A DNA stretch of 40,161 bases from an uncultured bacterium (GTDB lineage: Bacteria > UBP6 > UBA1177 > JAKLFG01), in NCBI GenBank assembly GCA_937871295.1, contig CALMRE010000085.1, positions 1-40,161 on the forward strand. Reading direction: 5' to 3'. The notes below the pieces were generated by a model. The model did not search any database, was not told where the DNA came from, and saw nothing but the letters and a program-made list of their open reading frames with translations. Made by a program: the position numbers and the translations under genes. Numbering within the stretch: the first letter of the stretch is position 1; every line of letters begins with the position of its first letter. Of this stretch, positions 1 through 40,161 are shown one piece after another.

Positions 1-59
1 TACCAAATGTCTTGACGTATCTCCTCTCGGTAAGATTTTAGATGTCTTGATTCGATCTA

Positions 60-88
60 TTGACAATAGGTTTAAAATCGGATAAGGT
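60..88 (+). promoter_or_regulatory. sigma70-type promoter of the protease gene
   Basis: TTGACA at 60-65 and TAAGGT at 83-88 are separated by exactly 17 bases. Transcription would start near 95 and give a leader of about 125 bases before the protease start codon. I see no convincing gene in 1-220. Confidence 0.6.
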
Positions 89-220
89 AAGACAGCATTG
101 GGGAAAAATGAAAAGATCAAAACGCATGGTCGTTAGTTTGTCGTCCGTCAAAAATCTGGGTGTGCTCGATACGACAACGATAATTGTTGATGTTTTTTAA
201 CCAAGGGGGAGGAGATGAAC

Positions 221-1942
221 ATGAGATTTCTGACGATTCTTGCAATGCTTGCGGTAAGCGGGGTCCTTTTTGCCGCAGTGGATGAGCCGACGAACGAAGG
301 GCAGTTCATTGTGTCGTCAGCCGTTGAAAAGTTCCTGCTTTCGTCGGGGGACAAGGAGAACGAGACAATGTTAGTTGCTCTTCCTATTCGCGAATTACGC
401 ATCGCAGACACGGAAGAAACGGTTCATGAGGCTGTGATCGTCGGCGGTGAAAGTTTTTCTTCGGTGAATGGGAGGTTTGTGACATCCGCAGAGATCGACC
501 AGATGGTTGAGGCGAGACGGCTAAAAACACAACGGGAAAGAGAAGAAAGGATTTCATGGCGAAGATATGCGATGGATGAGTTTGCCAGACGCATGTCCTT
601 TGCTCCAGATCGGCTTCGCGAAGATTATATCAGGGAAGCAACCACCATTAACATAGCCCTGACTGCGGCACAGATACAAAATGTTATTAAGAACTGTCAC
701 GATCTTTTTCTGGGCGTAGAAGAATATAATGCCGTAAACGACAATATGGCAGAGGCTATGGTTGACACGAGCGTCGATCCCTATGTGCTCGATTATAGCG
801 CCAGACACGGGGATGGTGTTGGGATATATCAAAGCGAGAATTGTTGTCCTGACAGCGGTTTTGTGACAAACTATTATAAGATCGCAAGCACTTGCACGAC
901 TGAGCAGCAAGAGCACTCCAAAAGAGTTGCTGGAATTATTCGTGATGCTTCGCCGGATGGCTTTTTGTATTGCAGGAATGGGTGCGTTGTTCCAACTTCG
1001 ACCGATTTGGCGGGCTATAGCGGAAACCCCCCAATTCACATTGTTAACTTGTCTTGTAGCGGAGGGAATGATTCATCTGCCTACAACACGCTCAGTCGGG
1101 ATTTCGATAACCTTGTCTATGATGAAGATGTTGCCGTTTTTGCATCAGCGGGCAACTGTGGAGATGACGAGGAATTTGATCCCGGTGAAGACTATGTCGG
1201 ATATCCCGCGGAAGGACTAAATGTTATAGCGGTCGGATCATATAATGATGCCACAGATTATCTATCTCCTTTTACAAGTTGGCGGAATTCAGTTGTCAAT
1301 AACGAAAAGCCCGACATAACTGCGCCGGGAGTTAACATATCGTCGGGTGGATACGGTAATGCGTCCGGCACCAGCTTGGCTGCGCCTCATGCAGCAGCAA
1401 TTGCAGCGGATTTTGCCGGGTACTATACTTGGCTAAAATTCAAACCTCACTATATAAATGCTATGACAATAGCCACATCTACAGACTCCATATTGGGTGA
1501 CTGGTGGAAAAAAGGTGTGGGAGGAATAGATTTTCAGTCGGGATTCTTTGACGGATATACTCAAAGTTGGGAAGGATCAAACAGTAGTTGGTCGACCTTT
1601 GATAATGCCGATCCTTATCCCGGAAACGGCTACATTGATAAAACTTTTTATGTCAATGCCTCTTACTCCATGGTTCGCGTGGCTATCTACTGGCTTAACG
1701 ACGGAGACTATATTTATTCTCATCAAAATGACAGCTATGTTATAGGAATGGACTTGGATTTTGAGGTTTATGATCCCAACGGAGATTTGGTTAATATATC
1801 AAGTTCATATGAGAATCCGTGGGAGGTGTTGACTTTTGATCCCGCAATATCCGGCAACTATAGGGTGAAGATAATAAGGGCATCCAATAGAGATACTGCC
1901 TGCAATATAAGGCTAGGTCTTTGGATAAACTTGAATAGCTAG
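221..1942 (+). CDS. secreted subtilisin-like (S8 family) serine protease
   Basis: Predicted exported serine protease of 573 residues. The Ser motif GTSLAAPH is clear, with the Ser codon at 1373 (about residue 385). The oxyanion-hole region ASAGN and the strand VNLSCSG fit the S8 fold. The His is probably in EHSKRVAGII (about residue 232), a degenerate form of the usual HGTHVAG. The acidic residue seems to be Glu in GVGIYQSE (about residue 206) rather than Asp. A hydrophobic signal peptide (MRFLTILAMLAVSGVLFA) is followed by a charged prodomain-like region of roughly 150 residues. The C-terminal 150 residues look like a beta-sandwich (DLDFEVYDPNG, GNYRVKI) of the PPC/P-domain kind. I chose the ATG at 221 because GGGGGAGGAG ends 6 bases before it; ATG 215 abuts that site. 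Base composition is lower in G+C than the rest of the window. Substrate unknown. Confidence 0.82.
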   Translation: MRFLTILAMLAVSGVLFAAVDEPTNEGQFIVSSAVEKFLLSSGDKENETMLVALPIRELRIADTEETVHEAVIVGGESFSSVNGRFVTSAEIDQMVEARRLKTQREREERISWRRYAMDEFARRMSFAPDRLREDYIREATTINIALTAAQIQNVIKNCHDLFLGVEEYNAVNDNMAEAMVDTSVDPYVLDYSARHGDGVGIYQSENCCPDSGFVTNYYKIASTCTTEQQEHSKRVAGIIRDASPDGFLYCRNGCVVPTSTDLAGYSGNPPIHIVNLSCSGGNDSSAYNTLSRDFDNLVYDEDVAVFASAGNCGDDEEFDPGEDYVGYPAEGLNVIAVGSYNDATDYLSPFTSWRNSVVNNEKPDITAPGVNISSGGYGNASGTSLAAPHAAAIAADFAGYYTWLKFKPHYINAMTIATSTDSILGDWWKKGVGGIDFQSGFFDGYTQSWEGSNSSWSTFDNADPYPGNGYIDKTFYVNASYSMVRVAIYWLNDGDYIYSHQNDSYVIGMDLDFEVYDPNGDLVNISSSYENPWEVLTFDPAISGNYRVKIIRASNRDTACNIRLGLWINLNS

Positions 1943-1955
1943 TAGGAGAAATATC

Positions 1956-2507
1956 ATGAAGAAAATTGCTTGGCTTGCGATTGCCATGTTTTTTGTTTCG
2001 TGCGGCGAGGATACCACTCCGGTCGAAACCGAAAGCGCCAACGATGAAGCCGCCCTGACCGATGTCGATGTGGTTACGCCACAATACCAATTGGTAGATG
2101 TGGAATACACCGAAGTGTATAATGAGGCGGGAAATTTAAGTATTGAGCAGAAGCGATACGAAATATTTCGTGACAAAACATCATTTGAACAGTTCTTTGT
2201 GCAGTTGAAAGGAAGCGACACAGAAGTCCCGACGGTCGATTTTGAAAAAAACATGATCATCGTTCTTTTCAATGGCAAGTGGAATGATATGCGACCAATT
2301 CACCATCTCAACGGTTTGAAGAAGCTAGTGTTTGACAACCCCGAAGATATACATCGCACGGTGCTCATGGTCGAGACGACAATCTTTTACTATCGAGAAG
2401 AATGTCCCGTTGACCAAATGATTTATTATCCCACTCACATCATTAGCGTTGAAAAAGCTGATTTCGTGAACTTCGTCGACCATTTCGAGATCAAAACTGA
2501 CTGCTGA
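1956..2507 (+). CDS. putative lipoprotein of unknown function
   Basis: A 183-residue protein with a type II signal peptide; the lipobox ends at Cys16 (FFVSCGED). The mature N-terminus is acidic and Thr/Glu/Asp-rich, like a surface tether. The rest is a globular domain with the core FEKNMIIVLFNGKWNDMR and two Cys near the C-terminus (EECPVDQ and the final Cys). I do not recognise the family. It starts 13 bases after the protease stop behind GTAGGAG, so the two are probably cotranscribed. Its composition is also low in G+C. It could be a companion of the protease, but nothing in the sequence shows that. Confidence 0.72.
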   Translation: MKKIAWLAIAMFFVSCGEDTTPVETESANDEAALTDVDVVTPQYQLVDVEYTEVYNEAGNLSIEQKRYEIFRDKTSFEQFFVQLKGSDTEVPTVDFEKNMIIVLFNGKWNDMRPIHHLNGLKKLVFDNPEDIHRTVLMVETTIFYYREECPVDQMIYYPTHIISVEKADFVNFVDHFEIKTDC

Positions 2508-2541
2508 CCCTAGGCATGACGATGGGCCGCCGCTTTTTTTG

Positions 2542-2569
2542 TTGACAAGTACCTATTCGTAGGTATATT
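2542..2569 (+). promoter_or_regulatory. rpmH operon promoter with palindromic spacer
   Basis: TTGACA (2542-2547), 16 bases, then TATATT (2564-2569), about 38 bases before rpmH. The spacer and edge of the -10 hold a perfect inverted repeat, TACCTA-TTCG-TAGGTA (2550-2565). It could be an operator or just an AT-rich melting element. Confidence 0.7.
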
Positions 2570-2607
2570 TCCCCCGTTTTTGATGGTTCATATAAAGGAG
2601 TTGTCCC

Positions 2608-2757
2608 ATGATGCCGACATATCGTCCGAGTCGGGTCCACCGTAAAAAGACCCACGGGTTCAGACGGAAAATGCGCACCGCCGACGGCCGCAAGGTCCTG
2701 CAGGCCCGCCGCCGCAAGGGACGCAAACGGCTCGCCGTCGATATCTACAAGAAATAA
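2608..2757 (+). CDS. rpmH: 50S ribosomal protein L34
   Basis: A small basic protein of 49 residues, structural component of the large ribosomal subunit. The core [20 protein letters not shown] followed by an Arg/Lys-rich end ([10 protein letters not shown]) is the L34 signature. The ATG at 2608 has AAAGGAG at 2594-2600, 7 bases upstream; ATG 2611 directly follows and is the alternative. It heads rpmH-rnpA-yidD-yidC, the conserved order near many bacterial origins, but no dnaA lies directly upstream here. It carries a short extension (DIYKK) past the usual C-terminus. Confidence 0.95.
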
Positions 2758-2771
2758 TCAGCACCCGCGCC

Positions 2772-3128
2772 GTGGAGAACTTCTCCTTCAGCCGCGCGGA
2801 ACGCATCCGTTCAAGAACCGAATTTCAGGCGCTCAAGGTGAACGGTGCGGTTTTTCGCACTCGAAAACTGCTTTTCAACTTCGGCCCCGCCGAGACCCCG
2901 TCGCGGTTCGGGCTGGTGGTGACCAAGAAGGTGGGCGAGTCGGTCTTCCGCAATAAGGTGAAACGGTGGCTGCGCGAGGCGTTCCGGCTCAACAAGCACG
3001 GGTTCGCTTCGCCGCTGGAACTCATCGTCGTGCCGCGCGTATCCGACCTGTCGTTCGCCGATATAGAGCAGGATCTCCGCTATTTTCAGAAATGGTACAA
3101 TGAAAAGAACGCTCGTCGCGCTCATTGA
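2772..3128 (+). CDS. rnpA: ribonuclease P protein component
   Basis: Protein subunit (118 residues) of RNase P, which binds the catalytic RNA and helps position precursor tRNA for 5' leader removal. The family motif is [13 protein letters not shown], preceded by a central strand ([18 protein letters not shown]). The start is GTG at 2772, 14 bases after rpmH stops, without a strong ribosome-binding site; translation is probably coupled to rpmH. The last 29 bases overlap yidD in another frame, an arrangement common for this pair. Confidence 0.93.
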
Positions 3129-3312
3129 GGGATACCGCCGGTATCTCTCGCCCTATCTCGGCAGGAATTGCCGCTTCTATCCCACTTGCTCGGCCTACAC
3201 CATCGAGGCGATCGAGAAGAAAGGGGTGGCGAAGGGACTCCTGCTGGGCGCGTGGCGCATACTCCGCTGTAACCCGTGGAACCCCCATTTCGGCCACGAT
3301 CCCGTGAAGTGA
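3100..3312 (+). CDS. yidD: membrane protein insertion efficiency factor YidD
   Basis: A 70-residue protein of the YidD family (formerly DUF37), thought to help YidC-dependent insertion at the inner membrane. Diagnostic motifs are [17 protein letters not shown] and [18 protein letters not shown], with three conserved Cys. It starts with ATG inside the end of rnpA and ends 7 bases before yidC, so it is translated in the rnpA-yidC operon. Confidence 0.95.
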
Positions 3313-3319
3313 GGTACCG

Positions 3320-4930
3320 ATGAACAAGAACATGATACTGGCTGTGGTCCTGTCGGTCGTCGTCCTCTATGTCTGGGTTGAATTCTTCGCCCCCAAACCG
3401 CAGCTGCCCCCCGATCAGCCGACGCAGGACCAGAGCGCCGCGCCGCAGGAGAAGAGCGACACCGTCCTCACGCAGGGGCCCGATGCCGCCTCTCAAGCGG
3501 TCCCGCAGGCCGCCAAGCCGGTGGAGGGCGATCTGTTCCGTCCCGGCGCGATCGTCGCGACCCTCCAGAACCCGGTGCAGAAGGGACGACTGTCCGGCAC
3601 CGCGATGGAACTCGACTACGCCACCGACGGCGGGCGGCTCTCGGCGCTCCCGGTGACCGGCGAGAAATACCGTAACAAGAAACTCGATATGCTCATGGCG
3701 CTCAAGGAGGGGACCTACTTCCTCGAGATGTCGTCGGTCTTCACCGCCGAGCCGCGCTACGCCGTCGAGAACGCGACCGCCGACGCGGTGAACTTCCGCT
3801 ATGAACAGGAGGGGATCACCGAGTTCAAGACGATACGGCATGCGGGCGACTATCTGCTGACCGTTTCGAAGAAGATCGTCAACAACTCGGCCGCGCCGCT
3901 CGCGTGGCGTCCCGCGCTCCGGTATCAGTCGATACACGAGAACGCCGATGTTTTCAGTTCCTACGGCAAACGCTTCGAGTTCCTCGTCAAGACCACCGGC
4001 GAGGGGATGAAAGAGCCCTCCGACCGCGAGGACCTGCTCAAGGAATCGCAGGGAAAGCAGGTGCAGTGGGCCGGCGTCAATTACGGGTTCTTCCTTTACG
4101 CGGTGGTCGCGGGGGAGAAAGAGGCGCTTACGGTCGACGGCACGGTCGACGGCAAAGAGAATCGCACCATCCTCACCGTGGCCCGCGATGAATTCACCAT
4201 CGCTCCCGGCCAGACCGCCGAGGCGGCCTTCACCGTCTTCATCGGACCCAAAGAGATACGGCTCCTCGAACAGGCGGGCAACGACCTGCGCGCCTCGGCG
4301 TCGCTCGGCTGGTTCGGCTTCCTCGCCGAGCCGCTCCTGTGGGTGCTCAACTTCTTCTACGACTATGTCAAGAACTACGGCATCGCGATCATCCTCCTGA
4401 CCATTCTCGTGAAACTGCTCCTCTGGCCGCTGTCGGATGCTTCCTACAAGTCGATGGCCAAGATGAAGAAGCTGATGCCCAAGGTCGAAGAGCTCAAGAA
4501 GAAATTCAAGGAGGACAAAGAGTCGCTCAACAAGGAGATCATGCTCCTCTACCAGAAAGAGGGGGTCAATCCGCTGGGAGGCTGTCTGCCGATACTCGTC
4601 CAGATGCCGATCTACATAGCGCTTTACTCGATGCTCAACAACGCGGTCGAACTCTACAACGCCGGGTTCCTCCCCTTCTGGCTCGTTGACCTTTCAGAAA
4701 AGGATCCGTTCTACATCCTGCCGGTGGCGCTCGGCGCCTTCATGTTCCTTCAGCAGAAGATGACGCCGAGCCAGATGGATAGCCAGCAGGCGAAGATCAT
4801 GCTTTACGTGATGCCGGTGATGTTCGCCGGGTTCATGCTGTTCCTCCCCGCCGGACTCAATCTCTACATACTCGCCAACACCCTGCTGGGCATCCTCCAG
4901 CAGTGGCTGGTCAATAAGAAATACGGCTGA
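3320..4930 (+). CDS. yidC: membrane protein insertase YidC
   Basis: Inner-membrane insertase of 536 residues, acting with or without SecYEG. The first transmembrane helix (residues about 4-24) leads to a Pro/Gln/Ala-rich linker and a large periplasmic beta domain (about 75-335), as in Gram-negative YidC. The C-terminal 60-kDa inner-membrane-protein domain (about 345-536) holds the conserved stretches KNYGIAIILLTILVKLLLWP, NPLGGCLPILVQMPIYIALY and FMLFLPAGLNLYILANTLLG. The linked Arg/Lys-rich cytoplasmic loop (KKLMPKVEELKKKFK) is also present. Length and layout match full-length diderm YidC. It ends 8 bases before a convergent gene, with no visible terminator. Confidence 0.96.
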   Translation: MNKNMILAVVLSVVVLYVWVEFFAPKPQLPPDQPTQDQSAAPQEKSDTVLTQGPDAASQAVPQAAKPVEGDLFRPGAIVATLQNPVQKGRLSGTAMELDYATDGGRLSALPVTGEKYRNKKLDMLMALKEGTYFLEMSSVFTAEPRYAVENATADAVNFRYEQEGITEFKTIRHAGDYLLTVSKKIVNNSAAPLAWRPALRYQSIHENADVFSSYGKRFEFLVKTTGEGMKEPSDREDLLKESQGKQVQWAGVNYGFFLYAVVAGEKEALTVDGTVDGKENRTILTVARDEFTIAPGQTAEAAFTVFIGPKEIRLLEQAGNDLRASASLGWFGFLAEPLLWVLNFFYDYVKNYGIAIILLTILVKLLLWPLSDASYKSMAKMKKLMPKVEELKKKFKEDKESLNKEIMLLYQKEGVNPLGGCLPILVQMPIYIALYSMLNNAVELYNAGFLPFWLVDLSEKDPFYILPVALGAFMFLQQKMTPSQMDSQQAKIMLYVMPVMFAGFMLFLPAGLNLYILANTLLGILQQWLVNKKYG

Positions 4931-4938
4931 TACCGCCG

Positions 4939-5337
4939 TTATTCCGGGAATCCCACCATCTTTCCATCGCGTTTCACTACATCGGCGGTGTTGCCGCTCA
5001 CGGTGATGATGTCGCTCACGCGGGTCGCCGCCTTTGCGGCGAAGTGGTGCCATTCCGACGCGTGAAAGACCACGCGCGGCAGGGAAAAGAGTTCGGGCGC
5101 CGGCGCGGCGTCGTCGAGCGCCACCAGCACCAGCAGGGGAAAGTCGGGTTTCAGCGGCGTTCCCGGCTTGATGAAGCCGGTGGCGCGGGTTCCTTCGAAC
5201 GGCTCGGCGAGCCATAGATAGGGCTTGGGCAGGAGCGTTTCCAAGCTCCATTTATCGATGCCGATGATGAGCGGCGATCGCATCGCGGCGATGTCGGGGA
5301 GTCCCGCGACGGTTATTTTTTCTTCGGGAAGAACCAT
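4939..5337 (-). CDS. hypothetical protein
   Basis: A 132-residue protein I do not recognise. It has no signal peptide or clear membrane helix. It reads as a compact alpha/beta domain (LLVLVALDD, IITVSGNTADVV) with an EWHH motif near residue 94. The start ATG lies within the last 25 bases of the upstream small membrane-protein gene, so the two overlap and are probably translated together. Amino-acid composition looks like a real protein. It is convergent with yidC. Confidence 0.6.
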   Translation of the reverse strand: MVLPEEKITVAGLPDIAAMRSPLIIGIDKWSLETLLPKPYLWLAEPFEGTRATGFIKPGTPLKPDFPLLVLVALDDAAPAPELFSLPRVVFHASEWHHFAAKAATRVSDIITVSGNTADVVKRDGKMVGFPE

Positions 5338-5444
5338 TCGCGCATCCGGGAAAAAAGGTTGGAGCGGCCGCGTCCGTACTCCGAAAGTTCATAGAGGAGG
5401 AGCGCCCCGGTCACCGTGAACAGAATGTAGTCGAATGCTTCCAT
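5313..5444 (-). CDS. small single-pass membrane protein
   Basis: A 43-residue protein: one hydrophobic segment (about residues 5-20, ILFTVTGALLLYEL) followed by a basic C-terminus ending in PKKK, implying a cytoplasmic tail. The ATG at 5444 has GGAGGGG just upstream; an in-frame ATG 51 bases earlier is less likely because it would lie upstream of the predicted transcription start region. It overlaps the following hypothetical gene by 25 bases. Family unknown. Confidence 0.55.
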   Translation of the reverse strand: MEAFDYILFTVTGALLLYELSEYGRGRSNLFSRMREWFFPKKK

Positions 5445-5466
5445 CGTCCCCTCCGTGAGGTGGTGA

Positions 5467-5495
5467 AGCATATACCGGTGAACGGAAAAAACCAA
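5467..5495 (-). promoter_or_regulatory. promoter of the small minus-strand operon
   Basis: Read on the minus strand, TTGGTT (5490-5495), 17 bases, then TATGCT (5467-5472). Transcription would start about 17 bases before the start codon at 5444. Confidence 0.5.
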
Positions 5496-5543
5496 GAAGA
5501 AAAACGGCGGGAGAAAAAAAGCAGCCCCGTACTGTTTCTTTCC

Positions 5544-5572
5544 TTGCGGAGGGTTGCTCGATATGTTATAAA
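5544..5572 (+). promoter_or_regulatory. promoter of the DJ-1/TPP enzyme operon
   Basis: TTGCGG (5544-5549), 17 bases, then TATAAA (5567-5572). Transcription would start near 5579. No other strong promoter was seen before 15446, so it may serve the whole plus-strand run. Confidence 0.5.
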
Positions 5573-5622
5573 CTACCCCATTGTGGCTTGAGCGGCGTTT
5601 TATTCATTCAGAGAGGCCTGTC

Positions 5623-6444
5623 ATGAAAAAGATCCTTGCGGTATTATCGAATCACGGGTACTGGGGCGTCGAACTGACCGGCCCGATGGTGAAACTCGAG
5701 AAGGCGGGGTACGAACTGGTGTTCGTCACGCCGAAAGGAGAACGGCCTATCGCCCTGCCGCCAAGCTATGACACCAACTATTACGACCCTCCGCTCGGGG
5801 TGAAGGTGACCACTCCCTTCGACGCCGAGCAGGTGAAGGGGATCATGGACAGCCCGAAGCTCGATAAGCCGATCAACCTTTCCGAATGGATGCCGGAGCG
5901 TCCCTATTTCAGCGCGCCCGATTTCCTCCGGGCGTGGGAGAAGTATTTCGCGACGCTCAAGGTGCGGCGCGAAGAGTTGGCGCAGTACGAGGGTATTCTG
6001 CTGGTCGGCGGTAGCGGTCCGATACTCGACATGGTCAACAATCAGCGGGTACACGATCTCATCCTCGCCTTCCATGCGATGGACCGGCCGATCGCGGCGA
6101 TCTGTTACGGCGTCGCCTGTCTGGTCTTCGCCCGCGACTTCAACGAGCGCCAGCCGATCATCTGCGGCAAACATGTGACCGGCCACTGCATCGAGTACGA
6201 TTATCACGACGGCACCGGGTTCGTCGGGACCGATCTCAACATGGGGCCGCCGCCCTATGTGCTGGAATATCTCCTGCGCGACGCCGTCGGTAAGCACGGC
6301 CAGTTCCACGGGAATTTCGGCAAACCGACCTCGGTCGTCGTCGACTATCCCTTTATCACCGCCCGGTCGTTGCAGTGTTCGCACGAGTTCGGCGACAAAT
6401 TCGTCGAGGTGCTGACAAAGGGGTTGAAACGGTATGGCTGGTAA
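5623..6444 (+). CDS. DJ-1/PfpI family protein (Hsp31-like)
   Basis: A 273-residue class I glutamine-amidotransferase-fold protein of the DJ-1/PfpI superfamily. The nucleophile elbow is AICYGVACL, with Cys161. The N-terminal strand MKKILAVLSNHGYWGVELTGPM, with Glu in GVEL, matches the conserved acidic residue that tunes the Cys. Family members include the chaperone/glyoxalase III Hsp31 and isocyanide hydratases; long N- and mid-regions resemble the Hsp31 branch. I chose ATG 5623 with AGAGAGG upstream; an in-frame TTG at 5581 would lie at the predicted transcription start. It overlaps the next gene by 11 bases. With a second DJ-1 protein two genes on, it probably acts in the same aldehyde or keto-acid pathway (inference). 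Confidence 0.82.
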   Translation: MKKILAVLSNHGYWGVELTGPMVKLEKAGYELVFVTPKGERPIALPPSYDTNYYDPPLGVKVTTPFDAEQVKGIMDSPKLDKPINLSEWMPERPYFSAPDFLRAWEKYFATLKVRREELAQYEGILLVGGSGPILDMVNNQRVHDLILAFHAMDRPIAAICYGVACLVFARDFNERQPIICGKHVTGHCIEYDYHDGTGFVGTDLNMGPPPYVLEYLLRDAVGKHGQFHGNFGKPTSVVVDYPFITARSLQCSHEFGDKFVEVLTKGLKRYGW

Positions 6445-8140
6445 AACGGGACGCTTCAAGATACTCGAACAGTTCATCGCCGACGGGATGACCGTCATGT
6501 TCGGCAATCCGGGGACGGTGGAACAGGGGTTCCTCGACGCGCTCGACGCCTATCCGGCGATGCGCTATATCCTCACCCTGCAGGAGAGCGTGGCGGTACT
6601 TGCCGCCGACGGCCATGCGCGGGCGACCCGTCGGCCGACCCTCGTGCAGTTGCACAGCGCCCCCGGCATCGGCAACGCGGTCGGCGCGCTGTATCAGGCG
6701 AAACGGGGACATGCGCCACTGGTAGTGATCGGCGGCGATGCGGGACTGCGCTACATGAATATGGATGCCCAGATGGCGGGCGACCTTGTGGCGATGATGG
6801 CGCCGGTGACCAAGTACGCGACCATGGTGCTTGACCCCCGGTCGCTCCTCCGAACCCTGCGGCGCGCGATCAAGATAGCCGCCACCCCGCCGATGGGGCC
6901 GGTTTATGTCTGTCTCCCGGCCGATGTGCTCGATCAGATCAACGATGAGTCGGTGTTCCCCTCCTGCGTCCCCTCGACCCGCGTACTGCCCCCGGCCGAA
7001 ACGCTGGAGCGGATTGCGGCGGGACTGCGCGGCGCGGTGCGGCCGGTCCTTTTCATCGGGGACGGGGTGGCCGTGTCTGAAGCGCAGGCCGAAACGGCGC
7101 GTATCGCAGAACTGCTTGGCGCGGCGGTGTACGGGGTCGATGTCGGCGATGTCCACATGGACACGACCCATCCCTGCTACCACGGGACGACCGGCCACAT
7201 GTTCGGGGCGCAGAGCCTGCCGATAACACGCGGCGGCGACGCGAACCTCATCGTCGGCACCTACATGGTCCCCGAGGTCTTTCCCGAACTCGGTGATATC
7301 TTCGCCCCCGACGCGGCGGTGTTCCATATCGATCTGAACGGCTACGAGATAGCGAAGAACCACCGGGTCGATCTCGGCGTCACGGCCGATCCGAAGCTCA
7401 CCCTCGCGGCGCTCGCCGATCTGCTCGAAAAGACGATGACCCCGGCCCGGAAGGGTGCCGCGGCCGAGCGGTTGAAACGATTCGCCGCCGAAAAACGGGA
7501 GCGGGCGGAAAAGGAGAAGGCGGAGGACCGGCGGCATGACGGCGCGTCCCCGCTCCACATGGCGCAGTTCATGCGGATACTCGCCGGGAAACTGCCGCCC
7601 GACGCGGTCATCTTCGACGAGGCGCTGACCTCCGGGCCCGAGGTGACCCGTTACGCACCGCCCCGGACGGCCGGAAACTATTTCGTCACCCGCGGCGGCT
7701 CGCTCGGGGTCGGTTTCCCCGGGGCTCTCGGGGTCAAGGTCGCCGACCCGGCGCGGACCGTCATCGGTTTCTCGGGCGACGGCGGCTCGATGTACACGAT
7801 ACAGGCGCTCTGGAGCGCCGCCCGGCATAAGATGGGGGCGAAGTTCGTCGTCTGCAACAACGGCTCTTACCGGCTTCTGCAACTCAATATCCTGCAATAC
7901 TGGCGCGAAAACGGCGTTGAACCGCACGATATGCCGCTCTCGTTCGACCTGTCGGAACCGCGCATCGATTTTGCGGCGCTGGCCCGGTCGCTCGGGGTCG
8001 CGGCGGTGCGGGTGGAAAAGGAGGCCGATATTGCGCCGGCGGTCGAACAAATGCTTGCCGATGACCGGCCCTTCCTCATCGATCTGCTGCTGGAGGGGAA
8101 CATCCATCCCGAACGGATCGGCGTGAAATGCGGACAATGA
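6434..8140 (+). CDS. thiamine-diphosphate enzyme, benzoylformate-decarboxylase-like
   Basis: A 568-residue enzyme with the three domains of the pyruvate-oxidase/decarboxylase family. The N-terminal Pyr domain has the activating Glu51 (LTLQESVAV) and a His74 motif LHSAPGIGNA, which matches the active-site His stretch of benzoylformate decarboxylase; GNPGTVEQGFL is also typical of that group. The C-terminal PP domain has the ThDP/Mg motif GDGGSMYTIQALW ending in NN about 30 residues later. It probably decarboxylates or condenses a 2-keto acid, but the substrate cannot be read from the sequence; acetolactate-synthase-like or oxalyl-CoA-decarboxylase-like alternatives fit less well. It overlaps the DJ-1 gene upstream and is followed 20 bases later by another DJ-1 gene. 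Confidence 0.82.
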   Translation: MAGKTGRFKILEQFIADGMTVMFGNPGTVEQGFLDALDAYPAMRYILTLQESVAVLAADGHARATRRPTLVQLHSAPGIGNAVGALYQAKRGHAPLVVIGGDAGLRYMNMDAQMAGDLVAMMAPVTKYATMVLDPRSLLRTLRRAIKIAATPPMGPVYVCLPADVLDQINDESVFPSCVPSTRVLPPAETLERIAAGLRGAVRPVLFIGDGVAVSEAQAETARIAELLGAAVYGVDVGDVHMDTTHPCYHGTTGHMFGAQSLPITRGGDANLIVGTYMVPEVFPELGDIFAPDAAVFHIDLNGYEIAKNHRVDLGVTADPKLTLAALADLLEKTMTPARKGAAAERLKRFAAEKRERAEKEKAEDRRHDGASPLHMAQFMRILAGKLPPDAVIFDEALTSGPEVTRYAPPRTAGNYFVTRGGSLGVGFPGALGVKVADPARTVIGFSGDGGSMYTIQALWSAARHKMGAKFVVCNNGSYRLLQLNILQYWRENGVEPHDMPLSFDLSEPRIDFAALARSLGVAAVRVEKEADIAPAVEQMLADDRPFLIDLLLEGNIHPERIGVKCGQ

Positions 8141-8160
8141 GAAGATAACGGAGGCGCGCA

Positions 8161-8757
8161 ATGGACCTTACGGGGAAAAAGATAGCGGTCCTGTTCGAGA
8201 GGGACTACTACGAGAACGAGATATTCTACTATCAGCACCGGTTCGCCGAGGAGGGGATGGAGCTCCATTTCCTGACCCGCCTGTGGGGCCAGCCGTCGCT
8301 CACCTTCGTCGGCCATGAATACCAGATACCGATGGAGTGCCGCGAAAGTTTTGAAGGGATGTCGGACGACGAACTGCGCGGTTACAGCGCCATCATCGTC
8401 CCCGCCGGGATAGTGGCCGACCGGCTCCGCTATACCGAGGACATCGCGAAACTGCCGCCGGCGTGCGCGTTCCTGCGGCGCGCCTTCGCCGAAAAGACGA
8501 TCGTCAAGGGGATCATCTGTCACGGAATGTGGCTGATGGCGCCCATCGCCGAACTGGTGAAGGGGCGGCGCGCGGTGGTCCACAACAATCTGCTGGGCGA
8601 CGCGAAGGCTTACGGCATCGAGTATGTGAACGAGGATGTGGTGGTGGACGGAGACCTCGTGACGGCACGCACCGGCGGCCACTGTCATCTTTTCGCCCGC
8701 CGGATCATAGAACTATTGAAAGCGGGCGGCGTGAACGCGCCCGACAACCGGAGGTGA
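8161..8757 (+). CDS. second DJ-1/PfpI family protein
   Basis: A 198-residue protein of the short PfpI type. The nucleophile elbow is GIICHGMWLM with Cys120 followed by His, the usual PfpI Cys-His pair. An acidic residue in LFERDYYENEIFYY matches the conserved N-terminal Glu. VTARTGGHCHLFARRI sits where PfpI proteins have SRTPDDL, an altered form with extra His and Cys. Possible activities in this family are protease/deglycase-like, isonitrile hydratase or glyoxalase. It begins 20 bases after the TPP enzyme, behind a GGAGG-type site, and ends 2 bases before the EthD gene. It is only distantly related to the DJ-1 protein at 5623. Confidence 0.82.
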   Translation: MDLTGKKIAVLFERDYYENEIFYYQHRFAEEGMELHFLTRLWGQPSLTFVGHEYQIPMECRESFEGMSDDELRGYSAIIVPAGIVADRLRYTEDIAKLPPACAFLRRAFAEKTIVKGIICHGMWLMAPIAELVKGRRAVVHNNLLGDAKAYGIEYVNEDVVVDGDLVTARTGGHCHLFARRIIELLKAGGVNAPDNRR

Positions 8758-8759
8758 CC

Positions 8760-9461
8760 ATGATACATCAATTTATTTTCGCAGCGCCCAAGCCGGGGAT
8801 GACCGAGGCGGAGTTCCAGAAGTATTGGCTCGAGGTCCACGCCGTCCGGTACGCGAGCAAGATCAGGCAGATCAAGAAATATCTTATCGACACGCGCATC
8901 GATTTCAGCGGTGATCGCGGCGCCGACCCGATGTTCGGCGGCATCGCCGAGATATGGATCAACAACGACAAGGAACAGCTGGAATCGCTCCAGTCGCCCG
9001 AGTTCCTCGAAGGGGCGCGGCTCGACGAACCCAAGTGGGCCGCCTTCTGGAAGACGCTGGTGCTCGACACCGACGCCCATGTCCTGCTTGAGGGGCCGCC
9101 GCCCGTGAAAGAGCCGACCGGCGTGAAGACGGTCGTCCTGCTGCGGCGCAAGGAGGGACTGACGGTCGAGGCGTTCCGGAAGTACGCGCTGGAGAAGCAC
9201 GCGAAACTCAACCTCGCGGTCCCCGGTCTGCGACGGCTGGTCTACGGTACTACGCGGGACGGCTGGTACGGCTTCGGCGAACCACGTTTCGACATGGTCT
9301 CCCAGTTCTGGTTCGACGACCTGCCGTCGCTGGAAAAGGCGATGGCCTCGCCCGAGATGGCGGCATGCCGGGAGGACGACAAGAACTTCGTGGAGATGAG
9401 ATATCTCTTCGTCATGGCGGTGAAGGAACACTGGGTCATCGGCCCGCAGCCGCGCGACTGA
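8760..9461 (+). CDS. tandem EthD-domain protein
   Basis: A 233-residue protein built of two ferredoxin-like (dimeric alpha/beta barrel) EthD domains. The first (about 1-100) has the segment KPGMTEAEFQKYWLEVHA; the second (about 118-233) has KEGLTVEAFRKYALEKHA. Both carry the xxWxxxHA/xxxxxKHA helix typical of EthD (PF07110). These domains occur in small enzymes or accessory proteins of ether, aromatic and polyketide metabolism, so a substrate-binding or isomerising role fits with the TPP enzyme. The ATG at 8760 follows GGAGGTG closely and sits 2 bases after the previous stop. Specific function unknown. Confidence 0.78.
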   Translation: MIHQFIFAAPKPGMTEAEFQKYWLEVHAVRYASKIRQIKKYLIDTRIDFSGDRGADPMFGGIAEIWINNDKEQLESLQSPEFLEGARLDEPKWAAFWKTLVLDTDAHVLLEGPPPVKEPTGVKTVVLLRRKEGLTVEAFRKYALEKHAKLNLAVPGLRRLVYGTTRDGWYGFGEPRFDMVSQFWFDDLPSLEKAMASPEMAACREDDKNFVEMRYLFVMAVKEHWVIGPQPRD

Positions 9462-9476
9462 AGGAGGAGAAAAGAA

Positions 9477-10529
9477 ATGAACGCCAAGGATCGCGACCTG
9501 TTGACCGCCGTAGAGAATAACGACCTGTCGAATGCGGAACGGCTCTTGAACGAGGGCGCATCGCCCGATGCGGCCGATCCGCACACCGGCCTTTCGGTGC
9601 TGATGCTGGCCGCCTGTCGAGGCTGGACCGAACTATCGCGGCTCCTTATCGACCGCGGCGCCGATATCCACCGGGTCGACCGTTTCGCGGGTGCAACGGC
9701 GCTCCACAAGGCTTGTCAGGCCGGCTCGCTGCCGATCGTGCGGATGCTCGTCGAGGCGGGCGCCTTCATCGATCAGCAACTCCCGACCACCGGCCACTCA
9801 CCGCTCCTCATGGCCGTCTGGTTCAAGTGGGTCGATATTGTGGAATACCTGCTCGACAACGGCGCCACCCTCAACCTTCACACCCACTTCGGTTTCTCGC
9901 TCGACGATCAACTGAATTTCTCCCTTAGGGTAACGCAGAAGGGGCGCGAATCGCTTCTGCGCATCGTTGATGCGGTGAAACGCCGCCGCGCCGCCGATGA
10001 GAAGTCGGTAACGGAGCAAAAACTCATGGCGGCGACGGTCGCCGGCGATGTCGCGGGGGTAAAGGCGGCGCTCGCCGCCGGTGCGCCGGTCGACGAGCGT
10101 TTTCCTCGCATCAATGTCTTCAATGATGCTCACACGCCGCTGTTGGTCGCCGCCCGCGAGGGGCATACCGAGATCGTCAGGCTACTTCTCGACGCGGGAG
10201 CCGATGTCAACGCGGTCGAACCGACTTTCGGGGCCGTGCCGCTCCACAAGGCGGCCTACAACGGTCATGTCGACATCCTGCGAATGCTGGCGGCGCGTCC
10301 CGGCGTCGCTCTCGATGTGCCCGGGCCATCCAACGGGTACACTCCGCTGCACGATGCGATCTGGCTCGGGTATGTCGATTGTGCCGAGGTGCTGGTCTCG
10401 GCGGGGGCGCGGATCGATCTGCCGGCGCATGACGGTAAGACGCCGCTCGACCTCTCATACGCCACATTCGGCGCCGATCATCCGTTGACGGCGTTGCTGG
10501 TATCGAGAACTAAGAATTCAAGGGCATAG
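9477..10529 (+). CDS. ankyrin-repeat protein
   Basis: A 350-residue protein made mostly of ankyrin repeats, in two blocks: about residues 1-150 and 180-345. Typical units are TGLSVLMLAACRGWTELSRL, GATALHKACQAGSLPIVRML and TPLLVAAREGHTEIVRLLLD. The repeats are separated by a charged linker (about 145-180). There is no signal peptide, so it is probably cytoplasmic and mediates protein-protein contacts. The start follows AAGGAGGAGAAAAGAA. It sits in the middle of the plus-strand run, 15 bases after the EthD gene, so it may scaffold one of the two enzyme groups on either side (inference). Confidence 0.9.
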   Translation: MNAKDRDLLTAVENNDLSNAERLLNEGASPDAADPHTGLSVLMLAACRGWTELSRLLIDRGADIHRVDRFAGATALHKACQAGSLPIVRMLVEAGAFIDQQLPTTGHSPLLMAVWFKWVDIVEYLLDNGATLNLHTHFGFSLDDQLNFSLRVTQKGRESLLRIVDAVKRRRAADEKSVTEQKLMAATVAGDVAGVKAALAAGAPVDERFPRINVFNDAHTPLLVAAREGHTEIVRLLLDAGADVNAVEPTFGAVPLHKAAYNGHVDILRMLAARPGVALDVPGPSNGYTPLHDAIWLGYVDCAEVLVSAGARIDLPAHDGKTPLDLSYATFGADHPLTALLVSRTKNSRA

Positions 10530-10552
10530 GACACGACGAAAAGGAGAGCGCC

Positions 10553-10885
10553 ATGTTCAGAAAGATCATTGACGATTACCACACGACGCTGTTCCTCGGC
10601 GTCATGCTGCTGCTGCTCGGGATCATCGAAAGTGCGCGGAACTTTCTGGTTTCCGTACTGGGCATATCTATAACATCGCATGTCGTCCTGTTGAGCCTCG
10701 GCGTCTTCAATGTTGTGCTGGCGATCGCCTTCTTCATCATGGGCGCCCGCAATATCGAGGCGGCCGAAGAGATCGCGCGCGCCCCTCGTCCCGCCGGGGA
10801 CGATCGGACGCTCGCTGACCGGATCGTCGAACTTGAGAAAAGGCTTTCCCGGCTGGAGCGGGGAGCGGGGGACGGCGCAGCATGA
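10553..10885 (+). CDS. small two-helix membrane protein, paralogue A
   Basis: A 110-residue protein with two hydrophobic helices (about residues 12-30 and 42-63), then a charged tail with heptad-like Leu (DRIVELEKRLSRLERG). It resembles the 98-residue protein at 15150: YHTTLFLGVMLLLLGIIE compares with YTTLTTALILLVSGIFE, and the second helix ends in GARNIEAAEE versus GLEGIEKVEE. Its stop overlaps the glgX start as ATGA, so the two are translationally coupled. Family unknown to me; the layout suggests a membrane anchor or dimeriser. Confidence 0.8.
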   Translation: MFRKIIDDYHTTLFLGVMLLLLGIIESARNFLVSVLGISITSHVVLLSLGVFNVVLAIAFFIMGARNIEAAEEIARAPRPAGDDRTLADRIVELEKRLSRLERGAGDGAA

Positions 10886-12972
10886 AGAAACATCGTTATG
10901 AGATAGAGCCCGGCCGGCCGTACCCGCTGGGGGCGACGGTCGACGATACCGGGGTGAACTTCTCGCTCTTCTCCGAGAACGCCACGGCGATAGAACTGCT
11001 GCTCTTCTCTTCCTCGAAAGAGGATAGTCCTTTTCTGACGGTGCCTTTCGATCCCGCGATCAATCATACGAGCCACTTCTGGCATCTCTATATCCGCGGT
11101 CTGAAGGCGGGCGTCCAGTACGCCTACCGCATTTCCGGTCCCTGCGAGATCGGCGAAGGACACCGGTTCAACCCGAACAAGGTGATCCTCGATCCCTACG
11201 CGAAAGGGACCTGCAGTCATCGCTGGGAGCGCGGCGCGGCGTGTCATGACGGCGACAATATTTCCTCGGCGATGCGCGGCGTGGTGATAGATCCGCGCGG
11301 ATTCGATTGGGGCGCGACCCGACCGCCGCGGACGCCGATGAAGGATTCGATCATCTACGAGATGCATGTCGCCGGCTTCACGCGCAACCCGAACTCGCGG
11401 GTCGACAAGCGCGGAAAATTCCTCGGCGCCATCGAGAAGATACCGTATCTCAAGGAACTCGGGGTGACCGCGGTGGAACTCCTGCCGGTCTTCCAGTTCG
11501 ACGACCGCGAGGTCCTGCGCACCCTGCCCGACGGCACCGAACTCAGGAATTACTGGGGGTACAGCACGGTCGGCTATTTTTCCCCCGAGAACAGTTACTG
11601 CGTTCAGGCCGCGGAGGGCGAACACCTCAACGAGTTCCGCGAGATGGTCAAGGCCTTTCACGCGGCGGGGATAGAGGTGATCCTTGATGTGGTGTACAAC
11701 CACACCGACGAAGGGAACCATCAGGGACCGGTCTATTCTTTCAAAGGGATCGATAACCGCGTCTACTATCATCTGTCCCCGAGCGATCGCCGCTACTACA
11801 TGGACTACACCGGCTGCGGCAATACCGTCAACTGCAATCATCCGGTGGTGCAGAAGATGATCATCGATTCACTCGCCTTCTGGGTGACCGAGATGCAGGT
11901 GGACGGGTTCCGCTTCGACGAAGGCTCCATCCTTTCGCGCGACGAAGAGGGGCGGCCGATGCGCTATGCGCCGGTGCTCTGGGCGATAGATCTCAAAGAA
12001 CGGTTCGCCGATACGAAACTCATCGCCGAGGCGTGGGACGCGGGCGGTCTCTACCAGATCGGGACCTTTCCCGGCTACCGATGGGCCGAATGGAACGGGC
12101 GGTTCCGCGACGATGTGCGCCGTTTCGTGAAGGGCGATCCGGGTGTCATCGGGGCGGTCGCTTCGCGGATAGCCGGGTCGAGCGATCTGTATCAGCACGA
12201 GCGCCACACACCGCTCAACTCGATAAATTTCATCGCCTGCCACGACGGCTTCACGATGTACGACCTCACGGCCTACAACGAGAAACACAATGAAGCGAAC
12301 GGCGAAGGGAGCCGCGACGGCATCGACGACAATCTGAGTTGGAATTCGGGCGCGGAGGGCGAAACCGACGATCCGGCGATACTGGCGTTCCGAAAACGGC
12401 GCGTCAGGAATTTCGCGGCGATCCTGCTGCTGTCGCAGGGGGTGCCGATGTTCCTCATGGGCGACGAGATGGGGAAAAGTCAGCGCGGGAACAACAACGC
12501 CTATTGTCAGGACAACGAACTGGCGTGGTTCGACTGGGGACTCGCCGAAAAGAACGCCGACCTGTTCCGATTCTTCAAACGGATGATCGCTTTCCGCAAA
12601 ATGAACGCCTCCCTGAGGCGCGGAACCTTCTTCGACGGCTCGGTGAATACCCGCGGACGCCGCGATATCGAATGGCACGGATGCCGTCTCGGAGCACCGG
12701 GCTGGAACGATCCCGCGTCGAAGGTACTCGCCTTCACGATGGGCGCCTTTACGCCGGGAGAGTCCGACCTTCATGTGATGATGAACATGGATCCGCAGCC
12801 GCTTTCTTTCGATATCCCGCCCGCCGCTTCCGGCAAGCGATGGTACCGTTTCGCCGACACCGCGCTGCCATCGCCCGACGACATCGCCGAGCCCGGGGAA
12901 GAGACGGCGGTCCTTGCGGGGCAACAGTATACGGTCGAACCCTACAGTGTCGTCATTTTGATAGAACGATAG
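10882..12972 (+). CDS. glgX: glycogen debranching enzyme (GlgX/isoamylase type)
   Basis: A 696-residue alpha-1,6-glucosidase of GH13 that hydrolyses branch points of glycogen or limit dextrins. An N-terminal CBM48-like domain (GRPYPLGATVDDTGVNFSLFS) precedes the (beta/alpha)8 barrel. Conserved regions are seen: DVVYNHT, the nucleophile Asp346 in GFRFDEGS, acid/base Glu383 in IAEAWD, and Asp455 in FIACHDGFT. MGDEMGKSQRGNNNAYCQDN is the usual GlgX substrate loop. It overlaps the upstream membrane-protein gene by 4 bases and is followed 9 bases on by the epimerase-STAS gene. No glycogen synthase or phosphorylase is in the window, so its carbohydrate partner is unclear. Confidence 0.95.
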   Translation: MKKHRYEIEPGRPYPLGATVDDTGVNFSLFSENATAIELLLFSSSKEDSPFLTVPFDPAINHTSHFWHLYIRGLKAGVQYAYRISGPCEIGEGHRFNPNKVILDPYAKGTCSHRWERGAACHDGDNISSAMRGVVIDPRGFDWGATRPPRTPMKDSIIYEMHVAGFTRNPNSRVDKRGKFLGAIEKIPYLKELGVTAVELLPVFQFDDREVLRTLPDGTELRNYWGYSTVGYFSPENSYCVQAAEGEHLNEFREMVKAFHAAGIEVILDVVYNHTDEGNHQGPVYSFKGIDNRVYYHLSPSDRRYYMDYTGCGNTVNCNHPVVQKMIIDSLAFWVTEMQVDGFRFDEGSILSRDEEGRPMRYAPVLWAIDLKERFADTKLIAEAWDAGGLYQIGTFPGYRWAEWNGRFRDDVRRFVKGDPGVIGAVASRIAGSSDLYQHERHTPLNSINFIACHDGFTMYDLTAYNEKHNEANGEGSRDGIDDNLSWNSGAEGETDDPAILAFRKRRVRNFAAILLLSQGVPMFLMGDEMGKSQRGNNNAYCQDNELAWFDWGLAEKNADLFRFFKRMIAFRKMNASLRRGTFFDGSVNTRGRRDIEWHGCRLGAPGWNDPASKVLAFTMGAFTPGESDLHVMMNMDPQPLSFDIPPAASGKRWYRFADTALPSPDDIAEPGEETAVLAGQQYTVEPYSVVILIER

Positions 12973-12981
12973 GAGGACAGC

Positions 12982-15153
12982 ATGGACACAAAGGCGCTCG
13001 GTTTCACTTTTTCCGATCTCATTCAGGGGTATGTGACGAATTTCGACTGGGACAAACAGAGCTTCGGTCTGCGGACCTCCGACGGCCGTGAATTTGCGGT
13101 GACGCTTACCGCGAACACCTATGCCGAAATGCTTCGGAACCTCGGCGAACCGTTTATCGATTGCACCGCGCAGATGAAGGATCTGCTCGGGCAGGATCGC
13201 TTTCTCTATGTGTACGGCGTCTTTTATCCCGAGAAGGAACTCTCCTTCGAGGCGAAGCATATCGTGTTCCTCGGTCGCAGCGAAGGGGAATTCCGTTTCG
13301 AGAAGCAGGATTGGTGGATCCGGCAGCTGCGGTGCCTGGGCGATTTCTATCTGAAGGCGCAGTTCGACAACGGCGCTCCCGATTTCAGCAAATACCGCAC
13401 GGAACTCAATCTGGAGGGGAGCAAGGACGGCAGTTTCCGACAGGAGACCGACACCATCAGCCGGCTGGTCTACGGCTTCGCTTCGGCGTTCCTGATGACG
13501 GGCGACGACCGCTATCTCGAAGCGGCCGAAGCGGGAACGCTCTATCTGCGGGAGCACCTGCGCAATGTCGACTCTTCGGAGGAGATCGCCTACTGGTATC
13601 ACGCCATCGACATCAACGGCGACCGCGAACGGAAAGTGTTCTCCAGCGAGTTCGGCGATGATATCGACGCGATACCGGCCTACGAACAGATCTACGCGCT
13701 TGCCGGCCCGACGCAGACCTATCGCGCCACCGGCGATCCGGCGATCCGCCGCGACATAGAGATGACGGTCAACCTTTTCGACAAATATTTCAGCGACCGC
13801 AAACGGGGCGGCTACTTCTCGCACATCGACCCTATCACCTTCGATCCCCGCGCCGAATCGCTCGGCAGGAACCGCGCCCGCAAGAACTGGAACAGCGTCG
13901 GCGATCACGCCCCGGCCTATCTCATCAACGCCTATCTCGCCACGGCGGACGAACGGTTGCGCCGGATGCTCGTCTACACCGCCGACACCATCGCGGAGCA
14001 TTTTCCGGACTACGAAAAAAGCCCCTTCGTGCAGGAGAAGTTCCACGAGGACTGGTCGCACGACACCTCGTGGGGCTGGCAGCAGAACCGCGGCGTGGTG
14101 GGCCACAACCTCAAGATCGCGTGGAACCTGACCCGCATCATGAGCCTGCCGGAACTCGAGAAGGAGAAGCTCGCGACCTACACCTCGTTCGCGGGGAAAA
14201 TAGCCGAACTCATGCCGCGTCACGGCGGCGACGCCCAACGCGGCGGCTGGTACGATGTGGTCGAGCGGACGCTTGACGAAGGTCAGAAATTCCACCGCTA
14301 TGCGTGGCACGACCGCAAGGCGTGGTGGCAGCAGGAGCAGGGGATACTCGCCTATCTCATCCTCGCCGGGACCGCGGGACGGCCCGAACACCTGAAACTC
14401 GCCCGCGAGTCGAGCGCCTTCTACAATGCGTGGTTCCTCGATCACGATTCGGGCGGCGTCTATTTCAATGTGCTCGCCAACGGACTTCCCTACCTTCTCG
14501 GCACCGAACGGTTCAAGGGAAGCCACAGCATGAGCGGCTATCACTCGTTCGAACTGGCCTATCTGGCGGCGGTCTACAGCAATCTCCTGATAACAAAACA
14601 ACATCTGGATCTCTATTTCAAGCCCTATCCGAACGGTTTCGCGGGCAACATCCTGCGCGTCGCTCCCGATATCCTTCCCGTCGGTTCGGTGAAGATAGAC
14701 AAGGTCTGGATCGACGGCAAGCCGTACGACGATTTCGACGCCGCGGCGCTGACGGTGAAACTGCCCGTCACGAATGATCGGGTCAAGGTGCAGGTCCGGC
14801 TCGCGCCCACTTCGTCGGTCGAACATTTCTGGATGACGGTCGACCGGGACGGCGACATCGCCCGGGTAACGCTGTCGGGCGAACTCGATCATCTGGCGGT
14901 ACACGGGTTCCGCAAGGCCTGCGCTGAGGTCGCGGCGAACAACCCGAAGAAGGTCGCCTTCGTCATGAAGGACCTGAAAAGCATGGTGCCCGATGGTGTC
15001 CGCACCATCATCTTCGAAAAACAGAAAATGGCGCTCGATTCGGACCTATACATCATCGGCGCCAACAAAGAGATACGCCAACTGTTCGATCGCGATGAAC
15101 TTTCGGAGGAGGTCGTTCTGCTCGACACCTACGACCGGAAGAAGATGCAATGA
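12982..15153 (+). CDS. AGE-family epimerase-like protein fused to STAS domain
   Basis: A 723-residue protein with three parts. Residues 1-110 form a beta-rich N-domain (GYVTNFDWDKQSFGLRTSDG). About 115-540 is an (alpha/alpha)6 barrel of the N-acylglucosamine/cellobiose 2-epimerase family, with GDDRYLEAAEAG, VVGHNLKIAWNL (probable catalytic His), AWWQQEQGILAYL and GYHSFELAYLA. A C-terminal STAS domain occupies about 620-715 (DIARVTLSGELDHLAVHGFR, KVAFVMKDLKSM). The usual phosphorylatable DSSG is replaced by a PDG sequence, so a switch by phosphorylation looks unlikely. STAS domains usually belong to anti-sigma antagonists and sulfate transporters; here it may bind the small membrane proteins (inference). 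It starts behind TAGGAGG and overlaps the next gene as ATGA. Confidence 0.8.
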   Translation: MDTKALGFTFSDLIQGYVTNFDWDKQSFGLRTSDGREFAVTLTANTYAEMLRNLGEPFIDCTAQMKDLLGQDRFLYVYGVFYPEKELSFEAKHIVFLGRSEGEFRFEKQDWWIRQLRCLGDFYLKAQFDNGAPDFSKYRTELNLEGSKDGSFRQETDTISRLVYGFASAFLMTGDDRYLEAAEAGTLYLREHLRNVDSSEEIAYWYHAIDINGDRERKVFSSEFGDDIDAIPAYEQIYALAGPTQTYRATGDPAIRRDIEMTVNLFDKYFSDRKRGGYFSHIDPITFDPRAESLGRNRARKNWNSVGDHAPAYLINAYLATADERLRRMLVYTADTIAEHFPDYEKSPFVQEKFHEDWSHDTSWGWQQNRGVVGHNLKIAWNLTRIMSLPELEKEKLATYTSFAGKIAELMPRHGGDAQRGGWYDVVERTLDEGQKFHRYAWHDRKAWWQQEQGILAYLILAGTAGRPEHLKLARESSAFYNAWFLDHDSGGVYFNVLANGLPYLLGTERFKGSHSMSGYHSFELAYLAAVYSNLLITKQHLDLYFKPYPNGFAGNILRVAPDILPVGSVKIDKVWIDGKPYDDFDAAALTVKLPVTNDRVKVQVRLAPTSSVEHFWMTVDRDGDIARVTLSGELDHLAVHGFRKACAEVAANNPKKVAFVMKDLKSMVPDGVRTIIFEKQKMALDSDLYIIGANKEIRQLFDRDELSEEVVLLDTYDRKKMQ

Positions 15154-15446
15154 GAGAAAAAGGAAAAAAGAAGAATCCGAGGATCTGCCTTCCCTGTTGG
15201 CTCCGGCGCATCATCAAGAGCCCCTACACGACGCTCACCACCGCTTTGATCCTCCTGGTGAGCGGCATCTTCGAGGTGACCGAAACGGTCTTGGAGGATA
15301 TCCTGCAGATGGAGATCAGGGCCCACCACGGAGTGCTCCTGTTCGCTCTGGTCCAGATATTCGTCGCCATCGAACACATCCTGTCGGGACTCGAAGGTAT
15401 CGAAAAGGTCGAAGAGATCGAAGAGATCGAGAAGAAGGAAGAATAA
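15150..15446 (+). CDS. small two-helix membrane protein, paralogue B
   Basis: A 98-residue protein with a basic Cys-containing N-terminus (ICLPCWLRR), two hydrophobic helices (about 28-45 and 60-80) and an acidic repetitive tail (IEKVEEIEEIEKKEE). The helices match those of the protein at 10553 in order and spacing, so the two are paralogues bracketing glgX and the STAS fusion. Its start overlaps the STAS-fusion stop by 4 bases. It ends 17 bases before a convergent lipoprotein gene. Function unknown. Confidence 0.8.
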   Translation: MREKGKKKNPRICLPCWLRRIIKSPYTTLTTALILLVSGIFEVTETVLEDILQMEIRAHHGVLLFALVQIFVAIEHILSGLEGIEKVEEIEEIEKKEE

Positions 15447-15463
15447 ACGAAAGGTGCGTGTTC

Positions 15464-18400
15464 CTATTCGTGCCGCACGCAACGGGCGTCGTATTTGTCG
15501 GCCGGGTTCTTAACGCTGTTGGTGCCGTCGGCGGCGAGCACGGTCCAGAAGGAACCGCTGTACTTCGTGGAGGCGGTGTCGCTCCAGTAACGACTCGTCG
15601 CGCCGCTGAAGATCGCGTCATCGAGTTTATCGCCGCTCCGTTCGAGATCGAGGAGGAACAGCAATTCCTTCATCGACGGCAGGTACCAGTCGTAGTGACC
15701 GCCGACGGTCAGATTGCGGCAGTATTCGGCGGCGGCGGCGCGGTCGACGGAGGTCTTGCGCAGTTTCTGCCACATCAGTCCGGTCGCGATGTCGGAAACG
15801 GTGTCGTCGCCGTTGTCGGTGAACTGCCGAAGCGGCGTCGCGGTCCCCTTGACGCAGAGGAACTGTATCTTCCCGTCGGTTGCGTTGGAGGCCGGGTAGT
15901 CGCGGAGATAGCCGCTTTCGATGGTGTAGGTGTAGATGCTGCCCGTTCCCGGTATCGGCGTATCGGACCAGAGTTTGCCCTCGCTCTGCATGCCGCCGAA
16001 GATGCTCACGGTCGGCGTTTGATCGTATGCCCCCAGCGTGAACAGTTCGTGGATCGTCGGCAGGCGCCAGCCGTTCTCGCCGCCCAGCGCGGTGTTCGCG
16101 CAGTAACTCCGGGCGTCGGCAACTTTACTGCGCAGGCCGGGCATGGTCGCGTACCACTTCAGGCCGGTGTTCAGATCGACGACGCTTTTTCCGTCGGCGC
16201 TTTTTTCCAGATAGAGATCATGCGACCGATCGTACACGGACAGCGTCTCGCCGGGGAGCACCGCATCGAGCGTCGCGTAGCTGGTTACGGTGCGGGTCAC
16301 CTCGTCGCGCTGTCCGTCGCCGTCCTCGACGCTGAGGGTGATGTCGTAACTTCCCTCGGCCGACAGATGGGTGCGGAAGATATCGTTGTCGTCGCGGTAG
16401 TCCCAGCGGTCGCCGTCGGGGCGCAGGAGGCTCCAGTCGCGGAACTTGATGCCGTAGTCGCTCGAAGAAGCGTCGTAAAAACGCATATAGGTCGTCGCGG
16501 TCAGCGGAAAACGGGGGGAGTAGTAGAACGAGGGCTCGATCACGCTCTGGAACGAGCCGCTCTGCCAGATCCGTTTGCGGATGAGTTCCACCGTATATTT
16601 CTTCTCGACCGAGAAGAGTTCCACATTGACGAACAGCACCTGTACCGATAGCTCCAGTTCGAGTCCGACCGAGCCGTCGATGACGAAGTCGAGCGTCTGC
16701 CACGGGTCCTCCGCGGTGTCGCCGAGATACTGCAGATAGGGCGAAAGTTCGACGAACGGTCCGACGAAATCGTAGATGAGCCCGGTCACCCGTATCCCCA
16801 TCCCGACATCGAGCGATCCGCTCCCCTCCAGCACCTCGGGCGTACGGTACTCCTTGGTGGCGTTGCCCACCTTGTACCAGTCGCTTCCCTCGCGGCCCCG
16901 TTTGTACTTGACCCCCGCCTCGAGGCCCAGTTCGAAGTCGACCAGTTTCACCGTCGTCTCGATCGAACCGGAGGCGTTGACCGTCACCTCGAGTTGCGGC
17001 GTCACCCACACCGGCACCGCGCCGATGAGGAATTTGATCCGCGGATATTTCTTCTCGAACAGGGTGCAGGAGGCGTCGACCTCGCCCGAGATCTCGGTCG
17101 TTATCTGGCTGTAGATGTTCTTGCTGTAGACGAATTTGAACCGTTCGAGCGTCGTCTCCTCTATCTGCATCCCCATGTCGAGGTAGGCGTTCATCCCGAG
17201 CGAACCGGTGAACCGGACCGAGCCGGTGCCGCTCACCGAACAGCGGTCGTTCGCCGCCCCCACCGGAACGCCGTTCTCTATCGCGAGGTCGATGTCGAGG
17301 TTGAGTCCGTAGAGTTTCGTCCCGCTCCGCAGGACCGCGCCGCCGAGCATCCGCTGGAGTTCGCTTTCGTTGAGGCCGTCGCCCCGTTCGAGTTTTTCGG
17401 GTATGGCGTCGCCCGGCTTCAGGCCGTAATTCGCGAAGACGCGGCATCGGAGATCGTCGTACCCGATGACCCGGACGCCCGGCGAGAGGAGCGTTTGCGG
17501 CTCGTCGCCGGAGGCCAACTCTTCGCGGTGTTCGACCGTCGCGCTCTCGATCATCTCGAGTTGTCCCTCTTCGGTGGTCAGCGTACAGGGCTGCGCGGCG
17601 CCGGGACAATCCTGCGACAAGACCTTGCGCACCGTGCCGTCGGGGAAGATATCCGACGGCTCGAAGATGAGCACCCGGCCGACATGGTCGTCGGCGAGCG
17701 TCGTTTCGTCGAGCGTGATGACGCCGGTGCCGCCATCGAAAGCGACCGGCGTAAGGGAATCCTCAAGATCGGCCAACCCCAACGGATTGTAGCTCAACAT
17801 ATTGGGGGCGGAGGTCGGCATGATCACCGCGAACTTGTCGTGGTCCACCGCCACATCGCTCACCTTGTGGACGACATCTTCGACCGATATCGTGAAGGTG
17901 TAGCGCTTGCCGTTGTAGGTCAGGCCGAGCGTGGCGGCGCCGCCCTCGATGCCCAGCAGTTTGCCGTCGGAGGTGACATCGAACTTCAGTTTGTCGTCGC
18001 TGAACCAGTCGGCTATCGACTGCGGATCGAGCGCGATCTCGTCGACATCGATATCGAGCACATCGATGAGTTGCCCGATGGGAATACCGCCGATGGTGAT
18101 GGCGTTGTTGACGATGTCGGCGATGTTGATCCCCGACAGATCAATGCCGTTGAGCATGAACCCTTCGCTGATGACGCCGGCGAGCGGGAGATCGGGATCG
18201 TTCAGGCACGATTCCTTGATATGGTTGTCGGCGTCGATGCATTCTGCGGTGATGAGGTCCTTGTAGGCAAAATGGTATATCTCGCCCGGCAGGATGACCA
18301 GTTTGCCCGGCATCGCCACTTCGGGCAGCGCCGGTTCTTCCAGCAGACTGCCGCCGGTGTCGTCGGTCAGAAGGGCATCGTTGTCGGGAAACAGTTCGTC

Positions 18401-18661
18401 GGTCGGCAGGCCGTCGCCTTCCGGCAATAACTCGTCGTCGGTCGCGAAGTCGGCATCGGCCGCATCTTCGTCCGCAAGGGTCGGCTCCACGCATCTATCG
18501 TTCAGGCAAACCAAAGCCCCCTCACAGGTGTCGTTCGGATAGCAGGGTTGATCGATTCCGCCCATTTTCCGCACATCGTTCGTATCGTCGAGTTTCTTTT
18601 CGGTGCAGGCGACCATAAGCAACAGCACGCCGACGGCGAAGAGCCCGATAAAATTTTTCAT
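15464..18661 (-). CDS. giant lipoprotein with C-terminal Lcl/DUF1566 repeats
   Basis: A 1065-residue protein with a lipobox ending at Cys19 (LLMVACTEKK). An acidic tether follows, rich in Asp and Glu (about residues 55-105, such as DEDAADADFATDDELLPEGD). The large middle is beta-rich and extracellular-looking. A short PKD-like segment (SYDITLSVEDGDGQRDEVTR) precedes two tandem Lcl/DUF1566 units: DLNTGLKWYATM with NGWRLPTIHELFTL, and DIATGLMWQKL with YDWYLPSMKELLFLL. The final part includes SRYWSDT and DARCVRHE, typical of that domain. The start has GGGAGG upstream and a good promoter. It is probably a surface or periplasmic structural or binding protein. Specific role unknown. Confidence 0.85.
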   Translation of the reverse strand: MKNFIGLFAVGVLLLMVACTEKKLDDTNDVRKMGGIDQPCYPNDTCEGALVCLNDRCVEPTLADEDAADADFATDDELLPEGDGLPTDELFPDNDALLTDDTGGSLLEEPALPEVAMPGKLVILPGEIYHFAYKDLITAECIDADNHIKESCLNDPDLPLAGVISEGFMLNGIDLSGINIADIVNNAITIGGIPIGQLIDVLDIDVDEIALDPQSIADWFSDDKLKFDVTSDGKLLGIEGGAATLGLTYNGKRYTFTISVEDVVHKVSDVAVDHDKFAVIMPTSAPNMLSYNPLGLADLEDSLTPVAFDGGTGVITLDETTLADDHVGRVLIFEPSDIFPDGTVRKVLSQDCPGAAQPCTLTTEEGQLEMIESATVEHREELASGDEPQTLLSPGVRVIGYDDLRCRVFANYGLKPGDAIPEKLERGDGLNESELQRMLGGAVLRSGTKLYGLNLDIDLAIENGVPVGAANDRCSVSGTGSVRFTGSLGMNAYLDMGMQIEETTLERFKFVYSKNIYSQITTEISGEVDASCTLFEKKYPRIKFLIGAVPVWVTPQLEVTVNASGSIETTVKLVDFELGLEAGVKYKRGREGSDWYKVGNATKEYRTPEVLEGSGSLDVGMGIRVTGLIYDFVGPFVELSPYLQYLGDTAEDPWQTLDFVIDGSVGLELELSVQVLFVNVELFSVEKKYTVELIRKRIWQSGSFQSVIEPSFYYSPRFPLTATTYMRFYDASSSDYGIKFRDWSLLRPDGDRWDYRDDNDIFRTHLSAEGSYDITLSVEDGDGQRDEVTRTVTSYATLDAVLPGETLSVYDRSHDLYLEKSADGKSVVDLNTGLKWYATMPGLRSKVADARSYCANTALGGENGWRLPTIHELFTLGAYDQTPTVSIFGGMQSEGKLWSDTPIPGTGSIYTYTIESGYLRDYPASNATDGKIQFLCVKGTATPLRQFTDNGDDTVSDIATGLMWQKLRKTSVDRAAAAEYCRNLTVGGHYDWYLPSMKELLFLLDLERSGDKLDDAIFSGATSRYWSDTASTKYSGSFWTVLAADGTNSVKNPADKYDARCVRHE

Positions 18662-18705
18662 GGCACGAACCTCCCTTGCCCATTTTTTCGCGGACCGACC
18701 CGCCG

Positions 18706-18733
18706 ATTATAAAAAATGACCCGACCGAAGCAA
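18706..18733 (-). promoter_or_regulatory. promoter of the giant lipoprotein gene
   Basis: On the minus strand, TTGCTT (18728-18733), 16 bases, then a perfect TATAAT (18706-18711). The leader to the start at 18661 is about 38 bases and contains GGGAGG. Confidence 0.65.
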
Positions 18734-18835
18734 GAAAATAACCTTCCATTTTCCCAATTTCGTTGCTTTTTCGGGTCGATTGTGCATCATGGGGGCCGTC
18801 GGCTCGTCACCACACCTTCATTGCGGGAGGCCGCC

Positions 18836-20212
18836 ATGAAGAACACGCTGCTATTACAAGAACTCCGCGACATGCTGCGCGGGGAACATCACGACGATCT
18901 CCGCGCCTACTGCCGTTCCAACACCCCGCAGGTCATCGCCGGTTTCCTTGAGGCGCTCACCGCCGAAGAGATAAAAGAGGTCTTTGCGATCATCGGCCGC
19001 GAAACGGCGGCGCTGATCTTCCACCACTTCGAGGACGAGGTCAAGGATGCTCTGCAGGATATCCTCTCCGAGCAGGAATACTCCGAACTGCTCTACGAAC
19101 TGCCCGACGAGGTCCAGCAGGAACTCATCGAGGAACTTCCCGCCGACGAACGGAAGATGGTCGAATCCTACATAGACCTCTACGAGAAGGTCGACGAGGA
19201 GGAGAAGCGGAAGATCGAGGCCGACGCGAAGAAGGAACAGCAGATCATCCTCTACGACAAGGACGGCGAGATACTCGAGAACATCACCATCTACAAATCG
19301 TTCCCCGACGGTCTCCGGAAGATCGGCGCGGTCGAAAAGGGGTGCTGGATAAACGTCGTGACGCCGTTCCCCGAAGAGATAGAATACCTCGTCGAGCATT
19401 TCAGCATACCGCACGATTTCCTCGTTTCGTCGCTTGATGTCGACGAGCGGGCCCGCGTCGAGAAGGACGATCACGCGACGCTCGTGGTGGTGCGCATGCC
19501 GCTCTACGACGAATCGAACAAGACGCTCCTGTATTCCACCACCGCGGTCGGACTCATACTCGTGCAGGATGCGCTCATCACCGTCTCGCCGCGCCGCAAT
19601 CTGGTGCTCGAGGAATTCCTCGAAGGCGAGGTGAAGCATTTCACGACGCTCGACCGCGATCAGTTCATACTCCAGATACTTCTGCGGACGACACTGCTCT
19701 ACCTGCTCTATCTCAAACAGATGAACAACGTGGCGATGATGATACAGAAACGCATACTCGAATCGTCGCAGAACACGCAACTGGCCAAGATGCTCAACCT
19801 CGAAAAGTCGCTCATCTACTTCGCCACCTCTCTCAAATCAAACGAGTTCATGATGATGCGGCTCAAGCGGTTCCGCCTCATTCGCGAGGAGGAGGCGCTG
19901 GAGGATCTGTGGGAGGATCTCGAGATCGAGCACAAGCAGGCGGTAGAGATGGCGCAGGTCTATTCGAACATCATGTCGAACATGATGGGCGCTTTCGGTT
20001 CGATCATTTCGAACAACCTCAACCTCGTCATGAGGATACTCACCTCGTTCACGATAGTGCTGACCATCCCGGTCATATTCGCGTCGTTCTACGGCATGAA
20101 TGTGCCGAACTTCCTCGAAGGGAATCGCTATGCCTTCGGCGGCATCTTCGTCCTTTCGCTCGCTGTTTCGGGGATCGTCATCTACTTCTTCAGAAAACGC
20201 CACTGGCTCTAG
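18836..20212 (+). CDS. CorA-family metal transporter with MgtE N-terminal domain
   Basis: A 458-residue inner-membrane divalent-cation transporter. Residues about 15-110 are a helical MgtE_N-like superhelix (FLEALTAEEIKEVFAIIG, LLYELPDEVQQELIEELP), the Mg2+-sensing cytosolic domain of MgtE channels. Residues about 135-458 are a complete CorA: the soluble funnel, long helix, two transmembrane helices and the YGMN motif at 419-422 (YGMNVPNFLEGN). The basic C-terminus RKRHW fits CorA. The start at 18836 has GCGGGAGG 5 bases upstream; an upstream in-frame ATG lies in non-coding-looking DNA. The transported ion is probably Mg2+, though Co2+ or Zn2+ remain possible. Confidence 0.85.
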   Translation: MKNTLLLQELRDMLRGEHHDDLRAYCRSNTPQVIAGFLEALTAEEIKEVFAIIGRETAALIFHHFEDEVKDALQDILSEQEYSELLYELPDEVQQELIEELPADERKMVESYIDLYEKVDEEEKRKIEADAKKEQQIILYDKDGEILENITIYKSFPDGLRKIGAVEKGCWINVVTPFPEEIEYLVEHFSIPHDFLVSSLDVDERARVEKDDHATLVVVRMPLYDESNKTLLYSTTAVGLILVQDALITVSPRRNLVLEEFLEGEVKHFTTLDRDQFILQILLRTTLLYLLYLKQMNNVAMMIQKRILESSQNTQLAKMLNLEKSLIYFATSLKSNEFMMMRLKRFRLIREEEALEDLWEDLEIEHKQAVEMAQVYSNIMSNMMGAFGSIISNNLNLVMRILTSFTIVLTIPVIFASFYGMNVPNFLEGNRYAFGGIFVLSLAVSGIVIYFFRKRHWL

Positions 20213-20221
20213 TACCGGGGG

Positions 20222-21763
20222 TCATTCGAACGGGCAGATGCCTTCTTTTTCGCAATAACACTTCATGTCGCGCAGGATGAGCGGAGAGTTCGCGTGCACC
20301 TGATAGGCGAACCAATCGCCTTCAAACTCGGATTGACCGTAGGGAAAATCGACCCACTCGCCGTATTGTTTGTCGTTCTCCATCTTCTTCATGCAGTAGC
20401 GTTGCTTCGTGTCGATCCGGTAGAAGCAGGCAAGGCCGCCTCCCTCCCCGCCGATATCTTCTATTTCGAGGTACAGGATCGTGTTGTTCCTGACCTGCTC
20501 CACGATGAACGAATAGGCCACTCCTTTGGTCGCATCGGAGAAATCGGTAATGACATCTTCGTAGACCCATTGCCCGCTACCCGCCGTCATGTCCACGCGG
20601 GTGATCGCTTGATCGAAATCGCGGGAATAATAGAAAATGCCCGGATGGTCGCGGTCGAATTGGATGTTGCGCACCTCTTCCGTCCCGCGATTCACCGCAG
20701 TGCATTCGCCGAGAGACTTGGGCGACTTGCCGAGATCGCAGATGTAGCCGTTGCCGGTACCGACGGAGAATCCCAACAGATCGCCGAACAGATCGGGATG
20801 AGCTCCGCCGCCTTCCCCCAGACTCGTCCATTTCCATTCGCCCACCTTGGCATATTTCATGATTGTTGCGCCGTTTTCCGTCTCTTGAATGTTTGCAAAG
20901 GCCCAGTTATCGTTAAGCGCAGGAGTAGAAATGATGTAAAGCGCTGGTTTATTGTACACTACTCGATAAATGCCATCTAGAGAAAAGTAGCCAATATAAT
21001 GATTTCCACTCAATTCGTGAGAGCGGGCGTCCCGGAAATAGAGAAACGCATTTCCACGATTATACGCAAATCCATAATCACCGGGGCTTTGGACGGTATA
21101 TTTCTTCGTGATAGGATCATAGATGAAGTATCTCTTGAAAGTCGGATAAATTCGATTGTCCAACGACACCTTATACATCACGAACCCTACCTTTCCCTCG
21201 CTCAGGTTCCAATGCTTGATTGCGCCGCCGGTGGAATCGGTGTCCCAGCCATAGTTGCCAAGTTTAAGGTCACATTCATGCATGGCGATATATTGAGGGG
21301 CATTAGGCTCTTCCGTATAAAATTGCTCTTTAGTCCGGGCGTACAGATTGCTCATCTCGCAGGGATACGGATAGCAATCGGCATCCGGATAATCGTGGGT
21401 CAATTTCTGATTGGCCTCTTTCCAGAGGTTCTGTACGCACTGTGGATCTTTTGCGGTCGGCGTGTCACACTTGCGGCAGAAGTGGATGGTACCATCTTCA
21501 CGGTAGTACGGGAACTTCGCCTCGATGAGCGGTGGACAGTCGGGTTCGGAGGTATCGGCATCGGTGATCAATTCGTCCGACTCGGTGAGGATGAAGTCGT
21601 CGATTTCTGCCTCGACGACATCATCGACAACGACGACAGCGTCATCAATTGTAACGGCATCATCGCCATCGGGTGTCACCGTGTCGGTGTCGGTCTTTGC
21701 GCTGTGGGAGGTGCACGCGGCGAGGAGAAGCGCAAAAATGATGTGGTGTTTTCTCCCGATCAT
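20222..21763 (-). CDS. lipoprotein of unknown function, acidic tether
   Basis: A 513-residue protein with a lipobox ending at Cys17 (FALLLAACTSH). About 55 acidic residues follow (DDAVTIDDAVVVVDDVV and on). Next is a Cys-containing region (FCRKCDT, CYPYPCEMS) and a repeated beta-strand domain reminiscent of a beta-propeller (RNIQFDRDHPGIFYYSRD, ITRVDMTAGSGQWVYE). It ends with a CYCEKEGICPFE Cys cluster. I do not recognise the family; similar propeller-like lipoproteins occur in uncultured delta-like bacteria (inference). It lacks a ribosome-binding site, and the -10 box ends 6 bases before ATG. It converges with the transporter gene at 9 bases. Base composition dips in the middle (20880-21480). 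Confidence 0.8.
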   Translation of the reverse strand: MIGRKHHIIFALLLAACTSHSAKTDTDTVTPDGDDAVTIDDAVVVVDDVVEAEIDDFILTESDELITDADTSEPDCPPLIEAKFPYYREDGTIHFCRKCDTPTAKDPQCVQNLWKEANQKLTHDYPDADCYPYPCEMSNLYARTKEQFYTEEPNAPQYIAMHECDLKLGNYGWDTDSTGGAIKHWNLSEGKVGFVMYKVSLDNRIYPTFKRYFIYDPITKKYTVQSPGDYGFAYNRGNAFLYFRDARSHELSGNHYIGYFSLDGIYRVVYNKPALYIISTPALNDNWAFANIQETENGATIMKYAKVGEWKWTSLGEGGGAHPDLFGDLLGFSVGTGNGYICDLGKSPKSLGECTAVNRGTEEVRNIQFDRDHPGIFYYSRDFDQAITRVDMTAGSGQWVYEDVITDFSDATKGVAYSFIVEQVRNNTILYLEIEDIGGEGGGLACFYRIDTKQRYCMKKMENDKQYGEWVDFPYGQSEFEGDWFAYQVHANSPLILRDMKCYCEKEGICPFE

Positions 21764-21769
21764 GGCGCG

Positions 21770-21798
21770 ATTATATCTTTCTCGAAACCGAAAGCCAA
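21770..21798 (-). promoter_or_regulatory. promoter giving a leaderless lipoprotein mRNA
   Basis: On the minus strand, TTGGCT (21793-21798), 17 bases, then a perfect TATAAT (21770-21775). Only 6 bases separate the -10 from the start ATG at 21763, so transcription should start at or next to the A of ATG. Confidence 0.65.
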
Positions 21799-22144
21799 CA
21801 GATTTTTTGCGCGACTTTTTTGCGTGACTGGACTCGAGTGTCAGTTTCTTGTTCCCCCTTTTTCAGAAAATCGCTCGGGTTCGTTGATATCTTTTCCCCG
21901 AGGTCCGTTTTTGCCCCTCCGATAACCGAAAAATATACTCCCGCCAAATCGGGTAATTGCAAGAAACCCTGTCCGGAAAAGGGGGAAGGGCACGCTTGTT
22001 GACGGGTCAGGAAAGAGAGGTTTTCCGGCTTCTAAATTATTTCGAAGTTTGCCTGATTGAGGATTTTCGGCAAAACGGTGGCGGCATTTCCGGCAACCCC
22101 ATGAAAACAAAAGTGATAAAAATGAAAAAAAACACCCGAAAAAG

Positions 22145-22172
22145 TTGCAATTAAAATGAATATCCTTACAAA
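22145..22172 (+). promoter_or_regulatory. possible kamA promoter
   Basis: TTGCAA (22145-22150), 16 bases, then TACAAA (22167-22172), about 68 bases before kamA. The match is modest. A hairpin GGGAAA-GAA-TTTCCC (22189-22203) falls in the predicted leader. Confidence 0.35.
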
Positions 22173-22240
22173 GGGTGTTGTGGCGAGGGGGAAAGAATTT
22201 CCCTCAAGTTGTTTCATCGACCGACCGGAGTGAGAGGTGA

Positions 22241-23506
22241 ATGATGAAGAAGATCATGGTCACCGGCGAAGAAGAAGTTCCGCTCCCTAGCGGGGCCGTG
22301 TCGCTACCGACGGGCTCCATCTTTGATTTTATCCCCCCGAAACAACCTGCGCCGGTCCAGCTCGAGCCGCGGGCGCTCGCTTTTCTGCGCGAACATTTCC
22401 CGACCGCCGAGGAAAAGGACTGGACGAACTGGAAGTGGCAACTCTCCAACAGCATCACCACCGCCGACAAACTGAGCCGCATCGTCGATCTTACCGACGA
22501 GGAACTGCGCGCCGTGTCGGGCGAAAGCGGCGCACTGCCCCTGCGTATCACGCCGCACTACGCGAGTCTGCTGGCCAAGAGCGATCCCGATCAGCCGATC
22601 CGCCGCAGCGTCATCCCGGTGACCGCCGAACATCAACACTGCTTCGGCGAAGCGGAGGACCCGCTGCACGAGGAGAACGACAGTCCGGTGGCGGGGCTCG
22701 TGCACCGCTATCCCGACCGCGTGCTGTTCCTCGTGACCGGCTTCTGTTCGACCTACTGCCGCTACTGCACCCGCTCCCGCATGGTCGGCGACGCCAACCG
22801 CATGCACCAGTTCTCGACCAAGATATGGGACGAGGCGATCAGTTACATCGAACGCACCCCCGCCATCCGCGATGTCCTCATATCGGGCGGCGATCCGCTC
22901 ACCATGCCCGACGCGAAGATAGAATATCTCCTGTCGCGCATCCGCAAGATAGAGCATGTCGAGATCATCCGCATCGGCACGAAGGTCCCCGCGGTACTGC
23001 CGCAGCGCATCACGCCGAAGCTGGTCAATATCCTGAAGCGGTATCATCCGCTCTTCCTCAGCGTTCACTTCACCCATCCCGACGAGTTGACGCCCGAAGT
23101 GCAGCAGGCATGCACGCGGCTTGCCGACGCGGGGATACCGCTCGGTTCGCAGACGGTCCTTCTCAAGGGGATCAACGACGATGTGCCGACGATGGGGAGC
23201 CTGTTCCATAAACTGCTCAAGGTCCGCGTCCGTCCCTATTATCTCTACCAGTGCGATCCGATACTCGGCTCCGGCCACTTCCGCACCACGGTGGAAAAGG
23301 GGCTCGACATCATCCGCGGCCTGCGCGGCCACACCACCGGCTACGCGGTCCCGCAGTTCGTCGTCGACGCACCCGGCGGCGGCGGCAAGATACCGCTCCT
23401 GCCCGACTACTGGCAGGGTCGCGACACCGAATATGTCTATGTGAAGAACTACGAGGAGAAGACCTACCGCTATCCCAACATCCAGCAGGCGGTCGCCCCG
23501 TCGTAA
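22241..23506 (+). CDS. kamA: lysine 2,3-aminomutase (KamA-family radical SAM)
   Basis: A 421-residue radical SAM, PLP-dependent enzyme that moves the alpha-amino group of L-lysine to give beta-lysine. The iron-sulfur ligands are C169, C173 and C176 in GFCSTYCRYCTRSR. The PLP-binding Lys lies in VVDAPGGGGKIPLLPDYW. Asp in YQCD and Asp in VVDAPGG match the pair known to bind the lysine side-chain amine, so lysine is the likely substrate, not glutamate. The start could be ATG 22241 or 22244 behind GAGAGGTGA. It is followed 10 bases later by two ATP-grasp ligases, not by the lysine-fermentation genes or the beta-lysine acetyltransferase ablB. A use of beta-lysine in ligase chemistry is therefore more likely than osmolyte synthesis or fermentation (inference). 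Confidence 0.88.
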   Translation: MMKKIMVTGEEEVPLPSGAVSLPTGSIFDFIPPKQPAPVQLEPRALAFLREHFPTAEEKDWTNWKWQLSNSITTADKLSRIVDLTDEELRAVSGESGALPLRITPHYASLLAKSDPDQPIRRSVIPVTAEHQHCFGEAEDPLHEENDSPVAGLVHRYPDRVLFLVTGFCSTYCRYCTRSRMVGDANRMHQFSTKIWDEAISYIERTPAIRDVLISGGDPLTMPDAKIEYLLSRIRKIEHVEIIRIGTKVPAVLPQRITPKLVNILKRYHPLFLSVHFTHPDELTPEVQQACTRLADAGIPLGSQTVLLKGINDDVPTMGSLFHKLLKVRVRPYYLYQCDPILGSGHFRTTVEKGLDIIRGLRGHTTGYAVPQFVVDAPGGGGKIPLLPDYWQGRDTEYVYVKNYEEKTYRYPNIQQAVAPS

Positions 23507-23516
23507 CGGAGATCCG

Positions 23517-24503
23517 ATGCATATCGGTTTCACCTACGATCTCAAAGACGATTATCTCAAGGCCGGTTTTTCCGAAGAAGAGGCGGCCGAATTCGACGGC
23601 ATCGAAACGATAGAGGGCATTGAGGGGGCGCTCGTTTCGCTCGGTCACCGCGTCGAACGGATCGGCACGGTGAAGAAACTCACCGAACTTCTGGTCGCCG
23701 GGAAACGGTGGGATATCGTCTTCAACATCGCCGAAGGGGTCAGCGGCATCGGCCGCGAGGCGCAGATACCGGCGCTCCTCGACGCCTACGACATCCCGTA
23801 CGTCTTCTCCGATCCGATGGTCCTGTCGCTGTGTCTGCATAAAGGGATGACCAAACGGGTCGTGCGCGACGGCGGCGTCCCGACGGCCAAGTTCCATGTG
23901 GTGGCCGAAGAGCGCGACATTGCCGAGGTGCGGCTCGACTATCCGCTTTTCGCCAAGCCGGTGGCCGAAGGGACCGGCAAGGGGATCGGCGCTTTCTCCA
24001 AGATACCGGATGCGGCAACGCTCCGCGCCCGCTGCATCGAACTGCTCGCGAAACACCGTCAGCCGGTGCTGGTCGAGGAGTATCTGCCGGGGCGCGAATG
24101 CACCGTCGGCATCGTCGGCACGGGGCGCGACGCCCGTGTGGTGGGCGTGATGGAGGTGGTGTTCAAACCGGCGGCCGAGAAGGAGGCCTACGGACTGCAC
24201 AACAAGAAGAACTATAAAGAGATCATAGAGTACGTGGTCCCCGAAAAAGCGCTCTGCGACGCCTGCGGGGAGGCCGCGCTCAGCGCGTGGCGCGTACTCG
24301 AATGTCGTGACGGCGGCCGCGTCGATGTGCGGTGCGACGCCCGCGGCATACCCAACTTCATCGAGGTCAATCCGCTTGCCGGACTGCACCCGATAGATTC
24401 CGATCTGCCCATCCTTGCGCGACTCAACGGCACCGATTACCGGACCCTCATATCGTGGATAGTGGATTCGGCCGTCCGTCGTCTTGAGGGCGCGCGGCGA
24501 TGA
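23517..24503 (+). CDS. D-Ala-D-Ala-ligase-like ATP-grasp ligase 1
   Basis: A 328-residue ATP-grasp amide ligase. An N-terminal Ddl-like domain has RWDIVFNIAEGVSGIGREAQIP, which matches the FN..EG..GREA pattern. The ATP-grasp core has YPLFAKPVAEGTGKGIG (ATP-binding Lys) and VLVEEYLPGRECTV. The Mg-binding end is NFIEVNPLAGLHP, where true D-Ala-D-Ala ligases have EVNTxPG. It would join two amino acids with ATP hydrolysis, but the substrates cannot be read. The genomic position after kamA suggests beta-lysine as one substrate (inference). It starts 10 bases after kamA and overlaps the next gene by 4 bases. Confidence 0.82.
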   Translation: MHIGFTYDLKDDYLKAGFSEEEAAEFDGIETIEGIEGALVSLGHRVERIGTVKKLTELLVAGKRWDIVFNIAEGVSGIGREAQIPALLDAYDIPYVFSDPMVLSLCLHKGMTKRVVRDGGVPTAKFHVVAEERDIAEVRLDYPLFAKPVAEGTGKGIGAFSKIPDAATLRARCIELLAKHRQPVLVEEYLPGRECTVGIVGTGRDARVVGVMEVVFKPAAEKEAYGLHNKKNYKEIIEYVVPEKALCDACGEAALSAWRVLECRDGGRVDVRCDARGIPNFIEVNPLAGLHPIDSDLPILARLNGTDYRTLISWIVDSAVRRLEGARR

Positions 24504-25486
24504 GCGAACGGATAGCGGTCTTACTCCACAATCCCGTCGATCCCAACGCCCGTAAGGACGATCTCGATCTGTTCGAAGAGATGCAGGCGGTCGAGAGCGC
24601 GCTGGAGTCGCTCGGCTGGAGACACACCCGCATCGTGTTCGACACCGATATCGCGCGGGTGAAACGGGAACTCGACGCGGTGAAGGCGGGGGTGGTGTTC
24701 AACCTCGTGGAGACGCTGGAGGGGAAGGGTTCGCACCAGTATCTCGCGCCGGCGCTTCTCGAACACTGGGGGATCAAGTACACCGGCGGAACGGCCGAAT
24801 CGCTGTTCATCACCACCGACAAACTGCTGGCCAAGGAACTGCTGACGCTCAACCGCATACCGACCCCCGAATGTTTCTGCCCGGGCCGTTTCGAACAGTT
24901 GGTCCCCGACGCCCGCTACATCGTCAAGGCGGTCGACGAGGACGCGTCGCTGGGGATGGACGCGAAGAGCATCCTGACCCCGTCCAAAGGGGACGATCTG
25001 GCCGCCTTCATCCGCGAAAAGGAAAAGGCGCACGGCGTCCGGTTCTTCGCCGAACGGTTCATCGAAGGGCGCGAATTCAACCTTACGGTGCTCGGCATGA
25101 ACGGTGCGCCGCAGATACTGTCGCCCGCCGAGATACGGTTCGTCAACTTCGGCGACAAGCGGCCCAAGATAGTCGACTACCGCGCCAAGTGGGAGGAGAA
25201 ATCGTTCGAATACAAGAACACCCAGCGCTCCTTCGACTTTCCGCCGGAGGATGCACTGCTTCTCGCGCGGCTCGGCGAACTGGCAGGGCAATGCTGGCGC
25301 GAACTGCGATTGGCCGGCTACGCCCGCGTCGATTTCCGGGTGGACGAGCAGGGCGGCCCGTGGGTGCTCGAGGTCAATGTTAACCCCTGCATCACCCATT
25401 ACGGCGGGGTCGCCGCGGCCTGCGAACGGGCCGGGATCTCCTATGTCCGGTTCATCGAGCGGGTCGTCGCCGAGGCGCTGCGCTAA
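24500..25486 (+). CDS. D-Ala-D-Ala-ligase-like ATP-grasp ligase 2
   Basis: A second 328-residue ATP-grasp protein, distinct from the first. Seen motifs: VVFNLVETLEGKGSHQYLAP (N-terminal domain), ARYIVKAVDEDASLGMD (nucleotide-binding lysine region), RFFAERFIEGREFNLTV and the metal-binding end WVLEVNVNPCITHYGG. The unusual Cys in this loop and the acidic DEDASLGM segment mark it as a specialised branch. The start ATG overlaps the previous stop (ATGA). Two ligases in series behind an aminomutase fit stepwise assembly of a short peptide or amide (inference). It ends 71 bases before the queE-like gene, which has its own promoter. Confidence 0.82.
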   Translation: MSERIAVLLHNPVDPNARKDDLDLFEEMQAVESALESLGWRHTRIVFDTDIARVKRELDAVKAGVVFNLVETLEGKGSHQYLAPALLEHWGIKYTGGTAESLFITTDKLLAKELLTLNRIPTPECFCPGRFEQLVPDARYIVKAVDEDASLGMDAKSILTPSKGDDLAAFIREKEKAHGVRFFAERFIEGREFNLTVLGMNGAPQILSPAEIRFVNFGDKRPKIVDYRAKWEEKSFEYKNTQRSFDFPPEDALLLARLGELAGQCWRELRLAGYARVDFRVDEQGGPWVLEVNVNPCITHYGGVAAACERAGISYVRFIERVVAEALR

Positions 25487-25496
25487 CGACCGGAAC

Positions 25497-25524
25497 TTTA
25501 CATTTTCCCCCGTCGGCGTATAGG
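25497..25524 (+). promoter_or_regulatory. promoter of the QueE-like gene
   Basis: TTTACA (25497-25502), 16 bases, then TATAGG (25519-25524), 33 bases before the start codon. The same TTTACATTT pattern with a 16-base spacer occurs before the Kelch lipoprotein (38129). Confidence 0.5.
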
Positions 25525-25557
25525 ATGATGCGGTAGCGCGGGAGGCGACACACGGCG

Positions 25558-26211
25558 ATGGCATACGAACTCAGGGTGCATTCGTTTTTCACTTCACTGC
25601 AGGGCGAGGGGCGGTTCGCGGGCTATCCGAGCGCCTTTCTGCGGCTGTCGGGCTGTAATCTCGCCTGCGCGTGGTGCGACGCCCATGAGGCGGCGACCGA
25701 TGTGCAATCCGAAACGCTGAGCGTGGCCGACGCGGCCGGGCAGTTGCTCCGGTCGGGGCCGCGCGACATCTGCATCACCGGCGGCGAACCGCTGCTGCAG
25801 GAACCGGCGGTCGCCGAACTGCTCGCGCTCCTGCCGGCCGACCGTCGCGTGGTCATCGAGACCAACGGGTCGATCTCCTTCACGGCTCTGCGCAAGCGGT
25901 TCCCGGCGCTTTATTTCTCGGCCGACTGGAAAACGCCGTCGTCGTGCGCGTCGCGCTTCGACCGTTCCAATCTTGACGCCATCGGGGAGCGCGGCTGGAT
26001 AAAGTTCGTCGTGGCCGAGCGGCGCGATCTCGATTTCGTCGCAGATCACGCTCCCGACGCGGCGGCCCGGGGTATCGAACTCTATGTCAGCCCCGTTTTC
26101 GAACGCGGCGCGGTGTGGTACGCCGAGGTGGCCGCCTTCGTCACCTCCCTGTCGGAGACCCATCCGGCGCGGTTCCAGTTGCAACTGCATAAAGTGCTCG
26201 GGATACCGTGA
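25558..26211 (+). CDS. queE: 7-carboxy-7-deazaguanine synthase-like radical SAM enzyme
   Basis: A 217-residue radical SAM protein of the QueE family, which contracts 6-carboxytetrahydropterin to 7-carboxy-7-deazaguanine on the way to queuosine and archaeosine. The N-terminus FTSLQGEGRFAGYPSAF and the iron-sulfur Cys at 33, 37 and 40 in CNLACAWCD match. The CITGGEPLLQ and QLHKVLGIP segments resemble the QueE GGEP and C-terminal QxHK patterns. No queC, queD or queF is in the window. GGAGG is 12 bases before ATG, a rather long spacing. It follows the kamA-ligase operon but has its own promoter, so a shared pathway is not certain. Confidence 0.85.
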   Translation: MAYELRVHSFFTSLQGEGRFAGYPSAFLRLSGCNLACAWCDAHEAATDVQSETLSVADAAGQLLRSGPRDICITGGEPLLQEPAVAELLALLPADRRVVIETNGSISFTALRKRFPALYFSADWKTPSSCASRFDRSNLDAIGERGWIKFVVAERRDLDFVADHAPDAAARGIELYVSPVFERGAVWYAEVAAFVTSLSETHPARFQLQLHKVLGIP

Positions 26212-26282
26212 GCGGAAAAAATACTTTCTTTTTTGATTTTTCAGATACTATGGAGCGGCACTGAACGAGCATGGAGGGTATC

Positions 26283-27488
26283 ATGAGCAGGTTCACGATC
26301 GCGTTTTTACTTTTCGCCGGCATCGCGCTGGCGGGGTGCGACACCTTTGTCGACAACACCACCAATGTCGCGCCGCAGGAAATGACAGAACTGTCGTTCC
26401 TCACCTTCAACGCGGGACTCGATCCCGAAGGGGTGCTCAACTACGCCGAACGCAAGGCGGCCCTGCCGCAGGCTCTGGCCGACACCGGCGCCGACGTGAT
26501 CTGCCTGCAGGAGGTCTGGAAGGAGGCCGACCAGAAAAAGATAGCGGACGACCTGAAACTGGTCTTTCCGTACCGCTATTACAAGGTCACCAAGTCGACC
26601 GGGACCGATCCCCTGCCGGCCGCCTGCACCGAGGAGGACCTGACGCCGATGGCGCTGTGCTATCTCTCCAACTGTGCGGAGACCGACGCGAGCGACGTGG
26701 TGGCCATCGGCCTGTGCCTCGCCACCAATTGCCTGACCGAGATAACCGGCATCCCGGCCGAATGCCGCGACTGCCTCATCGGCGCGATAACGGGCGGCTC
26801 CGCCGACATCACCAGCATCATGGCCGAATGCAGCGGCGAACAGGAGGCGGTGGAGATGGCGCAGGGGGGCAACAACGGCCTGCTGCTCCTGTCGCAGTAT
26901 CAACTCATCGGCGCGAAGTGGGAAAAGTTCGAATCGTTCTACTATCAGCGCGGCTATCTGAGCGCGAAGATACAGCATCCTATCTTCGGCGCGGTCGACA
27001 TCGTCTGCACCCAGTTGACCGATGCGGTGGCCGGGATGCCCTACGAAGGGGCGCTCGGTTCGTGGGAAGGGGAACTGGCGGCGCAGGCGCAGGCGATCAT
27101 CGATCTGGCGCCGCTGAAGGCTACCGATTTCCGCGTCCTCATGGGCGATCTGGCGACCGGACCGGCCATCGGCCGCGATATCCGCGGCAAGAACCCCTCG
27201 GTCTACGACATGTTCTACTACGCCTACTACTACGACCCCTTCATCGAGAACCAGAACGCGGAACCGCTCTGCACACTGTGCGGCGACAACCCGCTGACCG
27301 CGGCCGAGACGGTCGATCAGATAACTTCGCATCTCCTGTTCACGAATTACGAGGCTCTTCCGTTGACCGCTGAGCGGGTATTCGACGATGGCTTCATCGT
27401 CACCGACAAGGCGGGCAAGGAGAAGACCTACCAGTACTCCGACCACTACGGCATCAAAACGACCCTTTCACGCGGTTCTGATAATTGA
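26283..27488 (+). CDS. endonuclease/exonuclease/phosphatase-fold lipoprotein
   Basis: A 401-residue lipoprotein with lipobox Cys19 (GIALAGCDTF). The EEP fold is shown by LTFNAGLDPEG, the catalytic Glu in ADVICLQEVW, MGDLATG and the terminal SDHYGIKTTL with its His. EEP enzymes cleave phosphodiesters (nucleases, sphingomyelinases, phosphatases); a secreted role on lipid or nucleic acid is likely. A Cys-rich insert of about 70 residues (about 105-180, eight Cys) divides the fold. I chose ATG 26283 behind GGAGGG; ATG 26271 contains that site. It lies 9 bases before glnA. Confidence 0.82.
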   Translation: MSRFTIAFLLFAGIALAGCDTFVDNTTNVAPQEMTELSFLTFNAGLDPEGVLNYAERKAALPQALADTGADVICLQEVWKEADQKKIADDLKLVFPYRYYKVTKSTGTDPLPAACTEEDLTPMALCYLSNCAETDASDVVAIGLCLATNCLTEITGIPAECRDCLIGAITGGSADITSIMAECSGEQEAVEMAQGGNNGLLLLSQYQLIGAKWEKFESFYYQRGYLSAKIQHPIFGAVDIVCTQLTDAVAGMPYEGALGSWEGELAAQAQAIIDLAPLKATDFRVLMGDLATGPAIGRDIRGKNPSVYDMFYYAYYYDPFIENQNAEPLCTLCGDNPLTAAETVDQITSHLLFTNYEALPLTAERVFDDGFIVTDKAGKEKTYQYSDHYGIKTTLSRGSDN

Positions 27489-27497
27489 GGTAGCACC

Positions 27498-28844
27498 ATG
27501 GAACTCAAAAAATTCAACGGCAAACTCGACGGGATAGACTTTCTCGATCTGCTGATGCTCGACATCTACGGCAGTATCCGCCATGTGACCATACCGAAGG
27601 GCTACATCACCAAAAAGGTGCTGGCCGAGGGTATCGGCTTCGACGCATCGAACTTCGGCTTCGCGAAGGTGACCAACTCCGACATGGTCGCCATACCCGA
27701 TCTTTCGACCGGTTTTATCGGCACGGTCGAGGACAAGAAAGTGCTCCACTGCCTCTGCGATGTGGTCACCACCGACGGCGTCCCCTTCGCGCAGTATCCG
27801 CGCAATGTGGTCCGCGCCACGCTCGATCATCTCAAGAAGCAGAAGATCGCCGACACCGCCAAGATGCTGGTCGAGCTCGAATTCTATGTGTTCGCCGATG
27901 TCGCCTACGCGACCGATTTCGGCCACAGCTACTACAAGGTGCAGAGCCCCGAAGGGATCGGCGAGGACTACTACGATCAGCCGCGTTTCGGCATCCACCG
28001 CGGCTATCACCGCCTGCCGCCCGACGACCGCTACTTCAAATTCCGTAACACGGTTGTCGCCCTCATGGAATCGATCGGCATCCCGGTCAAGTACCACCAC
28101 CATGAAGTGGGCGCGGCCCAGCTCGAGATAGAGCTCAACTTCATGCCGCTCCTGGAGGCGGCCGACGGGGTGACCTTCGCCAAATGGATCATCAAGAGCA
28201 CCGCGGCCGAGCAGGGACTCTTTGTCACTTTCATGCCCAAACCGATCTATAAAGTGGCCGGTTCCGGCATGCATGTTCATCAGTTCCTCGAAAGGGGGGG
28301 CGAATCGCTCTTCCCCGGCAAGGGACTCTACAACCTAAGCCCGCTCGCCCATTCCTACCTCTGCGGCATACTCGAACATTCGCTGACCGGGTCGCTGCTG
28401 GCCCTCACCAACCCCTCGACAAACTCCTACAAACGGCTTGTCCCCGGCTTTGAAGCGCCGGTCAACGCCACCTTCGCAAAGGCCTCCCGCGCCGCCGCCG
28501 TGCGCATCCCCGGCTATCTCAAGGGCAAGGATGTCCGCATCGAATTCCGCACCGGCGACGCGACCGCGAACACCTACTACATGCTTTCGGCGATGGTCCT
28601 TGCCGGTATCGACGGCATCCGGCGCAAGGCCGATCCGGTGAAACTCGGCTTCGACAAGACCGACAACGGGAAAAGCTTCCCGCTGAACCTGCGGCTGGTC
28701 CTTGACGGGCTGGAGAAGGACCGCGCCTACCTGCTCCCCGCCTTCCCCGAACAACTGCTCGACCTGTGGATAAAGATCAAGCGCGACGAGGCGACCCATG
28801 TCTACAACGCCCCGACGCCGCAGGAATACGAACTGTACTTCTGA
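27498..28844 (+). CDS. glnA: type I glutamine synthetase
   Basis: A 448-residue enzyme that forms glutamine from glutamate, ammonia and ATP in the cytoplasm. Conserved parts are GSGMHVHQ (substrate and metal site), NPSTNSYKRLVPGFEAPVN, RAAAVRIPGY and the C-terminal IEFRTGDATANTYY, where most have ExRxPDxxxNPYL. The adenylylation Tyr loop (NLYDLP) typical of Gram-negative type I-beta enzymes is not seen, so it is probably the I-alpha type. It is placed directly after the EEP lipoprotein gene (9 bases) and stops 6 bases before the convergent amidase. No glnB or nitrogen regulator is in the window. Confidence 0.92.
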   Translation: MELKKFNGKLDGIDFLDLLMLDIYGSIRHVTIPKGYITKKVLAEGIGFDASNFGFAKVTNSDMVAIPDLSTGFIGTVEDKKVLHCLCDVVTTDGVPFAQYPRNVVRATLDHLKKQKIADTAKMLVELEFYVFADVAYATDFGHSYYKVQSPEGIGEDYYDQPRFGIHRGYHRLPPDDRYFKFRNTVVALMESIGIPVKYHHHEVGAAQLEIELNFMPLLEAADGVTFAKWIIKSTAAEQGLFVTFMPKPIYKVAGSGMHVHQFLERGGESLFPGKGLYNLSPLAHSYLCGILEHSLTGSLLALTNPSTNSYKRLVPGFEAPVNATFAKASRAAAVRIPGYLKGKDVRIEFRTGDATANTYYMLSAMVLAGIDGIRRKADPVKLGFDKTDNGKSFPLNLRLVLDGLEKDRAYLLPAFPEQLLDLWIKIKRDEATHVYNAPTPQEYELYF

Positions 28845-28850
28845 TAAATT

Positions 28851-31800
28851 CTAGATCAGCGAACACCCGCAGCCGCCGTTTGAACCCTTAGCGGCATCGG
28901 TGTCGACCGTTATGTCGGACGCGTCAGACAGGTCCGACTGGTCTGACAGATCGGTCATATCTTCATCGGACACGATGTCGTCATGTTGATCGGACAGATC
29001 GGTCTGATCCGACGGATCGGACTGATCGTCATCGGTTATTTCGTCCTTTTCAGCCATGCTGTCGCTGACGATCGTGTCCTCATCAACCACCAGTTCGTCG
29101 GACAGGTCGTCTGATACCACGCTATCCTCATCAACCATGTTGTCCACTTCGTCCCTGTCCGGATCATCGTCGGACCATTCTGACCCGTCTGACCCGTCGG
29201 ACTCTTCGTTGTCCTCATCCACCGGTTCTTCGACCGGCGCGAGGCCGTACCAGTCGAATATCCCGGCCAGAAGCGCGGTCCGCGTGTCGGCGTCGAGTAT
29301 CGTTTCGAAGGGGAAGCCGAGCGCCGCGACCTTCCGCGTTCCGCCGGTGACCACCCCCGCGCCGCCACCCGTACCGTCACCGTAGCCGAGGAAGGTGACG
29401 CCGTCGCCCGCCGCTCCGATGATATCTGGATAGTCTACATTATAGATAGAAGTGCCGTCGTCGAACGAAAGCGATCCATTGAAGACCGCGCTTCCGGTCG
29501 CGGTGGTCGCCGCGTCGTAACTGGCGCCGTCGTCGCCAAGGTAGGAGAGCCCGAGACAGTCGGTGAAGAAGGTCTGGTCGGCGGTGTTGCCCTGATCGTA
29601 GAGGTCCCAGCCGTATTCGGAGCCCGAAATGAAGAGAAGTCCGCCGCCGTCGAGGTAGTCGCAGAGTTGCGTCTGTTCGGCGGGCGCTATGGTCCCGTTC
29701 GCGGTCGACTGTTCGCCGGCGAACCAGAGCACCGCGTCGTAGACCGACAGATCGACCGCGCCGAGGGCGCTTTTCTGCACGGTGTCGAACGAATAGGTGA
29801 GTGCCGCAAGGGCGTCGGCATGAGCCCGGACATAATCGAAAGTATTCATCCGTTCGATGACCATCCGCATGACGGTGCCGAGGCCGTCGGCCGAAAGGTC
29901 CTGCGCGACCTGCTGATTGCGGTCGAGCCGTTCGAAGCCGTCGACGATGAGTACCTGCGCCCCGGCCGTCGCGGGCGACAGCGCCACCACCGGCGACGGG
30001 AAGGAGCGGCCGCCGTCGTTGTAGGCGACCACGCGGAAATAGGCGGGAACGCCGTAGAGAAGAGCGGCGGAATAGGTCAATACATCGCCGACATCGGTGC
30101 CGTCGTCGAAGGCGAAGCCGTCTGCGCTCCGCTGGACGAGGTAGCCGGCCGCCGCGTCACCATGCAGATTGCGCGGGGTCGTCAGCGGCTCATCCCACGA
30201 AAGAGCGCCGGTCGTCGCGTTCACCGTGACCGCCTGCACCGCCTGCGGCGTATCGGGCGGATAGAGCGCCGTGAAGGCATCGCGGTCGGCGAAGTACTGT
30301 ATCGCCGCCTGCAGCGCGGCGCGGGCCGCGATGGTGCGGAACCGCGGATCGCGTAGAGCGTTCGAATCGGTCGCGTTATCGTGGAAGGCGAGTTCGATCA
30401 GGCAGGCGGGCATCTCGCTATTGTAACTCGGATTGAGTTCGCCGAACCATGCGCTGTAGAGGCCCAGTCCGTATTCGGGCCACGCGGCGTCCCAGCCGGC
30501 CTGCAGTGCCGCGATCACGCCGTTGTGCAGGAGCGTCGCGAGCGATTCGCTCCCGGCCTGCGCCGCCGGTTCCCAGCCGGTGCCGGGATCGTTCAGACCG
30601 TAGACATAGGTCGAGGTGCCGCGCGACGATCCGTTGTAGGCGTTGGAGTGCCATGAGATGAAAAGCGCGTCGTCCCACGCCGCTTCGTTCTCCCACGCCG
30701 CCCAGCGCGAACGGGTCGTCACATCGTCGGAGTTGTCGCCCGACGAGGTGTCGTAGACGGTCGCCGGTGCGCCGAGGAGTTGGGCATAGTAGCGGCCCGC
30801 CTCCTCCCACTGCGGTTTTCCCGACACGCCGTTGCCGCGGTCGATGGTGCCGGTGCCGCCGCCGAACCGGACCGCGTCGGCGATCGCGTAAGTGCCGCCC
30901 GCCGTGGTGTCGGCGATAAGCGTCACCGATCCGGCCGCCGCGTCCTGCCCCGCGCGGAAGGGGAATTCGCCCAGCGGGAACCAGGTGGCGCCGTGGTGGC
31001 GCTGATCGACCGTGACCACCGTCGTGCCGCCCGCATGACGCACTTCGTAATGCGCCGTCGGGGCGCGGTCATCCATCGCCCGGAACGATACGGATACCTG
31101 ATAGCGGCCGTCGGCCGGGATAGTCGGGGTCCAGCGGGCCCAGCGGCCCGCCGCCGGGGTGGTGACGCGGTAATGGCCCGCCGCGAAGGGTTCGTCGCCG
31201 GTCGCGAGCGGCAGGGAAAGATGCCCCCAGCCGGCGCTCGTTGACTCCCACCAGCCCTCCGATTCCGTGTAGCCGCCGTCGGTGTCGTCGACGGTGACCG
31301 ACGCGGCGGTGCGGTCGGTCTCGCGCACCGTGAGGACGAGCGCCCCGGCGTTGCGGAGCATCGGGGCGAGGAAGTAGGAGATGATCTCGCTGTTGGAAAG
31401 GTCTTCGATGATGCCCTGCGTGTTGCCGCGCTGGGTGGTCCAGTCGCTGCCGGTATCGTACCAGCCGTGTCCGGCGCTCAGATAGACCGTCTTTCCGGCG
31501 AGCGCTCCGCCGCTCCCGGTCGGCGCACTGCGCGGGAAGCCGATGCGCGGCTTGGGCGCGGCCGGTTCATAACTTTTCTGCGGTACCGGCGGGAGCTGGG
31601 GCAGGAATTGCCGGATATCTCGCCACTCGGTCCCGCCGCTTTTCCGGGCGAGGATGACGAGACTTTTGAACGGAGTCTTGGTCTGCGCGAAGAACGATAT
31701 CAGTACGCGGTTCATCTCGTCGAGCGCCGCCTCGTCGAGCGATAGCGCGGCGGGGAGAGTCACTTTGACCGTCACGATCCTTTGCGCCGTATCGAGCGAT

Positions 31801-31901
31801 ACCGCATCGACCGCTATCCCACCGGGCAACGGTGGGGTTTCGAACGCCGTCGCCGTGACGGCGATGAGCAGGAAGGCCGCGCTCCAAAATAAATTCCGCA
31901 T
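28851..31901 (-). CDS. secreted amidase with Golvesin-like and Asp/Ser-rich tail
   Basis: A 1016-residue exported protein. A signal peptide (1-19) leads to an N-terminal beta domain. An Amidase_3-type peptidoglycan amidase is split: first half about 137-205 (zinc His145 in LSAGHGW, Glu166), second half about 355-545 (His418 in ISWHSNAYN, catalytic Glu503 in CLIELAFHD). Between them is a Golvesin/Xly-type beta domain (about 235-350: RWARWTPTIPADGRYQV, IADAVRF). A fibronectin type III domain (about 555-650) and a GATase/ThuA-like domain (about 655-885: VLIVDGFERLDRN) follow. The last 120 residues are Asp/Ser-rich and end in GGCGCSLI. It probably cleaves amide bonds in peptidoglycan or a similar wall polymer. 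No transmembrane segment follows the Cys cluster. Confidence 0.82.
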   Translation of the reverse strand: MRNLFWSAAFLLIAVTATAFETPPLPGGIAVDAVSLDTAQRIVTVKVTLPAALSLDEAALDEMNRVLISFFAQTKTPFKSLVILARKSGGTEWRDIRQFLPQLPPVPQKSYEPAAPKPRIGFPRSAPTGSGGALAGKTVYLSAGHGWYDTGSDWTTQRGNTQGIIEDLSNSEIISYFLAPMLRNAGALVLTVRETDRTAASVTVDDTDGGYTESEGWWESTSAGWGHLSLPLATGDEPFAAGHYRVTTPAAGRWARWTPTIPADGRYQVSVSFRAMDDRAPTAHYEVRHAGGTTVVTVDQRHHGATWFPLGEFPFRAGQDAAAGSVTLIADTTAGGTYAIADAVRFGGGTGTIDRGNGVSGKPQWEEAGRYYAQLLGAPATVYDTSSGDNSDDVTTRSRWAAWENEAAWDDALFISWHSNAYNGSSRGTSTYVYGLNDPGTGWEPAAQAGSESLATLLHNGVIAALQAGWDAAWPEYGLGLYSAWFGELNPSYNSEMPACLIELAFHDNATDSNALRDPRFRTIAARAALQAAIQYFADRDAFTALYPPDTPQAVQAVTVNATTGALSWDEPLTTPRNLHGDAAAGYLVQRSADGFAFDDGTDVGDVLTYSAALLYGVPAYFRVVAYNDGGRSFPSPVVALSPATAGAQVLIVDGFERLDRNQQVAQDLSADGLGTVMRMVIERMNTFDYVRAHADALAALTYSFDTVQKSALGAVDLSVYDAVLWFAGEQSTANGTIAPAEQTQLCDYLDGGGLLFISGSEYGWDLYDQGNTADQTFFTDCLGLSYLGDDGASYDAATTATGSAVFNGSLSFDDGTSIYNVDYPDIIGAAGDGVTFLGYGDGTGGGAGVVTGGTRKVAALGFPFETILDADTRTALLAGIFDWYGLAPVEEPVDEDNEESDGSDGSEWSDDDPDRDEVDNMVDEDSVVSDDLSDELVVDEDTIVSDSMAEKDEITDDDQSDPSDQTDLSDQHDDIVSDEDMTDLSDQSDLSDASDITVDTDAAKGSNGGCGCSLI

Positions 31902-31936
31902 AGGTATTCCCCCGTGATAGATCCCGTGACCGCCCC

Positions 31937-31965
31937 ATCATAGCACCAAAGGCTGAAAGTTGCAA
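31937..31965 (-). promoter_or_regulatory. amidase promoter (minus), shares -35 with aroC
   Basis: On the minus strand, TTGCAA (31960-31965), 17 bases, then TATGAT (31937-31942). The leader is about 28 bases to the start at 31901 and holds GGGGG. The -35 TTGCAA is its own complement and is also used by the aroC promoter. Confidence 0.55.
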
Positions 31966-31987
31966 AACCGTTCCGGCCGGATAGAAT
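31960..31987 (+). promoter_or_regulatory. aroC promoter (plus), shares -35 with amidase
   Basis: TTGCAA (31960-31965), 16 bases, then TAGAAT (31982-31987). Transcription would start near 31994, ahead of the chosen aroC start at 32025. Confidence 0.55.
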
Positions 31988-32024
31988 GAAGCGTCGTTAC
32001 GCAGAAGAGGAAAGGAGCCGCCGC

Positions 32025-33017
32025 ATGAACAGTTTCGGACGGATATTCCGGGTATCGATACTCGGCGAATCGCACGGCGAACAGGTGGGGGTGGTCATCG
32101 ACGGCTGTCCCGCCGGACTCGAACTCGCGCCGGAAGATTTTACCGATGATCTCGCGCGGCGGCGCGGCGGCGGCCAGTTCACCACGGCCCGCAAAGAGGC
32201 CGACGAACCGATGATCGTGAGCGGTCTGTTCGACGGCACCACCACCGGCGCACCGCTGACGATACTCTTCCAGAACCGCGATATCCGATCGAAGGACTAC
32301 TTCGCCCTCAAGAACACCCCGCGTCCCGGCCACGCCGACCTCACCGCCTATCTCAAATCGGGCGGCTACAACGACTACCGGGGCGGCGGCCACTTCTCGG
32401 GACGGCTCTCGCTCGGGCTGGTCGCGGCGGGCGTTGTCGCCAAAAAACTGCTGGAGGGGGTCGTCATCACGGCCGGGATACTCGAGATCGGCGGGATGAA
32501 ACAGCCCGCGAAGGTACTGCTGGAGGCCGAAAAAGAGGGCGATTCGCTCGGCGGCATCATCGAATGCACCGCCACCGGCCTGCCGGCGGGACTCGGCGAG
32601 CCCTTCTTCGACAGCGTTGAATCGCTCATCAGTCATATCGTCTTCGCGATACCGGGCATCAAGGGGATCGAGTTCGGAATCGGGTTCGCGGCGGCGGGAA
32701 TGAAAGGGTCCGAGGTCAACGACGCGATACTCGATAAAAAAGGGAAAAGCGCCACCAACCGCGCCGGCGGTGTGAGCGGCGGGATAACCAGCGGCAACCC
32801 GGTCGTGTTCCGCATCGCGGTGCGGCCGACGCCGAGCATCCGGGTCTCTCAGCAGACGGTCAACCTCGAAACGGGGAAAAAGACCGAGATCACGGTGACG
32901 GGACGGCACGACACCTGTTTCGCCCTGCGCCTGCCGCCGATAGTCGAAGGGGTGACCGCCATCGCGCTGGCCGACCTGATGCTGCTGGAAGGAAAACTGC
33001 CGCGGGTGCTCCCATGA
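32025..33017 (+). CDS. aroC: chorismate synthase
   Basis: A 330-residue FMN-dependent lyase that makes chorismate from EPSP, the last common step to aromatic amino acids. Diagnostic segments are GESHGEQVGVVIDGCPAGL, RRRGGGQFTTARKE, RPGHADLTAYLKSGGYNDYR, GGHFSGRLS and NRAGGVSGGITSGNPV. I chose ATG 32025 behind AAAGGAG; the in-frame ATG at 31986 lies inside the predicted -10. It overlaps the chorismate mutase gene by 4 bases (ATGA). Slightly short of the usual 350-390 residues, but all motifs are present. Confidence 0.95.
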   Translation: MNSFGRIFRVSILGESHGEQVGVVIDGCPAGLELAPEDFTDDLARRRGGGQFTTARKEADEPMIVSGLFDGTTTGAPLTILFQNRDIRSKDYFALKNTPRPGHADLTAYLKSGGYNDYRGGGHFSGRLSLGLVAAGVVAKKLLEGVVITAGILEIGGMKQPAKVLLEAEKEGDSLGGIIECTATGLPAGLGEPFFDSVESLISHIVFAIPGIKGIEFGIGFAAAGMKGSEVNDAILDKKGKSATNRAGGVSGGITSGNPVVFRIAVRPTPSIRVSQQTVNLETGKKTEITVTGRHDTCFALRLPPIVEGVTAIALADLMLLEGKLPRVLP

Positions 33018-33274
33018 CCACGATAGACGATATCCGCGCCATCATCGACCAGATGGACGAAGCGTGCGTGCGGCTCCTCGCCGAACGGTTCCATCTTGCC
33101 GTCGCGACCGCCCGGCTCAAGCCCGAGATACAGGACGCCGTGCGCGAAGAGGAGGTCCTGCGTCATGTCGAGACGCTGATCGCCGACACCCCCAACCCGC
33201 AGTTCTACCGCGATCTGTTCGCGCGGATCCTCGCCGAAAGCAAACGGCTTCAGGAAGAAGAAACAAAGAAGTGA
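33014..33274 (+). CDS. aroQ: chorismate mutase (AroQ type)
   Basis: An 86-residue all-helical protein of the AroQ chorismate mutase family, converting chorismate to prephenate. The pattern IRAIIDQMDEACVRLLAERFHLAV followed by an Arg-Glu-Glu-Val helix and a third helix (FYRDLFARILAESKRLQ) matches single-domain AroQ. It overlaps aroC, so the two make an aromatic-amino-acid operon. It stops 8 bases before the 3' end of the oppositely oriented tRNA gene. Confidence 0.85.
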   Translation: MTTIDDIRAIIDQMDEACVRLLAERFHLAVATARLKPEIQDAVREEEVLRHVETLIADTPNPQFYRDLFARILAESKRLQEEETKK

Positions 33275-33281
33275 AAAGATT

Positions 33282-33357
33282 TGGTGCCCGGGGACAGAAT
33301 TGAACTGCCCACGCAGGGATTTTCAGTCCCTCGCTCTACCGACTGAGCTACCCGGGC
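33282..33357 (-). tRNA. tRNA-Phe (GAA)
   Basis: A complete 76-base cloverleaf. The acceptor stem GCCCGGG pairs with CCCGGGC; the anticodon loop CTGAAAA gives anticodon GAA between AGGGA and TCCCT; the T stem GGCAG pairs with CTGTC (one G-U). The 3' CCA is encoded. It is on the minus strand and has its own promoter. Confidence 0.97.
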
Positions 33358-33371
33358 ACCGATAGCCGCCG

Positions 33372-33399
33372 ATACTACCCAACCCGCCGCGACTGTCAA
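33372..33399 (-). promoter_or_regulatory. tRNA-Phe promoter
   Basis: On the minus strand, TTGACA (33394-33399), 16 bases, then TAGTAT (33372-33377), 14 bases before the mature tRNA 5' end. Confidence 0.75.
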
Positions 33400-33426
33400 G
33401 GTTTTTTACCGCCGAAAAGGGGCTTT

Positions 33427-34065
33427 TCAGAAGCCCGCGCCGACGGTGAACATGAAGGAGGGTATCCAGAAGGTGTCATTCTCGAAGTGACCGACATAAC
33501 AGGGGAGGGTCGCTTCCAACTGGACGAAAAGCGTGATCTTCCGCTCCCGCAGGAACTCCCAGCCGGCCGCCGCGGTTATCGACAGACCGGTCTGCGACGA
33601 TACATCGTCGAGTATCTCCAGATCGAGCGTCTCTATCGCCGCGCCGCCGCCGACATAGAAGCTGTGCCACGACACCGGCTCGGCGATCCAGTAGAACGAA
33701 AGGTTCACCCACCGCGACAGTGTGATGTGCAGCTGGTTGCGGTCGTAGGGGGCATCCTCCTTGTAGTCCTCGTGGTCGATGGTGGGGCCGAGACTTTCGT
33801 TGAAGAAGGAGATGTCGATGCCGAGATCCCCCTGTTCGTAGCGGTAGCCGAACCCGAACGCGGGCTGAGGCAGTACGCGCCGGTCGTCGAACAAGAGCGC
33901 GCCGCCCACTTTGATATAGATCATGCCGCCGTCGTACACCGGCTCATCTCTATCGAACTCGGCGCCGGGGACCGGTTTTTTCGCGGGGGCCGGTTGCGCC
34001 GTCTCTTCGGCCGCGAGCGCCGTGAACAGCAGCAGCGCCGCGACAAGGACGAGGTTTCGTAGCAT
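33427..34065 (-). CDS. outer-membrane beta-barrel-like protein
   Basis: A 212-residue exported protein with a signal peptide (NLVLVAALLLFTALAA, about 4-19) and a Pro/Ala-rich linker. Alternating amphipathic strands follow, such as GGALLFDDRRVLPQPAFGFG, ISFFNESL and GLSITAAAGWEFL. It ends in Phe (FTVGAGF), the usual BAM recognition residue for outer-membrane barrels. I chose ATG 34065 with GGGAG 9 bases upstream; ATG 34080 has no site. It lies 11 bases after the mnmA-like gene and is probably cotranscribed. Function unknown; porin-like or OmpA/OmpW-type alternatives are possible. Confidence 0.7.
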   Translation of the reverse strand: MLRNLVLVAALLLFTALAAEETAQPAPAKKPVPGAEFDRDEPVYDGGMIYIKVGGALLFDDRRVLPQPAFGFGYRYEQGDLGIDISFFNESLGPTIDHEDYKEDAPYDRNQLHITLSRWVNLSFYWIAEPVSWHSFYVGGGAAIETLDLEILDDVSSQTGLSITAAAGWEFLRERKITLFVQLEATLPCYVGHFENDTFWIPSFMFTVGAGF

Positions 34066-34076
34066 ATCGTTCTCCC

Positions 34077-35162
34077 TCATGAAAGTCGTTCTTCGATGAT
34101 GCCGCCCGCGAGCACCGTGTCGCCGTCGTACAGCACCACCGCCTGTCCCGGCGTTATCGATAACTGCGGCTCGTCGAACTCGATGCGGACGGTGCCGTTG
34201 TCCAGCGGCGTGACGGTCGCGGGGGCCTCGGCGTGTTTCTGCCGGATGCGGGCGAGTGCTTTGAACTCTTTTGCGGGGCGGTCGATGCCGAGCCAATTCA
34301 CCTGCCCGGCGATGAGTCCGCGGCCGAAGAGATGCCCCTTGTCGGTCACGACGATGCGGTTCTGTTTCGCGTCTATCGCGGTCACATAGAGCGGCTTCCC
34401 GCCGTCGACGCCCAGCCCGCGCCGCTGGCCGATGGTATAGTGGACGATGCCGCGATGACGGCCGATGACCTTTCCGCGCTGGTCGACGATATCCCCTTCA
34501 CGCGATTCGCCCGGCTTGAAGAGCGGCCCGTAGTCGCCCCCCGCGATGAAATCCTGACTCTCGGGGCGGTCGGCGACCGTCAGCCCCAGTTCACGCGCCG
34601 CGGCCCGGACCTCCTGCTTGGTCTTGTCGCCGAGCGGAAAGAGGACGGTGGAGAGTTGTTCGCGGGTGAGGAACTGCAGGAAATAACTCTGGTCCTTCGC
34701 GGTGTCGAGCGCTTTCTTCAGCAGTACGCGGCCGTTCTCGGTGACGACGCGGGCGTAGTGGCCCGTCGCAAAGTGATCGAATTTGAGTCCCTGTTCCCGC
34801 GCCCGGTCGAGCAGGAAGCCGAACTTCATCCGGTGGTTGCAGCGGACGCAAGGGTTGGGGGTCCGTCCCGCGAGGTATTCGCGCCGGAAGTATTCGACCA
34901 CCTCGGCGCGGTATTCCTTCTTGAGATCGATGACATGGAACGGGATGCCGAGCTTTTCGGCGATGCGGGCGGCGGTCTCTATCTCTTCGTCCTCGCCGGG
35001 GCCCCAGCAGGCGTGCTTCACCCCTTCGGCAAGGATGACCGAGCCGTCCCAGATGGCCATGGTGATGCCGATGACGCGGTGGCCCGCCTGAACGAGTTGT
35101 GCCGCGGCGACGGAAGAATCGACCCCGCCGCTCATCCCTACCGCTATCGTGAGAGCTTCCAT
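34077..35162 (-). CDS. mnmA: MnmA-like tRNA 2-thiouridylase lacking second catalytic Cys
   Basis: A 361-residue PP-loop thiolase; this family inserts sulfur at uridine 34 of Glu, Gln and Lys tRNAs. The PP-loop MSGGVDSS (about 10-17) and TPNPCVRCNHR with C105 and C108 are conserved, as are HFATGHYAR, KDQSYFL and YTIGQRRGLG. The residue usually written as PESQDICF here reads PESQDFIAGG: the Ile-Cys is absent and no other Cys remains except C52, C105 and C108. A sister branch of this family shares the SQDF form. I chose ATG 35162 with GGAAGG upstream, about 20 bases after the predicted transcription start; ATG 35177 is an alternative. It follows thiS-cysK, so its sulfur source may be the ThiS thiocarboxylate (inference). 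Confidence 0.85.
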   Translation of the reverse strand: MEALTIAVGMSGGVDSSVAAAQLVQAGHRVIGITMAIWDGSVILAEGVKHACWGPGEDEEIETAARIAEKLGIPFHVIDLKKEYRAEVVEYFRREYLAGRTPNPCVRCNHRMKFGFLLDRAREQGLKFDHFATGHYARVVTENGRVLLKKALDTAKDQSYFLQFLTREQLSTVLFPLGDKTKQEVRAAARELGLTVADRPESQDFIAGGDYGPLFKPGESREGDIVDQRGKVIGRHRGIVHYTIGQRRGLGVDGGKPLYVTAIDAKQNRIVVTDKGHLFGRGLIAGQVNWLGIDRPAKEFKALARIRQKHAEAPATVTPLDNGTVRIEFDEPQLSITPGQAVVLYDGDTVLAGGIIEERLS

Positions 35163-35189
35163 CCACCCTTCCGTCATTCGTACCCCGCG

Positions 35190-35218
35190 ACTATATCCAA
35201 AAGAATAGGGAAAAGCAA
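35190..35218 (-). promoter_or_regulatory. promoter of the mnmA-like gene
   Basis: On the minus strand, TTGCTT (35213-35218), 17 bases, then TATAGT (35190-35195). Transcription would start about 35183, favouring the start codon at 35162. Confidence 0.6.
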
Positions 35219-35221
35219 AAG

Positions 35222-35313
35222 AACACCCTCAGTCGCCGAGGCGCCAGCTCCCTGCGACAGGGAGCCTTCCGCTGATGGCCCCTTGATGCAGGGGGCGACG
35301 AAGCGGGGGTGTT
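35222..35313. repeat. 92-base foldback element with terminal inverted repeats
   Basis: Ends AACACCC (35222-35228) and GGGTGTT (35307-35313) are inverted copies, and GTCGCC/GGCGAC follow inside them. A strong nested hairpin GCTCCCTG-CGA-CAGGGAGC (35247-35265) and a second, GCCCC/GGGGGC, lie within. It sits between cysK and mnmA. It resembles a small non-coding mobile repeat; an RNA hairpin or transcription-attenuating structure is an alternative. Confidence 0.6.
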
Positions 35314-35333
35314 GACAGGGCGGGGATGTCGGG

Positions 35334-36257
35334 CTAGTCCTCGAACAGCGGTGTTGAGAGATAGCGCTCGCCGGTGTCGCAGATGATGGTGACGATGAGT
35401 TTGCCTTTGTTCTCGGGCCGCAGCGCCACGGTGCGCGCCGCCCAGAGGTTGGCCCCGGACGATATGCCGCAGAAGATCCCTTCCTCCTTCGCCGCTTTGC
35501 GCGCTTCGACAAAAGCGTTATCGGCGGGTGCGAGGAGAATCTCGTCGATGACGGCGCGGTTGAGCACCGCCGGAACGAAGCCGGCGCCGATCCCCTGTAT
35601 CTTGTGCGGCCCCTTCGCGCCGCCCGAGAGGACCGGGCTGTCGGCCGGTTCGACCGCGACGATGCGGACCGCCGGTTTGCGCTCTTTCAGCACCTCGCCG
35701 ACGCCGGTGATGGTGCCGCCGGTGCCGACCCCCGCGACGAAAATATCGACCTTCCCGTCGGTGTCGCGCCAGATCTCTTCGGCGGTCGTCTTGCGGTGGA
35801 ACGCCGGATTGGCGGGGTTCTCGAACTGCTGGAGTATCACCGCGCCGGGCGTCTCTTTCTGGAGCGCCACCGCTCTGGCTATTGCGCCGCCCATCCCCTC
35901 GGGACCGGGGGTGAGGACAAGCTGCGCGCCAAGCGCCTTGAGAAGTTTCCGCCGCTCTATCGACATCGTTTCGGGCATCGTGAGAATGAGTTTGTAGCCC
36001 TTCACCGCCGCGACCAGCGCGAGTCCGACACCGGTATTGCCGCTCGTCGGTTCGATGAGCGTCGCCCCCGGTTTCAGCGTTCCCGCCTTTTCGGCCGCCT
36101 CGATCATCCCGAGGGCGATGCGGTCCTTGACCGAATGCATCGGGTTCATATATTCCAGTTTCGCGCAGACCTCGGCCCCCGTTTCCTCGCTGATACGGTT
36201 CATCCGCACGAGCGGTGTCGCGCCGATGAGCTCAAGCACATTCTGATGAATAGGCAT
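35334..36257 (-). CDS. cysK: cysteine synthase
   Basis: A 307-residue PLP enzyme that makes cysteine from O-acetylserine (or phosphoserine) and a sulfur donor. The PLP Lys is K44 in [32 protein letters not shown] and [10 protein letters not shown] are typical. The start at 36257 is preceded by a GGGGGGAGGA that overlaps the end of thiS by a few bases. The tight thiS-cysK pair suggests that sulfur may come from a protein thiocarboxylate, as in the CysO-CysM system, rather than free sulfide; the usual CysM-type features cannot be told apart here by reading alone. Confidence 0.92.
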
Positions 36258-36259
36258 CG

Positions 36260-36460
36260 TTATCCTCCCCCCACAATGGTCAAAATGTCGATGGTGTCGC
36301 CCTCGGCAAGAGGTGTCGCGGACCACTCATTTTTCCTGACGACCGCGCCGTTGCGCGAAACGGCGAGGAACTGCGCCTCGTCGATCTTCATCCCGGCGAG
36401 CAGCTCGGCCACCGTCGTCGCCGCGACCCGCTGTTCCGTCCCGTTCACCGTGATACGCAT
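36260..36460 (-). CDS. thiS: ThiS-type sulfur-carrier protein
   Basis: A 66-residue ubiquitin-fold sulfur carrier. [38 protein letters not shown] and a terminal TIVGGG match ThiS, whose last Gly is adenylated and thiocarboxylated by ThiF. The ATG at 36460 is preceded by TTGGGGAA. The stop lies 2 bases before the cysK start, so its Gly codons double as the cysK ribosome-binding site. thiG and thiH are not in the window. Confidence 0.9.
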
Positions 36461-36478
36461 GGCGTTCCCCAAAAAAGG

Positions 36479-36507
36479 TTGACGGAGTCCATTTTCACGG
36501 ATAAGGT
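36479..36507 (+). promoter_or_regulatory. thiF-bioB promoter
   Basis: TTGACG (36479-36484), 17 bases, then TAAGGT (36502-36507), about 30 bases before thiF. The same -10 and spacing occur before the protease (60-88). The divergent thiS start is about 20 bases to the left. Confidence 0.55.
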
Positions 36508-36536
36508 CAAAAAAGCAATGTTTCAGGGAGGCTCCG

Positions 36537-37139
36537 ATGATCTTTGCGCGCAATGTGCCGGGAATGACCGAGGTTCTGAAACGGGCCACCGTCGGCATCG
36601 CCGGATGCGGCGGACTCGGCTCGAACGCCGCGATGCTGCTGACCCGCGCCGGTATCGGGCGCTTGGTGCTCGTCGATTTCGATAAGGTCGAGGAGTCGAA
36701 CCTCAACCGCCAGCATTTTTTCCAGAGTGATCTCGGGGTGCCGAAAACCACGGCGCTCGCTGCCCACCTGCGGGCCATCGATCCCACCGTCCGGCTCGAC
36801 CTGCACGAGACGATGCTTTCGCGTGAAACGGCGGCGGCGACCTTTGCCGAGTGCGATATCCTCATCGAGGCGTTCGACCGGGCCGAGTCGAAGGAATGGC
36901 TCATCGAGGCGTGGTGCGCGAACCATCCCGACCGGCCGATAGTCTGCGCGAGCGGCATCGGCGGCTACGGCCGCAGTGAGATGATGACGGTGCGTCGAGC
37001 GGGGAACATCCACATGATCGGCGACGGTCTTTCCGATATGATGATGGGTCTTTGCGCGGCGCGGGTGATGCTCGCCGCGGCGCTACAGGCCAATAAAGCG
37101 ATAGAGTTGCTGATGCAGAAAAGCGGAAAGGGCGGCTGA
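36537..37139 (+). CDS. thiF: ThiF-family sulfur-carrier adenylyltransferase (short type)
   Basis: A 200-residue E1-like enzyme that adenylates the C-terminal Gly of ThiS. GIAGCGGLGSN binds ATP; VLVDFDKVEESNLNRQHF and GVPKTTAL are the conserved Asp, Arg and Lys motifs. It lacks the zinc CxxC pairs and C-terminal extension of E. coli ThiF and so belongs to the short ThiF branch. Its start has GGGAGG upstream. It faces away from thiS-cysK across 76 bases and is followed 2 bases later by bioB. Confidence 0.9.
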   Translation: MIFARNVPGMTEVLKRATVGIAGCGGLGSNAAMLLTRAGIGRLVLVDFDKVEESNLNRQHFFQSDLGVPKTTALAAHLRAIDPTVRLDLHETMLSRETAAATFAECDILIEAFDRAESKEWLIEAWCANHPDRPIVCASGIGGYGRSEMMTVRRAGNIHMIGDGLSDMMMGLCAARVMLAAALQANKAIELLMQKSGKGG

Positions 37140-37141
37140 AG

Positions 37142-38113
37142 ATGCTGACGACGATCACCGGAAAGGCGCTGCGGCGCATGGCCATTTCACGCGATGAGGC
37201 GCGGGAATTCCTCGCGCTCCCCAAGTCGGCGCTCCCCGATATTTTGCAGGCGGCGTCACGGGTGCGGCGCCATTTCAAGGGCGATACGGCGCTCCTCTGT
37301 TCCATCGTCAACGCCAAGAGCGGCAAATGTTCCGAAAACTGCATTTTCTGCGCCCAGTCGGCGCACCATAAAACAGCGGTCGAGGAGTGGGCGCTCCGGA
37401 GCGACGCCGAGATAACGGCGGTGGCCCGTACCGATGCGCCGTATGCAACGCTCTTCGGCATCGTCACCTCGGGGCGCGCGCTTGACAAAAATGAACTCGC
37501 GGCGGTTGAGAAGACGATACAGGGTTTCGCCGCGGAGAAGATACCGCAGAAACCGTGCGCGTCGCTCGGCATCCTGACAGCGGCCGAGTTGAGATCGCTC
37601 AAGGCGGCGGGACTCCGGCGCTATCACCACAACCTTGAGGTGTCGCGCAACTTTTTTCCGCACCTTTGCACCACCCATACCTACGACCAGCGGGTCGCGA
37701 CGGTCCGCGCGGCGCAGGAGGCGGGACTCGAGACCTGCGTCGGCGGCATCTTCGGCGTGGGCGAATCGGTGGAAGATCGCATCGATCTCCTCTTCGAGAT
37801 ACGCGACATCGCCCCCGATTCGGTGCCGCTCAACTTCCTCGTCCCGATAGCGGGAACGCCGGTGGGTCATCTGCCGCCGTTCGATCTGTTCGAGGCGGTG
37901 AAACTGATCGCCCTCGCCCGCTTCATAATGCCCGACAGGGACATCAAGGTCGGCGGCGGCCGCATCGAGGTCTTTGGCGACAGCCAAGCGCTCGTCTTCC
38001 TCGCCGGCGCCAATTCCATCATCACCGGCGACCTCCTCACCGTCAAAGGCCGGAAGTCGGCCGACGATATCAAACTCATTGCCGATCTCGGGCTCACGCC
38101 GGTAAACGGCTGA
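37142..38113 (+). CDS. bioB: biotin synthase (BioB-like), altered cluster ligand
   Basis: A 323-residue radical SAM enzyme; BioB inserts sulfur into dethiobiotin. The AdoMet cluster is bound by C63, C67 and C70 (SGKCSENCIFCAQSAHH). YHHNLEVSRNFF, CVGGIFGVGES and LFLAGANSIITGD-like segments are BioB hallmarks. For the second cluster, C139, C199 and R274 (GGGR) match known ligands, but the position of the first Cys (RFC in many) is Gly106 (LFGIVTSG). Other radical SAM relatives such as HydE are possible but fit less well. It is coupled with thiF, not with bioA/bioD/bioF. Confidence 0.85.
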   Translation: MLTTITGKALRRMAISRDEAREFLALPKSALPDILQAASRVRRHFKGDTALLCSIVNAKSGKCSENCIFCAQSAHHKTAVEEWALRSDAEITAVARTDAPYATLFGIVTSGRALDKNELAAVEKTIQGFAAEKIPQKPCASLGILTAAELRSLKAAGLRRYHHNLEVSRNFFPHLCTTHTYDQRVATVRAAQEAGLETCVGGIFGVGESVEDRIDLLFEIRDIAPDSVPLNFLVPIAGTPVGHLPPFDLFEAVKLIALARFIMPDRDIKVGGGRIEVFGDSQALVFLAGANSIITGDLLTVKGRKSADDIKLIADLGLTPVNG

Positions 38114-38128
38114 CCCACCGGAGAAACT

Positions 38129-38156
38129 TTTACATTTCTGCCTCTTTTGCTACAAT
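38129..38156 (+). promoter_or_regulatory. promoter of the Kelch-type lipoprotein
   Basis: TTTACA (38129-38134), 16 bases, then TACAAT (38151-38156). GGGAGG (38171-38176) lies 6 bases before the ATG at 38183. Confidence 0.6.
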
Positions 38157-38182
38157 GTCCCGTCACGGAAGGGAGGCATGTC

Positions 38183-40161
38183 ATGACAGCAAAAAGATGG
38201 TCACTCGTTTTACTTGCGGGAATACTCGCTTTTTTTGCCGCCTGCTCCTCGAACGAGGCGGGCGGCATCCGGCTCCACTACTCCTGGGTTGACGCGGAAG
38301 GAAACGACATCACACCGCCCGATATGACGCTCCTTTTCGCGTGGGGCGAACTGAAATACGGCACCGAGACCAAGACCACCGAGGCGGTCTGGATGGGTGA
38401 CGAATCGGCGGTCATGCGGTTCGACAACCTCCCGTATGGACCTAAGATGACCCTGACCATCACGATGCGCCTCGCCGAGGCGAAAGGCGACACCGACATC
38501 ATCAACGAAAATGACGCCCCCGAGGCACGACCCGATAATGTGGCCTACTACTGCACCTCGCAGGAATTCAGTCTGTCCCGCGGTAAAGTGACCGATGTCG
38601 ACAACGGCTGTGTCATGCAGAAAGGACCCGCGCTCGGCGATGATGGAAGCGGAGTGCCCGCCATGAAACTGTTCTATCGCCGTACCGCGGCCGATGCTCC
38701 GGTGGAGATCACCGCGACATCGAATGTGACACCCCTTTCGACAATAGAGATACATGTCGATCCGCGAAATGCCGACAATATCGTCGTTGCCAATGACCCT
38801 GCCTTTTCTCTGGGCAAAAAGATACTTGCCGTTGCCGACCTACAAAAAGATGCGGAGAACAAGGTCATTGTTCCGGCATGGGACCTGAACGCCGATCTTT
38901 TCGCTGGGTCTGAGACGCCGCAGGACGGCATCCGTCTCGTCTACGCGAAACTCAAACAGACCATCGGCTTCGAATCGCCCGCCGCCAACGCGAAGGTGGT
39001 GCTCGACACCACGCCGCCGCAGGTGACGAGCGGCTACATGACCCGCGAGCCGATGTTCGCCCAATCGGTGCGGTCGGTGGACGATGTCACCGAGTATCAT
39101 TTCTCGGCCTACGACCCCTACGACGATGCGGCGGAGGTGACCGGCGCGCTCGTCCTCTACACCGACGAGCCGGTGAGCGCGGTCCACGACGCGATAGTGC
39201 GCGAGACGACGACGCTGGTCGAACTGCCGCTTGCCGACCTCGGGCTCACCGAGGTGACGGCGGCCGACAACCGGATATCGGTGACAGGGATGATAACTGA
39301 CGATGTCGCGCTCGACGGCACCTACGAGGTGCTTGTCTCGCTTGAGGATGCGGTGGGGAACTTCGCCGAAGGGTTCGAAGGCTATACGAAGGTTCCGAAT
39401 CTCCTTCTGGTCATTCGCAACACGCCCCCTGACAGTGGCGGGATAGATATGTCAAATGTGCTGTATGTGCGCAAACCGTGGGGGACCGACGACACCGGGA
39501 TGGTGCCGCGGATGTCGCTCGCGGGAACGGCGATAACGGCCGATACATCCATTTCTTCGGTCATCGCCTATGCGCCGTCGGGACTGATGCTGGGGCAGGC
39601 CGATCTCGACGGTGGTTCGTTCGATATCGCATCGTTGACCGGCGGCGATCTGCCGGAGATATACCTGAATCCGGTCACCTTCTCGGGCGCAAAACTCGCG
39701 ATGCCGGGACTCAAGGTCACCGAGGTCGAGTGGCACGCAACGATGGGAGGAAAGGTACCGGGGAGTGCGATGGAGAATCCTCATACATTTTCAGAGAACG
39801 GTATTTTTAATGAAACATTGGAACAAGAACGATTATATTTGCAGCAGTCCCTGTCTGCTGGGCGATCAAACATAAAAACCATAGGAAGAGCAAATTGGGA
39901 CAAATGGACAGGAAGCATTATTAAGCCGTCAGACCAGCCAGACCGCACCAGCCCGATGACCTACGACAGCATCCGGGGTAAAGTAGTGTTGTTTGGGGGA
40001 GCTACCGGTTCAGGCTTCAACGACGAGACATGGGAATGGGACGGCACGAACTGGACCCAGATGAACCCCGCCAATAAGCCGTCGGCACGAAGCAGTCACG
40101 CGATGACCTACGACAGCGCCCGTGGGAAGGTGGTCTTGTTCGGGGGATATAAGGGATCAGT
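38183..40161 (+). CDS. large lipoprotein with Kelch-like repeats (partial, 3' end cut)
   Basis: At least 659 residues, running off the window with no stop. The lipobox ends at Cys21 (AFFAACSSNE). The first 500 residues are beta-rich, with a few Cys, and look like extracellular immunoglobulin-like modules. From about residue 590 come Kelch-type repeats: MTYDSIRGKVVLFGG at 39956 and MTYDSARGKVVLFGG at 40103, 147 bases (49 residues) apart, with the linker TWEWDGTNWTQ between. A stretch of lower G+C (about 39790-39940) precedes the repeats. It is probably a surface adhesin or sugar-binding lipoprotein; beta-propeller closure would need more repeats beyond the edge. I chose ATG 38183; ATG 38178 stops after two codons. 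Confidence 0.85.
   Translation, partial: MTAKRWSLVLLAGILAFFAACSSNEAGGIRLHYSWVDAEGNDITPPDMTLLFAWGELKYGTETKTTEAVWMGDESAVMRFDNLPYGPKMTLTITMRLAEAKGDTDIINENDAPEARPDNVAYYCTSQEFSLSRGKVTDVDNGCVMQKGPALGDDGSGVPAMKLFYRRTAADAPVEITATSNVTPLSTIEIHVDPRNADNIVVANDPAFSLGKKILAVADLQKDAENKVIVPAWDLNADLFAGSETPQDGIRLVYAKLKQTIGFESPAANAKVVLDTTPPQVTSGYMTREPMFAQSVRSVDDVTEYHFSAYDPYDDAAEVTGALVLYTDEPVSAVHDAIVRETTTLVELPLADLGLTEVTAADNRISVTGMITDDVALDGTYEVLVSLEDAVGNFAEGFEGYTKVPNLLLVIRNTPPDSGGIDMSNVLYVRKPWGTDDTGMVPRMSLAGTAITADTSISSVIAYAPSGLMLGQADLDGGSFDIASLTGGDLPEIYLNPVTFSGAKLAMPGLKVTEVEWHATMGGKVPGSAMENPHTFSENGIFNETLEQERLYLQQSLSAGRSNIKTIGRANWDKWTGSIIKPSDQPDRTSPMTYDSIRGKVVLFGGATGSGFNDETWEWDGTNWTQMNPANKPSARSSHAMTYDSARGKVVLFGGYKGS
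39956..40161 (+). repeat. Kelch-like tandem coding repeat, 147-base period
   Basis: The block starting ATGACCTACGACAGC recurs at 39956 and 40103 and encodes near-identical segments. The second copy is cut by the window edge. Confidence 0.8.

Follow-up and report, generated by a model that had tools for sequence, protein, structure and literature searches.

Since 1994, the icfG operon has been connected with the control of inorganic carbon and glucose in a single cyanobacterium, and we know of no agreed role for its non-regulatory genes; one of its products, Slr1854 (general stress protein 18), we take to be a PfpI-type protein. In Synechocystis PCC 6803, the operon (slr1852-1862) encodes an AGE protein, two STAS proteins, GlgX, the phosphatase IcfG and the kinase Slr1861 (PMC12329169, PMC8670252), and mutants of it show altered growth on glucose and low carbon (PMC12329169). 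In addition, Slr1853 is annotated as a carboxymuconolactone decarboxylase (PMC3479031) and Slr1854 as general stress protein 18 (PMC3726282). Here we describe a run of genes in the window, by which we mean the whole 40,161-nucleotide stretch analysed. Its anatomy gives good support to describing it as a glycogen island that is related to icfG and has a carbonyl-enzyme arm. We consider it probable that what was first noticed is the enzyme arm of such an island, spread by horizontal transfer, with the chemistry put forward as a proposal.

The run comprises eight co-directional genes (Table 1). The four genes named in the preliminary description are all present as placed there, close together and in one direction, but its end at 9461 was too short, as the run reaches 15153. 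The listed DJ1A reading frame begins at a TTG at 5581, with an ATG at 5623. DJ1A and TPP overlap by 11 nt, 20 nt separate TPP from DJ1B and 2 nt DJ1B from EthD; 15 nt lie between EthD and ANK and 23 nt between ANK and the small protein, which overlaps GlgX by 4 nt, and AGE-STAS follows GlgX after 9 nt. A single transcript, as suggested previously for the four genes on the strength of their overlaps and short gaps, is plausible.

Table 1. Features of the gene run, in window coordinates
Feature	Position	Strand	Description
leader	5440..5622	+	first ~135 nt resemble sequence upstream of DJ1B in G002 (sister genus)
DJ1A	5623..6444	+	273-aa Hsp31-like DJ-1 superfamily protein; Glu17, Cys161, His188 invariant
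TPP	6434..8140	+	568-aa thiamine-diphosphate enzyme; Glu51, His74, GDGG...NN cofactor motif conserved; lacks His281 of benzoylformate decarboxylase (BFDC)
DJ1B	8161..8757	+	198-aa PfpI-like DJ-1 protein; conserved Cys-His (ICHG); island core gene
EthD	8760..9461	+	233-aa protein, double EthD domain; accessory
ANK	9477..10529	+	350-aa ankyrin-repeat protein; accessory; homologues 49-71% identical in four island loci
small protein	10553..10885	+	110 aa; 77% identical in sister genus; apparently membrane-spanning (by eye)
GlgX	10882..12972	+	glycogen debranching enzyme; TIGR02100 above cut-off
AGE-STAS	12982..15153	+	AGE-family epimerase-like protein, STAS domain at C-terminus

The assignments of the four genes pass the curated Pfam cut-offs: DJ1A matches ThiJ_like (1e-14) and DJ-1_PfpI (8e-11), TPP the N, M and C domains of its class (2e-24, 9e-19 and 3e-30), DJ1B DJ-1_PfpI (4e-16), and EthD its family in two stretches (8e-22). 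The claim that the EthD protein is double thus stands, and TIGR02118 likewise finds two stretches (77.4 bits, cut-off 30.5). Further along the run, GlgX scores 737.8 bits on TIGR02100 (cut-off 640.9) and the STAS domain fused to AGE matches PF01740 at 5.8e-6, while a family search with the 110-aa small protein returned no match.

Modularity, distribution and probable transfer

Two related genomes, one of the same genus (G001) and one of a sister genus in the same family (G002), reveal how the run is put together. In G001, the flanks that match window positions 5455 and 18756 lie approximately 52 nt apart, and there is no island. G002 keeps DJ1B, the 110-aa gene, GlgX and AGE-STAS at 77-91% protein identity behind a similar leader, with approximately 90 nt in place of window 5522-8160, which holds DJ1A-TPP, and approximately 112 nt in place of 8732-10525, which holds EthD-ankyrin. 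From this core-only locus and the empty site in G001, it follows that DJ1B belongs to the core, that DJ1A-TPP is one module and that EthD, with or without the ankyrin gene, is another. The resemblance between the leader of DJ1A and that of DJ1B in G002 is what one would expect if DJ1A-TPP had been inserted behind the leader, in front of DJ1B, or else had been lost from G002.

A self-contained four-gene pathway is consequently rejected, since the sister genus has DJ1B without DJ1A, TPP or EthD; such separation is what the preliminary description itself had named as refuting the set. Cyanobacterial plasmids take the genes apart as well: three of them carry DJ-1/PfpI, AGE and GlgX without DJ1A-TPP, and one of the three, from Gloeocapsopsis, has in a row GlgX, AGE, a hypothetical gene, carboxymuconolactone decarboxylase and DJ-1/PfpI. 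Most AGE proteins of cyanobacterial plasmids show 58-63% identity along the greater part of their length. EthD (at 35% identity or more) occurs in only 13 loci and ankyrin in 6, the window included.

The DJ1A-TPP pair, on the other hand, is almost invariant. A DJ1A search with one genome per species gave 80 loci at 62-79% identity, in Bacteroidota, Pseudomonadota, Chlorobiota, Nitrospinota, Myxococcota, Elusimicrobiota, Schekmaniibacteriota, Thermodesulfobacteriota, Acidobacteriota, Actinomycetota, Nitrospirota and Ignavibacteriota, although many of these loci come from metagenome bins and single phylum assignments may be wrong. Plasmids add Cyanobacteriota and Deinococcota. The combination of glycogen island and DJ1A-TPP is found again in a dozen or more phyla of bacteria, and plasmids carry it too. 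TPP adjoins DJ1A on the same strand in 80 of the 88 DJ1A loci, 49 of them with the exact overlap seen in the window, which shows that the grouping is not due to chance. DJ1B is present in 58 of the examined loci, in all but one of which (57) it lies on the same strand.

What is more, the arm and the glycogen genes occur together. Among 346 genomes of Bacteroidota, the phylum of the Dyadobacter locus, DJ1A is found in 12 and AGE in 13, and all 12 have AGE as well; in the one AGE genome without DJ1A, the match spans residues 551-722 only. The hypergeometric probability of this overlap is 3e-21, a figure that assumes independent genomes and, as these are related, overstates the evidence. AGE is also found in 11 of the 12 DJ1A genomes that were named. 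Among the plasmids, DJ1A, TPP, DJ1B and AGE occur in one and the same set of 14 records, of which eight are from Streptomyces, three from Nostoc and the others from Runella, Gemmobacter and Deinococcus, with one record each. The order on one Streptomyces plasmid is EthD, DJ1A, TPP, DJ1B, AGE, STAS, GlgX, STAS, anti-sigma factor, SpoIIE phosphatase, MinD/ParA and glucan genes, and in a Dyadobacter genome DJ1A, TPP, GMC, three SnoaL-type genes, DJ1B, VOC, AGE, STAS, GlgX, STAS and kinase. An all-against-all comparison of the clusters recovered GlgX, AGE, STAS, anti-sigma kinase, SnoaL/NTF2, VOC, GMC, metallo-beta-lactamase-fold, xanthine-dehydrogenase-like and HpcH aldolase members, some of these names having been read from sequence rather than from a family search.

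The distribution of the island points to transfer. Namely, yidC, which lies beside the island, is single-copy and 91% identical in G001, and only 36-38% identical in another family of the phylum, while DJ1A and TPP reach 65-79% identity in other phyla; together with the plasmids, this contrast points to horizontal transfer. The same yidC makes a misassembled or foreign contig unlikely. That the island is native to the lineage is rejected, as a sample of 40 other genomes yielded no TPP and, among the sampled genomes, AGE came up in G002 only. The TPP tree does not assign the window to a well-supported clade, and therefore we name no donor. Pairwise distances show partial agreement between the genes (Mantel r 0.08 to 0.66), which argues that parts of the island have been exchanged.

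The DJ-1 proteins and the thiamine-diphosphate enzyme

The structure model of DJ1A (mean pLDDT 92) has a fold closest to those of Hsp31/HchA, REP24 and glyoxalase III proteins (Foldseek E-values from 1e-13 to 1e-10), with which it shares Glu17 and the nucleophile-elbow Cys161, both invariant in its family. It differs from them in being only 14-24% identical, in having family motifs of its own (TGHCIEYDYHDGTGF) and in carrying an invariant Tyr162 where Hsp31-type proteins have His after the Cys, and its score on NCBIfam HchA is 27.7 bits (cut-off 365). DJ1B resembles PfpI and the deglycase PH1704 in its Cys-His (ICHG) elbow and aligns with them over the whole length; unlike them, it is located in a glycogen island and stays below the PfpI subfamily cut-off (TIGR01382, 70.4 bits against 139). 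The two DJ-1/PfpI proteins are thus distinct, as first described, and the difference at the elbow makes it unlikely that they are duplicates with one role.

For TPP, searches with the AlphaFold model (mean pLDDT 88) and with profiles both give benzoylformate decarboxylases as the nearest relatives, so that in this respect the preliminary description was right about its likeness. It shares with the Pseudomonas putida enzyme (1BFD) and with PRK07092 the three TPP domains, the GDG...NN motif and the equivalents of Glu47 and His70, which are Glu51 and His74 in TPP and are invariant in the family. However, it is only about 26% identical to 1BFD over the structure match, the position of His281 is taken by Val282, adjoining an invariant Glu281, Leu109 is replaced by Gln113, and its score on PRK07092, the NCBIfam equivalog, is 292 bits, short of the 493 required. 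Benzoylformate decarboxylase is therefore rejected as a name for TPP, and the loss of His281 makes benzoylformate an unlikely substrate. With His281 replaced and the pocket different, aromatic chemistry is unlikely. The pathway originally proposed, four genes with a benzoylformate-decarboxylase-like enzyme, if taken to yield an aromatic aldehyde or acyloin, has these nearest solved relatives in its favor, but given the differences just listed and the way the four genes come apart in relatives, we regard it as very improbable.

A different hint as to the substrate comes from the place of TPP in the island. In five loci (L010, L014, L016, L067 and L080), the place where TPP is usual is taken by an HpcH-type aldolase together with an ankyrin protein; one locus (L002) has both TPP and an aldolase, the latter nearest to 2-keto-3-deoxy-sugar-acid and 4-hydroxy-2-oxoheptanedioate aldolases, and two DJ1A loci (L005 and L028) have neither. 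Such a swap of carbon-carbon lyases of 2-oxo acids points to 2-oxo-acid chemistry and supports, without proving, the polar 2-oxo acid that we propose as the substrate of TPP.

Possible chemistry and its alternatives

From the anatomy, we infer control of the icfG kind, a direction of flux, a class of substrates and a role for the STAS domain in the window, as follows. The island core consists of DJ1B, GlgX, AGE and STAS, and in many islands there are also a further STAS, a kinase of the RsbW type and a phosphatase of the PP2C/SpoIIE type. The pair of DJ1A and TPP (or of DJ1A and the HpcH-type aldolase) and EthD, with or without ankyrin, are accessory modules, as are, elsewhere, SnoaL/NTF2, VOC, GMC oxidoreductase, xanthine-dehydrogenase-like and metallo-beta-lactamase-fold proteins. 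A signal of carbon or stress status may be read through the STAS switch, upon which GlgX would open glycogen and the AGE protein would handle the sugar set free. TPP, or the aldolase, could then split a polar 2-oxo acid derived from this sugar to give an aldehyde, and DJ1A and DJ1B may remove or convert reactive oxo-aldehydes. Against this reading stand the partial agreement of the gene distances, the DJ1A loci that have neither TPP nor aldolase, and, in the window, the missing switch partners and the lost acceptor Ser of STAS. A bolder version, which we offer only tentatively, is that DJ1A-TPP, in which the aldolase can stand in for TPP, forms the invariable catalytic centre of a route under the control of the switch that leads from glycogen, by way of a 2-oxo acid, to one specific small carbonyl compound, is carried by plasmids between phyla and serves as a protectant or as a signal of storage or stress.

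One could argue, alternatively, that there is no single product, and that the DJ-1 proteins, TPP and the small barrel proteins are a damage-control set that detoxifies glyoxals and aldehydes arising from glycogen and sugar oxidation under stress. The proximity of the DJ1A fold to Hsp31/HchA and glyoxalase III proteins would fit, as would the aldehyde- and alcohol-handling partners (xanthine-dehydrogenase-like, Fe-ADH, AKR and GMC), which differ from island to island, and the transcript of Slr1854, which goes up under butanol (PMC3726282). That said, a TPP decarboxylase produces aldehydes rather than removing them, and DJ1A lacks the His that Hsp31-type glyoxalase III has beside its catalytic Cys; we hold this explanation to be possible, if doubtful. 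Yet another explanation is that the arm makes a small secondary metabolite: TPP would join two 2-oxo acids, in the manner of scytonemin and HKA synthases, to give an acyloin or a hydroxy-keto acid, EthD, SnoaL, VOC and GMC proteins would cyclise and oxidise it, and the glycogen genes would supply the carbon. Each island does have several SnoaL/NTF2, EthD, muconolactone-isomerase-type and VOC proteins, the HKA synthases BbmA and CsmA are among the relatives of TPP, and leader-peptide genes lie close to the islands on two Nostoc plasmids. However, decarboxylases of the BFDC type clearly outscore HKA synthases as relatives of TPP, no PKS, NRPS or dedicated exporter was noted as a recurring island neighbour, and DJ1A-TPP stays constant amid highly variable accessory genes, all of which leaves a metabolite pathway rather unlikely.

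Returning to the glycogen island with its carbonyl-enzyme arm, the DJ1A-TPP pair is an uncharacterised addition to glycogen-debranching genes of the icfG type. A literature search found no published description of the arm, nor one of the four-gene combination, which had indeed been called unfamiliar. The occurrence of icfG-like gene sets in at least a dozen phyla and on several plasmids, with a near-invariant DJ1A-TPP, provides a comparative handle on the role of the icfG operon. Dyadobacter, Runella, Streptomyces and Deinococcus are tractable hosts of the island, and three strongly conserved, uncharacterised protein families become assayable.

Comparison with the icfG operon

The relation of the window island to the icfG operon is drawn from gene content and order, and its putative orthology with slr1854-1857 from gene content. 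Compared with the operon, the window adds DJ1A, TPP, EthD and ankyrin, has its STAS fused to AGE, and lacks the regulatory partners: in the run 5623-15153, we recognised no second STAS, RsbW-like kinase or PP2C phosphatase. These are present, whole or in part, at other loci (L005, L084, L085, L091 and L123). Complete islands hold the parts of a partner switch, whereas the version in the window does not. Elsewhere in the same genome, on other contigs, there are HATPase_c_2 matches and a single weak match to SpoIIE. The position of the acceptor Ser in the fused STAS domain is occupied by Pro (MVPDGV in the window and MVPEGV in G002, as against MASAGL in a separate STAS protein of these islands), and other STAS-AGE fusions vary at this position. 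Since the second STAS, kinase and phosphatase are missing from its run, we call the window a reduced relative of the icfG-type operon rather than a full member, one which, by published annotation, content and order, has in common with the operon the presence of GlgX, AGE and PfpI in one run and of STAS with AGE.

Gene content of the islands

Three Bacteroidota islands (L126, L127 and L128) combine DJ1A, an Hsp31-like DJ-1 protein, with STAS, PP2C-like, GlgX and AGE genes, the thiamine-diphosphate enzyme (TPP) being absent, and AGE is separated from DJ1A by two big conserved ORFs. Judged by eye, one of these encodes a transporter-like HEAT protein, and the product of the other looks secreted and glucan-binding-like. 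In several islands DJ1A is joined by another, shorter paralogue (30-36% identical). Apparently broken copies also occur, namely those with an interrupted TPP listed below and L112 (G048), whose AGE carries three stops.

Coordinates of island and flanking features
Feature	Locus	Position	Context
1065-aa ORF, Lcl_C domains	window	15464-18661 (-)	downstream of AGE-STAS
Short DJ1A paralogue	L049	4356-5108
	L059	4172-4921
	L068	9427-10173
	L069	1691-2440
TPP, internal stop	L015	6846-8525
TPP, two pieces	L059	6496-8137
Glycogen synthase gene	L084	1234-3090	Runella; immediately upstream of DJ1A
NHLP/Nif11 leader-peptide genes	L083	13929-14645	Nostoc plasmid
	L092	15471-16131	Nostoc plasmid
Tandem-like stretches	L102	9360-10935	same-genus genome; between yidC and empty island site

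Flanking sequences and neighbours

The large Lcl_C ORF gave no blastn match at the homologous sites of the same-genus (G001) and sister-genus (G002) genomes. The window end (39954-40161) matches the tandem-like stretches, about ten of 120-210 nt each. Relatives of the Runella glycogen synthase gene are present in other Bacteroidota loci. Finally, two Nostoc plasmids carry natural-product precursor genes with leader peptides near or inside their islands, adjoined by GMC oxidoreductases.
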